A stretch of 64,000 nt of DNA from Planctomycetota bacterium (GCA_018968885.1 JAGWZK010000008.1:1-64000), one strand, 5' to 3'; counted from the first letter of the stretch, positions 1 to 64,000 are shown. The notes: a model not told the origin generated them from the sequence alone. Numbers and translations are program-made.

Positions 1-1
1 G

Positions 2-1966
2 GCGCGATTCGGGGCGATGCCTCAGGCGCGGCGATTTCTGACTTTGGCGGAAAAGCTCTACGACATTGGCAGTTACCGGCCGGATGATCAGTTTGATACG
101 CAGATGTGGATCAGTCGCTGGGGAGTGGACGGGGGGCAGAGCGTGCTGCGCGAGCTGGAGAAGCAGCTGGCCACGGCTCGCTACCACACGGAAGTGCAGA
201 ATCAGAAGGCGGACAAGGACCCGGCGCTGACTCGCACGGATCTGAATGAGGTGCGGCTGGCTCCGGCGATGGAGCGTCTGCGTGTGATCGTGGCGGATGC
301 GATGCAGGATTCGGCGGCGATGGAAGTGATCCGCAGCGAGTTTGAGGGAAGTGAGCAACTGCTGCTGAAGATGCCGACGCGGATTCAGAGTTCGGTGCCA
401 GCGGATCAGGTGGCGGCGACCAAGGCGGCGGCGGGTGTGTCTTTGCTGGAGTACCAGATTCTGCGGATGTGGTTCAATCTTGATTTTGACAAGGTGCAGG
501 GGAATGTGGAGTCGGCACTTTCGTGTGGCGTTGATCCGCAGTCGCCGACGCTGAAGGCGATTCGGGCGTGGCAGTTGCTGCGCGAAGGGAAGCATCAGGA
601 GGCATTTGATGCCTTTGCAGCATTGCAGGATGCGCAGTTTGAAGTGTTGCGCAGCCGCGCGATCGGGGATATTGAGCCAGCGCGGGTGGGGATGGCGATG
701 GCGCTTGAGGCGATGGGGAAGAACGGGGAGGCGGTGGAGATCTATCGGCATCTGGCGATGGATCGCGCTCTGGACGCGGTGGGGATGTGGGCCTCAGCAC
801 GACTGGAGCGGATGGGTGGGAGTGACCCGGAGCGTGAACGTATCGGCAAGCGTCTGGCGGAGATTGCAGATGCTGTGCCCAGATATCTGGAAGACATGGC
901 AGCATCGCCAAACGCGTTCATGTCTCTTTCAGCGATGCCGGCCAAGCCATCAATCGATGGCACCGATCCATTGATGCTGAAGATCAAGATCCGCAACCGC
1001 TCCAAGATTGCGCTGGGGATGGGAACAGATCGGCCGTTGAATACGCAGATGCTGCTGCAACCGGGGCTGGACATTCAGACATCGCCGATGGCGATGTTTG
1101 CCAGCCCGGAGCCGGTGACGTTGGATCGACGCTTTCGGCTGGCACCCGGGGAGACGATTGAGTTCACGGTGTGGGCCGATCCGGGGTATACGGGTTGGCT
1201 GGCGCAGTCTGGCATTGCGCGAGCGGTGCGGCAGCGTTTCCGCGTGATTCAGGGATACCTACCCAGCGACAGTGGCGAAATGGTGCCGGGGCCGACATGC
1301 CTGACGGCGGAATCCGGTTCGGTGGTGCGCACGCCCCTGCGGGAGGCGGTGATCGCGCCGACGGATCTGGCAGCGCAGATTGCGTCGGCACCGGCGGAGG
1401 TGGTGCCACTGCTGGCAGCGGCAGCGCGCGGGCAGTTTGGCGTGACGGTGAAGCTCGCGCCGGGAATCGATACGCCGATTCTGGCGACAATTCCGCCGGG
1501 AATCAGCGCTGGCGAATGTCAGACTGTGGCTCAGGCATTGGCGACGCGGTATGACTCGCTGGATGTGCGTGGGAGAATTGCGCTGTTGTGCACGCTGCCG
1601 AATCAGGCGACGTTTGCAGAACTGAAGATATTTGACGATGCCGCCAAGGGAGAGACTGATGATCTGGCGGTGCCTTTCATGCTCATCACACGCGTGACTG
1701 ATGCGGCGGATGCGGCGCTTGAGCGTGCGATGGCATCTGCGAATCCGCTGGTGGCCAGGGTGGCGCGTGTGCACAAGGAGCGTCTGGCCCAAGGGACAAC
1801 GGAGACGCCCGCCAAGACGATCGCCACGCTGGGGATGTATCCGGCGATTGACCGAGCAGCGGGGAAGCAGGCGGGCAACCTGGACGGCGCTGGCGAGGAG
1901 TTGAAAGAGAAGCGTGGTGGCCGCCGCCGCGAAGAGGTTGTGGACTCTCCTTCGTCTGGCAAGTGA
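2..1966 (+). CDS. Partial TPR-like hypothetical protein (5' end outside window)
   Basis: The frame is open from the left edge; the first Met is at position 17 and no stop precedes it, so the true start probably lies upstream. At least 650 residues are visible. An alpha-helical stretch at about residues 180-270 has the spacing of tetratricopeptide-like repeats. A beta-rich half follows, and the tail is charged with many Lys, Arg and Glu. No membrane segment or catalytic motif is visible. The stop overlaps the start of the next gene, so the two are probably in one operon. I do not recognise a family; a secreted or periplasmic repeat protein is possible, but the N-terminus is missing. Confidence 0.7.
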   Translation, partial: ARFGAMPQARRFLTLAEKLYDIGSYRPDDQFDTQMWISRWGVDGGQSVLRELEKQLATARYHTEVQNQKADKDPALTRTDLNEVRLAPAMERLRVIVADAMQDSAAMEVIRSEFEGSEQLLLKMPTRIQSSVPADQVAATKAAAGVSLLEYQILRMWFNLDFDKVQGNVESALSCGVDPQSPTLKAIRAWQLLREGKHQEAFDAFAALQDAQFEVLRSRAIGDIEPARVGMAMALEAMGKNGEAVEIYRHLAMDRALDAVGMWASARLERMGGSDPERERIGKRLAEIADAVPRYLEDMAASPNAFMSLSAMPAKPSIDGTDPLMLKIKIRNRSKIALGMGTDRPLNTQMLLQPGLDIQTSPMAMFASPEPVTLDRRFRLAPGETIEFTVWADPGYTGWLAQSGIARAVRQRFRVIQGYLPSDSGEMVPGPTCLTAESGSVVRTPLREAVIAPTDLAAQIASAPAEVVPLLAAAARGQFGVTVKLAPGIDTPILATIPPGISAGECQTVAQALATRYDSLDVRGRIALLCTLPNQATFAELKIFDDAAKGETDDLAVPFMLITRVTDAADAALERAMASANPLVARVARVHKERLAQGTTETPAKTIATLGMYPAIDRAAGKQAGNLDGAGEELKEKRGGRRREEVVDSPSSGK

Positions 1967-2922
1967 TGCACGAGGAACCCGTTTCAGCGTGGCGCCGAGT
2001 CTTGAGCCATCCGGCCGTGCGCGTGGCGGCGTGGGCAGCGGGAGTTTCACTGCTTATTTCTGCCGTGCTCTTGCTGACGACGGACGCAGCAAGTTCTCGC
2101 TCTTGGTGGGAACACATGTACCAGGGTGTCGGCAGGTTGAAGCCGAGGCAGGTGATCGCCAGCGCATTGCTTCCCCTGGTTTCACTGCTGTTGACTTCTG
2201 CTTGCTTTTGGCACCTGACGCGAGTGCATGGTCGTGTGCGGTTTGTGGAGATGTGGCATTTGATCGCCGCAAGCTGGGTTCTGAATCTGCTTCCTCTGAA
2301 GCCAGGATTAGTCGGTCGTGTGGTGTATCACTCCAAAGTAAATCAGATCAAGGCGACGACCTCGATCCGTGTGTTGATCGAAGCAAGTGTGTGCGGTATT
2401 GCTGGCGTGGCGATGATGTCTGCGCTTGCGACGTTGACGCGATACTCGCCAGTGTGGCTTGAAAGCATCGTCGTGGTCGCGTGGTTGGTGATGATTTCGC
2501 TGGGTTTGTGGGGGCTGTTTCGCCCGCAGAAGCCGATCTGCCGGTATGCAGCGGCCACGCTGCTCCGAGCCCTTGATTCATTCACATGGATGTTGCGGTA
2601 TGCAGTTGCCTTTGGAGTGCTGAATATCGACCTAAGCATGACGGATGCTGCGCTGATTGCTGCTGGTGCGCAAGCCGCGGCATATGTGCCCCTCATAGGC
2701 AACGGTCTTGGCATACGAGAGTGGGTGGTTGGAGCCCTTTCGCGTTGGCTGGGCGAGGATTCGGCAAGTTTGCGCGTCGGGCTCGCAGCAGACATCTTTC
2801 ATCGTCTGATGGAGTTTGCCATTTTGTTGCCGGTCGGGCTTGTCGGCGTGTGGTGGGTAACGCGGCGTGTGCGGACGTGGAATCAGGATCAAGCGGCGGG
2901 TGGCGGTGAATCGCACGGGTGA
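1966..2922 (+). CDS. YbhN/UPF0104-like multi-pass membrane protein (flippase-type)
   Basis: A 318-residue integral membrane protein with about eight hydrophobic segments. It carries the landmarks of the lysylphosphatidylglycerol synthase TM region / UPF0104 family: a short motif LLPLKPGLVGR near residue 110 and a PLIGNGLGIREW motif near residue 245. These resemble the conserved Pro/Gly-rich loops of YbhN-like proteins. Such proteins act at the inner membrane in lipid or glycolipid handling; no catalytic transferase domain is attached here. The ATG at 1966 overlaps the upstream stop (TGATG). A GTG at 1963 would give one more residue and a GTGA overlap. The substrate cannot be told from the sequence. 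Confidence 0.6.
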   Translation: MHEEPVSAWRRVLSHPAVRVAAWAAGVSLLISAVLLLTTDAASSRSWWEHMYQGVGRLKPRQVIASALLPLVSLLLTSACFWHLTRVHGRVRFVEMWHLIAASWVLNLLPLKPGLVGRVVYHSKVNQIKATTSIRVLIEASVCGIAGVAMMSALATLTRYSPVWLESIVVVAWLVMISLGLWGLFRPQKPICRYAAATLLRALDSFTWMLRYAVAFGVLNIDLSMTDAALIAAGAQAAAYVPLIGNGLGIREWVVGALSRWLGEDSASLRVGLAADIFHRLMEFAILLPVGLVGVWWVTRRVRTWNQDQAAGGGESHG

Positions 2923-3030
2923 AATCGCCGAAGGTACAGATAACTGCGGATGCTGCGGTGGCTCCCGGGAACCGGGGACTGCGCCGGACGTATCCGACTG
3001 TGGCGGCATGCAGCGCCAGGGATGTGGGTT

Positions 3031-4152
3031 ATGGTCAACGCCATCGAGCAGGATCATCAACGCTTCCGCCAGATTGTGCGTGGCAAGATCCGCAAGGATC
3101 TGCGGCGATTTCTCTCCAAAGGCGAATTGATCGGCAAAGAGGGGAAGAAGTTCGTTTCCATCCCGGTGCATGATGTGGACACGCCGACGTTTCGATATGG
3201 CGATAACTCCGGCGGCGTGGGGATGGGTGATGGTGAGGATGGTGATCCGGTCGGTGGTCAGCCCGGGCAGGGAAAGAAGCCGGGTGGCGGCGAGCAGGAG
3301 GGGAAGCACCTGCTCGAGGTGGATGTGACGCTGGAGGAACTGGCGGACATTCTGGCTGAGGAGTTGAAACTGCCTCGGATCAAGCCACGGGGCGAGCATC
3401 GGATTACGACGGTGCGGGATAAGTGCACGGGGATTCGTCCGATTGGCCCGGCGAGTCTGCGGCATTTCAAGCGGACGTATCGCGAGGCGCTGAAGCGGCA
3501 GATTTCCACGGGGCTGTATGACCCGGCGAATCCGGTGATCATTCCGATCAAGAACGACTTGCGCTTTCGCAGTTACAACGAGGTGCGCAAGCCCCAATCC
3601 AATGCCGCGATCATCTACATGATGGATGTGAGTGGCTCGATGGGTGATGAGCAGAAGGAACTGGTGCGTTTGCAGGCGTTCTGGATCGATACGTGGCTGC
3701 GCAGGAACTATGAGGGGATTGAGAGCCGCTACATCGTTCATGATGTGCGGGCGCAGGAAGTGGATAAGAAGACGTTTTTCAGTGTCAAAGAAGATGGCGG
3801 CACACGGATCTCGAGCGCGTATGAGTGTGCCAAGCAACTGTGCAAAGAGCGGTACGACCCCTCACTGTGGAATGTGTATCTGTTTCACTTCAGCGATGGG
3901 GATAATTCCAGCGATGCGGATAATCGCCTGTGCGTGAAGTTGATTGAGAATGAACTGCTGCCCTTGTGCAACATGTTTGGCTATTGCCAGGTCACCAGCG
4001 CGTATGGGAGCGGGAGCTTTCTGAATGTGCTCGGGGAGGCATTCCCAGATGGCGCTAAAGACGAGGAAGGGCCGCGGCTGCTGACGAGCAAGATCGGCGG
4101 GCGTGATGATATTTTCGAATCGCTGCGGACGCTCTTCAAGGCGGGGCGGTAA
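3031..4152 (+). CDS. DUF444 family protein (YeaH/YhbH-like, VWA fold)
   Basis: A 373-residue protein of the DUF444 (YeaH/YhbH) family. The N-terminus has the typical IEQDHQRFRQIVRGKIRKDL stretch. A low-complexity Gly-rich linker follows at about residues 55-90. From about residue 195 there is a von Willebrand A-like domain with a metal-site motif DVSGSMG and a HFSDGDNSSD stretch near the end. Family members usually neighbour PrkA serine kinase and SpoVR genes and take part in stress or starvation responses; neither partner is in this window. The ATG at 3031 is preceded by AGGG with 9-base spacing. Longer in-frame starts (2950, 3022) lack such a site, and the extra residues look non-coding. 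Confidence 0.85.
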   Translation: MVNAIEQDHQRFRQIVRGKIRKDLRRFLSKGELIGKEGKKFVSIPVHDVDTPTFRYGDNSGGVGMGDGEDGDPVGGQPGQGKKPGGGEQEGKHLLEVDVTLEELADILAEELKLPRIKPRGEHRITTVRDKCTGIRPIGPASLRHFKRTYREALKRQISTGLYDPANPVIIPIKNDLRFRSYNEVRKPQSNAAIIYMMDVSGSMGDEQKELVRLQAFWIDTWLRRNYEGIESRYIVHDVRAQEVDKKTFFSVKEDGGTRISSAYECAKQLCKERYDPSLWNVYLFHFSDGDNSSDADNRLCVKLIENELLPLCNMFGYCQVTSAYGSGSFLNVLGEAFPDGAKDEEGPRLLTSKIGGRDDIFESLRTLFKAGR

Positions 4153-4205
4153 GCCCTCATCTGTATCTCTGATTGGTATTCGAGGCGATTCGCCTGGCGG
4201 CTTGG

Positions 4206-4655
4206 CTAGGCGTGGATTCTGTTGTGTTTGGTGCCTGTGCTGAGTGCGTTGAGGACGACTTCCTGCTGAGGGGATACAGGCATGACGCTGAGGCGTGATT
4301 GCTTGACCAAGCCAAAGTCCTTGAGGCGAGCGTCGCTCTTGATTGCAGCCAAGGTGATGGGTGTGGCCCAGAGTTTGACGGGGGCGAGATCAACGACGGG
4401 AAAGTTAACCTCACCTCGATCATTGAGGCCTGGTTGTGCAGGATCGGCATAGGCATTGGTAAGGGCTTTGGCTTCGGCGACGATGGCTTTTTCATCGCCG
4501 GTGTGATAGATGAGGATGCGATCGCCCCTCTTGACTTGGCGCAGGGCGATGCGTGCCGCGGGATTGGAAACGCCGGTCCATGTGCAGCGTTTGTCGCGCA
4601 CGAGATGGGCAAACGAATACTCAGAGGGTTCGGTCTTGAAGAGGAAGGTCGCCAT
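4206..4655 (-). CDS. EVE domain-containing protein
   Basis: A 149-residue stand-alone EVE domain, the usual length for this family (thymocyte nuclear protein 1-like). Visible landmarks are the start LFKTEPSEYSF, the WTGVSNPAARIALR segment, GDRILIYHTGDEKAIV, and a C-terminal LKDFGLVKQSRLSVMPV. EVE domains are PUA-like folds that bind modified bases in nucleic acids; the target here is unknown. The gene converges with the DUF444 gene, 53 bases away. The ATG lies 6 bases after a TAATCT box with no ribosome binding site between, so the message may be leaderless. Confidence 0.88.
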   Translation of the reverse strand: MATFLFKTEPSEYSFAHLVRDKRCTWTGVSNPAARIALRQVKRGDRILIYHTGDEKAIVAEAKALTNAYADPAQPGLNDRGEVNFPVVDLAPVKLWATPITLAAIKSDARLKDFGLVKQSRLSVMPVSPQQEVVLNALSTGTKHNRIHA

Positions 4656-4661
4656 GCGCAG

Positions 4662-4667
4662 AGATTA
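4662..4667 (-). promoter_or_regulatory. Putative -10 box (TAATCT) of the EVE gene
   Basis: On the minus strand TAATCT is followed by six bases and then the ATG at 4655. No -35 hexamer is obvious at 17-18 bases. It matches the pattern seen before several other genes here, where the -10 box sits so close to the start codon that the transcript would have almost no leader. Confidence 0.45.
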
Positions 4668-4847
4668 TCGGGCGAGAGAGGCGTGTGTCCAGTGCTGTGA
4701 AAGTGCGTCGGTCGTGCGGTCTGTGACGGTGAGCGCACGCGTCTGTTATTACCCCGGGTGCGGCTATCCGCCCCTCGTCCAGCCCTGTGGATTCCCGGTC
4801 GATACACCGATGCTGATCCGTATTCACATTTACAGACGAGAGACACC

Positions 4848-7800
4848 GTGCACAACGACCCCACCAAGCCCAACTCGAATCACAACGCCAGGCCGAAGGC
4901 ATCCAGCACGCCAGCAGGCCCCGGGGGCGGGCATGACGACGTGATGTCGCTGCTGGCTGAGTTTGAGTCGAGCGTTGCCAATCTGAAGAAGATGGCCGTA
5001 CAGAACACCGAGTCGAGAGGTGAGATTCGTCCCGAAGGGCGGAGTGAGACGCGTGGCGAATCATTGCGGGGCGGTGACCAAGATCGCCTGCAGAATCTGG
5101 CGATTCGAGCGGAACTGGAAGAACTGCGGACGACGCTCTCTCGGCGCGCGCTGGAAATGGATCAGCGGGCGTTTGATCTGGATCGACGCCGGCGCGAGTT
5201 GGACCAGGAGGCCGAGCAGGTGCGCAAGGCACTGGCCGAGCAATTGACTCAGGCGCAGATGCGAGAGAATCTGGCGAAGAAACATGAGACGGAGATGGCG
5301 GCCCGTTTCGCACAGATGTCCGGTCAGATGCAGGAGTGTGACCGCTCGCGCGTGCTAGCCGAAGAGAAGTTCAAGGCAACCGAGATCGCACGAGCGCAGG
5401 CCGAAGCTCGTGCGCGTGAGCTGGAGAGCCAGATCGCGGCATCCGCCAGCGGTGCTGATGTCGAGAGCAAGTTGGTTGAACTTTCCAACCGGATCGCGCA
5501 GGCCGATGCGGAGCTGACGGAACGACGTCGCCAGGCGGTTCTGGAGGCGGAGCTGTTGGCGGTGGCGGAGCAGAAGCGTCAGGAGGCGGAGAACAAGTGC
5601 GAATCATCTCGTCAGCATCTGTGGTCGGTTGAGCGGGAGCTGGGTGAAACGCGCGATCGGCTGGCGCGGTTGACCGCCGAGGGTATGTGTGACACGCAGA
5701 TTCAACAGGCGATGGTGCAGGCCAAAGCGCGGATTGGCGAACTGGAGCGACAGAGCTGGCTGCACCAGCAGGAAGTGGATCGTGCTCGTGATGAGCGGGC
5801 CGAGGCGCTGAAAGATGCGGAACGTGCTGGTGAACTGTGTGCCAAGGCAGAAGCGGTTGCTCAGCACACAGTGGCGGCTGTTGAGGCGTTGAAGCTGCAA
5901 GTGACGGCGCGGACCGCGGAAATGGAAAAGGAGCGAGAGGAACTGACGCTTCGGATCGCGTCGTTGCAGGCGGAGCTGGAGGAGACGCGCACACGCTCAG
6001 CGTCTGTGCAGGAAGAGACGCTGGCCGCGACGCAACGGGCGGCGGCGGACGCAGCAAGGAAGGAAGCGCAGCAGCTGGCCGCGCAGGAGACGCAGAAGGC
6101 CCTTGCGGAGCAGGCGCGGCACATGGCTGAGGAGCACGCGCGGACAATGACGGAACTCCGGGCTGAGCTTGCGGCGCAGGCGCAGCAGGCCGAGAAGCAG
6201 CTGCAGAAGACTGCCGCGATTGCCGAATCTGAGCGGGAAGCACGCCTTGAGGCCGAGGCAAAGGCGGAATCCAAAGTACAAGCCGTCGCCAAAGAGGCAC
6301 GTGAACAGATTGAGGCACAACAGGCAGAGTGGAAAGCCCAGGAGCGGGCAGTACGTGAGTCATTTGCCCGCGAGCAGGCCGAGTTGCAGGAGCGGGCCTC
6401 GCGGCAGTCTGCTCAGGATCAGGCAAAGCTCCGCGACGAGGTCGGTCGTGAGGTTGAAGCGCGAGTGCGTGCGGAGCTCGCTGCGCAGTTTGAGCAGCGT
6501 CTTGCTGATCAGTTGGCCCAACAGTTGACGCATGAGACGACAGAGCAGGTGCGCCAGCAGCTTGCCGCCGCAGCAGAGACGCACGCCGCACAACTTGCGC
6601 AAGCGCTTTCTGAACAACGCGCCCGGTTGCAGTCTGAATGGCGTTGTGAGATCGAGCAGCAGTACCAGAATCAGCTTGACGCCCAGGTGTCCGCCAAACT
6701 GCGTGAGCAACAGGAGATGCTGACGGCAGACGCCGAGAAAAACATGCAGCAGCAGGATGCTGCGTGGAAGTCCAAGCTTGCTGAGGTCGCCGCACTGCTG
6801 GCTGAGGAGCAGGCAGCGCGTGAGGATGAGATGCGTCAGGCGGTCGCTGCGAGGGAGTCGGGCGAGCGTGAGCGTGCGAGATTTGCCGAGCAGATCAGAG
6901 CATTGCGGACGCACGCTGATCAAGTGCAGGATCGGTCAACCGAGGAATTGAACGTCGCGCGGGCAGAGGTGGAAGCGGCCCGTGTGCAGACGCAGCAGGC
7001 CGAGCATGCCACACTGGCGCTGATACAGGAACACGAGCAGGCGGTGCAGAAACTGCGTGACGAGCATCGTCATGAACTTGCCAGTACGCAGGACGGAGTC
7101 GCTGCGGAGCGAAAGGCCTCTGCTGAGGCAGCGAGTGCATTGGAAGCGGCGCGTGTCGAGGCGGCGGCAATGATCGAAGCTATGCGTCAAGAGATGGCGC
7201 GCATGCAGAGTGCCAATGCCGCGTTTGAAGAGCAGATTGCTCAGCAGGATCAGGCGATCACGGCGCTCAAGAGCTGCACCGACAGTGGCAAGGCGCAAGC
7301 GGCCAGTGCAGAAGAGCAGCGACTGATCGCAGAAAGGGCCGTTGCCGACCTTCGGCAGCAGGTGCAGAATCTGCAAGCACAGCGGCAGCGTGATGCCGAG
7401 GCGGCGGTTGCAGAGGTCGCTCGCGCTCGGGAGGAACTGACGCGGATTCACACGCTGGCGGCAGAGTATGTCGCGAGGCAGGCGGCAGAGAGGGCACAGG
7501 AGCAGGCGGACGAATGGTCACAGCGTGTGCAGGCGACGGAGGCAGAAGTGGATCAGATGCGCGCACGTCTGGCCGAGCAGCAGGCGGCGGCTGCAGAGGC
7601 CCAAGCGCAGTGGGAAGCACGCGTGCAGCGTGCCGAGGCTTCGGCGCAGTTGCAGATTGACGAGCTGACGGCAGCGCGGGATGCAGCGCGCCAAGATGTG
7701 GAGCGGCTCAGCAAGGATCAAGATGCAGCCGGAGCTGAGACGGAGCGCATGATCGAGAGCTTGCGGCGCGAGGTTGAGCAAACCCGAGCCAATCATCGGG

Positions 7801-9011
7801 AAGCCGAGTTGGCATTGCTGTCAGTGCGGACGGAGGCGGAATCTGCCGAGCAAGGGTTGCGAGCGCAGATTGATGAACTGCGCGTGGCATTGGCAGCGGC
7901 AACTGCGGCAGCAGCGAGTTCGGCAGCGGGCTCAAATCAGGCGGATGTGGATCGGATTCGGTTCCTGGAGAAGCAACTGGCTGCGTCGGCAGAACAGACT
8001 GGAGAGTTGGAAGCGACGGTGAGCAAGCTTGCGGAGCGGTTGAAGCAGGAAGTGCAGCAACGCCGCGAGGGGCAGCAGGTGAATGGTGTGTTTGCGGATC
8101 GTGCCCAGTGGACGGTGGATCGGGCCGAGCGTCTGCGGACTCATCGTCGTCTGCGTCGTCAGCAGATTGTGCAGTTGCGCGAGGCCGGCGAGGTGTTGCG
8201 CAAGAGGTTTGAGATCTGTGAACAGGTTTTGGCGCAGCGGGCGCAGCTCGCGGCGGCGCACCAGGTGATTCAGGAAACGCAAAGGAAGCAGGCGAGCCAG
8301 CGTGCGGTTGGCCGTGCCGCGACGGTGATGGGGCACAGCACGATCGTGCTGGCGATTCTCGCCGGGCTTTCATGGGCATTGGCTGGGCAGATTTCGCCGG
8401 GGCGGTTCGCAGCTCGGGCCACGCTGGAGGCGGATGGCAAGGGGCGTGAACTGGCGACTGAGGAATTGAAGGAGTGGCAGAAGTTTCATGAGGAGATGCT
8501 CGGCGATCCGCAGTTTGCGGGTAAGGTCGCAGAGCACATGAAGCGATTTGCGATGGGTGCGCTGGCGGAACCAAGCGCAGTGGCGCAGCGTCTGAAGACC
8601 GACATGTCGTTTGAATCGGCACGGCCGGGTGTGCTGACAGTTGAGCTGCGTGGTGATGGGCCGGAGCGGACCGCTCGTGAACTCAATGCGATCACGACCA
8701 AGCTGGCTGCAGAAGCGGTGGAGGCGAGGGCACGGCGCATCGACGGGGCGGTGACGGTGATTTCCAAGGAAGCGGCAGCCGACCCCAAACCCATCGACTC
8801 GACGCGTTTGCAGGTTGCGGGCGCGATTCTGGGTGGGTGCGCTCTCTTTGGCATCTTTGTGGCGACATTCATTTACCGACGCCTGGCAGCAGCCAAGCAG
8901 AAGTTTGAACGCGACATCGCGCTGGAAGCAATTCTGGATGCATCACGCTGGCCCAAGGCGGGTGAACCGGAGGAAAAACGCGAAGCCGCCTCGGTTCGCA
9001 AGGCGGCCTAA
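4848..9011 (+). CDS. Giant coiled-coil protein with C-terminal Wzz-like membrane module
   Basis: About 1,387 residues from the GTG at 4848, which has GAGAGA just upstream; a longer frame from GTG 4758 is possible. Residues from about 80 to 1,130 are one almost unbroken Ala/Glu/Gln/Arg-rich heptad coiled coil with no enzymatic motif. Two hydrophobic helices follow at roughly 1,157-1,181 and 1,321-1,343, enclosing about 140 residues of mixed alpha/beta sequence, then a short basic tail. That end resembles the polysaccharide co-polymerase (Wzz/GNVR) layout, though identity is too weak to name. If so, the coiled coil would face the cytoplasm and the loop the periplasm. It stands alone between convergent neighbours. 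Possible roles are a scaffold or tether at the inner membrane; this is inference. Confidence 0.8.
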   Translation: MHNDPTKPNSNHNARPKASSTPAGPGGGHDDVMSLLAEFESSVANLKKMAVQNTESRGEIRPEGRSETRGESLRGGDQDRLQNLAIRAELEELRTTLSRRALEMDQRAFDLDRRRRELDQEAEQVRKALAEQLTQAQMRENLAKKHETEMAARFAQMSGQMQECDRSRVLAEEKFKATEIARAQAEARARELESQIAASASGADVESKLVELSNRIAQADAELTERRRQAVLEAELLAVAEQKRQEAENKCESSRQHLWSVERELGETRDRLARLTAEGMCDTQIQQAMVQAKARIGELERQSWLHQQEVDRARDERAEALKDAERAGELCAKAEAVAQHTVAAVEALKLQVTARTAEMEKEREELTLRIASLQAELEETRTRSASVQEETLAATQRAAADAARKEAQQLAAQETQKALAEQARHMAEEHARTMTELRAELAAQAQQAEKQLQKTAAIAESEREARLEAEAKAESKVQAVAKEAREQIEAQQAEWKAQERAVRESFAREQAELQERASRQSAQDQAKLRDEVGREVEARVRAELAAQFEQRLADQLAQQLTHETTEQVRQQLAAAAETHAAQLAQALSEQRARLQSEWRCEIEQQYQNQLDAQVSAKLREQQEMLTADAEKNMQQQDAAWKSKLAEVAALLAEEQAAREDEMRQAVAARESGERERARFAEQIRALRTHADQVQDRSTEELNVARAEVEAARVQTQQAEHATLALIQEHEQAVQKLRDEHRHELASTQDGVAAERKASAEAASALEAARVEAAAMIEAMRQEMARMQSANAAFEEQIAQQDQAITALKSCTDSGKAQAASAEEQRLIAERAVADLRQQVQNLQAQRQRDAEAAVAEVARAREELTRIHTLAAEYVARQAAERAQEQADEWSQRVQATEAEVDQMRARLAEQQAAAAEAQAQWEARVQRAEASAQLQIDELTAARDAARQDVERLSKDQDAAGAETERMIESLRREVEQTRANHREAELALLSVRTEAESAEQGLRAQIDELRVALAAATAAAASSAAGSNQADVDRIRFLEKQLAASAEQTGELEATVSKLAERLKQEVQQRREGQQVNGVFADRAQWTVDRAERLRTHRRLRRQQIVQLREAGEVLRKRFEICEQVLAQRAQLAAAHQVIQETQRKQASQRAVGRAATVMGHSTIVLAILAGLSWALAGQISPGRFAARATLEADGKGRELATEELKEWQKFHEEMLGDPQFAGKVAEHMKRFAMGALAEPSAVAQRLKTDMSFESARPGVLTVELRGDGPERTARELNAITTKLAAEAVEARARRIDGAVTVISKEAAADPKPIDSTRLQVAGAILGGCALFGIFVATFIYRRLAAAKQKFERDIALEAILDASRWPKAGEPEEKREAASVRKAA

Positions 9012-9037
9012 GCACTGCGTGATCGGGATGTTTTGGT

Positions 9038-9844
9038 TCAGCCGAAAGTGGCAAGGACGAGAGTCTCGCGTCCGGCCTTGTCGATCATGACGATGGCCAG
9101 ACGACTGGCTTCGGCGGAGTTGACATTGACTTCCAGAGACATCATGCCGCCGTTGGAAGTGAACTGCTTGACGACGCGCTCGGTGGCTCCGCTGGAGTCA
9201 GTGATGACGAGTTTGTACTGCTGGCCGTCACTGGTGGGAAGACTCAGGCAATGCAGCTGAGCGTTTTTCCACTCGGGGCTGGTGAAGATCGATGCCTTGC
9301 CGGCAAAGCCGCCGCGCGAGGCGAAGATGACGCGGTCGGTCTTGGTGCTGAAGACCATGTCGCTGGCGTAGCCAGCCATTTCGTTGTTCATCGCTTGCTG
9401 CATCGCGTTGGCGCGATTCTGCTCGGTGATGCGGCCGTAGGAAACCTGCATCTGAATGAAGGCAGCGCCCAACACCAGGCACGCAGCGGCCAGACCAAGT
9501 GCAGAGGCACGCCACCAGTGCGTCACGCGACGGCCAGAAATGGCGCGGCGGACCGCAGTGGGGGAGGTGGCGGAGACGTGAGTCTTGCGACCGACGCCGT
9601 GACAGGCGGTGAGGATGCGATCTTTGAGTTCAGCAGAGGGAGCAAACGCCGAATCGGTGGAAAGGCCTTCGATGACGCCTTCGGACCAGCCAAAGCGGAT
9701 CACGCGATCCTGTTCAGCGCGGATCATCGCCTTGTGTGCCGCGGGGAGCGCGGCGAAGGCGGACTCAAATTTCTCGAGGTCTTCTCCTTCAAGCAGACCC
9801 AGAGCGTCGAGTTGTGCGCTTTCGATGATCTGTTGAAGGTTCAT
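9038..9844 (-). CDS. Membrane-bound anti-sigma factor (RskA-like)
   Basis: A 268-residue protein with the layout of zinc-free anti-sigma factors. It has a cytoplasmic helical domain at residues 1-105, including the LDALGLLEGEDLEKFE start typical of RskA-like proteins. One membrane helix lies near residues 109-132, followed by a periplasmic domain of about 135 residues. Its start overlaps the stop of the ECF sigma gene by four bases (ATGA), which fits stoichiometric, translationally coupled production of a sigma/anti-sigma pair. The periplasmic part presumably senses an envelope signal, which is not identifiable here. Confidence 0.85.
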   Translation of the reverse strand: MNLQQIIESAQLDALGLLEGEDLEKFESAFAALPAAHKAMIRAEQDRVIRFGWSEGVIEGLSTDSAFAPSAELKDRILTACHGVGRKTHVSATSPTAVRRAISGRRVTHWWRASALGLAAACLVLGAAFIQMQVSYGRITEQNRANAMQQAMNNEMAGYASDMVFSTKTDRVIFASRGGFAGKASIFTSPEWKNAQLHCLSLPTSDGQQYKLVITDSSGATERVVKQFTSNGGMMSLEVNVNSAEASRLAIVMIDKAGRETLVLATFG

Positions 9845-10413
9845 GCCACCTGCTCCTCATTCATCCGTTCACGCAGTCGGACCAGGGCCCGGCTGAGCGC
9901 GCTCTTGATCGTTCCAATCGGCGTGCCCAATTCATCGGCGATCTGACGGAGAGTCTGACCACCTAAATAGGCCCGCTGGATCACAGTTCGTTGAAGTTCG
10001 GGTAGAGAATCCACCTTCTTCATGAGCGAAACGAACTTTTCCCCACGTTCCATGCCGTGCTCGTCATCAATGGATCCCTGCGGTGCCACCAATGCTTCGC
10101 CGCCGTCCAGCGACCCGGCTCTGACCCGCGCCTTGGTGCGCCGCATGCGGTCCACGAGGTGACGCCGCGAAATCAGCATCACCCACGTCACCAGTGCGGC
10201 ACGCGAGGGGTCATACCGACCCGCTGTTCGCCACAGACGCACGAAGATTTCCTGAACTGCATCTTCGGCTTCGGCCCGAGTGGGCATCGCCTGGAGAGAC
10301 ATTCGGAAGACCAAAGCACCGAAGCGGTCGTAGAGCTCGGCCGTCGCTGATTCATCACCAGCGGCAACGCGTTTCATCAACGCCAGTTCGGATTTGTCGG
10401 TCTCGTGCGCCAC
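9841..10413 (-). CDS. ECF RNA polymerase sigma factor (SigK-like)
   Basis: A 190-residue sigma-70 family protein of the extracytoplasmic function type. Region 2 spans about residues 26-92 (AEDAVQEIFVRLWR, and TWVMLISRRHLVDRMRR for -10 recognition). Region 4 spans about 135-185, with the helix-turn-helix TLRQIADELGTPIGTIKSAL. No region 1.1 or 3 is present. The start is GTG at 10413. It is followed immediately by its RskA-like anti-sigma partner, so it should stay inactive until the anti-sigma is proteolysed. A sigma-E-type promoter lies just upstream on the same strand, hinting at autoregulation. Confidence 0.92.
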   Translation of the reverse strand: MAHETDKSELALMKRVAAGDESATAELYDRFGALVFRMSLQAMPTRAEAEDAVQEIFVRLWRTAGRYDPSRAALVTWVMLISRRHLVDRMRRTKARVRAGSLDGGEALVAPQGSIDDEHGMERGEKFVSLMKKVDSLPELQRTVIQRAYLGGQTLRQIADELGTPIGTIKSALSRALVRLRERMNEEQVA

Positions 10414-10428
10414 AGCACACCCACGATA

Positions 10429-10455
10429 TCAGAAATGTCTACCCTATCGTTCTCC
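10429..10455 (-). promoter_or_regulatory. Possible ECF-type promoter upstream of the sigma gene
   Basis: Reading the minus strand, GGAGAAC (10455-10449) is followed 15 bases later by TCTGA (10433-10429). This resembles the GGAAC / TCTGA layout of group-IV sigma promoters, 15 bases before the GTG start. It would fit autoregulation of the sigma/anti-sigma operon, but the spacing is at the short end and the match is by eye. Confidence 0.35.
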
Positions 10456-10626
10456 GAACGCTTGAGGTCGACTGCCTGACGTATGGAGATACGCGGCAAC
10501 GACTTTGGGGTTGCATTCGGGTTGAGAAAACTACTTCGGGGAACGTTGGGTGACGTATCTCAAACATTATAGGACGTGGATTGGAGGTGAATAACCCATT
10601 CTGGGACTTTCATTCAGAAACTTGTC

Positions 10627-10655
10627 TTGCGGCGTGATCTCAAAGTCGATATTCT
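10627..10655 (+). promoter_or_regulatory. Possible housekeeping promoter for the pseudopilin gene
   Basis: TTGCGG (10627-10632) and TATTCT (10650-10655) are separated by 17 bases, 36 bases before the GTG start at 10692. Match to TTGACA is only partial (3 of 6), so this is tentative. The 278-base gap between the divergent sigma and pseudopilin genes also holds TGACGTAT twice (10477 and 10551); the first lies against the inverted repeat CGTAT-GGAG-ATACG (10480-10493). Confidence 0.33.
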
Positions 10656-10691
10656 CGTTAAGGTAGATATAAGCGTTACCGGAGGACTTTC

Positions 10692-11465
10692 GTGCACTCG
10701 TCTCGAAAGCAATCTAAGCGGATGCAAGCCGCCCCTATCGGGGTGTCGGTGCGCGGATTCTCTTTGATCGACACGTTGGTGACGATCTCGGTGGTGGCAC
10801 TGCTGATTGCGATTTTGCTGCCGAGTCTGAGTGGTGCGCGCGAGGCGGCTCGCCGCGTGGTGTGCGCGTCGAATGTGCGTCAGTTGGGCATTGGCATGCA
10901 GATGTTTGCCGATGATCACGATGGAAAGCTGCCGAACAGCATGTATGTTTCGATGGCATCTGGAATGAGCGGCGATAACAGCGCCAATCAGCAGATGATG
11001 ACGCTGCGGGCACCCAATAACGAGACCAACGATCAGATCTGGGATGGTTTGGGCGTGTTGTACGCGACTGACTATCTGGTGGCGCCGAAGCTCTTCTATT
11101 GCCCCTCGCACCACGGGGAGCATGGCTTCTCGGTATATTCGCGCACGTTCAACGGTGTTCGCGAACGGGTTGTGAGCAATTATCACTTCCGCGGCATCGG
11201 TCCTAACGGCGAGCGGACTCTGACGGCAATTGAACCTTCGGAGAGCGTGATGGTGACCGATGGCATGCGAGCGTTGTCTGACTACAACCACAAGACTGGA
11301 ACGAGTTATCTGACCGCCGACTTGGCGGTGGGTTTCCTGTCGGATTTGAATGGCGAGTTCCGCCGCCTGTTTGCCAAGAACGAATTGGAAGTTGCGGATT
11401 CCAAGGTGCGTCGCCAGTGGGACTTCTTGGATGTCGCCACCGGCTCGACGGAAGAAGATCGCTGA
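10692..11465 (+). CDS. Type II secretion pseudopilin-like protein (prepilin N-terminal motif)
   Basis: 257 residues with a prepilin-type leader. Residues 1-22 end in Arg-Gly, followed by F23-S-L-I-D27 and a hydrophobic helix to about residue 45. Cleavage by prepilin peptidase is expected after Gly22. The residue at +5 is Asp27 where most pilins have Glu. After the helix comes the ARRVVCASNVRQLGIGMQMF segment typical of planctomycete secreted pseudopilin-like proteins. The globular part has three Cys and no known catalytic site. The GTG start is fixed by GGAGG six bases upstream. No other pilus genes are nearby; these proteins are usually encoded singly in many copies in this phylum. Confidence 0.85.
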   Translation: MHSSRKQSKRMQAAPIGVSVRGFSLIDTLVTISVVALLIAILLPSLSGAREAARRVVCASNVRQLGIGMQMFADDHDGKLPNSMYVSMASGMSGDNSANQQMMTLRAPNNETNDQIWDGLGVLYATDYLVAPKLFYCPSHHGEHGFSVYSRTFNGVRERVVSNYHFRGIGPNGERTLTAIEPSESVMVTDGMRALSDYNHKTGTSYLTADLAVGFLSDLNGEFRRLFAKNELEVADSKVRRQWDFLDVATGSTEEDR

Positions 11466-11526
11466 GCGATGGTGCTGTGCAAATATGAGATGGTGGTGAG
11501 CGCGACCAAGTGAATTGGTGCGGTGA

Positions 11527-11532
11527 TACACT
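11527..11532 (+). promoter_or_regulatory. Putative -10 box (TACACT) of the cyclophilin gene
   Basis: TACACT is followed by six bases and then the ATG at 11539, with no ribosome binding site between. The same hexamer occurs 6-7 bases before the genes at 22027 and 44660. Confidence 0.45.
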
Positions 11533-11538
11533 TTGCGT

Positions 11539-12516
11539 ATGACCAAGCTTTCGATTCTCTCGCTGTTGTCCATCCTGGGTTGTGCTGCCACTGCTCATGC
11601 GCAGTTGGTTCCCGATCGCCTGTATTACGGCGTTGATCGGGCGATTCCGATGACGATCAAGGTTCCGGATGGGAAGGCCGGCGAGGTGCAGATCGAATTG
11701 CTGGAGGCGGAGACGGCCAAGGTGCTGGCCTCGGCTCCGGCGCAGGCGGGGGGGGTGAATCTGGCCACACTGTTTCCCAAGTTGTGGTCAGACAAGAAGC
11801 CGGATGTGGTGTATGCGCAGCTGAAGGTCGGTGATGAGCGCATCGGCGCTGCGGTGGTGATTCAGCCGATGGTGGATCGGGGAACGGCGACGCTGAATCC
11901 GGCGACGAGGACGCCGCAATTTCGCTTGAATGGTCAGGCGTATTCGGGAATTCGTGCGTACACCGAAAAGAACGTGGTGCTGGACACGACGGCGGGTGAA
12001 ATCGTTCTGGCGATGCGTCCGGATCAGGCGCCGAATAGTGCGTTCAATTTCATGTCGCTTGCGGGTGGCGGCTTTTACACGGATGTGATTTTCCATCGCG
12101 TGCTGAATCAGTCTCCGGCGGGTGGAGGATTTGTGGTGCAGGTGGGCGACCCCACGGGCACCGGTTCTGGCGGCCCTGGGTATCAGGTCGATCTGGAGTA
12201 TTCCAAGCTCAAGCACGACTACGGCGTGCTGTCGATGGCGCGAAGTGGTGATCCCAACTCCAACGGGTCGCAGATTTTTATCTGCCTGTCGCGAGCTGGG
12301 TGCCAGCACCTGGATGGAGCGTACACCGCGTTTGGCCAGGCGGTGAAGGGTGCAGAGGCGATCAAGGCGATTGCCGAGACGCCGGTGAATGCAGATGGCT
12401 CGGGTCGTCCCAAGGACGCTCCCAAGATCAACAAGGCCACGCTGGTGGATGCGCCGCCGTATGGCACAGGGCCCAAGCCCTTGATGCCACCGACAACAGA
12501 AGCGACGCCGCGGTGA
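11539..12516 (+). CDS. Secreted cyclophilin-type peptidyl-prolyl cis-trans isomerase
   Basis: 325 residues. Residues 1-22 are a signal peptide ending AHA before Gln. An N-terminal beta-rich domain of about 110 residues precedes a cyclophilin domain (about 135-300). That domain shows VLDTTAGEIVLAM, APNSAFNFMSL, FYTDVIFHRVL (with the catalytic Arg) and GSQIFICLS. It catalyses cis-trans isomerisation of proline peptide bonds, here in the periplasm or outside the cell, assisting folding of exported proteins. The cyclophilin loop is slightly enlarged (NQSPAGGGFVVQVGDP). The ATG at 11539 gives a clean signal peptide; an in-frame TTG at 11533 is less likely. Confidence 0.9.
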   Translation: MTKLSILSLLSILGCAATAHAQLVPDRLYYGVDRAIPMTIKVPDGKAGEVQIELLEAETAKVLASAPAQAGGVNLATLFPKLWSDKKPDVVYAQLKVGDERIGAAVVIQPMVDRGTATLNPATRTPQFRLNGQAYSGIRAYTEKNVVLDTTAGEIVLAMRPDQAPNSAFNFMSLAGGGFYTDVIFHRVLNQSPAGGGFVVQVGDPTGTGSGGPGYQVDLEYSKLKHDYGVLSMARSGDPNSNGSQIFICLSRAGCQHLDGAYTAFGQAVKGAEAIKAIAETPVNADGSGRPKDAPKINKATLVDAPPYGTGPKPLMPPTTEATPR

Positions 12517-12531
12517 GTGTGTGAAGGGGGA

Positions 12532-13497
12532 TTAGAAGCTCACGCGAACCAGTGCTGCGAGCACAGGCGAGGGCTTGCTCTTGTCCTTGTGCACTCGGTT
12601 GCCGTTCTTGTCGTCGAGGATGAACTCGCGGTAGACGTTGAAGCCGCCAAGCAGCGAGAGGGTGACGCGCTCAGTGGGCATGTACGCCACGCCCAGTGAA
12701 ACCGGGACGCGCGTGTCACGAAAGACACCGTCGGGGGTGGAACCATCGTTGTCCAGCCGGTATTCACTGTTTTCAAAGCCGACATCGGCAAAGACCAGCC
12801 AGGTCTTGCTTGGCGCGTATGACAAGCGCATTGAGCGCCCCGCAGAAGTTCCCAGCCGCCACTGCTCATTGATCCGCCAGTCAAAGATGGGGACGGGGAG
12901 AAAGCGGGCATCCTCTTCCAAGCGAGTCTGCGCGGCGAGTGCGATGCCGATGGAGAAGGACTCGCTGGCGAGATACGTCGCGCCGATCACGCCGCCATAA
13001 GTGAGGGAATCACCAAAGTCGGCGCCCCACTCCGCGCTGCTGTTGATATCAGCACCGACAAAGCCGATCCACTTGTCATCCAACTGTGTTGAGAATCGCG
13101 CGGAGAATGAGGTGTCATATGTGTCGCGGACCGGCGTGTCTTTTCCGGCGACAAAGCCGGTGGCATCTTTCCAGTCGTACCACGACAACTCACTGGACAC
13201 GTCAAAATCCAGGGACGACGCTTCGGCGATGGGGAGTCCGATGCCGAAGCCTGCCGCGGCGCGAGTGACGCTGGACTTTCCGGGTCCATCCTTGAGTTTG
13301 GTTTCGAAAGTGTGGCTGGCGAGGGCGTTGAGGCGGTAGGTTGTGGCACGGCCCTGGGTCGCAGCTTCGGGACGGGCCCGGCCGGTGATCTCGCGAGGGC
13401 CGGTGGCCTGTGCGAAGGCGTGCCCGCTGGCCGCCACGAACGCGGACCCACACGCGACGATTATCAATGCCCGCTTACTGATCCCAGCAATCACCAT
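12532..13497 (-). CDS. DUF6268-like outer-membrane beta-barrel protein
   Basis: 321 residues from the ATG at 13497, which has AGGAG nine bases upstream; a longer frame to 13545 lacks that site. Residues 1-30 form a signal peptide ending AFA. The rest consists of alternating polar/hydrophobic strands, many ending in aromatic residues, and the protein finishes with VRVSF, a typical C-terminal BAM recognition strand. This fits a barrel of roughly 10-12 strands in the outer membrane; a DUF6268-type assignment is likely but not certain. The gene converges with the cyclophilin gene with only 15 bases between. An imperfect inverted repeat (about 12510-12548) spans both ends and could end transcription from both sides. 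Confidence 0.7.
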   Translation of the reverse strand: MVIAGISKRALIIVACGSAFVAASGHAFAQATGPREITGRARPEAATQGRATTYRLNALASHTFETKLKDGPGKSSVTRAAAGFGIGLPIAEASSLDFDVSSELSWYDWKDATGFVAGKDTPVRDTYDTSFSARFSTQLDDKWIGFVGADINSSAEWGADFGDSLTYGGVIGATYLASESFSIGIALAAQTRLEEDARFLPVPIFDWRINEQWRLGTSAGRSMRLSYAPSKTWLVFADVGFENSEYRLDNDGSTPDGVFRDTRVPVSLGVAYMPTERVTLSLLGGFNVYREFILDDKNGNRVHKDKSKPSPVLAALVRVSF

Positions 13498-13590
13498 GTG
13501 CCGCCACTCCTGAACTTTCACCTGGCCCGAACCGAGAATGGGCACAGTACCACCTCTTCGCGTGCCGCGCCGCGCGAGATGATCCCCTCC

Positions 13591-13596
13591 TATGAT
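13591..13596 (+). promoter_or_regulatory. Putative -10 box (TATGAT) of the tRNA-Ala gene
   Basis: TATGAT lies eight bases before the first tRNA nucleotide, the expected spacing for a short 5' extension. No good -35 hexamer is seen 16-18 bases upstream. Confidence 0.4.
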
Positions 13597-13604
13597 GTCT
13601 GGTC

Positions 13605-13677
13605 GGGGCGGTAACTCAATTGGTAGAGTGCTACCTTTGCAAGGTAGAAGTCGAGGGTTCGAGTCCCTTCCGCTCCA
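13605..13677 (+). tRNA. tRNA-Ala (anticodon TGC)
   Basis: A complete 73-base cloverleaf. The acceptor stem GGGGCGG / CCGCTCC contains the G3-U70 wobble that defines alanine tRNAs. The anticodon stem CTACC/GGTAG holds the loop TTTGCAA (anticodon TGC). The T arm has GGTTCGAGTCC and the discriminator base is A. The genome does not encode CCA (TTT follows), so it is added by the CCA enzyme. It reads GCA and, with wobble, other GCN alanine codons. It stands alone, not next to rRNA genes. Confidence 0.96.
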
Positions 13678-13775
13678 TTTCGCCGTCGCAATCGTTTGAC
13701 GGTTTTGGCCCGTGGGTGGCGGGATCGTGAGTTGGTTCCGCTGGCCGGGTATTCACCTCTTTTGGAATTTCGCTG

Positions 13776-14276
13776 ATGCCAGCCGCCGCGATCGTTCCCG
13801 CCGTCATCATGTGTGTCTTTGCGGCTCTGCTTTCAGGGCTTGGCTTCTGGGCCTTTACCAGTGCGCCTGAGGGGTCGAATCCGCGGACTGCGCTGATCTT
13901 TACGCTGATTCCGGCGGGCATTTCGATTCTGCTCGCGATCATCACGCTGTTGCAGGGGAAGGCGGGAAAGCTGGCGGCAGCACGCAGCACCGTCACCATC
14001 GCGGCGATCGTTGCAATGTTGCTGGCTGGCGGAGCCGGTGGTCGTATTTACCCCGCCATGGGCGGTCAGAAGCGTTACGCCGAAGCCAAGGAGCAGTGGG
14101 ATCGCTCCATCAGTGAAAAGTCGCGTCCGGACAGCCCTGATGCGCGCAAAGCGTTCTTTGAATCGATGGATGCCAAGGACCACGACACCAAGTACCTTGT
14201 GAACGCCCTTTTGGGGATCACGGGTGCGAGTGCCGCGGCGTGCCTGTTGCTGTTCGCCACGCGTCCCAAGGTGTGA
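13776..14276 (+). CDS. Small membrane protein, four predicted helices
   Basis: 166 residues. Hydrophobic helices lie at about residues 5-27, 42-60, 70-88 and 142-160, with a charged loop of about 50 residues between the third and fourth. No conserved family motif is recognised. It lies downstream of the tRNA and upstream of the SPFH gene on the same strand. A link to that membrane-stress module is possible but unsupported. Confidence 0.6.
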   Translation: MPAAAIVPAVIMCVFAALLSGLGFWAFTSAPEGSNPRTALIFTLIPAGISILLAIITLLQGKAGKLAAARSTVTIAAIVAMLLAGGAGGRIYPAMGGQKRYAEAKEQWDRSISEKSRPDSPDARKAFFESMDAKDHDTKYLVNALLGITGASAAACLLLFATRPKV

Positions 14277-14471
14277 ATGTGATGTATCTTTTGAGGGCCC
14301 AACCCTGATTTTTGCGGGAAAAAGCCCGAGCGATTGCCGCTAAACTGTTATTGGTGAAACCGCGAGACCCTCTCTCCGATCAATCCGCATCGAGAGCGGG
14401 TTTTGCACCCGGTTTCGCGCGGGATTTCGGTTCGCACACAGACGTCATCGACGTCACGATGGAGAGTCACC

Positions 14472-15566
14472 ATGTCTATCTGGGAACGCCTGAAAAAAGA
14501 GCTGATTGACATTGTCGAGTTTCTCGATGATTCCAACAACACGCTGGTGCACCGATTTGAGCGTTTTCAGAATGAGATCAAGAATGGTGCGAAGCTGATC
14601 GTGCGCGAGGGGCAAGTCGCAGTCTTTGTCAAGGAAGGCAAGATCGCGGATGTCAAGGCCCCGGGCATGTACACCCTTGACACCAACAACGTCCCGATTC
14701 TGGCGACGCTGCTTGGCTGGAAGTATGGCTTTGAGTCGCCGTTCAAGTGCGAAGTGTATTTCGTTTCGACGAGGCGATTCACCGATCAGAAGTGGGGGAC
14801 GGCCAACCCCGTGATCGTGCGCGATAAGGAGTTTGGCCCGACGCGCTTGCGCGCCTTTGGTACCTATGTCTTCCGCGTCAGTGATGCGGGGACCTTCATC
14901 AAGGAAGTCGTCGGCACCGACGGCACATTCACCACCGATGAGATTGTCGGCCAGCTTCGCAACACCATCGTCTCGCGCCTTGGTGATGCGCTGGGCGAGT
15001 CTGGCCTGTCGGTCCTCGACATGGCGGCCAACTACGACGAACTTGGCAAGTTCCTCACCTCCAAGATTTCGCCAGAGTTTGGTGCGCTGGGCCTGGAATT
15101 GCCAACTCTGCTTATCGAGAACGTTTCGCTGCCCCCAGAGGTGGAAGCGGCTCTCGACACCCGCACCAAGATGGGTGTGATTGGCGACATGAATCAATAC
15201 ACCAAGTTCAAAGCCGCCGATGCCTTGGGCGACGCGGCCAAGAACCCCGGTGCTGCCGGGCAGATTCTCGGTATTGGTATCGGTCAGGCCATGGGGGGAA
15301 TGATCGGTGGCAATCTGGCAGGCGCGCAATCGGCGGCACCGGTGCCCCCACCGATTCCGACGGAAACGCAGTTTTTTGTCGCGGTGAATGGTGCGCAGCA
15401 GGGGCCGTTTGGCCTCAGCCAGTTGCGGACTGACATTGCCAGTGGCAAGATCACGCGTGAGACGCTGGTGTGGAAGTCTGGCATGCCGGCGTGGTCTGCT
15501 GCCGGGCAGGTGGCGGATCTTTCGGCGGCCTTCGGCGCAGTGCCGCCTCCGTTGCCTCCTCGCTAA
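14472..15566 (+). CDS. SPFH domain protein with C-terminal GYF_2 domain (YdjI-like)
   Basis: 364 residues from ATG 14472, preceded by GGAG at 7-base spacing. Residues 1-260 are an SPFH/band-7-like domain of the YdjI type. It has no N-terminal membrane helix and starts IWERLKKELIDIVEF, as YdjI proteins do. A Gly/Ala stretch near 265-290 looks amphipathic. Residues 300-355 form a GYF_2 domain (FFVAVNGAQQGPFGLSQL, and WKSGMPAW), a fold that binds proline-rich peptides. The protein ends in a proline-rich tail that could be a ligand of such a domain. Bacillus YdjI works with YdjG, YdjH and the phage-shock protein PspA at the membrane. The next gene here is a YdjG-like zinc-ribbon protein, but no pspA is visible. 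Confidence 0.88.
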   Translation: MSIWERLKKELIDIVEFLDDSNNTLVHRFERFQNEIKNGAKLIVREGQVAVFVKEGKIADVKAPGMYTLDTNNVPILATLLGWKYGFESPFKCEVYFVSTRRFTDQKWGTANPVIVRDKEFGPTRLRAFGTYVFRVSDAGTFIKEVVGTDGTFTTDEIVGQLRNTIVSRLGDALGESGLSVLDMAANYDELGKFLTSKISPEFGALGLELPTLLIENVSLPPEVEAALDTRTKMGVIGDMNQYTKFKAADALGDAAKNPGAAGQILGIGIGQAMGGMIGGNLAGAQSAAPVPPPIPTETQFFVAVNGAQQGPFGLSQLRTDIASGKITRETLVWKSGMPAWSAAGQVADLSAAFGAVPPPLPPR

Positions 15567-15668
15567 GCATTCATGATTGACTCGGCGCGTTGTGGGTGTG
15601 TGCCTGCAGCGCGTCTTTTTCTTGCCTTGTTGCTATTGAGTCATTCGCACCCTTTCGGGGCTTGCTCC

Positions 15669-16814
15669 ATGTCACGAATGTCGGCGACCACATCATCTTC
15701 GACCGGGCCATCATCCGCGGACCTTTCGCGTGCCGGGGGCTTTCACGCCAAAGGGGGAAAGAGGTTTCCCTGCAAGGCGTGCGGGGCGTTTCTGGAGTTT
15801 GTGCCGGGAACGACGGAGCTGCGATGCCGCGCATGTGGAACGGTGAATGAGATTGCACCGTCGGATGCCAATGCGGTGGTGGAGAACGATTTCCTTTCGA
15901 CGGTCAACCATCTGGCGAATGCGGCTCCGAGTGTTGAGGTGCTCACGGTCAAGTGTGATGCGTGTGCTGCGGAGGTGACCAAGCCCAATGAAGTGACGAG
16001 CTTTGCGTGTCCATATTGCGGCAACAATCTCGTCAGTCAGCCCGAGTGCCACAGCATCATCCGCCCCGGAGCGGTGCTGCCTTTCAAGGTGCCCAAGGAT
16101 CAGGCGGCCAAGTTGTTTCGCGAGTGGGTGACGACGCGGTGGTTTGCACCCAATCGCCTGAAGCGATTCAGCGAGCTGAAGGAACAGTTCAGCGGCATTT
16201 ATGTGCCGTACTGGACGTATGACTCGCATGTGACGACGCAATACACGGGGCAGCGGGGCGAGTATTACTACGTGACTGTCGGCAGTGGCAACAACCGGCG
16301 GACGGAGCGGCGGACGCGTTGGTATCCGGCCAGTGGTGTGGTCTTCAATGCGTTCGATGATGTGCTGGTGAGGGCGGGATCGAGCTTGCCGGAGAAGCAC
16401 CTGAATCAGTTGGAACCGTGGGATCTGGAGAATCTGGTTGAATACAACGATGATTATCTGAGTGGGTTTCGCGCTGAGACGTATAAGACGTCCTTGGCGG
16501 ATGGTTTTGCCGAGGCGCAGGGGTTGATGCAGCCGACGATCGACGCGACGATTCGCGCGGACATCGGTGGCGATACGCAGATGATTTCGTCAAAGCACAG
16601 TGACTATGACGCGATCACGTTCAAGCACATTCTGCTGCCGGTGTGGGTGAGCGCGTATCGGCTGGGGACGCAGAGCTTTCGGTTCCTAGTGAATGGCCGC
16701 ACCGGCGAGGTGCAGGGTGAGCGTCCGTACAGCGCGTGGAAGATCTTCTTTGCGGTGCTGGGTGGCTTGATCGTGGTGGGGACCATCGTGGCGATTGCGA
16801 TGAATGCCAAGTGA
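15669..16814 (+). CDS. Zinc-ribbon membrane protein (YdjG-like, TFIIB-type ribbons)
   Basis: 381 residues from ATG 15669; an ATG at 15573 would add 32 residues of unlikely composition. Two zinc ribbons are visible: CKACGAF...RCRACG, and CDACAAEV...CPYCGNN about 50 residues later. Residues 120-340 form a conserved domain containing YVPYWTYDSH and a final LPVWVSAYRL. One membrane helix lies near residues 356-376. This layout matches proteins often annotated as replication factor Y-like, including Bacillus YdjG, which recruits PspA to the membrane. It follows the SPFH gene by about 100 bases on the same strand, supporting a shared membrane-surveillance role. Confidence 0.78.
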   Translation: MSRMSATTSSSTGPSSADLSRAGGFHAKGGKRFPCKACGAFLEFVPGTTELRCRACGTVNEIAPSDANAVVENDFLSTVNHLANAAPSVEVLTVKCDACAAEVTKPNEVTSFACPYCGNNLVSQPECHSIIRPGAVLPFKVPKDQAAKLFREWVTTRWFAPNRLKRFSELKEQFSGIYVPYWTYDSHVTTQYTGQRGEYYYVTVGSGNNRRTERRTRWYPASGVVFNAFDDVLVRAGSSLPEKHLNQLEPWDLENLVEYNDDYLSGFRAETYKTSLADGFAEAQGLMQPTIDATIRADIGGDTQMISSKHSDYDAITFKHILLPVWVSAYRLGTQSFRFLVNGRTGEVQGERPYSAWKIFFAVLGGLIVVGTIVAIAMNAK

Positions 16815-16838
16815 TGGCTGTCAAGTCACACCGAATAC

Positions 16839-18332
16839 TCACGCTTCCTGCAGCGTGCTCGCCTTGGCGATGCTGATGGTGAGGGGTTCGGTCTTTTCGC
16901 GAGGCATTTCCTGGTGCATCTTGCGGGCCCGATGCTGGGACCAGTCGGTGACTTGCAGATCCGGCGAATCCGCGCCGTCGTGAATGCGGACGATGTCGTA
17001 GCGGTTGTTGCGCTGCGCAGGTGTGAATCCGGCATCGCGGATCAGGCGGCAAAGGACCGCTTCATCCAGGCAGTAGGTGGTGCCTGCGCTGGACACGACA
17101 TTCTCTTCCATCATCACGCTGCCCATGTCGCTGGCGCCGTAGGCCAGCCCCAGTTGGCCGATATGCGGCCCCATCGTGACCCATGAAGAGCCGATGGAAT
17201 AGACATTGTCCAGCATCAGGCGGCTGATGGCCTGAGTGCGGAGGTAATCACTTGCGCCGCTCATGCGGACGCGGCGGCCAAACTCCGCGGCTGCCGGGCG
17301 GAGGGCCTTGTGATCCACTTCGGGATTCCTTCCAAAGTCGTAGGCACGGGCCACGACATCGCCGGGGAACTCAGCATCGAGTTCGGCTTGATTCATACCC
17401 CAATCCTTCACGCGACCCAGTGGCGTGTTCTCACGCTGGAAAGGCCAGGAGATGAACGCGGTGTAGTGCCCGCGCCCGGCGGCAAGCGCCGCATCCTGTT
17501 TCTCTCGCACCATCCGCATGTGATCAATGCGATCGGCGTATCCCTCGATATGCCCGAACATCATGGTGGCACTTGTGAACATGCCCAAGGAGTGAGCAAC
17601 CTTCATCACACTCAGCCACGATTCCGCATCGCACTTACCCAGGCCGATCTTGCGGCGGGGTGCGGGGGCGAAAATCTCACCACCACCACCGGGAACGCTG
17701 TCCAGCCCGGCTTCGCGCAAGGGCTTCATCACGTACAAAATCTTTTCCTCCAGCGTTGCGCCCGGAGGATTAAAGAAGTGCACAAACTCGATGAACTCTG
17801 GTGGTGAGAAGCCGTGGACGTGAATCTGCGGATACTCACGCTTGATGGCGTGAAGGAGATCGACGTACCAATCAAGAGGCAGGGCCGGGTTCATGCCACC
17901 TTGCATGAGGATCTGGGTGCCGCCGATGGCGGCGAGCTCGCCGATCTTGTGGAGGATCTGGCGGTGTTCGAGGGTGTAGGAATCGTGATCCTCGGCATCA
18001 CGGCGGAAGGCACAGAACGTGCACTTGGCCGAACAGACGTTGGTGTAATTGATGTTGCGGTCGATGACGTAGGTGCGGAGGGCATCGCCATGAATCTGGC
18101 GGCAGCGGGCATCGGCCCAGCGGCCCAGTTCGGGCAATGACATGCGGTGATAGAGAGAGAGGCCTTGCTCCGGGGTGAGCCGCGCAGAGCCAGAAACCAC
18201 GGCTGCCAACAACCCTTGATCCATGGCATCAAGGTGAGCGTGGGTTGCAGGTGGTGTGAAGACTGGACTCACCGGGAATTCTCCATCGATGCACCTTCTC
18301 ATTTCTTCGTAGAGTCGGGCACGAACTTTCAC
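16839..18332 (-). CDS. mqnC: Cyclic dehypoxanthine futalosine synthase
   Basis: A radical SAM enzyme of the futalosine menaquinone pathway; it closes the ring of dehypoxanthine futalosine. The iron-sulfur cysteines C100-x3-C104-x2-C107 lie in a NINYTNVCSAKCTFCAF context. TQILMQGGMNP, ATMMFGHIE, SWPFQRENTPLG and SSWVTMG are characteristic of MqnC rather than MqnE, which has a different motif at the last site. At 497 residues it is longer than usual (about 370-400), with about 45 extra residues at each end. The GTG at 18332 is supported by a well-formed promoter five bases or so upstream of the predicted message start; Met11 (18302) is an alternative. Presence of this gene means menaquinone is made from futalosine rather than by the classical Men route. 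Confidence 0.9.
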   Translation of the reverse strand: MKVRARLYEEMRRCIDGEFPVSPVFTPPATHAHLDAMDQGLLAAVVSGSARLTPEQGLSLYHRMSLPELGRWADARCRQIHGDALRTYVIDRNINYTNVCSAKCTFCAFRRDAEDHDSYTLEHRQILHKIGELAAIGGTQILMQGGMNPALPLDWYVDLLHAIKREYPQIHVHGFSPPEFIEFVHFFNPPGATLEEKILYVMKPLREAGLDSVPGGGGEIFAPAPRRKIGLGKCDAESWLSVMKVAHSLGMFTSATMMFGHIEGYADRIDHMRMVREKQDAALAAGRGHYTAFISWPFQRENTPLGRVKDWGMNQAELDAEFPGDVVARAYDFGRNPEVDHKALRPAAAEFGRRVRMSGASDYLRTQAISRLMLDNVYSIGSSWVTMGPHIGQLGLAYGASDMGSVMMEENVVSSAGTTYCLDEAVLCRLIRDAGFTPAQRNNRYDIVRIHDGADSPDLQVTDWSQHRARKMHQEMPREKTEPLTISIAKASTLQEA

Positions 18333-18343
18333 AGAGTTCTGAA

Positions 18344-18372
18344 AGTTTACGAACCTTTAGGCTTCGTGTCGA
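18344..18372 (-). promoter_or_regulatory. Promoter of mqnC (TCGACA - 17 bases - TAAACT)
   Basis: On the minus strand TCGACA (18372-18367) and TAAACT (18349-18344) are separated by exactly 17 bases, a 5/6 match to -35 and 4/6 to -10. Transcription would begin near 18337, leaving only about five bases before the GTG start of mqnC. It also separates mqnC from the accC gene upstream. Confidence 0.6.
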
Positions 18373-18476
18373 CCTTCCAACCGACAATTTCGGGGGAGAT
18401 CCCTGTCGTAAAAGCCCGGTTTGGCGTCAAAGAGGCCTTGACAGGCGAAGCCAAGGTCCGATCATGCGTGACTTCG

Positions 18477-19835
18477 TTACGTCGTCGGTTGTTGGGCCTT
18501 GAGCCAGCGTTCCAGGTATTTGATATCCACGCCCCCCTTGCGGAAGTCGGGGTTGGCGACGAGCTTCTGATGCAGGGGAATGGTGGTCTTGATGGGGCCG
18601 ACATTGAATTCGCGCAAGGCGCGAGCGGCGCGATCCAGACACTGCTCGCGGGTGTCGGCGTGCACGATGAGCTTGGCGACCATGCTGTCGTAGTTCGGCG
18701 GGACGACGTAGCCGGTGACGACGTGGGTATCCATCCGCACGCCGGGGCCGCCCGGTGGCTCCCACGTGGTGATCTTGCCGGCGCTGGGGCGGAAGTCGTA
18801 CGCCGGGTCTTCGGCGCAGATGCGCATCTCCATGGCGTGACCTTTGATTTTCACATCATCCTGCTTGTAGGGGATCTTTTCGCCAGCGGCGATGAGGATG
18901 GACATCTTCACGATGTCGATGCCGGTGATGAGTTCGGTGACGGGGTGCTCGACCTGCACGCGGGTGTTGACCTCGAGCATGTAGAAATCGCCCTTGCCAT
19001 CCAGCAGGAACTCGCACGTCGCGGCACCAGCGTACTTGACGCTCTTGATCATCTTCGCCGCGGCTTCGCACACCTTGCGGAACTTCTCGCGGTCGATATG
19101 TGGTGCGGGGGCTTCTTCAATCACCTTCTGGTGGCGACGCTGCAATGAGCAATCACGCTCCCATAGGTAAATCGCGTTGCCGTGCTTATCGCCAAGCATC
19201 TGAATTTCGACGTGGCGGGCTTGCTCCAAATACTTCTCGATGAAGACTGCGCCGTTGCCGAAGGCGGCCTGGGCTTCCTGGCTGGCGATGCGAAGCATGG
19301 AACGAAGGGTCGCCTCATTCTGGCACACCTTCATGCCGCGACCGCCGCCGCCGGCGGATGCCTTGATGATGACGGGGTAGCCGATCTTGGAGGCGATCTC
19401 GACAGCTTTGTCTTCGTCTTCGATGGCATCGGGTGAGCCGGGGAAGACGGGAACCCCGTTTTCCTTGGCGGTGCGCTTGCACTCCACCTTGTCACCGAGT
19501 GCCTGCATGGCTTCGGGGGATGGGCCGATGAATTCGATCTTGCAATCGCGGCAGGCGCGGGAGAAATCAGGACGCTCTGAGAGGAATCCGTAGCCGGGGT
19601 GAATGGCATCAACTTCGGCGATCTCTGCCGCCGCGATAATGCGGCTGATATTCAGGTACGAATCCTTGGATGGACCCGGGCCGATGCAGATGGCGCGATC
19701 GGCGAGCTTGAGGTACGGCGCGTCTTTGTCAGCGGTTGAATAGACGCAGACGGTCTGAATGCCGAGTTCCTGGCAGGCCCGCATGATGCGTAGGGCGATC
19801 TCACCACGGTTTGCAATCAGGACACGCTTGAACAT
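18477..19835 (-). CDS. accC: Acetyl-CoA carboxylase, biotin carboxylase subunit
   Basis: 452 residues, the normal length. It carboxylates biotin on AccB using ATP and bicarbonate, the first half of malonyl-CoA synthesis. The N-terminus FKRVLIANRGEIALRIMRAC is diagnostic. The ATP-grasp glycine loop KASAGGGGRGMKV, the ERDCSLQRRHQKVIEEAPAP strand and the active-site NTRVQVEHPVTE motif are intact. The ATG at 19835 is preceded by AAAGG at good spacing; an in-frame TTG eight codons earlier is not needed. It is the last gene of the peptidase-accB-small protein-accC run. The transferase subunits accA/accD are not in the window. Confidence 0.96.
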   Translation of the reverse strand: MFKRVLIANRGEIALRIMRACQELGIQTVCVYSTADKDAPYLKLADRAICIGPGPSKDSYLNISRIIAAAEIAEVDAIHPGYGFLSERPDFSRACRDCKIEFIGPSPEAMQALGDKVECKRTAKENGVPVFPGSPDAIEDEDKAVEIASKIGYPVIIKASAGGGGRGMKVCQNEATLRSMLRIASQEAQAAFGNGAVFIEKYLEQARHVEIQMLGDKHGNAIYLWERDCSLQRRHQKVIEEAPAPHIDREKFRKVCEAAAKMIKSVKYAGAATCEFLLDGKGDFYMLEVNTRVQVEHPVTELITGIDIVKMSILIAAGEKIPYKQDDVKIKGHAMEMRICAEDPAYDFRPSAGKITTWEPPGGPGVRMDTHVVTGYVVPPNYDSMVAKLIVHADTREQCLDRAARALREFNVGPIKTTIPLHQKLVANPDFRKGGVDIKYLERWLKAQQPTT

Positions 19836-19859
19836 CACAAGACCCTTTCCATCGAGCAA

Positions 19860-20159
19860 TTACCGAGGAGGTTGACCGACACCGGTCGCCGAACTTCCGC
19901 CAAAGAGCATCGCCGCCAGACCCAGCCCACTCAAGAGCATCACAAAGACGCCGACATAAGACACGACTCGCAGGATCACATCCGTCCACACGCTGGCGAA
20001 TTCGCCAGCTGAGGGGTTCTGTCGCACCTTTTTCCAGTGCAGCCGAATCAGCAGGCGGCACATCGCAAAGACGACGACCCCGATCACGATGCCGATGACC
20101 CAGGGAAGCCAATTCGGTGGAGATGATCCGCCGGGGATGGCGACCGAAGTGATCAGCAT
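19860..20159 (-). CDS. Small two-helix membrane protein between accB and accC
   Basis: 99 residues from ATG 20159. Two hydrophobic helices lie at about residues 16-34 and 62-86, joined by a basic/polar loop, with a short Gly-rich tail. It sits 14 bases after accB and 24 bases before accC in the same direction, so it must be co-transcribed with the carboxylase. No known family is recognised. In many bacteria the gene near accB-accC is efp; this product has no resemblance to elongation factor P. It could anchor the carboxylase at the membrane, but that is only suggested by position. Confidence 0.65.
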   Translation of the reverse strand: MLITSVAIPGGSSPPNWLPWVIGIVIGVVVFAMCRLLIRLHWKKVRQNPSAGEFASVWTDVILRVVSYVGVFVMLLSGLGLAAMLFGGSSATGVGQPPR

Positions 20160-20173
20160 GGGTGGCACGCTGT

Positions 20174-20698
20174 TCACTCTGGCTTCAGGAGGAAGAGCTT
20201 GGTGCCAAACTCCACGGCCTGGCCGTTCTTGACCAGCACCTTGGCGACGGTGCCGCTCTTCTCGGCCTTGATTTCGTTGTAGACCTTCATGGCTTCGATC
20301 AGGCACACCACCGAGGAGTTATTGATCTTGGCGCCTTCAGAGACGAAGGGCTTGGCGTCAGGATTCGGCGCCGAGTAGAAGGTGCCGACCATCGGGCTCT
20401 CGATGGCGATGAGGCCAGCGTCAGAATCGGCTGCTTTGGCCGGTGCAGCGGCAGCAGGTGCAGCAGCAGGAGCAGCGGCGGCGACTGGGGCCATCGTCAT
20501 GGGAGCAGTGGCCATCGCCGGCATCGCGCCGATCGCCGGACCACCACCGTTATAGATGACGGGTTGATGATTGACGACGGTGTTGAGGTTGCCGCGCTTC
20601 AGGGCGACGGTTTCCTTTTCATCCTGCAGATTGACCTCGGTAAGGTCGTTGTCCTTCATGAGTTGGATGAGGTCTTTGAGCGTCTTGATGTCGAGCAT
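20174..20698 (-). CDS. accB: Acetyl-CoA carboxylase, biotin carboxyl carrier protein
   Basis: 174 residues. The N-terminal helix LKDLIQLMKDNDLTEVNLQD is typical of AccB. An Ala/Pro-rich flexible linker covers about residues 55-90, and the biotinyl domain covers about 95-174. The biotinylation motif EAMKV places biotin on Lys138, and SPMVGTFYSAPNPDAKPF is the conserved strand before it. It carries carboxyl-biotin between AccC and the transferase. It is preceded by an Xaa-Pro peptidase gene, with an 8-bp hairpin in the 77-base gap. Confidence 0.96.
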   Translation of the reverse strand: MLDIKTLKDLIQLMKDNDLTEVNLQDEKETVALKRGNLNTVVNHQPVIYNGGGPAIGAMPAMATAPMTMAPVAAAAPAAAPAAAAPAKAADSDAGLIAIESPMVGTFYSAPNPDAKPFVSEGAKINNSSVVCLIEAMKVYNEIKAEKSGTVAKVLVKNGQAVEFGTKLFLLKPE

Positions 20699-20730
20699 CG
20701 TGAAAGTTTCCCAGAGGGGTCAGTGCCTCT

Positions 20731-20750
20731 TTCCTCAAAGGATTGAGGAA
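20731..20750 (-). terminator. Perfect 8-bp hairpin between the peptidase gene and accB
   Basis: TTCCTCAA and TTGAGGAA flank a four-base loop, all within the 77-base gap between the peptidase stop and the accB start. No T-run follows on the minus strand, so it is not a standard intrinsic terminator. It could be an RNA-processing site, a partial terminator or an attenuator controlling accB relative to the peptidase. Confidence 0.45.
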
Positions 20751-20775
20751 GCGGCTCTTGCGATCCAAACGCGAC

Positions 20776-21948
20776 TTAGATCGTCGCCCAGTCCAAGTCT
20801 TTGGGCAAAGAGCAGAGATTTTCCGCGCCCTTGTCCGTAATCACATAATCATCTTCGATGCGAACGCCTCCGATGCCGGGGAGGTAGATCCCGGGTTCAA
20901 CGGTGACGACATGGCCGGGCTGCAAGATTGAGCCGGCGAGCATGTTGGTGAGTCGGGGTTCTTCGTGGCCGTTGAAGCCGATGCCATGACCCAAGCCGTG
21001 GCCGAAGTAATCGCCGTACCCGGCCTTCTTGATGTGGTTACGGGCGATGGCATCGATGTCGCTGGTGCTCTTGCCCGGGGCGAGCGCGGCGGCTGCGGCC
21101 TCTTGAGCATCAAGCACGATGGTGTAGATCTCTTTGATCTTCTTGGGCCACTTGCCCAAGGCAAAGACGCGGGTCATGTCGCTGTGGTAGCCCTGATAGA
21201 CCGCGCCCCAATCGATGAGCAACGCATCGTTCTTGTGGACTTTGACATTCTGGGGGCGGTAGTGGGGGAGAGAGCCGTTGGCGCCGGCGGCGACGATGGA
21301 TTGGAATCCGGGTTCGCGGCTGCCCAGAGATTTCATTTCGGCTTCCAGTCGCCCGGCAATTTCGAGCTCGGTCTTGCCGGGCTTGATCTTGCGGATGATC
21401 TCTTCGAGGGCCTTTTCCTGAATCTTGGCGGCCTTGCGGATGAGCTTGATCTCGGTCTCGTCCTTGATGGCACGCATCTTGGAGATAAGGCCGGAGACGG
21501 GGGCGAGGGAGGTCTTGAGACCTGCTTTGCTGATGGCGCTGGTGAGAGAGTTGAGCTCGCCGACGGTCATGTGGTCGGACTGAATACCGAGACGTCCGAT
21601 CCTCTGGCGAGAGAGCTCATCGATCACCGCCTCGCTCATGGAGCGTTTGCGGATCACGATCTGGATCAGGTTGGCGTGGGGCTGGAGTTCCTCGTGGTAG
21701 CGAAAGTCGCTGATCAGAACCGGCTTGGCTTTGGCGTCTGAAATCAGCAGGTAGCTGTCGCCACCGAGGAATCCGGTCAGGTAGGCGACATCGAGGGGGT
21801 TGGTGACCAGGAGGACATCAAGCTTCTCGGGGGTCAGCATCCCGGCGAGACGCTGCAGCCGCCCGTGATGAGGGCCGGTGGTATCCGATGTGGCACCGGC
21901 TTTGGACGCGCCGGAGACTTTGGCTGACTTGGAGGCAGGTTTACCCAT
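20776..21948 (-). CDS. M24 family Xaa-Pro aminopeptidase / prolidase
   Basis: 390 residues from ATG 21948. It removes N-terminal residues preceding proline, or splits Xaa-Pro dipeptides, in the cytoplasm with two metal ions. A creatinase N-terminal domain (about 30-160) precedes the pita-bread catalytic domain. Metal ligands are visible in LIDWGAVYQGYHSDMTRVF (two Asp), GHGLGHGIG (His), VEPGIYLPG (Glu) and RIEDDYVI (Glu). A short Lys/Ser/Ala-rich N-terminal extension precedes the family start. The gene is the first of the run leading to accB and accC, a common arrangement. A TATGAT sequence lies 12 bases before the ATG. Confidence 0.9.
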   Translation of the reverse strand: MGKPASKSAKVSGASKAGATSDTTGPHHGRLQRLAGMLTPEKLDVLLVTNPLDVAYLTGFLGGDSYLLISDAKAKPVLISDFRYHEELQPHANLIQIVIRKRSMSEAVIDELSRQRIGRLGIQSDHMTVGELNSLTSAISKAGLKTSLAPVSGLISKMRAIKDETEIKLIRKAAKIQEKALEEIIRKIKPGKTELEIAGRLEAEMKSLGSREPGFQSIVAAGANGSLPHYRPQNVKVHKNDALLIDWGAVYQGYHSDMTRVFALGKWPKKIKEIYTIVLDAQEAAAAALAPGKSTSDIDAIARNHIKKAGYGDYFGHGLGHGIGFNGHEEPRLTNMLAGSILQPGHVVTVEPGIYLPGIGGVRIEDDYVITDKGAENLCSLPKDLDWATI

Positions 21949-22013
21949 AGTTGAACCAGCATCATAACCGGCGATTTCTGCTTTGTGGGCGATCTGTCTG
22001 GTCGTGGCCTCGG

Positions 22014-22019
22014 TACACT
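22014..22019 (+). promoter_or_regulatory. Putative -10 box (TACACT) of the ABC permease gene
   Basis: TACACT is followed by seven bases and then GTG at 22027, with no ribosome binding site between. It argues for this start over the longer frame from 21985, which would overlap the divergent peptidase promoter region. Confidence 0.42.
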
Positions 22020-22026
22020 CCGCAGA

Positions 22027-23541
22027 GTGAGTCAACAGCTATCGTCCTATAACATTTCAGTGATCTTGGTGGTCAGTGCACCAGACATCTGGGCGCCCTT
22101 GGCCAACACGTTGGGATGGGCTTTGGTTATAGGACTTCTGGCGACACTTATGGCGATTCCGGTGGCCAAGGCCTTTCACCAACCGCGACATGTCGGGTGG
22201 CTCGCGGCGTCCATGCTCCTGCCACCTTATATGGCTGCGGTCGGTTTGAATGCATTTCGAGGGCCGGGGACGTGGATTGGCGACTTGATTGAAAAGGGAG
22301 TTCTTGCTGGCTGGACTAGTCTACCTATATGGGTCGGCAAAGGGATCGCGGGCGTCGGGCTCGCGCTGTGGGTGTTGCCCCTCGCTGCTGCGATTGTGGG
22401 CGCACAATTGCGGAGCGTGGATCAGGGGGTCGTGGAGACGCTGCGACTGGAGCCGCTGGGACGTTGGCAGCGAGGCATGCAGTGGCTGAGGTTGCTCAGG
22501 CCTGGTTTGCTGCAGGCGTGGCTGGCGTGCGCGGTGCTGATGTGCGGTTCTGCGGTGCCTCTGCATGTGGCTCAGGTCAACACTTTGGCGATTGCGGTGT
22601 GGAAGGTGATGGATCAGACAGCGGTTTCGGAGCGTGGAGCGTTGTGGCTGGCCACTTGGCCTTTCATGCTGATTTCGTTGGCGGTGGGGGTGTCGATTTG
22701 GCGGATGTTGCGAACTCAGCCGGTGGTGAGCGATGTGGTGGTGCGCGTGCCGCCGCGTTCGCATGGTGAACGCGCGGCGGGGTTGTTGATTTGGGCGTGC
22801 GCGGCGTTTGTTCCCGTGTTGATTGCGTTGTGGTCGGTGGATTCTGCTGCGGCGTTGCGGTCATTTTGGCGGGTCAGCGGCGTGGCGATGCGGGATAGTG
22901 GTGTGATCGCACTATGCAGTGGCATCGCGATCTGCGGGCTGGCCGTGTGGTGTGCGTGGCGCGGGTCGACGACCTGGGTTCGAATTGTGACAGCGACGAT
23001 GGTGGCTGCGGGTGTCTTTCCCGGGATGTTGATCGGCGTGTTGATGGCGACGATCAGCCGCGGCCTCGATGTGGAGGGAACGGTGTTTGCGGCGGGGTGG
23101 GTGGTGTTGGTGCACGTGTTGCGATTCGGGTGGATCGGGTGTGTGGTGGGGGTGTTTCTTGCGCGAAGTGAGCCCCAGTCGCAGCGTGACCATCGCCTGT
23201 TGGATGGGGCGGGATCGTTTACCGGGTGGGTGAAGTCCTGCGTGGGGTGGCAGTGGGGTGGGATGGTGGCGGCTGGGTTGGCGGGTGTTGCGATGAGCTT
23301 TTGCGAGATTGAGGCGACGATCTTTGTCCAGCCCCCGGAATTGGAGTCACTACCTCGCCAGATGCTGGGGCATCTGCACTTTTCCCGAACCAGCGAGCTG
23401 GGGGCGGCGTCTTTCTATGTCGGGGTTGTGATGTTGGGGATCGCGGCGGTCGCCGGGGTGTTGGCCACCTGGGTGGTCAATCAAATTCAGGTGTCGAATG
23501 TCCCGGTGACGAAACCCGATCAGGGCAAATCGCAACCATGA
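22027..23541 (+). CDS. ABC transporter permease, iron(III)/thiamine-type (FbpB-like), orphan
   Basis: 504 residues with about twelve membrane helices in two halves, as in FbpB/ThiP-type fused permeases. An EAA-like loop VETLRLEPLGRWQRG lies near residue 140. The second-half equivalent, after about residue 385, is weaker and rich in Gly and Trp. Such permeases pass ferric ions, thiamine or phosphonates delivered by a periplasmic binding protein. No ATPase or binding-protein gene flanks it, and the next gene is an NHL lipoprotein. It may use components encoded elsewhere, or be a degenerate copy. Codon use is very G-rich, as in its plus-strand neighbours. Confidence 0.65.
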   Translation: MSQQLSSYNISVILVVSAPDIWAPLANTLGWALVIGLLATLMAIPVAKAFHQPRHVGWLAASMLLPPYMAAVGLNAFRGPGTWIGDLIEKGVLAGWTSLPIWVGKGIAGVGLALWVLPLAAAIVGAQLRSVDQGVVETLRLEPLGRWQRGMQWLRLLRPGLLQAWLACAVLMCGSAVPLHVAQVNTLAIAVWKVMDQTAVSERGALWLATWPFMLISLAVGVSIWRMLRTQPVVSDVVVRVPPRSHGERAAGLLIWACAAFVPVLIALWSVDSAAALRSFWRVSGVAMRDSGVIALCSGIAICGLAVWCAWRGSTTWVRIVTATMVAAGVFPGMLIGVLMATISRGLDVEGTVFAAGWVVLVHVLRFGWIGCVVGVFLARSEPQSQRDHRLLDGAGSFTGWVKSCVGWQWGGMVAAGLAGVAMSFCEIEATIFVQPPELESLPRQMLGHLHFSRTSELGAASFYVGVVMLGIAAVAGVLATWVVNQIQVSNVPVTKPDQGKSQP

Positions 23542-23569
23542 AGATGGAGTTGCCGGTAGGATCACCATC

Positions 23570-24754
23570 GTGAGAGGTTTTGTGCCAGAACGTGTCATGG
23601 TCAGTCGAACCACCGCCCCTTACTGCGCGGCGTGGATGGTGGTTTGCGCGACGAGTGTCGGTGTTTTGGCTGGCGGCTTGTTGGGCGGTTGCTCGTCCGA
23701 ACAACCCAAGCAGGGGTCGGTGGCGGTGGTGTCGTATCAGCGGACGATCGGCGAGGTGGGTCTGGCTCCCGGGCAGTTGGCGTCTCCGCGTTGCATTGAT
23801 CAGGATGGTGAGGCGCTGTGGGTGATAGATAAAGAGGCGCGGGTGCAGCGTCTGGACCCGGTGACGGGGACGTGCCTTGCGGTGTGGAAGATGCCGTATT
23901 CGGAATTCGGAAAGCCGACGGGCTTGACGGTAGTTGCAGATCCGGCGCGGCCCGGCCATCACGTGATGTATATAGCGGATACGCATTATCACCGCATTCG
24001 CGTGTATTCGATCGCGCCGGTGGATGATGCGGCGAAGCGAAGAATCAAGGAGGGTGGCTTCCCTCACGAGCAGGAGGCGGAACTGCTGTTTCAGTTTGGG
24101 TCGCACGGTAAGGGTCCTGGGCAGTTTGTGTTTCCGACGGATGTGGCGGTTCTGCACGGGCCGGATGGTTCGATTGAGCGGTTGTACGTGCCGGAATATG
24201 GTGGGAATGACCGCATCAGTGTCTTTGATGCCAAGGCGAATTTCCTGTTTGCGTTTGGTCAGTTTGGCAGCGGGGCGCAGCCAGAACCGCTGCAGTTTTC
24301 GCGGCCTCAGTCGATTGCTATTGATGAGGCCAGACGCCGGTTGATCGTGGCCGATGCATGCAACCATCGCATTGGTGTGCTGACCCTGGACGGAAAGTTG
24401 GAGCGGTGGATCAGTTCGCCGGATGAGGCGGGTGATGCTCCCGGGCATTTCAATTATCCGTATGGGCTGGCACTTTTGAAGGATGGGAGTGCTCTGGTGA
24501 CGGAGTTTGGCGGCGCACGGATGCAGCGGATTGATGTGGTGACGGGCTCTCCACTGGGAATATTCATGGGCAAACCCGACGACAGACAGCCGGGAAAGCT
24601 GCGTGGTCTGGCGAATCCTTGGAGTTGCACGGTGCTTGGCGATGCGGTGTGGGTGCTGGATACGCGGAACAACCGGATTGCTTCGTTTGTGTTGCCGGAT
24701 GTGGGGCGTAATCTTTCCCACTCGCGACAGGAAGCAGGAGGAGCGACACGGTGA
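23570..24754 (+). CDS. NHL-repeat beta-propeller lipoprotein
   Basis: 394 residues from GTG 23570, seven bases after TAGGAT; Met at 23597 is an alternative start. A lipoprotein signal ends in LGGC with the lipidated Cys at residue 41. The rest is a six-bladed propeller of NHL repeats. Recurrent units such as LASPRCIDQD-LWVID, PTGLTVV-YIADTHYHRIRVY, GQFVFPTDVAV-YVPEYGGNDRISVF and RPQSIAID-IVADACNHRIGVL are easy to see. NHL propellers bind proteins or RNA; here it would be anchored to the outer or inner membrane. Its stop overlaps the start of the large VWA gene, so the two are probably coupled. Confidence 0.85.
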   Translation: MRGFVPERVMVSRTTAPYCAAWMVVCATSVGVLAGGLLGGCSSEQPKQGSVAVVSYQRTIGEVGLAPGQLASPRCIDQDGEALWVIDKEARVQRLDPVTGTCLAVWKMPYSEFGKPTGLTVVADPARPGHHVMYIADTHYHRIRVYSIAPVDDAAKRRIKEGGFPHEQEAELLFQFGSHGKGPGQFVFPTDVAVLHGPDGSIERLYVPEYGGNDRISVFDAKANFLFAFGQFGSGAQPEPLQFSRPQSIAIDEARRRLIVADACNHRIGVLTLDGKLERWISSPDEAGDAPGHFNYPYGLALLKDGSALVTEFGGARMQRIDVVTGSPLGIFMGKPDDRQPGKLRGLANPWSCTVLGDAVWVLDTRNNRIASFVLPDVGRNLSHSRQEAGGATR

Positions 24755-27700
24755 TGACGGGGTTGCTCCAATCCGGGACGGCGCAAGGAGTCGGCGCTGT
24801 GCTGCCAGCGGCGATTCACCTTGGTCCGATTCAGTTTGATCGGCCGGTGTGGCTGATCTTGCTGCCAATCTGCCTGGGTCTGATCACGTGGATCGGATGG
24901 CGGACGATTGCCGGGCTAGGGACGTTTGCGCGCTGGCTCGCGTTCATCGTGCGTGTAATCGTGGTGACGCTCCTCATCTGCACGATTGCAGAGCCGCAAT
25001 GGCGGAAGGAAAGTAAGGATGTCGCGGTCACCGTGGTGATGGATGTGAGCCAGTCGGTGCCGGGGACCGAGCAGACAGAGACCGAGCGGTACTTTGATGA
25101 GGCATCACGTACCGAGCGCAAGCCCGATGACCGCGTGGGGTATGTGACGGTGGGGCGGGATGCGTATGTGCAGGCGATTCCGACACGCTTGACCAACAAG
25201 CTGGAGCGCGTGCACATCGGCGCTCAGGATGGGACCAATCTGGCGGGCGGATTGCGGATGTCCAAGGCGATCTTTGCCAAGGACGCGGCTAATCGTGTGG
25301 TGCTGGTGAGTGATGGACGCGAAACAGTGGGAAGTGTGCTGGCGGCAGCGGAGGCGTTCAAGGCGGCGGGCGTGCCGATTGACATTCTGCCGGTGAAATA
25401 CCAGCACAAGAGCGAAGTGATTGTGGATCGGCTGGATGTGCCGGCGACAGCGCGCATGGGTGATCCGGTGGGGCTGCGGATTGTGCTCAACAGCACCGGC
25501 CCGGCAAAGGGTCGCTTGATGATCACGCAGAACGATGTGCCGATCAAGCTTGATCCTGAGAGCGATGCGGTGAGTGTGCCGGTGGAGTTGAAGGCGGGTG
25601 TGAATGTCCTTCAGCAGCAGATCAAGGTGCCACTGGCAGGTCCGCAGGAATTCAAGGCGATCTTTCAACCCGATTCGCAGGCCGACGATGCGATCTTGCA
25701 GAACAACAGCCAGTCGGCGGTGACGTTTGTGACCAGTCAGGGGCGAGTGCTGCTTATCTGCGAGACGCCGAATGAATATGAGACGCTCGTGGAGGCGCTG
25801 ACGGCGGCGAAGATTGGTGTAGAGATTCGCCCGGCGGATCGCTTTCCGGCATCGCTGACGGAGCTGAACGGCTATGACGCCGTGGTCATGGTGAATGAGC
25901 CGGCGAGCAACTTCACGCAGGCCCAGCAGGACCAACTCAAGCAGTATGTGCACGACTCGGGTGGTGGGCTGGTGATGATCGGCGGGCCTAATGCGTTTGG
26001 CGCGGGTGGATGGATCGGATCACCGGTGGAAGATGCGCTGCCGATCAAGCTTGATCCGCCCAGCAAGCGGCAGATGCCAAAGGGCGCGCTGGTGCTTGTG
26101 ATTCACTCGGTGGAGATTCCTGAGGGTGTCTTCTACGGCAAGAAGGTCTGCGAAGCTGCGGCGAACTCGCTGTCGCGCCAGGACATGATCGGCATCAACG
26201 AATACAACAACGCGCGCGGTGGCACGGATTGGACGTATCCACTCGCCCCCGTCGGCGATGGCACAAAGCTGAAGCAGGCGATTCAGAAACTTGCCTTTGG
26301 CGACATGCCGGACTTTCGCCCTTCGATGGAGTTGACGTATTCGTCCCTTTCGAAGAGTGATGCCGGGCAGAAGCACGCGATTGTGATCTCAGACGGTGAT
26401 CCTCAGCACCCCGGTGACGACCTCTTGCAGAAATTTGCCAAAGCGGGGATCAGTATCAGCACCATCGGCATCGCCACGCACGGCGCGGCGGACACCACGA
26501 ATCTGAAGTCGATTGCCGATGCGACCAAAGGGCGCTTCTACAACGTGGCTCCGGGTGCCGTGGCGCAACTGCCGCAGATTTTCATCAAAGAAGCACAGAC
26601 GGTGCGGCGGTCGCTGATCTGGGAGGGCGCTGCATTCAGCCCGGCTGCGACAGGGATTCCCAGTCAGCCGATGCGCGGCATTGGCACGCCCGTGCCCCCG
26701 ATCAATGGATATATCGTGGGTGCAGAGCGCGAGGGTCTGGCCCTGGTCACGCTGCGTGGCAAGGAGAATGACCCGGTGCTGGCCCTGTGGCAGTACGGCG
26801 CGGGACGCAGCGTGGCGTTCACGGCGGATGTGAGCACGCGGTGGTCGAGCGCGTGGACGGCGTGGCCGCAATTCAGAAGTTTCTGGGAGCAGCACATCCG
26901 CTGGGCGATGCGCCCCAGCGGCTCGGCATTCGTGCGCGTGAATCAGGTGCAACAGGGTGAGACGACGCGCATCACGATCGAAGCCCTCGATGCCAAGGGC
27001 GAGCGACTGAACTTTGCTAATTTCAAGGGACGTCTCGCGCTCCCCGGTGGCGGCGGCCAGGATGTGGATTTGAAGCAGGTGGGCCCTGGCCTGTACGAGA
27101 CCTCAGTGCGCACGACAGATGCCGGTTCATACGTCGCCAGTTTGCGCTATCTGGCGCCCGGAGAGAATGAAGGCGAGACGGTTGAGGGAAGCGTGCAGTT
27201 TGCCATTTCCCGTCCCTTTGCCGATGAATTCCGCGTGCTGGAAGACAACACCGTGCTGCTGGAGCAGGTGCGTGCAATGACGGGGGGGCGACTCCTCGAC
27301 GCTGATCCTAAGAAGGCGGATCTGTTCAATCGTGAAGGGCTGAAGATGACGGTGGCGACGCGGCCGATCTGGCTGTGGGCTGCGACGATTGGAATCGGGC
27401 TTTTCCTGATCGATGTGGCGGTGCGGCGCGTGCGGATTGATCCGGCGATGATTGCCGGCGGTGTGAAGCGTCTCTTCCGTCCTTCTGAGGTCAAGCAGGG
27501 TGAGCAGATCGGGTCGCTGAAGACCGCCCGCGATGCGGCGCGGCAGACGATCAAACGCCGCGAGGGGGATGCGGCCACACGCAGTGTGAAGTTTGAAGCG
27601 ACAGCGGAGCAGTTAAAGGGTGCTTCGCTGCCGGTGAACTCTTCGTCAGAGAGTGCGCCGATTGAGGTGAAGCAAGCCAAGCCAAACACGGCCGAGCCCG

Positions 27701-27774
27701 GACAGCCGAGCCCCGACGGCATGTCGCGGCTGCTCAAAGCCAAGAAACGTGCTCAGGATGACATCAATGAATAA
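24751..27774 (+). CDS. VWA / amidotransferase-like membrane protein (BatA-type)
   Basis: 1,007 residues from GTG 24751, with GGAGG nine bases upstream and a four-base overlap with the previous gene. Two N-terminal membrane helices (about 27-45 and 55-75) precede a VWA domain with the metal-site motif DVSQS near residue 98. A class-I glutamine-amidotransferase-like fold follows (about 330-440, RVLLICETPNEYETL and GGGLVMIGG), with no obvious catalytic Cys. A second VWA-like domain lies at 445-620, where the metal motif is degenerate (VLVIHSVEIP). After a beta-rich region comes one helix near 868-888 and a Lys-rich cytoplasmic tail. It opens the MoxR cluster and probably works with that ATPase at the membrane. 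Confidence 0.85.
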   Translation: MMTGLLQSGTAQGVGAVLPAAIHLGPIQFDRPVWLILLPICLGLITWIGWRTIAGLGTFARWLAFIVRVIVVTLLICTIAEPQWRKESKDVAVTVVMDVSQSVPGTEQTETERYFDEASRTERKPDDRVGYVTVGRDAYVQAIPTRLTNKLERVHIGAQDGTNLAGGLRMSKAIFAKDAANRVVLVSDGRETVGSVLAAAEAFKAAGVPIDILPVKYQHKSEVIVDRLDVPATARMGDPVGLRIVLNSTGPAKGRLMITQNDVPIKLDPESDAVSVPVELKAGVNVLQQQIKVPLAGPQEFKAIFQPDSQADDAILQNNSQSAVTFVTSQGRVLLICETPNEYETLVEALTAAKIGVEIRPADRFPASLTELNGYDAVVMVNEPASNFTQAQQDQLKQYVHDSGGGLVMIGGPNAFGAGGWIGSPVEDALPIKLDPPSKRQMPKGALVLVIHSVEIPEGVFYGKKVCEAAANSLSRQDMIGINEYNNARGGTDWTYPLAPVGDGTKLKQAIQKLAFGDMPDFRPSMELTYSSLSKSDAGQKHAIVISDGDPQHPGDDLLQKFAKAGISISTIGIATHGAADTTNLKSIADATKGRFYNVAPGAVAQLPQIFIKEAQTVRRSLIWEGAAFSPAATGIPSQPMRGIGTPVPPINGYIVGAEREGLALVTLRGKENDPVLALWQYGAGRSVAFTADVSTRWSSAWTAWPQFRSFWEQHIRWAMRPSGSAFVRVNQVQQGETTRITIEALDAKGERLNFANFKGRLALPGGGGQDVDLKQVGPGLYETSVRTTDAGSYVASLRYLAPGENEGETVEGSVQFAISRPFADEFRVLEDNTVLLEQVRAMTGGRLLDADPKKADLFNREGLKMTVATRPIWLWAATIGIGLFLIDVAVRRVRIDPAMIAGGVKRLFRPSEVKQGEQIGSLKTARDAARQTIKRREGDAATRSVKFEATAEQLKGASLPVNSSSESAPIEVKQAKPNTAEPGQPSPDGMSRLLKAKKRAQDDINE

Positions 27775-27903
27775 CGAATTCAACCCCATGAAAGCATCAC
27801 CGACTTGATTCACTTGTAGACGACGGATTGAGAAGCATAACGAAACACGTTCTCAGCGACGAACAACGCAGCGATCAGACTTGTATCGACGAAAGAGGAA
27901 ACC

Positions 27904-28953
27904 ATGGCAAGCATTACCACCAGCGAAGACATCCGTACCCCTGCTGAAGTGAAGGAAAAGTGCGAACAGTTTCGCACCACGTTCAAGAAACTGCAGGATG
28001 AGATCGGCAAGGTCATCGTCGGTCACCGCGAAGTGGTCGAAGGAACGCTGATCTCCCTCTTTGCTGGCGGCAACATTCTGCTCGAAGGCGTGCCCGGCCT
28101 GGGTAAGACACTACTTGTGCGCACACTGGCACAGACATTGTCGCTGCCTTTCTCGCGTATTCAGTTCACGCCCGACCTGATGCCATCGGACGTCATCGGC
28201 ACCAACATCGTGATGGAAGATCCGCAGACGGGCCGCCGCAAGTTTGAGTTTCAGCGTGGCCCGATCTTTGCCCAGGTGGTGCTGGCGGACGAAATCAATC
28301 GCGCTACTCCCAAGACGCAGTCGGCACTCCTCGAAGCGATGCAGGAGCGGAGCGTTACGGTCGCTGGTGTGTCGTACAAGCTGGATAAGCCATTCATCGT
28401 GCTGGCAACGCAGAATCCCATCGAGCAGGAGGGTACGTATCCCCTTCCCGAAGCTCAGCTCGACCGCTTCATCTTCAAGATCACCGTCGGATATTCGCAG
28501 CTTGATGATCTGCTCACCGTGCTTGATCGCACCACAGGCCAGGCCGCGCCGGAGGCCCTCCCTGTGCTGGATGGGCGCAGCATTCTTGAGATGCAGAATC
28601 TGGTCCGAGGTGTGATCGTTGCTCCTCATGTCAAGGAATACGTCGCGCGGCTGGCCATGGCGACGCATCCTGGTGGGCCGTACGCTGCGGGGGGCGAGAA
28701 GGGTGTGACGAATAAGTACGTCCGCTGCGGTTCATCGCCGCGCGGTGCCCAGTCACTGCTCTTGGGTGGCAAGGTGAAGGCCCTGATCGAAGGACGCTAC
28801 CACGTGTCGTTTGCCGATGTGCGCGCGATTGCCCCCATGGCGCTGCGGCACCGCTTGATCCTGAACTTCGAGGCCGAGGCCGATCGCGTCAACCCGGATG
28901 ACCTTGTCGCCAAGATGATTGAGGCGACGCCGACGGAGCCGGTGAAGTCGTGA
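27904..28953 (+). CDS. MoxR family AAA+ ATPase
   Basis: 349 residues. Walker A is GVPGLGKT at residues 62-69, Walker B is VVLADE at 125-130, and sensor 1 is the FIVLATQNPIEQEGTYPLPEAQLDRF stretch in two parts near 165-190. A C-terminal lid domain follows. MoxR ATPases remodel or mature partner proteins, usually VWA and DUF58 proteins encoded nearby, as here. The ATG has AGAGGA four bases upstream. The preceding 128 bases contain no gene. Codon use is more balanced than in neighbours, as expected for a well-expressed gene. Confidence 0.95.
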   Translation: MASITTSEDIRTPAEVKEKCEQFRTTFKKLQDEIGKVIVGHREVVEGTLISLFAGGNILLEGVPGLGKTLLVRTLAQTLSLPFSRIQFTPDLMPSDVIGTNIVMEDPQTGRRKFEFQRGPIFAQVVLADEINRATPKTQSALLEAMQERSVTVAGVSYKLDKPFIVLATQNPIEQEGTYPLPEAQLDRFIFKITVGYSQLDDLLTVLDRTTGQAAPEALPVLDGRSILEMQNLVRGVIVAPHVKEYVARLAMATHPGGPYAAGGEKGVTNKYVRCGSSPRGAQSLLLGGKVKALIEGRYHVSFADVRAIAPMALRHRLILNFEAEADRVNPDDLVAKMIEATPTEPVKS

Positions 28954-29033
28954 GTGTGTTTGCCGCAAAGTTGTGAGTATTGAGCATGAGATTGCAGAAC
29001 ATGATGCACAGTTGCGTTGAGCGCGATCGACCA

Positions 29034-29396
29034 ATGTCTGGATTCATCGGGCGTTGGGTCTGCTTGGCATCGTGTACATTCCTTTCTGCCTGCACGACGC
29101 TCGACGCACGTGATCGTCAGGCCAATATCGCCGACACGCTGCGCGAGCGCTATCCCACCGGCACGGAACTCTCGGAGATCAAGGGCTCGCTCAGTTCCTT
29201 TGGGATGGAGAACGAACGCTACATCGAGGACAAGCGTCCTACAGGCGTCGTGATTCGCACACTCAAGGCCGATCTGACGCCGCGAAAGACTCCGGATTTC
29301 TGGCTGCAGGATCATGGTGAGGTGACGTTCTACTTCAACGCCGATCACAAACTCGAATACCTCAAGGTCAAGAAGTATCACGGAGAAAGGGACTGA
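29034..29396 (+). CDS. Small lipoprotein of the MoxR cluster
   Basis: 120 residues from ATG 29034, giving a short lipoprotein signal that ends in LSAC with the lipidated Cys at residue 20. ATG 28986 would lengthen the N-terminus by 16 residues without improving it. The mature part is charged, with a final strand DHGEVTFYFNADHKLEYLKV resembling small beta-sheet domains of the BamE type. No firm family. It lies between the MoxR gene and a second lipoprotein gene (four bases away), so it is very likely part of this operon. Confidence 0.65.
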   Translation: MSGFIGRWVCLASCTFLSACTTLDARDRQANIADTLRERYPTGTELSEIKGSLSSFGMENERYIEDKRPTGVVIRTLKADLTPRKTPDFWLQDHGEVTFYFNADHKLEYLKVKKYHGERD

Positions 29397-29399
29397 CTC

Positions 29400-29954
29400 A
29401 TGCCCATCCGTTGCATTCCATCATTTCGTCTTGCGGGTATGACTGCTGCTGCATCGCTTGCAGCAGTGCTGTGTGCCGGGTGCGCCGCCACCAGCACCAA
29501 TACCAATCCTGCACTTGCTGGCGGCTGGAGCACTCCTGCGGGAGAATCGTTCACCATCGCGCCGGATTCAACACTCGGCAATGTGATCGTCGCTCGTCGG
29601 CCCGATGACTCGCGCGTCACCTGTGGTCAGTTGCTCAACGTCGATGGGCGAACCGTGGCCCAGATCCGCGTCCTTGATGTCGCTCCGTCCGCGGATTCGC
29701 AAGTGGATCTGTACTCATTCGGCGTGCTGGAGCACACAGGCGATGTGCTCTTGCACCGTTCCATCCGTCCGGAGTGGTTCATGGCCCACGCCCGCGAGCA
29801 CAACGCCCGTTTCTTGCGCACTGACACTGTCAAACCCGGCAGTGGGGTGGCTCTCACGGCCAATCGTGGCGATCTCGAATCCCTCCTTCGCGCTGCGCTT
29901 GCTGACCCCACCGCCCTCGCCCCTGCGGAACATTTCACTCGAATCACCAAATAA
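29400..29954 (+). CDS. Probable lipoprotein of the MoxR cluster
   Basis: 184 residues. An N-terminal signal with a hydrophobic core ends in CAGC at about residue 28; the Cys at the -3 position makes the lipobox slightly unusual, so simple secretion is also possible. The mature part is beta-rich with no known motif. AAGGG lies nine bases before the ATG, and the start falls four bases after the previous stop. The next gene (DUF58) starts 22 bases downstream. Confidence 0.65.
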   Translation: MPIRCIPSFRLAGMTAAASLAAVLCAGCAATSTNTNPALAGGWSTPAGESFTIAPDSTLGNVIVARRPDDSRVTCGQLLNVDGRTVAQIRVLDVAPSADSQVDLYSFGVLEHTGDVLLHRSIRPEWFMAHAREHNARFLRTDTVKPGSGVALTANRGDLESLLRAALADPTALAPAEHFTRITK

Positions 29955-29976
29955 GTACTTACCCCCCACCCCACGC

Positions 29977-30900
29977 ATGCTCAAAGCCGCGTCACCACCC
30001 CGTCCCAAGTCCATCGAGGATCTCCTCGATGCGCGGCTCATCGCCCAGATCGAGCGTCTGGATATTACCAGCCGCAAGATGTTCTCGGGCAAGCTCATGG
30101 GCGAACGCCGCAGCAAGAAGCGCGGCCAATCTGTCGAGTTCGCCGACCATCGCCCCTACGTCATGGGTGATGACCTGCGTCGCATCGATTGGAACATCTA
30201 CGGCCGTCTCGATCGCCTCTTCATGAAGATCTTTCTTGAGGAAGAAGACCTCGGTCTGCACGTCGTGATCGATTCCTCGGCCAGTTGCGACACAGGCGAG
30301 CCGTCCAAGTACCTTTTCATGCAAAAGGCCGCGATGGCCCTGGGGTACATCGGCCTGGTGAACATGAACCGTGTCGCCGCCACCACCATGGGTGATGCCG
30401 AGGGGAGTGTCGCTGGCTCGATCAAAGACCTGCGCGGTCGCCGTCGCACACAGGATCTGTCACGCTTCATCTGCTCTATCGAACCACAAGGGGGTTACTC
30501 GTTTCGTGAGGCCGCCGAACGCATCGCCATCTCGCGCCGTGGCAAGGGTGTGATGATTATCTTCTCAGACTTCCTCTTTAAGGACGGTTACGAATCTGGC
30601 CTTCGACTTCTTACGGGTCGCGGCTACGACGTCATCTGCGTGCAGGTGCTCAGTCCTCAGGAAGTCGATCCCCCTATCGCCGGGGATCTTCGCCTCAAAG
30701 ATGTCGAGGACGGCGACTTTGCCGAAGTGACCATCGCCGCGCCGCTCATCAAGAAGTACAAGGCCACCGTCGCCGCGTATTGCCAGCAACTTCAGGAGTT
30801 CTGCACGCAGCGTGACATGGGCTACGTCTTCGCCAAGAGTGATCTTCCAATTGATCTGCTCCTGCTCGATTACCTGCGTCGGCGGGGGGTGCTGCAATGA
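29977..30900 (+). CDS. DUF58 domain protein
   Basis: 307 residues from ATG 29977; the frame extends upstream but overlaps the lipoprotein gene. The DUF58 core is clear: SGKLMGERRSKKRGQSVEFADHRPY in two parts near residues 35-60, then DDLRRIDWNIYGRLDRLFMK near 70. A VWA-like fold follows, with DSSASCD in the metal-site position and IIFSDFLFKDG near residue 195. DUF58 proteins are standard partners of MoxR ATPases and BatA proteins. Unlike many it has no membrane helices. The stop overlaps the next start by four bases (ATGA). Confidence 0.9.
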   Translation: MLKAASPPRPKSIEDLLDARLIAQIERLDITSRKMFSGKLMGERRSKKRGQSVEFADHRPYVMGDDLRRIDWNIYGRLDRLFMKIFLEEEDLGLHVVIDSSASCDTGEPSKYLFMQKAAMALGYIGLVNMNRVAATTMGDAEGSVAGSIKDLRGRRRTQDLSRFICSIEPQGGYSFREAAERIAISRRGKGVMIIFSDFLFKDGYESGLRLLTGRGYDVICVQVLSPQEVDPPIAGDLRLKDVEDGDFAEVTIAAPLIKKYKATVAAYCQQLQEFCTQRDMGYVFAKSDLPIDLLLLDYLRRRGVLQ

Positions 30901-33047
30901 CCTGGCTTTCCCCACTCCTCGCCGGTATCGCCGCAGCGATCGCGATTCCCACTCTTCTCATTCTCTATTTCCTCAAGTTGCGCCGCCGCGACCTGGAAGT
31001 TTCCACCACGTTGTTGTGGAAAAAGGCCATCGAAGATCTGCAAGCCAACGCACCCTTCCAGAAGCTCCGCCGCAATTTGCTGCTCTTTCTGCAATTGCTC
31101 ATCCTTGCTGCTGCGCTGCTGGCGATCGGTCAGCCCCAGATCAAGGGCAACATCAACGCAGGCCAGAAATTCGTCATCCTCATCGATCGTTCCGCCAGTA
31201 TGCAATCCGTGGATGAGGTCGATGGCAAGCAGATGCGCTCGCGTCTGGACGCGGCCAAAGAGCAGGCCCGCGCCCTGGTCGATTCCATGCGCGAGCCGAC
31301 AAAGCTCAAGATCTCTGCCGATGAATCCAGCGATGAGGCCATGCTCATTGCCTTTGATTCGACCGCCGAAGTGCGTCAGCAATTCACCAGCGACAAGGCC
31401 TCCCTCCGCGCTGCCATCGATGCTATCGAAACCACCGATGGCCCCGGGCTTCTCACCGAGGCCGTGCAACTCGCCAGGGCCCACGCTCCCAAGCGCATCA
31501 TCGAGGGCAAAACCGTCGAAGGTCTCAGCGATGAAGCCAGTGCCGTCACGCTTCACCTTTGGACTGATGGCCGCCTCTCCGATGCCGAGCGCGCAGGCGT
31601 CAGCCCGCAGGACGAAGTCGTCCTGCACAAAGTCGGCAGCAACGAATCTCCCAATCTCGGCGTCGTCACCCTGCGTTCTGAACGCTCCTTTGAAGACGCT
31701 GGCAAGCTCACCATCTTTGTGGGCATCGAATCCACCGATCGCACACCTCGCACCGTCGATGCCGAACTCACCATCAACGGCCAACCCGCCGCGATCAAGT
31801 CGATTCAGATTCCCGCCGCCACCGTCTCCCGTACTGGCGAAGAAAAGAAAGAGGGTGCTGAAGGCAGCGCCGATGCCCGCCCCGTCACCGAGGTCGTCAA
31901 ATCCGGTTCCGGTGGTGTGGTCTTTCAGCTCGATCGCTACGAAGGTGGTCTGGCCACCGTCAAGCTTCGCACCCCCGGCACGGACAGCGCGCCCACCGGC
32001 GATGTCTTCAGCGTCGATGATCAGGCCTCCATCGTCCTCGCCCCTGCAAAGAAGCTCCGCCTCGCCATGGTCTCTGGTGGCAATCTCTTCCTGCGCACGG
32101 CCCTTGAAGGCATCCCCACCGCCAAGTTTGATTCCTACGCCACCGCCGATTTTGAATCCAAACTGCGTGCCCGCACGCTTCCTGAGTATGACTGCATTGT
32201 GCTCGATGGGTACGTCCCGCCTGCCGAGCTCTGCACCGGTTCTGCGGGCCTGCCTCCTGGACGCTGGCTTCTCCTTGGTACCGCCCCGCAACCATCCAGC
32301 GGCATGATCGTCGGCCTCCCTCAAGGCCCCGCCAAATTCATCGAGTGGAAGAAAGATCACCCCGCGCTCCGTCAGGTCAATCTCGACGAACCCACCATCG
32401 GTGATTTGCCCCTCGTCACCATCACCCCCGGCTCATCCTCTGTCGCCATCGCCAACACCGATAAAGGTCCTGGCATTGTCTTTGTCGGTAGCATCGACAC
32501 ACGAGCTGTCGTCGTCCCCTTTGATGTTTCCAAGAGCGATTGGCCCTTCAACCTCTCCTGGGTCATCTTCCTGGCCAGCAGCACTCGCGCGCTTGGTGAC
32601 GACGCCGCCGGTTCGGCTGGCTCTGGATCCCAGGCCTTGCAACCCAACAACATTCTCTCCGATCGCATTCCCCAGGGCGCGACCGATGCCCGCATCCGCA
32701 TTCCCGGCGGAGACATTTCCCCCCTCGCTCCCGCTCCTGATGGCGCAGTGGTCTTTGGTCCCATTCGTCAGCAGGGTGTCTACGAAATCTCCTGGTCTGG
32801 TCAGGCAGGACCCCTCGATCGCCAGGAGGGTGGCACGGCCAAGCGTCTCTACGCCGCCAATCTTCTTGATGAGTATGAATCCAACATCACCTCGTCCAAT
32901 GTGCTGAATCTCCGCGATCGCGATGTCACCGCACGCTCGGAAAACCAGATCACGGCAGATCGGAAGCTCTGGCCATGGCTCCTTCTGGCTGCGCTCGCCA
33001 TCGTGGTCTTTGAGTGGTTTATCTACAACCGCAAGGTCTATGTCTGA
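30897..33047 (+). CDS. BatA-like membrane protein with VWA domain
   Basis: 716 residues. The N-terminal aerotolerance-regulator domain has helices at about 5-25 and 60-78, with the typical RRRDLEVSTTLLWKK between them. A VWA domain follows with the metal-site motif DRSAS at residues 97-101. The rest is a large periplasmic region, and a last membrane helix covers about 690-712. Bat/MoxR clusters in other bacteria are linked to stress tolerance and assembly of envelope complexes. The first bases overlap the DUF58 stop (ATGA), and its own stop overlaps the next start (TGATG), so expression is translationally coupled on both sides. Confidence 0.9.
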   Translation: MTWLSPLLAGIAAAIAIPTLLILYFLKLRRRDLEVSTTLLWKKAIEDLQANAPFQKLRRNLLLFLQLLILAAALLAIGQPQIKGNINAGQKFVILIDRSASMQSVDEVDGKQMRSRLDAAKEQARALVDSMREPTKLKISADESSDEAMLIAFDSTAEVRQQFTSDKASLRAAIDAIETTDGPGLLTEAVQLARAHAPKRIIEGKTVEGLSDEASAVTLHLWTDGRLSDAERAGVSPQDEVVLHKVGSNESPNLGVVTLRSERSFEDAGKLTIFVGIESTDRTPRTVDAELTINGQPAAIKSIQIPAATVSRTGEEKKEGAEGSADARPVTEVVKSGSGGVVFQLDRYEGGLATVKLRTPGTDSAPTGDVFSVDDQASIVLAPAKKLRLAMVSGGNLFLRTALEGIPTAKFDSYATADFESKLRARTLPEYDCIVLDGYVPPAELCTGSAGLPPGRWLLLGTAPQPSSGMIVGLPQGPAKFIEWKKDHPALRQVNLDEPTIGDLPLVTITPGSSSVAIANTDKGPGIVFVGSIDTRAVVVPFDVSKSDWPFNLSWVIFLASSTRALGDDAAGSAGSGSQALQPNNILSDRIPQGATDARIRIPGGDISPLAPAPDGAVVFGPIRQQGVYEISWSGQAGPLDRQEGGTAKRLYAANLLDEYESNITSSNVLNLRDRDVTARSENQITADRKLWPWLLLAALAIVVFEWFIYNRKVYV

Positions 33048-35653
33048 TGTTCATCTCGTCGTGGCGAGTCGTGTTCTTCATTCTTGCCACGTTGATGACG
33101 TCGCTCACATCCATTGCTCGCGCTGCCGATCCGCCGATTGCGCGGCTCACTTCGGTGCAATTCGGCTTTGATGGTCGCATGCAGCCAGAGCGCTGGGCCC
33201 CGCTGCGCATCACCATCGATGCTGTGCAGCGTCCCTTCTCCGGCCTTCTCATCATTTCGTATCCGCAGGACCAAACCCAGAACGCGGTCCTTCGTGTCGC
33301 TGCTGCGGGCACGCCAGGGGTTGCCACACCCATTGACACGGCCATCTGCCTCAAACGCCATCCCGCCACCATCGGTATCACGCTTCTTGACGAACGTGGC
33401 AACCTTGTGGATCGTCTCCGCTTTGGCAGCACGTCTCAGTTTCCTGATGCTCCACCCTTCACCTTTGATGAGCGCGAAGGGTTGGTCGTCTGCATCGGCC
33501 GTGTCTCACCTCACCGCCACATCGAGCCCCTCGAACTCGCGCCCGATTCGCAGGATCAGTCCGATTACTACCGCCAAGTGCAGGAGCCATCCAATGCGCG
33601 CATGGGTGAAATTCGTGCCATGCGCCTGGGCTCTTTGCACACTGCCGAGGCCGATCCATTCGCGCTTCCCACCAATTGGGCCGCCTATGACACCGCCGAG
33701 GCCATCGTCCTCCGCACCGAAGAGCTTTCCGACCGCATTTCCACCGCATCGCGGCAGGCGATTCTGCAATGGGTGCAAAGTGGCGGCCGACTTGTGCTGG
33801 TTGTCGATCAACCTGGTGATCTGTGGCGCACATGGCTTCCCGATGGGATGGCTTCCTTCATCACTCTTGCAGATCCTCAGCGCGTGCCGGTTCCCTCGGT
33901 CTGGCAGGATGTCATGTCCAATCCGGATCGTTCTGCTTTCACCTTTGTCACCAGAGCCAACAAAGCGGCGCAGACCACTTCCAACACCCCCAACACTCCC
34001 AGCCTGACTCCTCCAGCTCCCACATCGGAATCAGAAACGCCCGCTTCTGATCCCACTCCAGTTCCTGACACGCCCGTTGAGACTTCCGCTGATCCCGAGC
34101 CCACGTCCAATCTCGGCGGGCCCAGCTCTATGACCGAGCGGCTCAAGGTGTACAACTCAACCTTCACTCCCGCTGATTCCATTCTTGCTCGTCCTATCAC
34201 TCTTGCGCCGCAACTAAAAAACAGCGGCTGGACGACTGCCACGCGCATCGACACCTCAATAGTGCGTCCTCCTGGTCCGGCGCACTCAAGCGGCACATCC
34301 AAGGAATCTTCAGGTCCAGCCCTCATCGCTCACGGACCCGTCGGCCTTGGGTATGTCACCATTCTCACCGCCGACCCCACGCTTGCCGCCGCGACACCGT
34401 CGCCTGAGCCCGCGCGTCGCGTCTGGCTCTCTGCTCTTGAGCCTGCGCTTGCCGATTACCTCTCACTTCCCCTGATCCCAGCCAACGCCCGCCACCAGTG
34501 GTGGGGGGGGTGGACTGGTGGCACCAGTGGCAGCAACGACTTTCAATCCCGCGCCATCACCAAGGAACTCAACGCTCTGGCCGATCACCCCGGCAAGAAC
34601 CTCGATCCTCTCGCCGTTCTCATCGCGCTGTTGGTGTGTGCACTCCTCCTGGCACTGCTGCTGGGTCCTATCGATGGATTGGTGCTGCACGCCAAGCGCA
34701 AGCTGCATTTCTCCTGGGCCACCGCACTCTTCTGGATTGTGGTTGTTTCGCTGATTGCCGGATTTGTGCCATATTTCCTGCGAGGCAATCTCCCCACCAT
34801 GCGCATCACTCATGCCGTCGATGATGTGGTCATCGACTTCGGTGGCAGTGCCGGTTGGCGTACCACTCTCTACGGCCTATTTGCTTCGCACCCCGGCTCG
34901 CGACCTCTCATCGCGCCTCCTGACGAGCCAACTTCCGGTGCCGCATTTCGAGGTGTCGCCGTCGGCGAATACTGGAATACGTCCACACCGATCTTCACAC
35001 CCATCGATCTGGTGCAGAGCAGCACGCTTTCACCCCGCGGCTCAGAAACCTCACTCTGGCCCCTTCCCCTCAGTCAGGGGCAATGGTCTTTCCGCAACGC
35101 ACTCTCTGTTGGCCCCATCTCTATTGTCGAAGATCGCATGCCCATCCGTGCTCGCGCGATTCGCATCGATGAGCATTCGATTCGAGTTGAAGTTGAGGGG
35201 ACACCGCTTGCGCCGCCGAGTGTGTGCACCCTGACGTCTGGTGAGTTGCGACATTCAAATCTCACGGCTCTGAGCGACCTTGCAGTTCCAGATCGCCCCG
35301 GTGAGCTTTCCTTCCGGGAGATCAAGCCAGTTGCGGATCGCATCCCCGCGTATTCAGATTCCTCAAGTTCCGCAGCGACAGAGCTAAGACGATTTGACCC
35401 AACGCGATCAAAAGCGGAAGGACGGGTGTACGGAACAGAAATCGACCTCCCCGGCATTCAGCGCCACGATCTCGCCATCGAATCGCGTCTCGCCACCGGT
35501 CGCTGGGCCCTCATTACGCTCACCTGCAAGATCGAAATCCCCTCTGTGCCAGGTGGCGAAAGAGCCCGCGAAATGCACACCCGCACCTATCGCCTCCTCG
35601 TCCCCATCGAAGGCAGCGCGACTCCTCTCACCGATTCTGGAGCCACGCCATGA
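33047..35653 (+). CDS. Large secreted/membrane protein of the MoxR-ABC cluster
   Basis: 868 residues from ATG 33047. A signal peptide of about 27 residues ends ARA. A large N-terminal extracytoplasmic region (to about 530) includes an amidotransferase-like segment (RLVLVVDQPGDLW) and a Pro/Thr/Ser-rich disordered linker (about 310-365). Two close membrane helices lie near 527-546 and 560-582, followed by a C-terminal domain of about 280 residues. No catalytic residues can be assigned. It overlaps both neighbours (1 base before, 4 bases after) and so belongs to the same machine; a periplasmic partner of the BatA protein and the ABC transporter is likely. Confidence 0.75.
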   Translation: MFISSWRVVFFILATLMTSLTSIARAADPPIARLTSVQFGFDGRMQPERWAPLRITIDAVQRPFSGLLIISYPQDQTQNAVLRVAAAGTPGVATPIDTAICLKRHPATIGITLLDERGNLVDRLRFGSTSQFPDAPPFTFDEREGLVVCIGRVSPHRHIEPLELAPDSQDQSDYYRQVQEPSNARMGEIRAMRLGSLHTAEADPFALPTNWAAYDTAEAIVLRTEELSDRISTASRQAILQWVQSGGRLVLVVDQPGDLWRTWLPDGMASFITLADPQRVPVPSVWQDVMSNPDRSAFTFVTRANKAAQTTSNTPNTPSLTPPAPTSESETPASDPTPVPDTPVETSADPEPTSNLGGPSSMTERLKVYNSTFTPADSILARPITLAPQLKNSGWTTATRIDTSIVRPPGPAHSSGTSKESSGPALIAHGPVGLGYVTILTADPTLAAATPSPEPARRVWLSALEPALADYLSLPLIPANARHQWWGGWTGGTSGSNDFQSRAITKELNALADHPGKNLDPLAVLIALLVCALLLALLLGPIDGLVLHAKRKLHFSWATALFWIVVVSLIAGFVPYFLRGNLPTMRITHAVDDVVIDFGGSAGWRTTLYGLFASHPGSRPLIAPPDEPTSGAAFRGVAVGEYWNTSTPIFTPIDLVQSSTLSPRGSETSLWPLPLSQGQWSFRNALSVGPISIVEDRMPIRARAIRIDEHSIRVEVEGTPLAPPSVCTLTSGELRHSNLTALSDLAVPDRPGELSFREIKPVADRIPAYSDSSSSAATELRRFDPTRSKAEGRVYGTEIDLPGIQRHDLAIESRLATGRWALITLTCKIEIPSVPGGERAREMHTRTYRLLVPIEGSATPLTDSGATP

Positions 35654-36633
35654 TCGAACTGAAGAAGCTCCGCAAGTCTTTTTTCGTCGGCGGCAAGAAT
35701 TTGCACGCTCTTGATGGCATTGATCTCTCCATCGGCCCCGGTGAAGTCTTCGGTTTCATCGGTCCTAATGGCGCTGGCAAATCCACCACCATGCGCATCC
35801 TCTCGGGATTGCTTCGCCAGAATAGTGGCACGGCCACCGTCAACGGTCTCGACACCCTCACCGATGGCGATGCCATCCGCCGCATTATCGGGTATATGCC
35901 TGATTTTCTTGGTGTCTATGACGACCTCACCGTTGATGAGTATCTTCAGTTCTTCGCCGCCGCCTTCAAGATCCCCCGCTCTGATCGTCGTCGCATCGTC
36001 GATCAGGTTCTCGAACTCACCGATCTCACTTCCAAACGCGCTGCGATGGTCGATTCTCTCTCTCGCGGCATGCAGCAGCGCCTCGGCATAGCCCGCGTCC
36101 TCATTCATGATCCCAAAGTCCTGCTTCTTGATGAACCCGCCAGTGGCCTGGACCCTCGCGCCCGCATCGAAATGCGCTCGCTGATCACCGAACTCGGTCG
36201 CATGGGAAAGACCATCATGGTCTCCTCACACATCCTCACCGAACTTGGCGAGATGTGCACATCCTTGGGCATGATCGAACGTGGCAAACTGCTCTTTGCC
36301 GGTTCTCTGCAGGATGCCTTTGCCCGGGTCCGCGCTGCTGGTGCTGTCCGCGAACGCATCATTGTTGAGATCGAAGCGCCCGCCAATCTCGAAGCGCCCG
36401 ATACCCGCTCCTTGGCCACTGCCGCGCTGCTTGCCGACAGCCGCGTGCAATCCATCGATAAAGAGCCGCAGCACCCCGGGGCACTCAGCATCGAGCTCAC
36501 TCCCGGTGAACACGGGCACCACTTTGTCTTTCAGATTCTCGATCGCGCGGGTGTGCAGGTTCGCTCTTTCACGCCCCAGACCCTCAAGCTCGAAGACGCT
36601 TTCCTCAAACTCACCACCGGAGCGCTGCAATGA
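35650..36633 (+). CDS. ABC transporter ATP-binding protein
   Basis: 327 residues. Walker A GPNGAGKST at 39-47, the signature LSRGMQQR near 137 and Walker B VLLLDEPASGLDP near 158 are all intact, with the switch His in SSHIL. An extra C-terminal domain of about 110 residues follows, as in ABC-2 type exporters of the NatA/CcmA group. It pairs with the permease encoded next (ATGA overlap). Position in a MoxR/DUF58/VWA operon suggests an envelope-related rather than nutrient role. Confidence 0.93.
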   Translation: MIELKKLRKSFFVGGKNLHALDGIDLSIGPGEVFGFIGPNGAGKSTTMRILSGLLRQNSGTATVNGLDTLTDGDAIRRIIGYMPDFLGVYDDLTVDEYLQFFAAAFKIPRSDRRRIVDQVLELTDLTSKRAAMVDSLSRGMQQRLGIARVLIHDPKVLLLDEPASGLDPRARIEMRSLITELGRMGKTIMVSSHILTELGEMCTSLGMIERGKLLFAGSLQDAFARVRAAGAVRERIIVEIEAPANLEAPDTRSLATAALLADSRVQSIDKEPQHPGALSIELTPGEHGHHFVFQILDRAGVQVRSFTPQTLKLEDAFLKLTTGALQ

Positions 36634-38690
36634 CTCGCGCCCGGCGCATCCTCTCTCACTTCAACCCGCTCTCCACCTGCTTCGGACCGGTCTTTGAAAA
36701 AGAGGTCTATATCAGTGGCCGCAGAGCCGGCACATACGTCGTCCGGGGACTCGCCGGGCTGGCGCTGCTTGCCGTTCTTGGTATCGCCTGTGGCAGTCTG
36801 TACATTACCTATCTCAATCCGGGCTTTGCAGGCGCACTTCCTAATTCCGATTGGGCTGAGACCGCCGGTGGCGGTGCACTTCGCCTGCAGAAACTTCAGT
36901 CCACCGCTTCGATCCTCGCGGCAATCCTTGGCTGGTTTGCGTATGTCCTGCTCCTCTTGGTCACGCCGGTGTTTCTGGCCCCCTGCGTGATGGAGGAAGT
37001 CCGGCTCCGCACCCTCCCTGCCCTCCTCACCACACCCCTTACCGCCAGCGACATCATTCTGGGAAAGCTCTTTGGCCGTGGCGTGCAGATTCTGATTCTC
37101 GCGCTGCTCCCCATTCCCGTTTTGTTGATCGCGCGCACCCTCGGTGGTATTCCCATCGCCGCGATTTTCTCCTTCAGCGCCATCATCTTCGCTTCCGTGC
37201 TGCAGATGGCTGCGGTTTCCATTGCCATCTCCGTCATCACGCGCCGCTCCGCCACCGCCATCGTCCTTGCGTATTGCACCTGGGTGGCCGTGAACGCAGT
37301 TCCTGCCATCGCCATTACGTACATGTCATTCAAGTTGCAGTGGTTTCGCACTTCCGAAGCCGTCACGATGGCACTCGCTGCTCCAGTTGCCATGGGTGCC
37401 ACCACCGCGCAGCAACTCCTGGGCGAAACCGTCGCCGGAGGCGATTCTCTCTGGATCATCGCCAGCATCTATCACTTCACGGTCGCATTGCTCATTCTCA
37501 CCATCTCCATCGCCCTCATGCGCCGCACCATGACGCGCGAAGGCGCGGGTATCTCCGGCTCCACCAGCGAGGCCCCAAAGAAGCAAAAACGCACTTCAAG
37601 ACCGGCCTCGCAATCCGCCCCTCAACTCGTCTCTGCGGCACCCGCCGGCGATGCACTTGCCGGAGGCGCGATTGCAGCAGATGCAAAGGTGAGCGCGGGT
37701 TCACCTCTGCCCGCTGCAACTTCCGTCGAAGTTCCTGTCGAAACACCCGAAGATACTTCTCCGATTGTCACGCCGGATCGCAATCCTCCTGCCATTCGCA
37801 CGGTCTCGGACGACCCGATTCTTTGGCGCGAGTTGCGCACTCCGATATTCCGTCGCACCTGGCATCGCCGCGCCGCCATTGTCTTGGGTTTGGCTCTGTT
37901 TCTGTGGATCACCATCGGCAGCTTGGATGAACCCACCTTCGCCGTGCCGATGGTTCTGGGCATTCTCCTCACCATTGGTTTGCTGCAATCCGGCGTTCTC
38001 ACCACCGCCGCCATCTCCACCGAGCGCGAAGGGAAGACTTGGGAAACTCTGCTCACCACACCCCTCTCTGGTGGCGAGATCCTCTGGAGCAAGCTCGCCG
38101 CAGCCCTCACCAAGATCTGCTGGCCGCTATTCATCGGTCAGGCCTTCGTGCTCGCCTTCGGACTGATCCTCACCCAGACCGCCCACTACTCCATGCTTTT
38201 GCATTGGCCCCTCGTCTTTGTCGGTCCCTGCTTCTTTCTCGCCTGCACCGGCACGTTCTTCGGCCTTATCTTCAAGCGTTCCACCGTCGCCGCCGTCTTC
38301 AATCTAGGTCTAGCTTTCGCCCTGTGGGCTGTTTTGCCTGTGGTGCTTCTGGTCATCGGTCAGACCTACAACGCAGTCACCAACTACACCGTCAATGGCG
38401 ATATGGCCGCCCGCATCGCCCTACTCATCAATCCCTACGCCTGGTTCGGCATCAGCATCGATGGTGCGACTTCGCTCGACGGTCGGGTTCGTACTGACTA
38501 TGACATCATCGATTTTACCCGCGTACCTCTCTTTCTCTTCCTCTTCTGCGAACTCCTTTTCTCGGGTATCTACATCGCCCTGGGCTTTGCCGTGATGCTC
38601 GCCGCTCATTGCCTCTTTCCCAAATTCTCCGGCCGCACACCCCCGGAAGGCCCTCCCAGCGTGCAGCCCGCCCCCATTTCTGGCCGATAA
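36630..38690 (+). CDS. ABC-2 type permease with two fused halves
   Basis: 686 residues. Two homologous membrane halves, each with about six helices, are joined by a Pro/Ala/Ser-rich linker at about 305-390. Matching elements show the duplication: RTLPALLTTPLTASDIILGK in the first half and KTWETLLTTPLSGGEILWSK in the second. Both lie after an opening segment (FEKEVYISGRRAGTYVVRG; ILWRELRTPIFRRTWHRR). One chain therefore supplies both transmembrane domains for the ATPase encoded just upstream. The substrate is unknown. It is the last of the tightly overlapping genes. Confidence 0.88.
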   Translation: MTRARRILSHFNPLSTCFGPVFEKEVYISGRRAGTYVVRGLAGLALLAVLGIACGSLYITYLNPGFAGALPNSDWAETAGGGALRLQKLQSTASILAAILGWFAYVLLLLVTPVFLAPCVMEEVRLRTLPALLTTPLTASDIILGKLFGRGVQILILALLPIPVLLIARTLGGIPIAAIFSFSAIIFASVLQMAAVSIAISVITRRSATAIVLAYCTWVAVNAVPAIAITYMSFKLQWFRTSEAVTMALAAPVAMGATTAQQLLGETVAGGDSLWIIASIYHFTVALLILTISIALMRRTMTREGAGISGSTSEAPKKQKRTSRPASQSAPQLVSAAPAGDALAGGAIAADAKVSAGSPLPAATSVEVPVETPEDTSPIVTPDRNPPAIRTVSDDPILWRELRTPIFRRTWHRRAAIVLGLALFLWITIGSLDEPTFAVPMVLGILLTIGLLQSGVLTTAAISTEREGKTWETLLTTPLSGGEILWSKLAAALTKICWPLFIGQAFVLAFGLILTQTAHYSMLLHWPLVFVGPCFFLACTGTFFGLIFKRSTVAAVFNLGLAFALWAVLPVVLLVIGQTYNAVTNYTVNGDMAARIALLINPYAWFGISIDGATSLDGRVRTDYDIIDFTRVPLFLFLFCELLFSGIYIALGFAVMLAAHCLFPKFSGRTPPEGPPSVQPAPISGR

Positions 38691-38697
38691 CTCCTGT

Positions 38698-41523
38698 ATG
38701 ACGGCTCGCCTTCTGGCGCTGGTCCTCTTGGCTGGCTGCGCTCCCTCCGCGCACGCTCAGGTTGCCCCGCGCCCAGAGCCCGCCGACCGCCGCCCCGAAT
38801 CCGCCAAGCGACTCGTCGCATCTTTCGATTTCGAGGAGAAAGACACCAACCCCGATCCTGTGCCGCGCTATTGGATCCGTGGTCAAGACGACCCTTCCAT
38901 CAATCGCTCTCGCCCCGGCTTTCCTAATTGGAACACAGCCGAACTGGATTTCACCGTCGCCTCTGGTGGCATCGGCTCAGTCATCCTTCCCACTCGTGGC
39001 GGCTCCACATCCCTCATCCTCGAGCGTGGCGTCATCCCGATCTTTGCCGGCGCCGATTATCAGATCACCGCGCGAACCCGCACTGCGGATCTCAAGTCCG
39101 CCCGCGCTGTCATCTCCGCATCCTTCCTCGATGCCGCAGGCCAGCTCATTCCCGGCACCGAGTCCCGCTCGCTCCCAGCGCACACCGACGGCTCGTGGAT
39201 CAACATCCAACTCGAGGTGCTGGGCAACTCTCCCAAGGCCGCATACCTCCAGCTCGAACTCCTGCTGCTGCAACCCGATCAACTGCCACGCCGCATCGGC
39301 GACATCGTTCCTCGCGCTGATGTCAAGGGCGCCGCGTGGTTTGATGACATCAAAGTCCTGCAACTCCCGCGAATTGAGCTCACCTCCACGGCCCCCGGCA
39401 ATTGCTTTGTGGGCACGAATCGCCCCACGCTCACCGCCTCGGTTCGCGACCTCACTGGCGAAGATATCGACGTTCACTTCAACATCTTTGATGCAGCCGG
39501 TCGCGTCGTTGCCACCTCTCAAGGGCGATTGGAAAGTGGCCGCTCCTCCATCGACTTCACACCTTCACTTCCCGCCTTTGGCTGGTACAGCGCAGATGTC
39601 GGCATATTCAGCGGCACCCAGCGCGTCGGCTTTGCCCAGGTTGGTCTGGTATGGGTGCCCGCGCTTCCTCAGCGCCGAGACCCCACCGGCATCCGCGCCG
39701 CCGCGGATGCACCCAGGGAATCACGCTTCGGCCTGCTTCTGCACGACATTCCACCCGTTGTCGCATCGCAACTCGCCTCAGTCCTTCGCGCAGCCCGCAG
39801 TGGCAGCGTCGTCCTCCCCGCGTGGACTGACGACCTCACCGCCGCCGACATTCCTTCGCGTATCGCGTATCTGGGCACCCCGATCACACAACTCCTCACC
39901 ACGAACACCTCCATTTCTCTCTCGCTTCCCGTCGTTCCCGCCGATCTGGCGCGTGCCGCCAAAGTCGATGCCGATGATGTTTACGGCCTCTTTTCCCGTC
40001 CGGATTCGCAATGGGCCGCTTGGATCGATCCCTTCCTCGATCGCTTCGGCCAGCGCATCACCCGCTGGCAGATCGGCAGCACACACAGCAATCCGCGGCT
40101 CATTTCTTCAGATCTCACCCGCATCACCAACACACTCTCCTCCTATCTCTCGCGCCTGGTTCCCGGGCCCACCACCGTGTTGGCCTGGCCCGAAGAGATG
40201 GTCGGCCCGACACTCCCTGCCTCCGTCTCGCTGTTGGTGCGCACGCCTCACAACGCCCCCAGTCAGGCCATGCCCGGCGTCTTACCCAGCACCGTGCCAG
40301 ATGCCGCGTGTCTGGTCAATTCCGGCCACCCCGATGCCGCGCCCTTGGATCGCGCTGCCGAGCTCGCGCGGCGGATGGTCGAACTCTGGATCGCCTCTCA
40401 CCCCGCAGGCCAAGGCCTCTCCGCATCGCGCACAGATTACACCTTTTACCTGCCCCAGCCTTGGATTCTCGCCGGACCTCGTCGTCCCCAGCTTAGCCCG
40501 ACCATCGAGTTGGCCGTGTGGCGCACCATGGCTGATCGCCTCTCCGGCCGCCGCGTCATCGGCACGTTCCCTGCTGGCGATGGCATCACCTGCTACATCC
40601 TCGCTCCCGATGCTTCGCGCCCCGATCAAGACACACCCCGCACCGCAGCACTCGTCCTCTGGGCTGATGCTCCCCTTTCCTCCACCTTCGCCTGCTCCAC
40701 TTCGCTCGGCCAGGGTCGCATCACTTTCACCGATCTCTTTGGCAACACTGTCGATGCGCACCCCGATCCTGATGCCGACCCCGAACTGCTTTCGCAACCC
40801 ACACCACCTATCCGGCTTCCCGTCTCTCGCGCGCCACTCTTCATCGAAGGGATCGATCTCGATCTGGTGCGATTCATCTCGTCAGTGCGCATCGATCCGC
40901 GTGAATTGACTTCCAGCGGTCGTGCCAATCAGCACGCTATCCGCTTTGAGAATCCCTGGCGAGGCGGGCTCTCTGCCAAGGTCACCATCGTGCAGCCAGG
41001 TGCTGCCCGCACTCTTGGCGGCGCGCTGGATCGCTCGTGGACCATCACCCCTCGCATTTCCCAGGTCACCGTCCCTGCCTCGTCCCCAGCCAGCATCCCA
41101 TTCACCATCGGCTTTGGCTCTGGGGAAGAGGCCGGACCTCGCCCCTTCATCGCCGATTTTGATCTGATTGCCGAACGCCAGTACGGCCGCATCCGCGTCC
41201 GCAGCGAAATCGAGATTGCCCTGCAAGGGCTGGCACTTGATGTCGTCGCGCGTCGCATCAAGGTCTCTGGTGGCGAAGACATCATCATCGAAGCCACACT
41301 CACCAACACCGGCTCCGACGTCATCAACGCTGAGGTCACCACCTTCATGCCCGGCGAACCTCGCGAACGCCGCACCATTGCCGGGCTGCAATCTGGCGCT
41401 CAATCGATTCGCCGCTTCGTCTTTCGCGACACCAAGCGTGCCTTCATCGGAAAAAAGGTCGTCGTCACCGTCAACGAACCAGCTCGCGGCGGGCGCATCA
41501 GCCGCTCCGTCGAATTGCCGTAA
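38698..41523 (+). CDS. Large secreted protein of unknown function
   Basis: 941 residues. A signal peptide of about 21 residues ends AHA; a Cys at 14 is inside the hydrophobic core and not in a good lipobox. A beta-rich N-terminal half includes a carbohydrate-binding-like segment (about 30-230: LVASFDFEEKDTNPD, and AAWFDDIKVLQL). A middle alpha/beta region (about 340-600) resembles a glycoside-hydrolase-like barrel, without assignable catalytic residues. Ig-like domains finish the protein. It starts seven bases after the permease stop and is probably co-transcribed, so it may be handled by that transporter. Confidence 0.72.
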   Translation: MTARLLALVLLAGCAPSAHAQVAPRPEPADRRPESAKRLVASFDFEEKDTNPDPVPRYWIRGQDDPSINRSRPGFPNWNTAELDFTVASGGIGSVILPTRGGSTSLILERGVIPIFAGADYQITARTRTADLKSARAVISASFLDAAGQLIPGTESRSLPAHTDGSWINIQLEVLGNSPKAAYLQLELLLLQPDQLPRRIGDIVPRADVKGAAWFDDIKVLQLPRIELTSTAPGNCFVGTNRPTLTASVRDLTGEDIDVHFNIFDAAGRVVATSQGRLESGRSSIDFTPSLPAFGWYSADVGIFSGTQRVGFAQVGLVWVPALPQRRDPTGIRAAADAPRESRFGLLLHDIPPVVASQLASVLRAARSGSVVLPAWTDDLTAADIPSRIAYLGTPITQLLTTNTSISLSLPVVPADLARAAKVDADDVYGLFSRPDSQWAAWIDPFLDRFGQRITRWQIGSTHSNPRLISSDLTRITNTLSSYLSRLVPGPTTVLAWPEEMVGPTLPASVSLLVRTPHNAPSQAMPGVLPSTVPDAACLVNSGHPDAAPLDRAAELARRMVELWIASHPAGQGLSASRTDYTFYLPQPWILAGPRRPQLSPTIELAVWRTMADRLSGRRVIGTFPAGDGITCYILAPDASRPDQDTPRTAALVLWADAPLSSTFACSTSLGQGRITFTDLFGNTVDAHPDPDADPELLSQPTPPIRLPVSRAPLFIEGIDLDLVRFISSVRIDPRELTSSGRANQHAIRFENPWRGGLSAKVTIVQPGAARTLGGALDRSWTITPRISQVTVPASSPASIPFTIGFGSGEEAGPRPFIADFDLIAERQYGRIRVRSEIEIALQGLALDVVARRIKVSGGEDIIIEATLTNTGSDVINAEVTTFMPGEPRERRTIAGLQSGAQSIRRFVFRDTKRAFIGKKVVVTVNEPARGGRISRSVELP

Positions 41524-41525
41524 CC

Positions 41526-42374
41526 TCATTGCAAACCAAGCACAAAGATCGAGTATCCCGGTTCCGCCGGTGGAATCTCATTCCCTTCTTCATCCACACT
41601 CGCCAGCACACGCAACCCCGCCTTCTCGACCACGCGCATCCACTCCTGCAGGTTGTAGCTCAACAGTTCATAGCGGTCATCTACATCCCAGGTCTTGGCG
41701 TCCTTTCCTCGCCCTTCTGTCATCTGCAAGTGACTCAGCACCTGCTCCATTCGCGATCGTGCGGTGCTTCCTCCCGTGGCAGGCAAGTACTGCACCGTCT
41801 GCAAGACCTTCAACCCTTGCTCCGATCCCTTCCACACATCCTCGGTCGGCACTTCCACCCCGTACCAACTCAAGCTCAGCCCCACCACATAAACGCCTCC
41901 CGGCTTCAACGCCCGCTTCACACCCTTCAAGTGTGACACCATCGCGGCATCATTCTTGACATGTCGAATCGTGTTGATGAGATTGAATGAAAAATCGACA
42001 CTCCCCGGCTTCACCACCTTCTCTAACTTGGTCATATCTCCCTTGAGCAGCGACACTTTCTGCTTCTCTCCGCCCTTCATCGCCGCGCGGCCAAACTCCA
42101 TGAGTTCATCGGCTAGATCCACACCTATGCCCTTGGTGGCACACCCCAATTGCGCCGCCACACGCAGATACCTTCCGGTGCCGCACGCTGGCTCCATCCA
42201 CACACCCTTGGGTCGCGCTTTACCACCAACAAACTTCCTCGCAATCCGCGCCAATCCCCGCACTTCCTTCCCAGTCCCCTTCCAATGCAGCACCTCATAC
42301 GCCAGGGGCATCGCATACAGCCGGGCCTGACCCTTGTTCCCGCTTGATTCGTTCTCTGCTGCCTTCTTTGCCAT
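41526..42374 (-). CDS. SAM-dependent methyltransferase
   Basis: 282 residues from ATG 42374, which has AGGA at nine-base spacing; ATGs at 42380 and 42383 sit too close to it. The class-I methyltransferase fold is clear: motif I VWMEPACGTGRYL near 60, an acidic residue after GIGVDLADELM, SLLKGDM, and VDFSFNLINTIRH near 120, then LKPGGVYVVGL. The substrate is unknown. The DUF4442-free, small-molecule-type layout suggests a metabolite or lipid substrate, but this is a guess. It converges with the secreted protein gene two bases away and diverges from the esterase gene. Confidence 0.82.
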   Translation of the reverse strand: MAKKAAENESSGNKGQARLYAMPLAYEVLHWKGTGKEVRGLARIARKFVGGKARPKGVWMEPACGTGRYLRVAAQLGCATKGIGVDLADELMEFGRAAMKGGEKQKVSLLKGDMTKLEKVVKPGSVDFSFNLINTIRHVKNDAAMVSHLKGVKRALKPGGVYVVGLSLSWYGVEVPTEDVWKGSEQGLKVLQTVQYLPATGGSTARSRMEQVLSHLQMTEGRGKDAKTWDVDDRYELLSYNLQEWMRVVEKAGLRVLASVDEEGNEIPPAEPGYSIFVLGLQ

Positions 42375-42418
42375 GAACATCATTCCTTTGAGAGTGCTCC
42401 ATCATTGTCTCGTCCCGA

Positions 42419-42424
42419 TACCCT
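42419..42424 (+). promoter_or_regulatory. Putative -10 box (TACCCT) of the esterase gene
   Basis: TACCCT is followed by nine bases and then ATG at 42434, with no ribosome binding site. The same hexamer lies six bases before the S1/P1 nuclease start. Confidence 0.35.
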
Positions 42425-42433
42425 CTCTCCATC

Positions 42434-44104
42434 ATGCGCCACGCAATTTCCGCAGTTTCAGCCATCTCCCTCCTTTCTTCGTTCACCCTCGCCGACGGCG
42501 CGACCTTTTCCATCACCTTTCCCGTCGCGGCACGATCCGCGCCCGTCACCGCCACCGATCACGCCCGCTGCATCATCACCCTCATCGCGGATTCCTCCCC
42601 CCTCTTCCGTCGCGGCAAGCCCATCGATGGCCCCTTCTGGGAAGACGGCCAACCTGCCTACGGCTTCGATGTGTCCACACTGGCTCCCGACACTCCTTTT
42701 CCCATGCCCGAGGATGCTCAGTTCTTCGGCTCTCGAGCTGCGGCACTCCCCCCCGGTAACTACATCGCCCAGGCGCGCCTCGTCATCAATCGTCACAACA
42801 GCAACTGGCGTCGTGCCCCCGGTTCCCTCTATTCTGAAGTCGTTTCTTTCACCATCGCCAAAGACTCCGCTGTCACTGTCACGCTTCCTCTGACCAAGGT
42901 CGTCACAGTTACTCCCGACACCGACACAGATCGCATCAAGTTCATCTCGATTCCTTCATCTCTCCTCTCCAACTTCCATCAGCGACCGATCAACATCCGC
43001 TGTTCCGTCGTTCTCCCCATCGACTACAACCCCGAGCGTTCTTATGCCGCTCTCTACCACGTCCCCGGTTTCGGAGGCGATCATCGCGAGGCCCGCCGCG
43101 TGGCTTCTTCCTCAGCCGCTGCGCCCGAGGGCACGCCCCAGCACACTCTGGCACGTAATCTCTTCGAGATCACTCTCGACCCCGAATCCGCCAACGGTCA
43201 CACACTCTTTGCCGATTCAGCAAACAACGGCCCCGTCGGCAAAGCCCTCATCACCGAACTCATCCCCGAACTCCATCGCCGCTTCCCCGCTCTGAAATCC
43301 ACTCCCGCCGCTCGCCTCCTTCGCGGTCACTCTTCCGGCGGCTGGTCCACTCTCTGGCTTGCGACCGAATACCCCGAGACCTTCGGTGCCTGCTGGTCAT
43401 CCTCTCCCGATCCCGTAGATTTCCGCCGCTTTCAACTCACTGACATCTACGCCGACTCCTCTCTCTTCACCATCTCACTTCCCGCCCACGACTCCATCGC
43501 TGCGGATTCTCCCCTCCTCCGTTTCCTTCAGCCCGCGGCACTCTTGCCCGACACTTCACCTCCGGAAATCTGTTCCTATCGACGCATAAGCCGCAGTGAG
43601 CGCAAGACCATTCCCGTCATGTCTGCGCGGCGCGAGAATCTCCAGGAAGAACTCCTCGGTCCCTCCAACACCAGCGGTCAACAGTGGGATTCGTGGTACG
43701 CCGTCTTTGGCCCCAAGGGCTCCGATGGCAACCCCGCCGCGCTCATCGATGCGCAGACGGGCGAGATCAACCCCTCTATTGCCGCTCAGTATCGCACCTA
43801 CGACATCGCCGACCGCTTACGCAAAGATCCTGCCAGATATGGCCCCATCTTTCAGCAGCGCATCCGCCTGGCAGTGGGGGATCAGGACAACTTCTGGCTC
43901 AATGAGGCCGTCGCGCTTCTCAAGCCAGAGGTGGACAAACTCAACTTTCTGGTTCTGCCCGAAGGTCAACATGGCTACATCGAGATCATTCCCGGTGCAG
44001 ATCACGGCACCATCTACACCAGCAGCACGCTGAGCAATTTCCCGGCTCAGATGCTCGATCACCTGACTCGCAATCAGTTGATTCCTCAGACTCCACCCAG
44101 ATAA
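42434..44104 (+). CDS. Secreted esterase-like alpha/beta hydrolase
   Basis: 556 residues with a signal peptide of about 20 residues ending TLADG. The first 150 residues are a beta-rich domain. The catalytic domain follows, with YAALYHVPGFGGDHREA (oxyanion region) and the nucleophile elbow GHSSGG, Ser at about residue 300. An acidic residue is likely in VGDQDNFW, and the His in GADHGTIY. This matches the putative esterase (EsteraseD/Fes-like) family acting on acyl or feruloyl esters outside the cytoplasm. Its 5' end is divergent from the methyltransferase gene. Confidence 0.82.
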   Translation: MRHAISAVSAISLLSSFTLADGATFSITFPVAARSAPVTATDHARCIITLIADSSPLFRRGKPIDGPFWEDGQPAYGFDVSTLAPDTPFPMPEDAQFFGSRAAALPPGNYIAQARLVINRHNSNWRRAPGSLYSEVVSFTIAKDSAVTVTLPLTKVVTVTPDTDTDRIKFISIPSSLLSNFHQRPINIRCSVVLPIDYNPERSYAALYHVPGFGGDHREARRVASSSAAAPEGTPQHTLARNLFEITLDPESANGHTLFADSANNGPVGKALITELIPELHRRFPALKSTPAARLLRGHSSGGWSTLWLATEYPETFGACWSSSPDPVDFRRFQLTDIYADSSLFTISLPAHDSIAADSPLLRFLQPAALLPDTSPPEICSYRRISRSERKTIPVMSARRENLQEELLGPSNTSGQQWDSWYAVFGPKGSDGNPAALIDAQTGEINPSIAAQYRTYDIADRLRKDPARYGPIFQQRIRLAVGDQDNFWLNEAVALLKPEVDKLNFLVLPEGQHGYIEIIPGADHGTIYTSSTLSNFPAQMLDHLTRNQLIPQTPPR

Positions 44105-44249
44105 CTACGTCCCAGAATCAGGTGATTCTCGACCTTTCCCCTGTGAATCTGCATCGCGCATGCGGCTTGCACAGCCTGTTCCCTGCCCGTGCACCCATAC
44201 CCGTCGGGTCCGATTTCTCGTCTCCGGTGATCATGTCGATATTCACAGC

Positions 44250-44621
44250 ATGATTCCTTTCACTGGCTGCGCCAACGTGGAAGAGACCCCCGCCGACAAC
44301 CGTCGCCGCAGCGGTCGTCTCAAGGTCGCTGAGGTCGTCACCGAGCACGGTGCCGTGCAGGACCTCTCTGCCACTGGCATGCGCATCCGCATGGGTTGAA
44401 AGACTCCCAAGGTCGATTCGGTCCACACGTTCCTCATCACCAACGACGATGTCCGTTTCCTTGTCTCAGGTCGCGTCACTCGCATCATCAGGACCGGTTT
44501 CTTCTCACGCGAGATTGGCATCGAGTTCGTCGGCATGGATGAATCCGCTCGCGAAGGACTCGCCAACATCGTTCGCAACACCATGAACTCAGAAGTGCTG
44601 CGCTTCAACAAGGCCGCCTGA
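44250..44621 (+). pseudogene. PilZ domain protein interrupted by an in-frame TGA
   Basis: A single reading frame of 123 codons from ATG 44250 is broken only by TGA at 44397-44399. Before it are both cyclic-di-GMP motifs: RRSGR (RxxxR type) and, in the DLSATGMRIRM stretch, D-x-S-x-x-G. After it the same frame continues with KTPKVDSVHTFLITNDDV and GRVTRIIRTGFFSREIGIEF, the rest of a PilZ barrel, and ends at TGA 44619-44621. Codon composition is the same on both sides. The intact protein would bind cyclic-di-GMP; the truncated one would keep the binding motifs but lose most of the barrel. The stop may be a real nonsense mutation, a sequencing error or, less likely, read through. An in-frame ATG at 44160 would extend the N-terminus. 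Confidence 0.82.
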
Positions 44622-44647
44622 ACCCGACATCGTGTTCCTCGCGTCAG

Positions 44648-44653
44648 TACACT
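44648..44653 (+). promoter_or_regulatory. Putative promoter (-10 TACACT) of the lipoprotein gene at 44660
   Basis: TACACT lies six bases before GTG 44660. CCGACA at 44624-44629 is 18 bases upstream and matches the last four bases of TTGACA. No ribosome binding site is present, so the transcript may be leaderless. Confidence 0.48.
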
Positions 44654-44659
44654 CCTGGG

Positions 44660-45244
44660 GTGCGTTGCCTCCTCGCCTGCATTCCGTTGGCCTTCACATT
44701 CGTACTTTCTGGCTGCGCGACGCCTCGTCCTCTTGATTCCACGCTTATCACGGATGCACGCTGGCGCAGCGTCATCGACGCCTACACCACCGCGATCAAC
44801 ACCACGCGCTCCGACCCATATTGGCACCACCATTGGCTCGGGAACGCCGCAGTTCTCAACCAGGGTCCGCCCCACAAAGGCCTCTGTTGGCAATGGCGCG
44901 ATCACCTCGATGTCATGCTCGCTCCTGCTCTCGCATCCGCTCGCCTCACCGCTCGAGGTATTCACACGCGCCGAGGCACGCGCATGGAGCACAACGCCCT
45001 CATCATCTTCGACCCAGCCACGATAACGGATTCTGCACTCCTCACAGCGCCCGCTCCCAACCCAGATTCCCCGCCAATCGCCCTCGTATTTGATCCTTGG
45101 TTTTGCGGCGAGCCCGCCATCTACAGCGTCCCCGATTGGTCGAAACTTTCCTTCGATGGCCACCCCGTCGGCATCGACTCGCGTCCATTCCCCGTTGGGC
45201 AAGTGTCTCCTCCGACTCGCCGCGACACGTCACCCGCCTGGTAA
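44660..45244 (+). CDS. Putative lipoprotein of unknown function
   Basis: 194 residues from GTG 44660. The signal ends in LSGC with the lipidated Cys at residue 19. The mature part is rich in Trp, His and Pro and has no known motif. The gene starts 38 bases after the broken PilZ gene on the same strand but has its own putative promoter. It converges with the GNAT gene five bases away. Confidence 0.68.
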   Translation: MRCLLACIPLAFTFVLSGCATPRPLDSTLITDARWRSVIDAYTTAINTTRSDPYWHHHWLGNAAVLNQGPPHKGLCWQWRDHLDVMLAPALASARLTARGIHTRRGTRMEHNALIIFDPATITDSALLTAPAPNPDSPPIALVFDPWFCGEPAIYSVPDWSKLSFDGHPVGIDSRPFPVGQVSPPTRRDTSPAW

Positions 45245-45249
45245 GTCGA

Positions 45250-46065
45250 TCACGTGACTCGTGAAACACTCGTCTTCGACCCGTTGCGGCTTTCGCTTCC
45301 TTCTTTCAACTTTCTACTTTTACACTCCCACACCTCCCACGCAAATGCTTCGGTGAATCCCGCCCGCAAGAGGTTGTTTGTGCTCGTCATCTCCGCCGTC
45401 ACTGTCTCTGCGATGCACCACTTCAGTCCCAGTTCCATCGCCCGCCTCACGCGCATCCGGATTAATGCACTCTGACACCCGCGCTTCCGCCATTGCGGAT
45501 GTGTGCCAGCCCAACCCACATTCGCACAATTCTCAGTCGGAATCAGTGCAGCCATGGCCGCCGGTTCCTCTTCCACCCAGGCACCGAATAATTCCGCAAG
45601 GCCCCGATCCGCCAGAATCGCCGCCACTTTCACCCCGCCTTCCGAATACCACGGAGCGATGTGCTTCAGAAACGCCCCGCGCTCGGCACCTTCAAGTCGC
45701 CGCGTCTCCACTGCGTTCGCATGCGCGTCACACGCGAGTTCTTCCACGCTTCGCGCCAGCACCGGATACGTCACCCGCGGCACGCGTTTCGCGCCATGTG
45801 TGCTCAATGCCTCTTCGGTTCCCGCGTCGCTCGCAGACGGCCCGAACCACATGAATGCCCGCGGCAATCCCTCACGCTCAAAGATGCTCACAGCGTGCTC
45901 AACGTCCGCGGCAGTCACGGTGCGCCCCGGTGCATACCAGCATGCCGCGTTCTTGTTGGTTGAGGCAAACTCCTCGTCGCGGCTTGGCGGGTGCAGGGTC
46001 AGAAAGCCGCCGGGAATATCCAGCAGCAGCGCGTCAGCCCGCAGTGGCACAACTCGGCGCCGCAA
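45250..46065 (-). CDS. GNAT family N-acetyltransferase
   Basis: 271 residues if started at TTG 46065 (GTG 46050 is another option). The C-terminal half is a GNAT fold: GWAGTHPQWRKRGCQSALI holds the acetyl-CoA-binding Q/RxxGxG/A-like loop, with a Cys replacing the second small residue. TSTNNLLRAGFTEAF is the usual last helix-strand. The N-terminal 120 residues are a divergent second GNAT-like half. The same frame runs 17 codons further upstream to ATG 46116, which has a -10-like TAGACT six bases before it but carries a TAG at codon 6. The natural start may therefore be inactivated, leaving only weak starts. The substrate is unknown. Confidence 0.8.
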   Translation of the reverse strand: MRRRVVPLRADALLLDIPGGFLTLHPPSRDEEFASTNKNAACWYAPGRTVTAADVEHAVSIFEREGLPRAFMWFGPSASDAGTEEALSTHGAKRVPRVTYPVLARSVEELACDAHANAVETRRLEGAERGAFLKHIAPWYSEGGVKVAAILADRGLAELFGAWVEEEPAAMAALIPTENCANVGWAGTHPQWRKRGCQSALIRMRVRRAMELGLKWCIAETVTAEMTSTNNLLRAGFTEAFAWEVWECKSRKLKEGSESRNGSKTSVSRVT

Positions 46066-46098
46066 GGCGTCGATCGCCGCGGCACAGTCTCGAATCAG

Positions 46099-46128
46099 CT
46101 ACGCATTCTGTTTCATCTGATGAGTCTA
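46099..46128 (-). other. In-frame TAG and predicted native start of the GNAT gene
   Basis: On the minus strand TAGACT (46128-46123), six bases, ATG (46116-46114), four codons, then TAG (46101-46099). After the TAG the same frame reads LIRDCAAAIDALRRRVVPL, which looks coding, and runs on into the GNAT protein. The promoter-to-start spacing equals that of several other genes here. Confidence 0.5.
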
Positions 46129-46140
46129 CAACCCGGATCT

Positions 46141-46779
46141 TCACTCATCTCCGCCTTGGCCTGATCCGATCTTGTACGCCGAGGGCACCGCCAACACGCC
46201 CCAGAGCACATCCCAGAATGAAAAACTCGCGATGAATCCTTCGGCAGTGGCGTCTGCGCTCGCGTGCTTTACGAACTCCTTCATGTTCGCTTCGAGCGCC
46301 TTGTAATAGACTGACTTCTGCTCATCGCTCATCGCACTCCAGCGTTCTTCAGCATCCTTCCATAGAGCTGGCGGATAGTGATGCGGCTCTTCAGCACTCT
46401 CGGCGTCATATCCCTCCGGCCACTTCAGCGTCTTGCCTTCTCTGGTGTATTCCTCCACCAGTTGATCCGCGACATACAGCTTCGTGTAATCCTCAGTAAT
46501 CACAAAGTCGCGTTGAAACTGCGCGGTGTCTTTGCTCACATATGTCTGAACCACTGCATATTTGCCACCGGCAATCGATGCGAGCGCAATGAACGCCGCG
46601 ATCACACCGCACAGCGGACTCTGAATATCTCTTGCCCCCAGCATCATTCCGGCACCCGCCATTGCGCCCACTGCCCATGCGATGATGCCGACCTCAGAAT
46701 TCGTAAAGTACACGATCAATGCCCACAAGGTCGCACCGATCGCTCCGCCAATCACCGCGCCGATAATGCCTTTGATCAC
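46141..46779 (-). CDS. Membrane protein with N-terminal glycine-zipper-like helices
   Basis: 212 residues from GTG 46779 (GGTG five bases upstream). Three hydrophobic helices lie at about residues 3-24, 29-47 and 57-75; the first is Gly-rich (GIIGAVIGGAIGATLW). A soluble domain of about 110 residues follows, acidic and Tyr/Trp-rich. A final hydrophobic stretch lies near 187-203. No family is recognised. It is divergent from the DinB-like gene, across a gap that contains two palindromes. Confidence 0.6.
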   Translation of the reverse strand: MIKGIIGAVIGGAIGATLWALIVYFTNSEVGIIAWAVGAMAGAGMMLGARDIQSPLCGVIAAFIALASIAGGKYAVVQTYVSKDTAQFQRDFVITEDYTKLYVADQLVEEYTREGKTLKWPEGYDAESAEEPHHYPPALWKDAEERWSAMSDEQKSVYYKALEANMKEFVKHASADATAEGFIASFSFWDVLWGVLAVPSAYKIGSGQGGDE

Positions 46780-46835
46780 AAATCACCGCCCACGGAGTGG
46801 CAGGTTAACAGATTCCGCATCCTGCGTCAATTCAT

Positions 46836-46848
46836 TTGTGATTCACAA
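46836..46848. promoter_or_regulatory. Palindrome TTGTGA-T-TCACAA
   Basis: A 13-base inverted repeat (six-base arms around one T) in the 198-base divergent gap between the membrane protein and DinB-like genes. It shares the TGTGA/TCACA arms with a second palindrome 60 bases away, so the pair may be operators of one repressor or activator. Confidence 0.4.
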
Positions 46849-46895
46849 GGAAATTATCACGACATGCAGCTTTGCAGTATCAGACAAGCATCTCA

Positions 46896-46907
46896 ATGTG
46901 ATCACAT
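46896..46907. promoter_or_regulatory. Perfect palindrome ATGTGATCACAT
   Basis: A 12-base perfect inverted repeat in the same divergent gap, with the same TGTGA/TCACA arms but no central spacer. The surrounding DNA is AT-richer than the window average. Confidence 0.4.
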
Positions 46908-46977
46908 GCGAGCAATGTCATGCTTCTGATTCTTGCTCTTTCCTGCGGTTGTACTTTCCATCATAACATCTCTTGTG

Positions 46978-47538
46978 ATGCTTGAGTCCCCTTCCCAATC
47001 CCGCCTCATCATCTCCGCCATCGAGGCCGAGTTCCGTCGCTATCGCACTCTTGCCGAGGGGGCCATCCATCAACTCGATTTCACCCAGCTCCGCACATCG
47101 CTCGATCCTCAGACCAATTCCATCGCCATCATCATGAAGCATCTGGGCGGCAACTTCCGCTCCCGCTGGACGGATCCCCTGACCACTGATGGCGAAAAGC
47201 CCTGGCGCAACCGCGATCAGGAGTTCATCGACGATTTCGCCGATCTGCCCGCTCTGCTTTCTGCCTGGAATGGCGGCTGGGACACCCTCTTCGCCACCCT
47301 CGCCACCTTCACCGATGCCGACCTGAGTCGCACTCTCACCATCCGTGGCGAGTTGCACACCCTCTCCCTCGCCCTGCAACGCTCCGTCACGCACGCCGCG
47401 TATCACTGCGGCCAGATCGTGCAGACCGCGCGCATCCTCGCCTCCCGCGGCAATCAGCCATGGCGCACCCTCACCGTTCCCCGCGGCGGTTCGCAAACCT
47501 ACAACCAATCCCTCGGCTTCGATCCATCGAAGTCATGA
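46978..47538 (+). CDS. DinB-superfamily protein (DUF1572)
   Basis: 186 residues from ATG 46978; GTG 46975 is also possible, and the upstream frame to 46933 looks non-coding. It is a four-helix DinB/YfiT-like protein of the DUF1572 type. Landmarks are NSIAIIMKHLGGNFRSRW, where His is a metal ligand, and SVTHAAYHCGQIVQTAR near residue 143 with two more His. These three His fit the metal site of the superfamily, which includes bacillithiol- and mycothiol-dependent transferases. The exact reaction is unknown. Confidence 0.85.
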   Translation: MLESPSQSRLIISAIEAEFRRYRTLAEGAIHQLDFTQLRTSLDPQTNSIAIIMKHLGGNFRSRWTDPLTTDGEKPWRNRDQEFIDDFADLPALLSAWNGGWDTLFATLATFTDADLSRTLTIRGELHTLSLALQRSVTHAAYHCGQIVQTARILASRGNQPWRTLTVPRGGSQTYNQSLGFDPSKS

Positions 47539-47592
47539 CTCTGTCGCGGCGTTCCCGATCGCCATTCATCTCTCAGATGCCAACAATCATTC

Positions 47593-47952
47593 ATGCCACA
47601 TCGACGGCTGACGCCCACCGAACTCACTACTGCGAACACCCTGCTGACGGAGATTCGTGCCAAGATTGCGACGGCAGCATCCGGCGATGAAGCGCTCTTT
47701 TGGGCACTGCGCCGCAAGATATTCAAAGAACTGATGCACGATGAACGCGGCCAACCGATGGCGCGGCAGGCCTTGAAGGAAGCCAAGCGTCACGCCCAAG
47801 GCGGCCTGTGCGTGGTCTGCCAAGAGCAACTTCCTGAAAAGAACAGTGTCCTTGATCGCTTGGAAGCCATGAAGGGCTACACGGTCGAGAATACACGCCT
47901 GCTGTGTCCCTCATGCGACACTCGACTTCAGGAAGCAAAGGTCTATTCCTAG
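47593..47952 (+). CDS. Small HNH-like zinc protein with degenerate active site
   Basis: 119 residues. The N-terminal 65 residues are helical. The C-terminus has two Cys pairs, CVVC and CPSC, spaced as in HNH/McrA-type zinc folds, with LDRLEAMKGYTVENTRLLC between. The usual catalytic D-H pair is D-R here and the Asn of NTRLLC is kept, so nuclease activity is doubtful. A nucleic-acid-binding role is possible. It follows the DinB-like gene by 54 bases. Confidence 0.62.
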   Translation: MPHRRLTPTELTTANTLLTEIRAKIATAASGDEALFWALRRKIFKELMHDERGQPMARQALKEAKRHAQGGLCVVCQEQLPEKNSVLDRLEAMKGYTVENTRLLCPSCDTRLQEAKVYS

Positions 47953-48006
47953 TTCATAAACCACGCGAACCGTTCGCCAGTCCGTACAAGCAATGGCCTA
48001 TTCGTC

Positions 48007-49143
48007 TCACTTCCCATGCGCCTCGATCGTCACACCAGACTTTCTAACCGCGCCCTTCTCGACAGGTGCCTCATAATTCTTGCCGCTGAGTTCCACGATC
48101 TTCTTGCGGGCTGCCGCCAACTGCTCGCCTGTCTTCTCAAACTGTGCGGCATCACGCTTGGTCTGGAAGATCAGTTCGCCGTTCGGTTCCTTCATCTGCC
48201 ATGAGCCAAAGCGGTCACGCAGCAGCGTGAATCGCTCTTTGGCGGCTTTTAGTGCCTCGCCATAGGCGTCACACTCTGCCTGCCGCGCCTTCAGCGACTC
48301 GCCGCGACGGATGGCAAACTGCTGCATTTCACCCGCCAGCCGCTTCTGTTCGCAACCTTCTGCAAGCAAGAGGTCGCTGAAGGTCTTGTCCGCTGCCGTG
48401 AGGTACATTCCCAGAGCTTCCTGCGTGCGGATCGCGCTCCCCAGATCGCTGATGCGCTGATTCAATTGCTCGCGCTTCCGCGCGGTCTTGGTGTCGTCGC
48501 CCCCGGAACGCTCATACACGCGCTGGGCCTGCTCAAACTGTGCGACCAGTTCTCCCAGCGTCTTGTCAAAGCGTATCTGCGCCAGAGTTCCCGCCGTCAC
48601 GAGCGAGCTTCCATCATCCTTTTTTCCCGAATCCGAAGTGCCTGAAAGCGAGGCCTTTCCTGCAGCGTTTGCCACCGCGGAGAGCGTCTTGTTCGCGCGA
48701 TCCACATCCACCGCGCCATTGGTCAGTCGCGACGCCTCCGCCGCCGCGGCTGCCGCGATCGAGGGCGTGAACACGCGCGGCGCAGCGAGGGCCAACAGCA
48801 CCAACGAGAATGCCAAGCTTGATGCCACCTTGGAGCGATTACAGATCAGGAAGCAGATGAACGAAACCGCGAGCGCCCACACCAGCAGCACGGCCATGCT
48901 GATGCCCAGTTTCACCGGCGCGATGCCCGCTTCGGTCTGAGCCGGACCCGGAAAGAGAACTACAAGCGCAATGGCAGAAAGCGCCGGCAGAGCACACCAT
49001 TGAGACAGAGCAAATCGAGGCCGCTCATTGCTCTCGGCTGCCGGCAATCCAAGGTTGGGCCGCCCCTGCGACCCCGTACCTTCGGTGCTTTCGGTGCCTT
49101 CGCTGCCTGCATCCTTGAACATGTGACTCATGTCTCGACCCAT
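48007..49143 (-). CDS. Membrane protein with C-terminal coiled coil
   Basis: 378 residues from ATG 49143, which is preceded by GGAGG at five bases; the frame extends upstream without a better site. A Glu/Ser/Thr/Gly-rich disordered start covers about residues 10-30. Three hydrophobic helices lie at about 47-66, 78-100 and 106-124. An Ala-rich stretch follows, and then a charged coiled coil at about 190-350. No known family motif. The N-terminal part probably spans the inner membrane. Confidence 0.68.
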   Translation of the reverse strand: MGRDMSHMFKDAGSEGTESTEGTGSQGRPNLGLPAAESNERPRFALSQWCALPALSAIALVVLFPGPAQTEAGIAPVKLGISMAVLLVWALAVSFICFLICNRSKVASSLAFSLVLLALAAPRVFTPSIAAAAAAEASRLTNGAVDVDRANKTLSAVANAAGKASLSGTSDSGKKDDGSSLVTAGTLAQIRFDKTLGELVAQFEQAQRVYERSGGDDTKTARKREQLNQRISDLGSAIRTQEALGMYLTAADKTFSDLLLAEGCEQKRLAGEMQQFAIRRGESLKARQAECDAYGEALKAAKERFTLLRDRFGSWQMKEPNGELIFQTKRDAAQFEKTGEQLAAARKKIVELSGKNYEAPVEKGAVRKSGVTIEAHGK

Positions 49144-49274
49144 CGCGACCTCCAGACCAAACAGGTACTGGATCATCGACAGGATCAGGAATCTACTGGC
49201 CCCGCATCGCTTCATCCCCCCGGCTCAGGGTGACCGCGTGGGGCGATCAGGCAGCGTGTGCCGTCTGTACCGGC

Positions 49275-50396
49275 TCAGCAAATTCTTGTGCCAAACTCGC
49301 CAATCTCAAAGAAATGCACTCGCTCCATGTCAAAGTGCAGGTGAATCGAAAGTCGGGGCGTCAATCCATCGCGGGCCGGAATCCGCGCCACCAACCGCTC
49401 ATGCTTGGGCGTGCCGCACATCACGTCTACAGATTCACCCAGTGGCTCCACAACCCGGATCGGCACCTTCCACGTGCGCCCTGCCATTGGCTCCTGCGCC
49501 TCGGTCAGCATCTGAGGCCGCACACCCATCACCACCGACTTGCCAACATGGCTGAGCAGCGCACCGGTTCGCGCCTGCGGCACCGATAGCTCGTACGCCC
49601 GCCCTTCCGCGTCGTTGGATCCTTCGACAAAGACAAACGCATCACCGGCCTTTCGCAAGGTTCCTTCCAGAAAATTCATCGGTGGTGTGCCAATGAAAGA
49701 AGCCACAAAACGATTCACCGGATGGCGATACACCTCCAGCGATGGCCCTGCCTGCTGAATGATGCCGCGGCTCATCACCACGATCCGATCACCCAGAGTC
49801 ATCGCCTCTTCCTGGTCGTGGGTGACGTAAATCGTGGTGGTTTTCAGGCGTTGGTGCAGGGCTTTGAGTTCTGCCCGGGTGGTGACCCTCAACTTGGCGT
49901 CAAGGTTCGACAAGGGCTCATCAAAGAGAAACGCCTTGGGCTCGCGCACGATGGCGCGGCCGACGGCGACGCGTTGTCGCTGCCCACCGGAAAGTTGCGC
50001 TGGCTTGCGATCCAGAAGTTGTTCCAACTCCAGAATCTTGGCTGCCTCGCTGACGCGCTTTTGAATCTCTGCCTTCGGCACTTTGCGCAGTTCCAGAGCA
50101 AAGGCCATGTTCTTGAAGACTGTCATGTGTGGATACAGGGCGTAGTTCTGAAAGACCATGGCGATGTCACGGTCTTTGGGGTGCACGTCATTCACGATTC
50201 GATCACCGATGCTGATCGTGCCACCATCCACACCCTCGAGACCCGCCACCATCCGCAGCGTGGTGGATTTGCCACACCCCGAAGGCCCGACAAGCACGAT
50301 GAACTCACCGTCGGCGATATCTAGCGAGATGTTCTTGACGGCTTCGTAGCCGTTGTCATACACCTTGCGGACGTCTTTGAGTACCACTTTGGCCAT
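49275..50396 (-). CDS. UgpC/MalK-type sugar ABC transporter ATPase, orphan
   Basis: 373 residues, the standard length. Walker [10 protein letters not shown] at 38-46, signature [16 protein letters not shown] near 134 and Walker [14 protein letters not shown] near 153 are all intact, with the switch His in [10 protein letters not shown]-terminal TOBE/regulatory domain begins about residue 235. This family energises uptake of maltose, glycerol-phosphate or other sugars, and one ATPase often serves several transporters. No permease or binding-protein gene is nearby, so it is probably such a shared subunit. TAACCT lies six bases before the ATG. Confidence 0.93.
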
Positions 50397-50402
50397 GCTC
50401 TA

Positions 50403-50408
50403 AGGTTA
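50403..50408 (-). promoter_or_regulatory. Putative -10 box (TAACCT) of the UgpC-type gene
   Basis: On the minus strand TAACCT is followed by six bases and the ATG at 50396; no ribosome binding site fits between. Confidence 0.42.
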
Positions 50409-50428
50409 GCCGAATGCCGCGCAACGAC

Positions 50429-50456
50429 ACGGCCCGCGGCATATGCCACGGGCCGT
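50429..50456. terminator. Long near-perfect hairpin upstream of the UgpC-type gene
   Basis: Two 14-base arms (ACGGCCCGCGGCAT and ATGCCACGGGCCGT) are complementary at 13 positions with no spacer. On the minus strand it lies between the 77-residue gene and the ABC ATPase gene. No T-run follows, so it may end transcription with a partner factor or insulate the next promoter. Confidence 0.45.
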
Positions 50457-50474
50457 ATCAACCCCAGGAAAGAT

Positions 50475-50517
50475 CGTGGCGCGTCGGCCGTGTTTCAACC
50501 CCTGAAACACTGCCACG
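50475..50517. terminator. Second hairpin downstream of the 77-residue gene
   Basis: The inner stem GTGTTTCA / TGAAACAC (8 bp, loop of five) lies inside an outer stem CGTGGC / GCCACG. It begins 14 bases beyond the stop of the minus-strand small gene, the position expected of a terminator, although there is no T-run. Confidence 0.5.
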
Positions 50518-50530
50518 CGAAGTGAGTCGC

Positions 50531-50764
50531 TTATGAACCAGTTGGACGCATGGGCGTGGCCCGTCCGAAGGCGCTGTTGGCCCGGGGCTGGGTCGGTGCC
50601 GCGACGGGCTGGCCGGGCCGTGCCGGGCTGGAGGGAATCGGCTGGGCCACCGGTGCGGCGGCGGGCTCAGGACTTTCGCGCCGCGAACGCAACTCGTCGA
50701 TGTTGCGCTCGAGCTTGCCCAGAATGTTCTTGACCTGATCGAATGACTTCTCGGACGGACGCAT
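50531..50764 (-). CDS. 77-residue protein with helical N-terminus and Pro-rich tail
   Basis: A small gene supported by a strong ribosome binding site (GGAGG, six bases before ATG 50764) and by two hairpins just beyond its stop. Residues 1-30 form a charged amphipathic helix (VKNILGKLERNIDELRSRRE). Residues 31-77 are Pro/Ala-rich and probably unstructured. No Cys, signal peptide or known motif. Function unknown; it could be a regulatory or adaptor peptide. Confidence 0.6.
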   Translation of the reverse strand: MRPSEKSFDQVKNILGKLERNIDELRSRRESPEPAAAPVAQPIPSSPARPGQPVAAPTQPRANSAFGRATPMRPTGS

Positions 50765-50904
50765 GAAGAACCTCCGGCGTTAGCCGCAGGGTGTATCGAC
50801 GCCGCCCTTTGCGGACTTGGCCCAGCCGAGGCCAGAGAGTCGATTTTTCCGGAATCAATACCGGTTGTGCGGCCTAGGCAAGGGGTAGGTGACCCGTACC
50901 TTGC

Positions 50905-51996
50905 TCATGGTGCCGGCTTAGGTGCAGGCGCGGGAGCTTCTTCGATAGGGGGCAGGCCGTCCCACTTGACAAAGTCCGCGACATCCGCATCGGTGGGTGC
51001 TGAAGAGTCCCAAGCCGCCTGATAGAGAGCGGCAAGAAACGCCGAGGCATCGGTCATGCGCTCGATCACGAGGCGATATCCATTCACGCCTTCGAGTTCG
51101 CCGGCTTTCTGCATGCGATAGAGCTCGGGCACAAACTCGTGCGAGCGATAGATGTAGAGGAGGACATCCTGCCAGGGTTCTTTGGCATTGAGTTCGGCCG
51201 GTGGCGGCACGTTATCCTTCAACTGGTCATATCCGATGTTGTGATGCTTGATCAGACCGCCATCGATGTATGCGTGAAACTTGCGATCTGTGGTATACCC
51301 CTCTGGGTTCTCCCCGATCCAGCCGTTGAAGTGCTTGGTCGTGTGCAGGGGTTGCGCGGCATCGCCGACAAAGTGGGCGATCAGCCCCATCTGCACGATG
51401 ATCTGGGCTTTCGTCAAGTCGATCTGATCCTGACGACGCGGCTCGTTGAGTGCTTCGAGAATCCGCAGGGTCTGAAACATGCATCGCAGTTTGGCATAAT
51501 TCTCGACGATCGCGTGCGGCAGAAAGCCGGGATACTCAAGAGTCTTGGCGACATCGGCAAGGGGATTGACAGGGCGGCCCTCAAACTTATCGCCGGCAGC
51601 GATGCGGCCTCTCACCAGCTGGCCGACGTATTCGTGCCGCAAAGGGGAGATGGAGTTGATATCCAGGCCGTACGGAGTGAGGTCTTCGATATCCAAGTAG
51701 TGATCGACGTCGTTCAGGTGCTTGAGCTGCGCCATCTTCATGGAGCGATAACGATCCGGGACGGTGGAGCCATCAGCGATCTGGTTGCGGATGTTTCCTT
51801 CCAGCAGAAAGCGGGGAAGATCGCTGGTCTGAGTGAAGCGATCCAGTGCGATGGTGGTGATGAGGCGGTGGCCGACGGCATCCCAAGCGTGTGCAGTGGA
51901 AGAAAGTGATGCGATGAAGAGTGATGCGGTGGCGATGAATGCGCTGGCGGTGAATGCGGAGGAGCGGGCAAGGATGGAGCGGATGGAGTGCAGCAT
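50905..51996 (-). CDS. Secreted S1/P1-type nuclease (phospholipase C-like zinc fold)
   Basis: 363 residues. A 37-residue signal ends TAHA, so the mature protein begins Trp38-Asp-Ala-Val-Gly-His. In this family the N-terminal Trp amine binds zinc, and here the cleavage site produces exactly that. Further zinc ligands are visible in DVDHYLDIED, LIAHFVGDAAQPLHTT and the His residues around KFHAYIDGGLIKHH. The enzyme should hydrolyse single-stranded DNA or RNA outside the cytoplasm to recover phosphate and nucleosides. The tail is Pro/Ala-rich. TACCCT lies six bases before the ATG. Confidence 0.9.
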   Translation of the reverse strand: MLHSIRSILARSSAFTASAFIATASLFIASLSSTAHAWDAVGHRLITTIALDRFTQTSDLPRFLLEGNIRNQIADGSTVPDRYRSMKMAQLKHLNDVDHYLDIEDLTPYGLDINSISPLRHEYVGQLVRGRIAAGDKFEGRPVNPLADVAKTLEYPGFLPHAIVENYAKLRCMFQTLRILEALNEPRRQDQIDLTKAQIIVQMGLIAHFVGDAAQPLHTTKHFNGWIGENPEGYTTDRKFHAYIDGGLIKHHNIGYDQLKDNVPPPAELNAKEPWQDVLLYIYRSHEFVPELYRMQKAGELEGVNGYRLVIERMTDASAFLAALYQAAWDSSAPTDADVADFVKWDGLPPIEEAPAPAPKPAP

Positions 51997-52002
51997 GCGC
52001 TG

Positions 52003-52008
52003 AGGGTA
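52003..52008 (-). promoter_or_regulatory. Putative -10 box (TACCCT) of the nuclease gene
   Basis: On the minus strand TACCCT, six bases, then ATG 51996, with no ribosome binding site. Confidence 0.42.
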
Positions 52009-52201
52009 TGGAGTGAGAGTCAGTCATGGCGGCACTCAACGCAGCGAGTGGAGGATTTCCGACTCGTTCGTTGGATTCATGATTTGTCCAAGAGCAAAGG
52101 TCATGAGGGATGCCACGACCGACACCGCCTCGGCACAGTGACTCGTGACGCGGATTGCCCCTTGAGCTTTAAAGAGGTGACAAGGCCGCGGCGCGCTTTG
52201 T

Positions 52202-52207
52202 GATAAT
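52202..52207 (+). promoter_or_regulatory. Putative -10 box (GATAAT) of the bicarbonate transporter gene
   Basis: GATAAT is followed by eight bases and then ATG 52216. The AGG directly against the ATG is too close to act as a ribosome binding site. Confidence 0.42.
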
Positions 52208-52215
52208 CTCTCAGG

Positions 52216-53187
52216 ATGGACTGGTCTCTCGTGGTCGACAATCTGCTTTCGCCGCCGATTCTCTTCTTTGTGCTTGGCTTGGGCGCGGGGATACTGCGCT
52301 CGGACTTGGCGATTCCTGAGGCGGTGACCAAGCTCCTTTCTCTCTACCTGATGTGGGCGATCGGCATCAAGGGTGGCATCAAGATCCGCGAGGCGGGTGT
52401 GAACCCGGAAGCGATGTGGTCACTGGGCCTGGCGATGCTGTTGGCCGTGGTAGTGCCAGCGTATGTATATGCGATACTCCGCAAACGTCTCGATACGGAT
52501 AATGCCGCGGCGTTGTGCGCGGTGTATGGATCGGTGTCGGCGGTGACGTTTCTGACGGCTTCGGCTTTCCTGCAGCGATCGGGGATCGAGTTTGGTGGGC
52601 ACATGGTGGCTGCGCTGGCGCTGATGGAGTCGCCAGCAATTCTGATGGCGGTGGCCCTGTCGAGGCGTGGGCACGCTAAGGACAAGGGCACGCTCCCTTC
52701 GATGGCTGAGTCGTTGAAAGAAGCCGCGTTGAATGGGCCGGTGGTGCTCCTCACCGGGAGCATGCTGATCGGGTTCATCATCGGCAAGCCCGGGCACGAA
52801 TTGCTCAAACCCTTGTATGTTGATCTTTTTCAGGGCGTGCTGACGTTCTTTCTGCTCGAACTGGGATTGGTGGCAGCGAAGCGCTGGCGTGTGTTGAAAG
52901 TGGTGGGGGCGCCGATGATCGGATTCGCGATTGCGGTGCCACTGGTGAATGCATGCATAGCTCTGGCTTTGGCAAAGCTGTCCAATTTGACGGCGGGAAA
53001 CGCGTATCTGCTGACGGTGCTGGCGGCGTCCGCTTCGTACATCGCGGCACCTGCGGCACTGAGACAGGCGATTCCGAGGGCGAGTGCTGGGCTGTACGTG
53101 CCGCTGGCGCTTGCGGTGACATTTCCGTTCAACATTGCTGTCGGCCTGCCGCTTTACTGGGCGGCGGTGACGTGGCTTTGGAGGTGA
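52216..53187 (+). CDS. SBT family sodium-dependent bicarbonate-type transporter (DUF897)
   Basis: 323 residues with about ten membrane helices in two inverted halves, as in SbtA. Characteristic stretches are LSPPILFFVLGLGAGILRSDL at the start (two segments), LYLMWAIGIKGG near 50, and a final SYIAAPAALRQAIP near 285 followed by ALAVTFPFNIAVGLPLY. SbtA imports bicarbonate with sodium in cyanobacteria; many non-photosynthetic bacteria have homologues of less certain substrate. The PII-like SbtB regulator usually encoded next to it is not present here. A single-gene unit is likely. Confidence 0.9.
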   Translation: MDWSLVVDNLLSPPILFFVLGLGAGILRSDLAIPEAVTKLLSLYLMWAIGIKGGIKIREAGVNPEAMWSLGLAMLLAVVVPAYVYAILRKRLDTDNAAALCAVYGSVSAVTFLTASAFLQRSGIEFGGHMVAALALMESPAILMAVALSRRGHAKDKGTLPSMAESLKEAALNGPVVLLTGSMLIGFIIGKPGHELLKPLYVDLFQGVLTFFLLELGLVAAKRWRVLKVVGAPMIGFAIAVPLVNACIALALAKLSNLTAGNAYLLTVLAASASYIAAPAALRQAIPRASAGLYVPLALAVTFPFNIAVGLPLYWAAVTWLWR

Positions 53188-53217
53188 GTCTGTGAACGTG
53201 ACAAAACGATTCGACGG

Positions 53218-53619
53218 TCAGACATACTGATACGTCACAGTCGCCTCAACTTCAGGATGCAGTGATGCCTTGACGGGGCAGCCGTTGCCGACGGCTTCGA
53301 GTCGGGGGCGCATGTCAGGGGCGACGGAAGCGGGGACATTGACAATGACGGGGACGCGACCGATGCGGCGGGGGGAGGCGCTCATGTGCTTTTCGACACT
53401 GGCGGTGATGCCGGTGAGATCGACGCCGTTGCGCTCGGCCCACATGGCCATGGTGGTCACGATACAAGAAGCGAGCCCCGCGGCGACAAGATCTGTGGGG
53501 CTGAACGCAGAGGCATCGCCGCCGATATCACGTGGAGCATCGGTGCGGAGCGTCGCGCCTTCGGGGTGCTTGAGGTCGCACTTCTTATTGCCGGCGTAGC
53601 TGACTGAAATTGTGACCAT
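53218..53619 (-). CDS. OsmC family peroxiredoxin-like protein
   Basis: 133 residues from ATG 53619; the upstream frame is non-coding repeat DNA. The two redox Cys are in place: GLASCIVTTMAM near residue 50 and GNGCPVKASLHPE near 117. OsmC proteins reduce organic hydroperoxides with thiol chemistry in the cytoplasm. PTDLVAAGLASC and PRRIGRVPV are typical of the YhfA-like subgroup. GGA lies just upstream of the ATG. It is downstream of the aminotransferase gene on the same strand but 179 bases away. Confidence 0.92.
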   Translation of the reverse strand: MVTISVSYAGNKKCDLKHPEGATLRTDAPRDIGGDASAFSPTDLVAAGLASCIVTTMAMWAERNGVDLTGITASVEKHMSASPRRIGRVPVIVNVPASVAPDMRPRLEAVGNGCPVKASLHPEVEATVTYQYV

Positions 53620-53643
53620 TTGTTTTCCAGAAGAAGAGTTCAA

Positions 53644-53667
53644 CACGGAGGCACAGAGACGCAGAGG
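53644..53667. repeat. Three degenerate 8-base tandem units (CACGGAGG-like)
   Basis: CACGGAGG, CACAGAGA and CGCAGAGG follow one another directly in the 179-base gap between the OsmC and aminotransferase genes. The rest of the gap (to 53798) is AT-rich and contains the inverted repeat TCTGAA...TTCAGA at 53745-53765. No gene is visible in it. Confidence 0.42.
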
Positions 53668-53798
53668 CTGATCGCAGGAATGCCAGGAAGAAGAAAGTAG
53701 AAACAGAAAAGGCCGAGACAGCAGGCAGAATGCCATATCTCAATTCTGAAATTTCAAAATTCAGATCTCAGATTTCTACTTCACATCACACCGGTGTT

Positions 53799-55001
53799 TC
53801 AGCGGCGGTAGGCGGAAGCCACCTTGGTGACGGCAGCGACGATGTTGGACAGATGGGCTTCGGAGAGGTCGTGGTGCATGGGGAGAGCCAGAACCTGCTG
53901 GGCGAGTGAGAAGGCGATGGGAGTGTCGTTCTTGTCGAAGCGCGAGAGGGCGGGCTGCTGGGGGAGCGAGCGCGGGTAGTGCACGGCGGAGGGAACGCCT
54001 TCGGCCATGAGGGCCTTGGCGAATTGATCGCGGGAGACCGTGAAGCGTGCGGGATCGATCTTGATGACGTAGAGGTGGTAGACGCCCTTGGTGCCGGGGG
54101 TTTGCTCAAATGGAGTGATGCCAGCAACATCCTTGAACGCGGCATCGAGGCGAACAGCGTTCTTTTGACGTTGCGAAGTCTGGGCCTCCAGGCGATCGAG
54201 CTTGGAGCAGCCGATAGCGCCGGTGATGTCGTTCATGCGGTAGTTGTATCCGACGCTCTCATGAAGGTACTTGTCAGTCTCTCCGTGAGAGCGGAGGAGC
54301 TTGATGCTGCGGGCCAGGGCATCATCGTTGCAGGAGATGAGGCCACCTTCGCCGGTGCCCAGGTTCTTGGTGGCGTAGAAGGAATACGTGACGGCATCGC
54401 CGAACGCGCCGATGGGCTTGTCTTTGTACTGGGCAAGGTGGGATTGAGCCGCGTCGTAGACCACCTTGAGGTTGTGGGCTTTGGCAAGGGCCTGAATGCC
54501 GTCGATATCCACGACCAGGCCGTAGAGGTGGGTGGCGGCGATGCCCTTGGTCTTCTTAGTGATCTTCTTGGAGGCATCGGCGACATCGAACTGAGCGGTG
54601 CCGGGGATGGCATCGACAAAGACGGGAACGCAGCCACGGGCGACGACCATGGAGACGGTGGCGATGTATGACCATGCGGGGACGAGGATCTCGTCGCCGG
54701 GGGCGAAGAGGGGCTCGTAAGCGAGTTGGAGGGCGCAGGTGCCGTTGGCACAGGTCATGGCGTGTTTGGCGCCGGTCATGGCGCCGAAGCGACGCTCGAG
54801 TTCATCGCACTTGGTGGCGGCGCGGAGCATTCCGGAGTGGAGCACGCGCACGGCAGCGCCGATGTCGGCATCGGACAGCCCCGTGGACATGAAGGGGATT
54901 GTGGTCTTGGAGATCGGGGTGCCGCCATCGATGGCCAGGCGGTTATCTGCGGCGGGAGCGGGGACTGAAATGGGGGCGTGAGGAGCGGTTGCAGTGGCCA
55001 A
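53799..55001 (-). CDS. DegT/DnrJ/EryC1/StrS family sugar aminotransferase
   Basis: 400 residues from TTG 55001, chosen because GGAGG lies six bases upstream; no ATG is available nearby. A PLP-dependent aminotransferase of the type that aminates nucleotide-linked keto-sugars for surface polysaccharides. Visible features are TCANGTCALQLAY (phosphate-binding loop), YDAAQSH (Asp to the pyridine nitrogen) and SFYATKNLGTGEGG with the PLP Lys. GYNYRMNDITGAIG is diagnostic, as is HYPRSLPQQPA near the end. No other sugar-nucleotide genes are in the window. Confidence 0.93.
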   Translation of the reverse strand: MATATAPHAPISVPAPAADNRLAIDGGTPISKTTIPFMSTGLSDADIGAAVRVLHSGMLRAATKCDELERRFGAMTGAKHAMTCANGTCALQLAYEPLFAPGDEILVPAWSYIATVSMVVARGCVPVFVDAIPGTAQFDVADASKKITKKTKGIAATHLYGLVVDIDGIQALAKAHNLKVVYDAAQSHLAQYKDKPIGAFGDAVTYSFYATKNLGTGEGGLISCNDDALARSIKLLRSHGETDKYLHESVGYNYRMNDITGAIGCSKLDRLEAQTSQRQKNAVRLDAAFKDVAGITPFEQTPGTKGVYHLYVIKIDPARFTVSRDQFAKALMAEGVPSAVHYPRSLPQQPALSRFDKNDTPIAFSLAQQVLALPMHHDLSEAHLSNIVAAVTKVASAYRR

Positions 55002-55037
55002 AGTGAACCTCCGTGTAATGAGAGCGATTCTAGAGGA

Positions 55038-55070
55038 CAAGTTGAAAGTGGAAAGGTGAAAGTTGAAAGC
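55038..55070. repeat. Degenerate GAAAG-containing repeats
   Basis: Four GAAAG/GTGAAAG-like units follow one another in the 159-base gap between the aminotransferase and the first adaptor gene. They resemble simple-sequence filler common between genes in such genomes; no function is assigned. Confidence 0.3.
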
Positions 55071-55146
55071 TGGCGGAGAAGTTGATCGGATGATGTTCGG
55101 GTAAGTGTGGATTCAAGAGCAAGCAACAGGGTGGGGGAGGTGTTCG

Positions 55147-55152
55147 TATAGT
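55147..55152 (+). promoter_or_regulatory. Putative -10 box (TATAGT) of the secretion-like cassette
   Basis: TATAGT is followed by eight bases and then ATG 55161. No ribosome binding site fits. A promoter here would drive the adaptor and the three genes after it. Confidence 0.45.
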
Positions 55153-55160
55153 CACTCTGC

Positions 55161-56141
55161 ATGAAGTGCATCTCACGAGCAGTAGCGGTGTGCGGCGTTG
55201 CCGCGGTTGTCGGTTTTGCCGCGCCCAGCCAAGGGCGGGTGTGGTTATCCGGTCCTGCGGGCACGGAGTCAAGCCCGGGCGTCGGCGCACAGATGATGAA
55301 GGCAGTGGACCTGTTTGCCGGGCACAAGACGTTCACGCGTCCAAACCGGGATGCCCAGATGGGTTTCAGTGTGCCGCAACGCGTGCTGGAGGTGATCGGT
55401 AGGAGCGGCATGCGGGTGAAGAAGGATGATTTGATCGTGCGTGGCGATGATGTAGAGGCCGCGGCGGTGTTGAAGTTGCAGGAAGTGCGAGCCAAGAGCA
55501 AGGCGACGGTGGACAAGGCCAAGGCAAGCATGGACCTGACAAAGTTGGAGTATGACAAGACTCAGCAGGCGAGCAGCGGTGGTGGTGCAAATCCGCAGGA
55601 GTTGGATCGTGCGCGGCTGAGCTTTGAAGCGGCAAAGGCGGACTACGCCGCGGCGGTGGTGCAGCAGGAGCAGGAGGAGTTAAGCGTTGACCGATTGAGG
55701 GCGAGCGTGGAGCGATATCGCCTGCGTGCCCCGTTTGACGGGATCGTGGACTTTGTGAAGGTTGATCCCGGGCAATCGACGACGGAGAACGAGAAGATCG
55801 CGCGAGTGGTGAATCTCTCCCCGATCTGGATTGATGTGCCCGCGCCGACGGATGAGACGATTCGCCTGGGGAGCAAGGTGGGGGACAAGGCGTGGGTGCT
55901 TGTGGAGATGTCTGGTGTGCCCAAGGTGCTGGAAGGGAAAGTGATTGAGGTGGCACCAACGGGTGATGCGAGCAGCCGCACAAGGCAGTTGCGGTTGGAG
56001 GTTGCCAATCCGGATAAGCCGGATGGAAGTCCAGGCGACGTGGTGGCCGGGGAGCCGGCGTGGGTGCGTTTGAGTGCACCGACTGAGGCGTTTTCCAAGC
56101 AGTTTGGTGGCGTGGCGACGGCTGGAGGGTTGCGCAAGTGA
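55161..56141 (+). CDS. Secreted HlyD/RND-type adaptor (membrane fusion protein)
   Basis: 326 residues. Residues 1-25 are a signal peptide ending in a Ser-Gln-Gly region. A barrel-sandwich (lipoyl-like) half lies at about 65-95. A helical hairpin follows at about 100-185 (KATVDKAKASMDLTKLEYDK, then RARLSFEAAKADYAAAVV). The second half YRLRAPFDGIVDFVKVDPGQ lies near 187-210, and then beta-barrel domains. It is the layout of periplasmic adaptors that link an inner-membrane pump to the outer membrane. There is no membrane helix besides the signal. The last four bases overlap the next gene, so it is coupled to the GAF-HlyD protein. Confidence 0.88.
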   Translation: MKCISRAVAVCGVAAVVGFAAPSQGRVWLSGPAGTESSPGVGAQMMKAVDLFAGHKTFTRPNRDAQMGFSVPQRVLEVIGRSGMRVKKDDLIVRGDDVEAAAVLKLQEVRAKSKATVDKAKASMDLTKLEYDKTQQASSGGGANPQELDRARLSFEAAKADYAAAVVQQEQEELSVDRLRASVERYRLRAPFDGIVDFVKVDPGQSTTENEKIARVVNLSPIWIDVPAPTDETIRLGSKVGDKAWVLVEMSGVPKVLEGKVIEVAPTGDASSRTRQLRLEVANPDKPDGSPGDVVAGEPAWVRLSAPTEAFSKQFGGVATAGGLRK

Positions 56142-58153
56142 TTGATATGTCGAGTGTCAAGGCCACGGGGTGGCAGCGTGTGGTGGCAGAACTGGCCGCG
56201 CCGGTAAGTGATGACCGGACATTTCTGGCCCGGCTCTTGTCGATTTTGGGGCAGGTGTCAAGCGCCAAGCAGGCGGTGCTTTTTGGCTTGAATGTGAAGC
56301 CGAACGATGCGGTGGAAGGTGGCGCGGCGGGATCGGCCCCTTCGACGATCATTGAGCATCGTGCCGCGATGATCTGGGTGGCCGGTGGCGCGACGACGCC
56401 CGGCGGCCTGGACACGCAGGTGAATGATGAATCGAGCATTGAGTTTCTCAGCGATGTGAAGGGCGCCGCGCGGAATGTGACCGCGTCGCGGGCTCTGGGT
56501 GTTTTCGGGATCGAGAAATCGGACCTGATGTATGCCGAGCAGCAGGGGACGGTGGTTGCGATTCCGATCATGGGCGGCGCTCCTGGCGAAGCGGGAGCTG
56601 GTGAAGTCCGCGCGGTGATCACCCTGTTGCTCGAGGCACGCTCGCGTCAGGCCCTCCAGACGACGCTGGCGCTGATCGAGGTGCTGGCGGGTTATTGCTT
56701 CCTGCACAGCGCGAATCAGAATCTGAGAAGGACGCGTCAGGCAAGCGCATCGCTGGATTTGGCTGCGAGATTGATCGCGGCGATCAACGGCGCCAACAAC
56801 TACAAAGGCGCGAAGCTGCAGTTCGTGAATGACCTGTCGCGGCATGTGAAGGCCGAGCGTGTGTCACTGGGCTGGGTGCTGGGTGGTGCCAAGCCGCGGG
56901 GCAAGGTGTATTGCCGCGTGGTGGCGATGAGCGACACGGAGAATGTGGATCGGCGGATGGTGGCGGTGCAAAAGATAGAAGCGGCGATGGATGAGTGCAT
57001 GGATCAGGGGCAACCGGTGCTGTATCCGTTGCCTATGCCGCAGGGTGATGAAGCGGATTTTCTGCTGAATCAGGCGATTGTGCATGCACATCGTGAATTG
57101 GCAGCGCGTGATGCGCGATTGAAGATCGCTTCGCTGCCGATGCGTGTGAATGAGCGGATCGTGGGTGTCTTGACGATTGAGACGGTTCAGGATGAGCCGC
57201 TGTCGATTCAGACGCTGGAGCTTTTGCAAGCGACGATGGATTTGACCGCGCCGGTGCTGGAGATCCGGCGAAGTGATGATTTGCCATTGCCAGCGCGGGC
57301 GGCGGATTCACTGGCCAAGTTGGGTGAATGGGCCGTCGGCCCCAAGCACACCGTGTGGAAGATCGCGGGCATCGCGGCATCGGTGGCGTTGCTGCTGGCG
57401 GCGGTGATTCCGCTTCCATATCGCGTGGGTGCCGAGATGGAATTGCAGCCACGCAATCCCCGCACCATCTCCGCTCCCTTTGAGGGCATCATCAAAACAC
57501 TCCCCGAGGGAAGCAAGCCGGGCGAGCGCGTCAGCATCGGCCAGACACTGGTGGAGATGGATACGACGGAGATGCAGTTGCAGCGTCTGGATGCCCTGGC
57601 GCAGATCACGCAGGCTGAAAAGCAAGCGGATGAGGCGCGGCGCAAGGGTGAGATGGCTCAGGCGCAGCAGTATCAGGCCCGTGCCGAGCAGAGCAAGGCA
57701 CGCGTCGCGCTCTATGACAATCGCATTGAGCAGGCCAAGCTGGTGTCGCCTGTGAACGGCATCATCATCGCAGGCGATCTGCGTGATCGCGTCGGCGCCA
57801 GCGTGCCGACGGGTCAGCAGCTTTACCAGATTGCGGATGTGACGGACATGCTGGTGATCGCCAAGGTTGACGACCGCGACATCTCCCTCATCGAGATTGG
57901 ACAGACGGGCGAAGTGACGCCCAAGGCCGATCCCTCGCGCGAGTTCAAGTTCACGGTCGAACGTATCGTGCCCCTCTCCGAGGCCAAGGAAGGCGCGAAT
58001 ACCTACGAAGTGCGCTGCAAGCTGGAGGCGGGCTCTCCGGGCTTGCGGCCTGGCATGCAGGGGCAGGCGAAATTCAACGTCGGCAAGAAGTCACTGCTAG
58101 CCATTGGCAGCCGGCGGATTGTGGATCAACTTCGGCTGTGGCTGTGGTGGTGA
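56138..58153 (+). CDS. GAF domain fused to HlyD-type membrane fusion protein
   Basis: 671 residues from the start at 56138 (GTGA overlap). The N-terminal 400 residues are cytoplasmic. A variable part at 1-200 is followed by a GAF domain at about 205-390 (FVNDLSRHVKAERVSLGWVL, then RVNERIVGVLTIET). One membrane helix lies at about 407-427. The C-terminal part is a membrane fusion protein: lipoyl half RTISAPFEGIIKTLPEG near 445, helical hairpin near 480-535, second half AKLVSPVNGIIIAGDLRDRV near 540, then barrel domains. GAF domains bind small ligands, so adaptor and sensor are joined in one chain across the membrane. Close homologues in other phyla are not known to me. Confidence 0.85.
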   Translation: MIDMSSVKATGWQRVVAELAAPVSDDRTFLARLLSILGQVSSAKQAVLFGLNVKPNDAVEGGAAGSAPSTIIEHRAAMIWVAGGATTPGGLDTQVNDESSIEFLSDVKGAARNVTASRALGVFGIEKSDLMYAEQQGTVVAIPIMGGAPGEAGAGEVRAVITLLLEARSRQALQTTLALIEVLAGYCFLHSANQNLRRTRQASASLDLAARLIAAINGANNYKGAKLQFVNDLSRHVKAERVSLGWVLGGAKPRGKVYCRVVAMSDTENVDRRMVAVQKIEAAMDECMDQGQPVLYPLPMPQGDEADFLLNQAIVHAHRELAARDARLKIASLPMRVNERIVGVLTIETVQDEPLSIQTLELLQATMDLTAPVLEIRRSDDLPLPARAADSLAKLGEWAVGPKHTVWKIAGIAASVALLLAAVIPLPYRVGAEMELQPRNPRTISAPFEGIIKTLPEGSKPGERVSIGQTLVEMDTTEMQLQRLDALAQITQAEKQADEARRKGEMAQAQQYQARAEQSKARVALYDNRIEQAKLVSPVNGIIIAGDLRDRVGASVPTGQQLYQIADVTDMLVIAKVDDRDISLIEIGQTGEVTPKADPSREFKFTVERIVPLSEAKEGANTYEVRCKLEAGSPGLRPGMQGQAKFNVGKKSLLAIGSRRIVDQLRLWLWW

Positions 58154-58174
58154 GCCAGCGATGACGTGACCGAT

Positions 58175-58192
58175 GCCGCGCACAGTCGCGGC
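58175..58192 (+). other. 6-bp hairpin between the GAF-HlyD and M50 genes
   Basis: GCCGCG and CGCGGC flank a six-base loop within the 114-base gap that separates these two genes. The gap contains no coding frame of note. The hairpin may be an RNA-processing or attenuation site, since the other genes of the cassette are close together. Confidence 0.35.
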
Positions 58193-58267
58193 AGGTCGAA
58201 ATGAACGGCGAAACCTGAACGCCAGGACATGAACGCCAAGTGATACACGCGGAGCAATGAGCAAGGC

Positions 58268-60448
58268 ATGAGCGCAGAACGTCCGACATTCTCCCCATTC
58301 TGGCATCGCGTGAGAGCGATGAAGCCCAGATTGCGTCCGCACGTGCAATCAACGCGGCAGTTCTACCGCGGGCAGCGTTGGCACGTGGTCCATGATCCCT
58401 CCAGCAATCAGTATTACCGGCTGAATCCGGTGGCGTATGAGTTCGTCGCGCTCCTGGACGGCAAACGCACGGTCGAAGAGTGCTGGACGTTGGTCTTGCA
58501 GAATCATGGCGATTCGGCGCCGACGCAGCATGAGGCGATCACGCTGATCAGCCAGATGTACAGCAGCAATCTGCTCGCGGTGGATGATTCGCCCGAGGTG
58601 GATCAGTTGCTGCGTCGCGGCACCGAACGCCGCAGCAAGATGATCAAGCAGCAGGCCATCGGCCTGATGTACTTCAAGCTGCGTCTTTTCAATCCCAATC
58701 ACATCCTCGAATGGATCGAGCCGATCATGCGGCCGGTGCTGAACCGGTGGGGCCTGATCGCCTGGATCGGGCTGATTGTGGCTGCACTGATCGCGCTGAT
58801 CCCTCATTGGAGCGAACTCAAGAACGGTGTGGACGACACCATCGCCAGCGCTAACTGGGGGTGGCTGGCAGTGGTATTTGTGGTGACCAAACTGTGGCAC
58901 GAAACCGGTCACGGAGTGCTGTGCAAGCGATTCGGGGGCAACGTCCCCGAGTTTGGCGTGATGATGCTGGTGCTGTTTCCTTCGCCGTTTGTCGATGCTT
59001 CGGCGTGCTGGGCGTTCCAGAGCAAGTGGCAGCGCATGGCCGTGGGTGCCGGCGGCATGCTGTTTGAGCTTGCCCTCGCTGCGGTCGCAGCGTTTGTGTG
59101 GCTGAGTGTGCCGGATGGCCTGCTCAAGCAGATCGCTTACAACGCGATGTTTACGTGCAGCGTGAGCACGATTCTCTTCAATGCCAACCCGCTCATGCGG
59201 TTTGACGGGTACTACATCCTCAGCGACCTGTTGGAAATGCCCAACCTGATGCAGCGTTCGACGCAGATGCTCAAGTATTGGGCCCACAAGTTCATCTACC
59301 GCCTCAAGGACATCAATCCCCCGGCGACGGATCGCGATGAACTGGCGATTCTGACGGTCTTTGGCATTGCTTCGACGGCGTATCGCGTCTTCCTCTTTTT
59401 CTCAATCACGTTGTACGTGCTGGGCAAGATGTTCGCGATCGGGTTATTCCTGGCGGTGTGGTCTGCCGCGGCGTGGTTCATACTGCCGACAGGAACTTTT
59501 ATTCACTGGCTGGCCACAAGTCCCAAACTCGCAGACCATCGCTGGCGTGCGGTGGGTGTCTCGATGGCCCTGATCGTCGCGGCTGTCCTTCTCATTGGTG
59601 TCATCCCCATGCCCGATCGCAGGCGTGGCGAAGGGGTGATCGATTCCAGCACCAAGTCGGGAGTCTTCTCCTCGGTTGATGCCTTTGTCAAAGAGGTGCA
59701 CAAGCGACCCGGCGAGTTTGTCGCCAAGGGTGAACCCATCGTGACGATGGAGAGTTCGCAGTTGGAGGCCCAGATCCGCCTGATCGATGGCTATCTGGCC
59801 GAGGCGACGGCTGTGGAGCGTGAGGCGACCGCAGGAAACCCGGCGGCGGCTCAGGTGGCGCGTCAGCGCGTCGCGACGTTACAGGAGCAGAAGCGATTCT
59901 TCCTGGAAAAGCAAGACAAGCTGGTGGTCCGCGCCCCGCACTCGGGTGTGATCACAGGTGCTGATCCGCAGAGTCAGTTGGGTGCGTTCCTCAAGGAAGG
60001 AAAGCCCATCTGTGACCTCATCGATGTTTCCAAACTGCGCGTGACGGCGCTGATGGATCAGACCGAGGCGCTGTGGCTGTATGAGCAGCCCCGTGAGGCG
60101 TACGACGTCGAGATGCGTCTGGTCTCGAATGTCGGCGAAGTCGTAGAAGGTGGCGCGGTGCGCGTCATCGAGGCCGGCACCAGGCGGCTCGCCCACAATT
60201 CGCTGACATTTGCCGGTGGTGGCAGCATCGAGGTGGAACGCTTGGAACAGCAATCGGGCGTGATGGCCAAGCGCCCGCAATTCCAGGTCGAAATCGATCC
60301 CAAGCGCATCGCCGAAAACGCTCAAGAGGTGTGGGCCGGTTTGCCAGGAGAGCGAGTTCGTCTGCGGTTTGCACTGCCTCCGCGTCCTTTGCTGGCGCAG
60401 TGGGTGGATCGCCTTCAGAAACTCGTGCAGGGCCGAGTCAACCTGTAA
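58268..60448 (+). CDS. PqqD-like / M50 site-2 protease / HlyD fusion protein
   Basis: 726 residues. Residues 25-115 form a PqqD-like peptide-binding domain (WHVVHDPSSNQYYRLNPVAY, then FVALLDGKRTVEECW). A multi-helix M50 metalloprotease domain covers about 150-440. It has the zinc motif HETGH near 210 and the second ligand region NPLMRFDGYYILSDL near 305. After further helices comes an HlyD-type part from about 455: SGVFSSVDAFVKEVHKRPGE and VVRAPHSGVITGADPQ are the two lipoyl halves, with a short hairpin between. Both catalytic motifs are intact. M50 enzymes cut within membranes; combined with PqqD and HlyD this suggests processing and passing on of a peptide. No PQQ genes are near. Confidence 0.88.
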   Translation: MSAERPTFSPFWHRVRAMKPRLRPHVQSTRQFYRGQRWHVVHDPSSNQYYRLNPVAYEFVALLDGKRTVEECWTLVLQNHGDSAPTQHEAITLISQMYSSNLLAVDDSPEVDQLLRRGTERRSKMIKQQAIGLMYFKLRLFNPNHILEWIEPIMRPVLNRWGLIAWIGLIVAALIALIPHWSELKNGVDDTIASANWGWLAVVFVVTKLWHETGHGVLCKRFGGNVPEFGVMMLVLFPSPFVDASACWAFQSKWQRMAVGAGGMLFELALAAVAAFVWLSVPDGLLKQIAYNAMFTCSVSTILFNANPLMRFDGYYILSDLLEMPNLMQRSTQMLKYWAHKFIYRLKDINPPATDRDELAILTVFGIASTAYRVFLFFSITLYVLGKMFAIGLFLAVWSAAAWFILPTGTFIHWLATSPKLADHRWRAVGVSMALIVAAVLLIGVIPMPDRRRGEGVIDSSTKSGVFSSVDAFVKEVHKRPGEFVAKGEPIVTMESSQLEAQIRLIDGYLAEATAVEREATAGNPAAAQVARQRVATLQEQKRFFLEKQDKLVVRAPHSGVITGADPQSQLGAFLKEGKPICDLIDVSKLRVTALMDQTEALWLYEQPREAYDVEMRLVSNVGEVVEGGAVRVIEAGTRRLAHNSLTFAGGGSIEVERLEQQSGVMAKRPQFQVEIDPKRIAENAQEVWAGLPGERVRLRFALPPRPLLAQWVDRLQKLVQGRVNL

Positions 60449-60462
60449 CCTTAAAGGATCAG

Positions 60463-62532
60463 ATGTCGCAGGCGGTGTCCAAGTATCACGCGTTGTACGA
60501 ATCGCTGCTGTCGCGGCGGTCCAAGCCGGTGCTTCCCACCGGGCTTGATCGCGTCTACGGCCGCCTGGCGATGAAGCTGCGGAACAGCAAGATTTCGCTG
60601 GACTATCTGCGTGCCGAGGCCGAGGCGAGTGATCGCATTCACTCCACCGAAATCCGCGAACTCAGCGAACAGTCGCTGGCCGATCAGATCGCCACAGTGC
60701 GGGCTGCGTTTGTTCGCGGCCGTCAGGATGAGACGGCCTTGCGCCGGGCCTTGGCGCTGGTGCGCGAAGTGGCGCGGCGCGAGACGGGCGAAGACCCCTA
60801 CATCGTGCAGCAGATGGGGGCACTGGCACTCTTTCACGGGCGCATCATCGAGATGCTGACGGGGGAAGGCAAGACCCTCACCGGTTCTCTCGCCGCTCCC
60901 CTCATCGCATGGCAACGGCGCTATCTGCATGTATTCACGGTAAATGACTACCTCGCCAAGCGTGATGCCGAGAGCCGCGCCCGCATGTTCAAACGCTGCA
61001 TGTGTGAGACCGGCTCGATTCAGCAGGAGCAAGAGCCCGCCGAGCGATTCGGCATTTATGCTCGTCACATCGTCTACGGCACGCCTAAGCAGATCACGGC
61101 GGATTACCTGCGAGATCAGATTCGTCTTGGGCGCATGACCACCGCCTGGGCCGGGCGCCACATGATGGCGCAGATGTCGCACATGCCTGGCGAATCCGGC
61201 ATGGGGCCGATGATTCCCGGCTTGAAAGCGTGCATGGTTGATGAGGCCGATGCCGTGCTCATCGACGAAGGTGTGGTGCCCCTGATCATCGCGCGGCCAC
61301 GGCGCGAAGACGACATGTCCAAGGTGTATGTCAAGGCCGCAGCCATCGCCATCAAGTTGGACGAAGGCCCGGACTTTGAAGTCGAGCACGTCAAGCGTCG
61401 CGTGGAACTCAAGCGTCGCGGATTGGAACGTCTGGACACACTCTTTGAGCAGGTGCCTGATCCATTGTGGAAGGCCCGCCGCCGCGCTGAGGAATTGGTG
61501 CGTCAGGCGCTTGTGGCTCAGCACTGCTACATCCGCGGCAAGCAGTACGAAGTGGTCGAGGGGCGCATCGTCATCGTCGATGAATACACGGGACGCTTCC
61601 TCCCCGATCGCTCGTGGGAGCATGGCCTGCATCAGGCCGTTGAGGCCAAGGAAGGTGCTCAGGTCACGGCAGATCGCGAAACTCTCGCACGCCTAAGTTT
61701 CCAGCGTTTCTACCGCACCTATCCCTTCATGTGCGGCATGACCGGCACCGCCGCCGACGCCACCAAAGAAATGGAAGCGGTGTACGCCCGCCCGGTGACC
61801 AGGATTCCCACCCACAGGCCAGTCATTCGCGCACAGTGGCCGATGCGCGTGTTCCGCACCGCAAAGGGCAAGTGGGACGCGATCATCGCGAGCATCGAGG
61901 AGATCCACGCCGCCGGTCGCCCAGTGCTGGTGGGCACACGCAGCGTCGCAGCGAGCGAGTTCCTCTCTGCGAAACTCAAGGAACGCAATCTCGAGCATTT
62001 CCTTCTCAATGCGCACCACGATAAAGACGAGGCCACGCTGATCGCGCAGGCCGGACGCACTGATCTTGCCACGGGCGCAGCGATCACGGTGGCCACCAAC
62101 ATGGCAGGTCGCGGCACCGACATCAAGCCCGATGAAGAGGCAATCAAGGCGGGTGGCCTGCACGTCTTGCTGACAGAGATGCACGGCGCAAAGCGCGTCG
62201 ATCGCCAGTTCATCGGCCGCGCCGGTCGCCAGGGTGATCCTGGTTCGGCTCAGATCTTCGTTTCGCTTGAAGATGAGTTGGTGGTGCGGCACGCGCCGCG
62301 GCTGAGGGCGTGGCTGGAGCAATTCTCCAAGCTCAAGGGTGGCGATCATGCGGCCCTCGAGCGGGCCGTGACACGCTCCGGCGGGTGGGATGAATTGGAT
62401 GACACGTGGTCGTCGCGTGCCGAGCGGATTTTCAAGTTGGCCCAGTCGCGCAGCGAGGCGCACGACCGCCGCAGCCGCGAATCGGTACTCAGGCAGGATG
62501 ATTGGGTGGATAAGTACATGCCGGGGATGTGA
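60463..62532 (+). CDS. SecA-like ATPase lacking C-terminal domains (SecA2-type)
   Basis: 689 residues from ATG 60463 (AAAGGA five bases upstream); SecA is usually 830-950. The motor core is complete. Walker A LTGEGKT lies near 132, with Glu before Gly as in SecA. Walker B VDEADAVLIDE is near 259, the preprotein cross-linking region ends in VIVDEYTGRFLPDRSWEHGLHQ, and VATNMAGRGTDIKPDEE and GRAGRQGDPGSAQIFVSLED follow. After the second motor domain only the first part of the long scaffold helix remains. The helical wing and the zinc-binding tail are absent. It starts 15 bases after the M50-HlyD gene, so it belongs to that cassette and may drive its substrate rather than work at general SecYEG. 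Confidence 0.9.
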   Translation: MSQAVSKYHALYESLLSRRSKPVLPTGLDRVYGRLAMKLRNSKISLDYLRAEAEASDRIHSTEIRELSEQSLADQIATVRAAFVRGRQDETALRRALALVREVARRETGEDPYIVQQMGALALFHGRIIEMLTGEGKTLTGSLAAPLIAWQRRYLHVFTVNDYLAKRDAESRARMFKRCMCETGSIQQEQEPAERFGIYARHIVYGTPKQITADYLRDQIRLGRMTTAWAGRHMMAQMSHMPGESGMGPMIPGLKACMVDEADAVLIDEGVVPLIIARPRREDDMSKVYVKAAAIAIKLDEGPDFEVEHVKRRVELKRRGLERLDTLFEQVPDPLWKARRRAEELVRQALVAQHCYIRGKQYEVVEGRIVIVDEYTGRFLPDRSWEHGLHQAVEAKEGAQVTADRETLARLSFQRFYRTYPFMCGMTGTAADATKEMEAVYARPVTRIPTHRPVIRAQWPMRVFRTAKGKWDAIIASIEEIHAAGRPVLVGTRSVAASEFLSAKLKERNLEHFLLNAHHDKDEATLIAQAGRTDLATGAAITVATNMAGRGTDIKPDEEAIKAGGLHVLLTEMHGAKRVDRQFIGRAGRQGDPGSAQIFVSLEDELVVRHAPRLRAWLEQFSKLKGGDHAALERAVTRSGGWDELDDTWSSRAERIFKLAQSRSEAHDRRSRESVLRQDDWVDKYMPGM

Positions 62533-62965
62533 TGTCCCGGGACTTTGCAACAAGACTGCCAAGTTGTGGATGAGGCCCGTTGGCAGAGTTGTCAATCACT
62601 GCGTCTGAATAACCACAAGATTGCCAACCGGCCCCTCTCAAAGCTTGGCAGTGTTGTGTCGGTTGTGTGATTGTTGATTCAGATGTGCAACCGCGTGCAT
62701 GGCGTTCCGAGTAAACGTATCCATCCTGAATCTGCGACATCACATCGAACCTGTTTCCCACACAGTCTTGGTATTGGATTGTGGATGGATGGAGTATTTT
62801 TCTTTCTGAAGGATTCAGAATGAGAGAGTGAGGGATAAGCACGGAATTCATGACGCCGTCTCCGACAAGGTTTCCAAACTCCCTGAAGGAGTTTGGCAAC
62901 CTAGTCCGATTCGGCGAGACAGCGCAGTGAGACTGTGTATGCGCGAGATGATTCGCGAGTCGCGT
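62533..62965. other. Intergenic stretch without a convincing gene
   Basis: 433 bases between the SecA-like gene and the convergent nitroreductase gene. Base composition is AT-richer than average. A 46-codon frame begins at 62681 but has no ribosome binding site and no recognisable product. The only structure is the hairpin at 62874-62896. Confidence 0.5.
62874..62896. terminator. Perfect 9-bp hairpin between convergent genes
   Basis: CCAAACTCC and GGAGTTTGG flank a five-base loop, 70 bases beyond the nitroreductase stop. No T-run follows on either strand. Its place between convergent genes suits a two-way transcription stop. Confidence 0.45.
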
Positions 62966-63682
62966 TCAGGTAGTCGATTCGCCGGTGTGCCAGACACTGA
63001 CTTGTTCCAGCGTCTTCTTGGTGATCACGGGGACCACGGCATCTTCGGTAGGATAACCAACAGGCAGCAGCAGGAACGGGCGTTCGTGTGCCGGACGTTG
63101 CAGCACACGCGAGAGAAAGCCCATCGGACTTGGTGTGTGCGTCAGCGTCGCCAGGCCAGCGTGGTGAATCGCCGCAATCAGGAATCCGCAGGCGATGCCG
63201 ATGGATTCGGTCGGGTAATAGACGTTGCCCCCTTCGTCAGTCTCCATGAGCTTGAAGGCAACGATGAGCCAGGGGGCGGTCTCAAGGAAGGGCTTGGATG
63301 AATCCGTGCCAAGGGGGGCCAGATCTGCAAGCCACTCGGGCGTGGCGCGGCGGGAGTAGAACTCCCGCTCTTCGTGCTCGGCAGCGATGCGAATCTGTCG
63401 TTTGATAATTGGATCACTGATCGCGACAAATCGCCACGGCTGTTTGTTGGCCCCGCTGGGTGCGGAGCTGGCGGTCATGATGAGGGTCTCGATTACGGCG
63501 CGATCGATGGGTTTCGGGGAAAAGAACCGCACTGAACGACGCGTGGAGAGCGCATCGTGCAGTGCCTTTGCCGTGCTCAGGGGGCTGCGGTCTGTCCCTG
63601 ACGGCGGATCATGCCATTCCGGCTTGTGAGGCGTGTACGCCACGAACCCGCCGTCCTGCAGGAGTGATTGAGGATCTGCCAT
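62966..63682 (-). CDS. Nitroreductase family FMN-dependent oxidoreductase
   Basis: 238 residues from ATG 63682; a TTG six codons upstream is less likely. FMN-binding landmarks are RRSVRFFSPKP near 50, TASSAPSGANKQPWRFV near 72 and YYPTESIGIACGFL near 155. LLLPVGYPTEDAVVP near 215 is the usual last strand. The pattern is closest to the BluB/iodotyrosine-deiodinase side of the family, but the substrate is not predictable. FMN would be reduced by NAD(P)H in the cytoplasm. The gene is probably alone. Confidence 0.88.
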   Translation of the reverse strand: MADPQSLLQDGGFVAYTPHKPEWHDPPSGTDRSPLSTAKALHDALSTRRSVRFFSPKPIDRAVIETLIMTASSAPSGANKQPWRFVAISDPIIKRQIRIAAEHEEREFYSRRATPEWLADLAPLGTDSSKPFLETAPWLIVAFKLMETDEGGNVYYPTESIGIACGFLIAAIHHAGLATLTHTPSPMGFLSRVLQRPAHERPFLLLPVGYPTEDAVVPVITKKTLEQVSVWHTGESTT

Positions 63683-63750
63683 ACATGCTCGCTTGGTCAA
63701 GATCAGTGTGGCGGGATGGTAACAGACAGTAACAACCGCGCCAAGGGCGA

Positions 63751-64000
63751 TTAGTCTTGCGCGGAATGGGTGTAATTCACACCTCTGCGGGCAAGTTCGG
63801 CAAGGATGTGGTCGGTAATGCCGAGTACCGTGGCGAGGGTTTCCGGCGGATGCACACCCGGGCCGATTGAGGTCAGTTTGCCACTGGCGATCAGGCGGGC
63901 AGTGATGGTGCAGGGAAATGCCGTAGTGCGCGACATGCTGGTGGCTTGGGTGGGAACGTGGTAGCGATCAAAGAGATCCCAAGTAAGCATGCGCCGTGCG
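63751..64000 (-). CDS. Saccharopine dehydrogenase-like protein, C-terminal fragment
   Basis: About 82 residues, open to the right edge; the gene starts outside the window. The visible end (MLTWDLFDRYHVPTQATSM, then RTTAFPCTITARLIASG and PGVHPPE) matches the C-terminal substrate domain of saccharopine dehydrogenase/reductase-like enzymes, which oxidise or reduce amino-acid adducts with NAD(P). Such enzymes occur in lysine and polyamine metabolism; which one this is cannot be told from the fragment. Confidence 0.72.
   Translation of the reverse strand, partial: ARRMLTWDLFDRYHVPTQATSMSRTTAFPCTITARLIASGKLTSIGPGVHPPETLATVLGITDHILAELARRGVNYTHSAQD

Follow-up and report, generated by a model that had tools for sequence, protein, structure and literature searches.

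The four genes at positions 55161 to 62532 of the window, that is, the whole 64,000-nucleotide stretch of planctomycete DNA that was analyzed, form a real, widely conserved operon of the secretion type, described as early as 2015. This operon co-occurs with, and is physically linked to, genes for very large proteins that carry an LE.R motif at their N terminus, and its catalytic motifs are intact. The client link between the operon and the LE.R proteins is strong and, as far as the open-access literature searched shows, new here. The operon is probably a dedicated exporter of giant proteins, and we consider it rather likely that it exports and processes large surface proteins with a short, non-Sec, N-terminal LE.R leader. 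Planctomycetes, Verrucomicrobia, Omnitrophota, and their relatives encode some of the largest known bacterial proteins.

Organization of the four-gene locus

An open reading frame (ORF) check of the window showed that 55161-62532 holds four ORFs on the plus strand, encoding HlyD, GAF-HlyD, PqqD-M50-HlyD, and SecA-like proteins, with the following predicted features:

55161..56141, +, HlyD-family periplasmic adaptor (HlyD_D23, 55.9 bits; HlyD_3, 51.6 bits; TIGR01730, 101 bits, above cut-off)
56138..58153, +, GAF-HlyD adaptor with cytoplasmic GAF, one membrane helix, and periplasmic HlyD (GAF PF01590, 24.6 bits; HlyD_D23, 69.7 bits)
57362..57418, +, membrane helix separating the GAF and HlyD parts (hydropathy 2.29)
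58268..60448, +, PqqD-M50-HlyD fusion: leader-binding-type domain, intramembrane metalloprotease, and periplasmic adaptor (PqqD, 31.1 bits; M50, 29.4 bits; HlyD_3, 39.2 bits)
58382..58576, +, PqqD (RiPP-recognition-type) domain (PF05402, residues 39-103)
58898..58912, +, M50 zinc site HExxH at residue 211 (H211, E212, and H215 identical across 50 homologues)
59186..59209, +, second catalytic motif NPLMRFDG at residue 307 (N307, P308, and D313 identical across 50 homologues)
59603..60406, +, MacA/AcrA-like barrel-sandwich adaptor part of gene 3 (structure comparison)
60463..62532, +, SecA-like protein: NBD1, PPXD clamp, NBD2, and scaffold-helix stub (SecA_DEAD, 254.9 bits; PP_bind, 84.7 bits)
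60859..60876, +, Walker A (TGEGKT), intact
61240..61251, +, Walker B (DEAD), intact
62215..62244, +, motif VI (GRAGRQGDPG), intact

The first gene starts with the signal-peptide-like sequence MKCISRAVAVCGVAAVVGFAA, in which residues 3-21 are hydrophobic, and it overlaps the second gene by 4 bases, provided that the GTG start of GAF-HlyD (56138) is used. GAF-HlyD has a single hydrophobic segment (residues 406-424, numbered from the ATG at 56147). The ORF of the SecA-like protein opens at 60331, and its best start is the ATG at 60463, 14 bases past the M50 stop; motif V is intact in this protein as well. HlyD_D23 and HlyD_3 score above the Pfam cut-off in genes 1 and 2, and HlyD_3 does so in gene 3. 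Matches above the Pfam cut-offs were also obtained for GAF in gene 2 (24.6 versus 22.4), for PqqD (31.1 versus 23.4) and M50 (29.4 versus 27.2) in gene 3, and for SecA_DEAD (254.9 versus 24.6). These data confirm the preliminary description of four codirectional genes, the first two overlapping and the SecA-like gene following after a short gap, with HlyD parts joined to a signal peptide, a GAF domain, and PqqD-M50. As it also stated, no ABC, RND, or outer membrane gene lies next to the four genes in the window. Its remark that no duct is encoded holds for the window, but a TolC-family gene is often next door in relatives. The host genome (3.39 Mb, 52 contigs) encodes the canonical SecA separately, on contig C38, and its TolC-family genes are located on five other contigs, with none in the window.

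The AlphaFold2 model of PqqD-M50-HlyD has a pLDDT of 87.9, and its adaptor part resembles MacA (Z 16.3, rmsd 2.3, 220 aligned). When the whole model was used as the query in Foldseek and VIA-align, adaptor structures were among the matches listed; the lack of an M50 protease structure among them says little, given that matches to the adaptor part take up the listing.

Conservation of the operon

Secondary SecA_DEAD proteins without SecA_SW, encoded beside M50/HlyD, GAF/HlyD, and HlyD proteins, were described from five phyla by Kamneva, Poudel, and Ward in 2015 (PMC4452313). The operon in the window fits this locus, with a SecA_DEAD protein lacking a full SecA_SW and adjacent M50/HlyD, GAF/HlyD, and HlyD genes, so that the system, called undescribed in the preliminary description, has in fact been in print since that report. 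Kamneva and colleagues found no ABC transporter at the locus and, in some cases, an adjacent TolC-like gene; they proposed that SecA acts as the ATPase and that M50 forms the pore, and gave the locus no function, substrate, leader, or SecA-less branch (PMC4452313). Cultivable hosts of the operon include Methylorubrum/Methylobacterium extorquens AM1 (META1p2399-2402), named in that report, and Azohydromonas australica. Our analysis adds that LE.R giants are the probable clients, that DUF3467 and TolC recur as partners, that a sister branch is without SecA, and that some SecA-like copies have no ATPase motifs.

Among 41 related genomes, M50-HlyD and SecA-like genes were both present in 34 and both missing from 7 (G017, G021, G024, G025, G030, G034, and G038), with a p of 4e-8 that ignores kinship. 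Counted from coordinates, 37 of the 40 SecA-like copies in these genomes adjoin an M50-HlyD gene (the others are in G020 and G032, plus one copy in G036), and GAF-HlyD is usually adjacent too; in reading these counts, many of the genomes are drafts and the first-pass profile search may miss copies. The four-gene arrangement is far from chance. The preliminary description is thus supported in its view of the four genes as one coherent system of the export type; the outcome that would have refuted it, rare neighborhood of the genes in relatives, is clearly not what was observed.

In 80 loci from other species, the order GAF-HlyD, M50-HlyD, SecA is kept across phyla (Verrucomicrobia, Nitrospira, Desulfobacterota, Beta- and Gammaproteobacteria, Elusimicrobia, Spirochaetes, and Rokubacteria). 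A TolC-family gene is present in 23 of these loci, a DUF3467 gene (PF11950) lies immediately 5' of GAF-HlyD in 17, and very large ORFs are further recurrent neighbors. Two other neighbors were considered and set aside: MsbA-like ABC genes (cluster C4), as a possible pump, occur at variable positions in only 7 of the 80 loci, and a divergent DegT aminotransferase gene is limited to Phycisphaerales-type loci (cluster C2, 11 loci) and therefore reflects local synteny.

Association with LEPR-XLL proteins

The large neighbors in two loci (L135 and L171) start with the LEPR-XLL motif, for which NCBIfam holds an independently curated model, NF012209 (motif [FL]ExLEPRxLLSAD; cut-off, 17 bits; matches with E up to 1 were also counted in our searches). 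With E up to 1, NF012209 matched 33 of the 34 system-bearing relatives and none of the 7 without the system (p 3.6e-7, kinship ignored), the chance level at this setting being given by 14 control genomes, 7 of which match, 1 of them above cut-off. Above the cut-off, the corresponding numbers were 27/34 and 0/7 (p 1.5e-4, kinship ignored).

The same association was observed at a larger scale, again with kinship ignored: M50-HlyD was found in 18 of 19 LEPR-positive Planctomycetota genomes versus 25 of 137 others (n = 156; p 6e-11) and in 35 of 38 LEPR-positive Gammaproteobacteria versus 21 of 339 others (n = 377; p about 3e-31). Genomes with M50-HlyD and no motif match (25 Planctomycetota and 21 Gammaproteobacteria) include several with variant LE.R motifs next door, and four genomes are LEPR-positive without an M50-HlyD match (G124, G286, G398, and G415). 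Strong M50-HlyD matches (>500 bits) come from 28 genomes, 23 of which are LEPR-positive; of the remaining five, two show a variant motif in the neighborhood (L356 and L358). Outside Planctomycetota, LEPR ORFs above the cut-off were detected in 32 of 40 system-bearing genomes (one or two of these only broadly named), where the longest LEPR open frames extend over 17,246, 14,390, 13,640, and 13,078 codons.

The two kinds of genes are also close to each other. A LEPR ORF of 840 to 14,112 codons lies ∼6 kb or less from M50-HlyD in 16 Gammaproteobacteria, and in the fetched loci the motif is present in 12 of 79 large ORFs at distances of up to 6 kb, compared to 0.05 in shuffles, and in none of 17 farther away. 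No paper linking LEPR-XLL to this operon was found within the open-access literature searched.

In the host genome, no NF012209 match exceeds the cut-off (best, 13.0 versus 17 bits), and no candidate lies inside the window. A profile built from the relatives found five LE.R N termini in the 1.46 Mb (43%) of the host genome that was scanned (best, 14.3 bits), all of them below the NF012209 cut-off:

contig C43, frame of 618 codons, FDHLEQRSLLSAA
contig C5, frames of 1843 and 2604 codons
contig C27, frames of 1908 and 671 codons

The consensus of 51 matches is [FL]E[PA]LE[P]R[LVI]LLS[AG][DS]. In these sequences, the motif sits N-terminally, at a median of 29 residues past the first ATG, and the N termini have a median net charge of +3. 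They lack a Sec-like hydrophobic stretch: their maximum 12-residue hydropathy is 1.18, versus 2.46 for TolC signal peptides, and only 3 of the 51 exceed 2.0. Peptides of the type FEPLEPRLLLSAD are candidate ligands of the PqqD domain. Daptide leaders contain the motif ELExMEAP (PMC10036551), and its resemblance to LE.R is suggestive only.

The SecA-like protein and a SecA-less sister branch

The family profile of the SecA-like protein aligns solely to residues 15-563 of Bacillus subtilis SecA. After motif VI, 95 residues follow, versus about 612 in the canonical SecA of the host, and the sequence stops within the first scaffold helix, without two-helix finger, wing, and C-terminal linker. It stays below the SecA equivalog cut-off (501 versus 800) and below those of the SecA2 models (340-431 versus 725-1100). 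Its AlphaFold model (pLDDT 89.4) is nearest to SecY-engaged SecA (6itc, TM 0.77; 5eul, TM 0.76).

Among 74 SecA-like copies, Walker A is present in 69 (strict pattern) and DEAD in 71, and both are missing from the copies of L168, L182, and L347. A second M50 locus is present in Azohydromonas (L182), which may therefore encode another SecA-like copy besides the degenerate one. M50-HlyD loci without an NF012209 match split in two, namely, SecA-bearing loci with a variant leader nearby (L333, L338, L356, and L358) and SecA-less loci. The latter form a sister branch, here called branch B, composed of HlyD, a second HlyD protein (bearing GAF in L352 and L334), M50-HlyD, and often TolC. SecA-less loci beside a large protein starting with LEPRxMFDGA, LE.RIV, or LEPRVVL are L334, L339, L343, L344, L350, L352, L360, and L362; the fetched stretch of several others (e.g., L329-L332, L335, L336, L341, and L342) contains no such motif. 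Since SecA-less loci also adjoin LE.R giants, the leader tracks M50-HlyD and not SecA. Branch B and the ATPase-less copies further mean that the SecA-like protein cannot be the motor everywhere; as a universal motor it is ruled out, and it is thus an add-on. These observations argue against SecA as the constant part of the system. The idea in the preliminary description that the SecA-like protein is the energy source is therefore doubtful: the ATPase motifs are intact in the window, but finger and wing are absent, the sister branch does without SecA, and three loci carry copies that lack the motifs.

Proposed mechanism and alternative explanations

In the mechanism that we propose, the PqqD domain of PqqD-M50-HlyD would take the LE.R leader on the cytoplasmic side, and the M50 domain would cut it in or at the membrane, by daptide analogy perhaps after LLSAD. 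We infer both steps by analogy, the closest curated model of gene 3 being the daptide RRE-dependent intramembrane protease NF041824 (177.3 bits; cut-off, 300). The three HlyD-family proteins would form a periplasmic conduit toward a TolC-family duct. Many relatives encode such a duct beside the locus, and the host in question probably recruits one from another part of its genome. The GAF region of GAF-HlyD may sense a cytoplasmic ligand, and the SecA-like protein, with clamp and motor and no two-helix finger, may unfold, feed, or hold the long chain and would consume ATP in most loci. Like leader handling, the direction of transport and these roles of the SecA-like protein and of GAF are what we infer. 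Co-occurrence with LE.R proteins does not amount to transport, and no inner membrane pore able to pass a giant chain was evident. As for the stronger claim of a distinct secretion pathway for giants of up to ∼17,000 residues, in which LE.R would be a RiPP-type leader recognized by PqqD and cut by an intramembrane protease borne on the conduit, with a truncated SecA as an optional motor, we find it about evenly balanced. If it were true, RiPP-style leader handling would serve protein export, and one function would account for both the LEPR-XLL domain and the SecA/HlyD locus of 2015. The LEPR-XLL motif, which has no assigned function in the literature found, and the operon, likewise without an assigned one, co-occur across phyla. 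Both thereby become testable, since cargo can be predicted from the leader in whatever genome is at hand, and the machine from the operon.

Canonical SecA works at SecY through its two-helix finger and helical wing. The absence of both from the SecA-like protein speaks against the reading that the inner membrane is crossed via canonical SecYEG, with the SecA-like protein as a SecA2-like feeder and HlyD and TolC serving only the periplasm and the outer membrane. In favor of this reading, the clamp and both motor domains are kept, the model is nearest to SecY-bound SecA, and the housekeeping SecA could then serve branch B. However, the LE.R leaders are not Sec-like and no recurrent neighbor cluster could be secY or secE, and we hold this route to be conceivable yet on the unlikely side. 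RTX and serralysin-type features often accompany type I export, and such features are found among the putative clients: RTX repeats occur in some neighboring giants (L160), and a Vibrio LEPR-XLL giant carries C-terminal RTX and serralysin domains (PMC10868602). Together with the position of LE.R at the N terminus of adhesin-like proteins and the lack of a dedicated ATPase in branch B, this is consistent with giants that are exported via Sec or type I and retained at or released from the surface by the M50-HlyD complex, LE.R being an anchor that the M50-adaptor-TolC assembly holds and later cuts. We consider this unlikely, as the LE.R N termini lack a Sec-like hydrophobic stretch, type I ABC exporters are not recurrent (the MsbA-like cluster C4 being confined to its few loci), and a PqqD domain points to recognition from the cytoplasm.

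The preliminary description had envisaged that a peptide or protein is bound, cut, and exported. Its export-type character stands, but no small precursor was found, and the likely cargo is the very large LE.R proteins. A small ribosomal peptide handled under ligand control, with the SecA-like protein as the sole motor, would fit PqqD and M50 as RiPP maturation domains and the daptide and YydH/LiaK proteases as the nearest curated models of gene 3. Nevertheless, no precursor-like small ORF recurs (among ORFs of 60 amino acids upward), the one recurrent small gene, DUF3467 (PF11950), is no precursor, the uncharacterized ORFs that do recur are very large and have LE.R N termini, and the SecA-like protein is neither universal nor always an ATPase, all of which makes this reading very improbable. 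We give similarly little credence to confounding by lifestyle, i.e., biofilm or particle-attached bacteria carrying both giant adhesins and the operon without functional coupling. Giant proteins are indeed enriched in the same phyla (PMC11573180), but LE.R genes are physically linked to M50-HlyD in unrelated genomes, and the pattern is all or none inside one order.

Relation to known systems

The proposed exporter of LE.R giants shares with type I secretion and tripartite pumps (HlyBD-TolC and MacAB-TolC) the HlyD-family adaptors, present in three of its four proteins, and a TolC partner in relatives, as well as the MacA likeness of the gene 3 adaptor part. In contrast to them, the locus has no ABC, RND, or MFS pump, and a type I ABC exporter is neither present in the window nor recurrent among the 80 loci. 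The adaptors are fused to GAF and PqqD-M50, and the putative signal is N-terminal instead of C-terminal.

With the daptide protease MpaP (NF041824; PMC10036551) and the YydH/LiaK proteases, gene 3 has in common an RRE/PqqD domain fused to a leader-removing type of M50 peptidase, including the HExxH and second motifs that NF041824 requires. Unlike MpaP, it scores below the equivalog cut-off and carries a periplasmic HlyD part; the likely cargo is giant proteins and not short peptides, and no daptide enzymes are encoded nearby.

Finally, the locus resembles SecA2 accessory secretion in having a second SecA with NBD1, NBD2, PPXD, and Walker motifs. The SecA-like protein differs in falling far under the SecA2 cut-offs and in lacking the wing and two-helix finger; no SecY2 was seen, and the SecA-like protein sits among HlyD adaptors.

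Variants of the operon and its upstream genes

SecA is absent from a set of sister operons (loci L334, L339, L343, L344, L350, L352, L360, and L362), which encode an HlyD protein, a second HlyD or a GAF-HlyD protein, and an M50-HlyD fusion, often together with TolC. Adjoining them are large proteins that start with LEPRxMFDGA or LEPRVVL, the one at L352 containing DUF4347, cadherin, and Big domains. In three further loci, the operon is otherwise complete and the SecA-like protein lacks Walker A, DEAD, and motif VI:

L168:12182-14107, SecA-like gene without these motifs
L182:11473-13539, the same
L347:11157-13109, the same

The family alignment spans much of the length of these proteins, which are predicted from their sequences to be pseudo-ATPases.

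The operon is present in two copies each in genomes G010, G013, G003, G023, and G008 of the same family, whose second-copy M50-HlyD proteins share only ∼31 to 35% identity with that of the window. Immediately 5′ of the GAF-HlyD gene, 17 of the 80 loci from other species (L134, L160, and 15 further loci) carry a DUF3467 (PF11950) gene of ∼120 codons, which is absent from the window's operon. The aminotransferase gene upstream of the latter is a neighbor shared with ∼11 related loci.

L134:7576-7935, DUF3467 gene, directly upstream of GAF-HlyD
L160:7713-8030, DUF3467 gene, directly upstream of GAF-HlyD
window 53799-55040, minus strand, DegT/DnrJ aminotransferase gene, divergent from the operon

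Proteins with the LE.R N-terminus

In the host genome, LE.R N-termini occur on five large proteins of 618 to 2,604 codons (loci L256, L270, L285, L297, and L298; contigs C43, C27, and C5), which are candidate cargo of the window's operon. A LEPR-leader frame of 7,373 codons (L367, contig C57) lies in genome G398, where no M50-HlyD match was found; this is possibly an exception to the pairing of LEPR and M50-HlyD, or an M50-HlyD copy may have been missed. Several Phycisphaerales proteins (L199, L201, L205, L207, and L214) continue after the LE.R N-terminus with similar sequence (NTVVRFETTLGTIDFELF and variants), which by eye looks cyclophilin-like.
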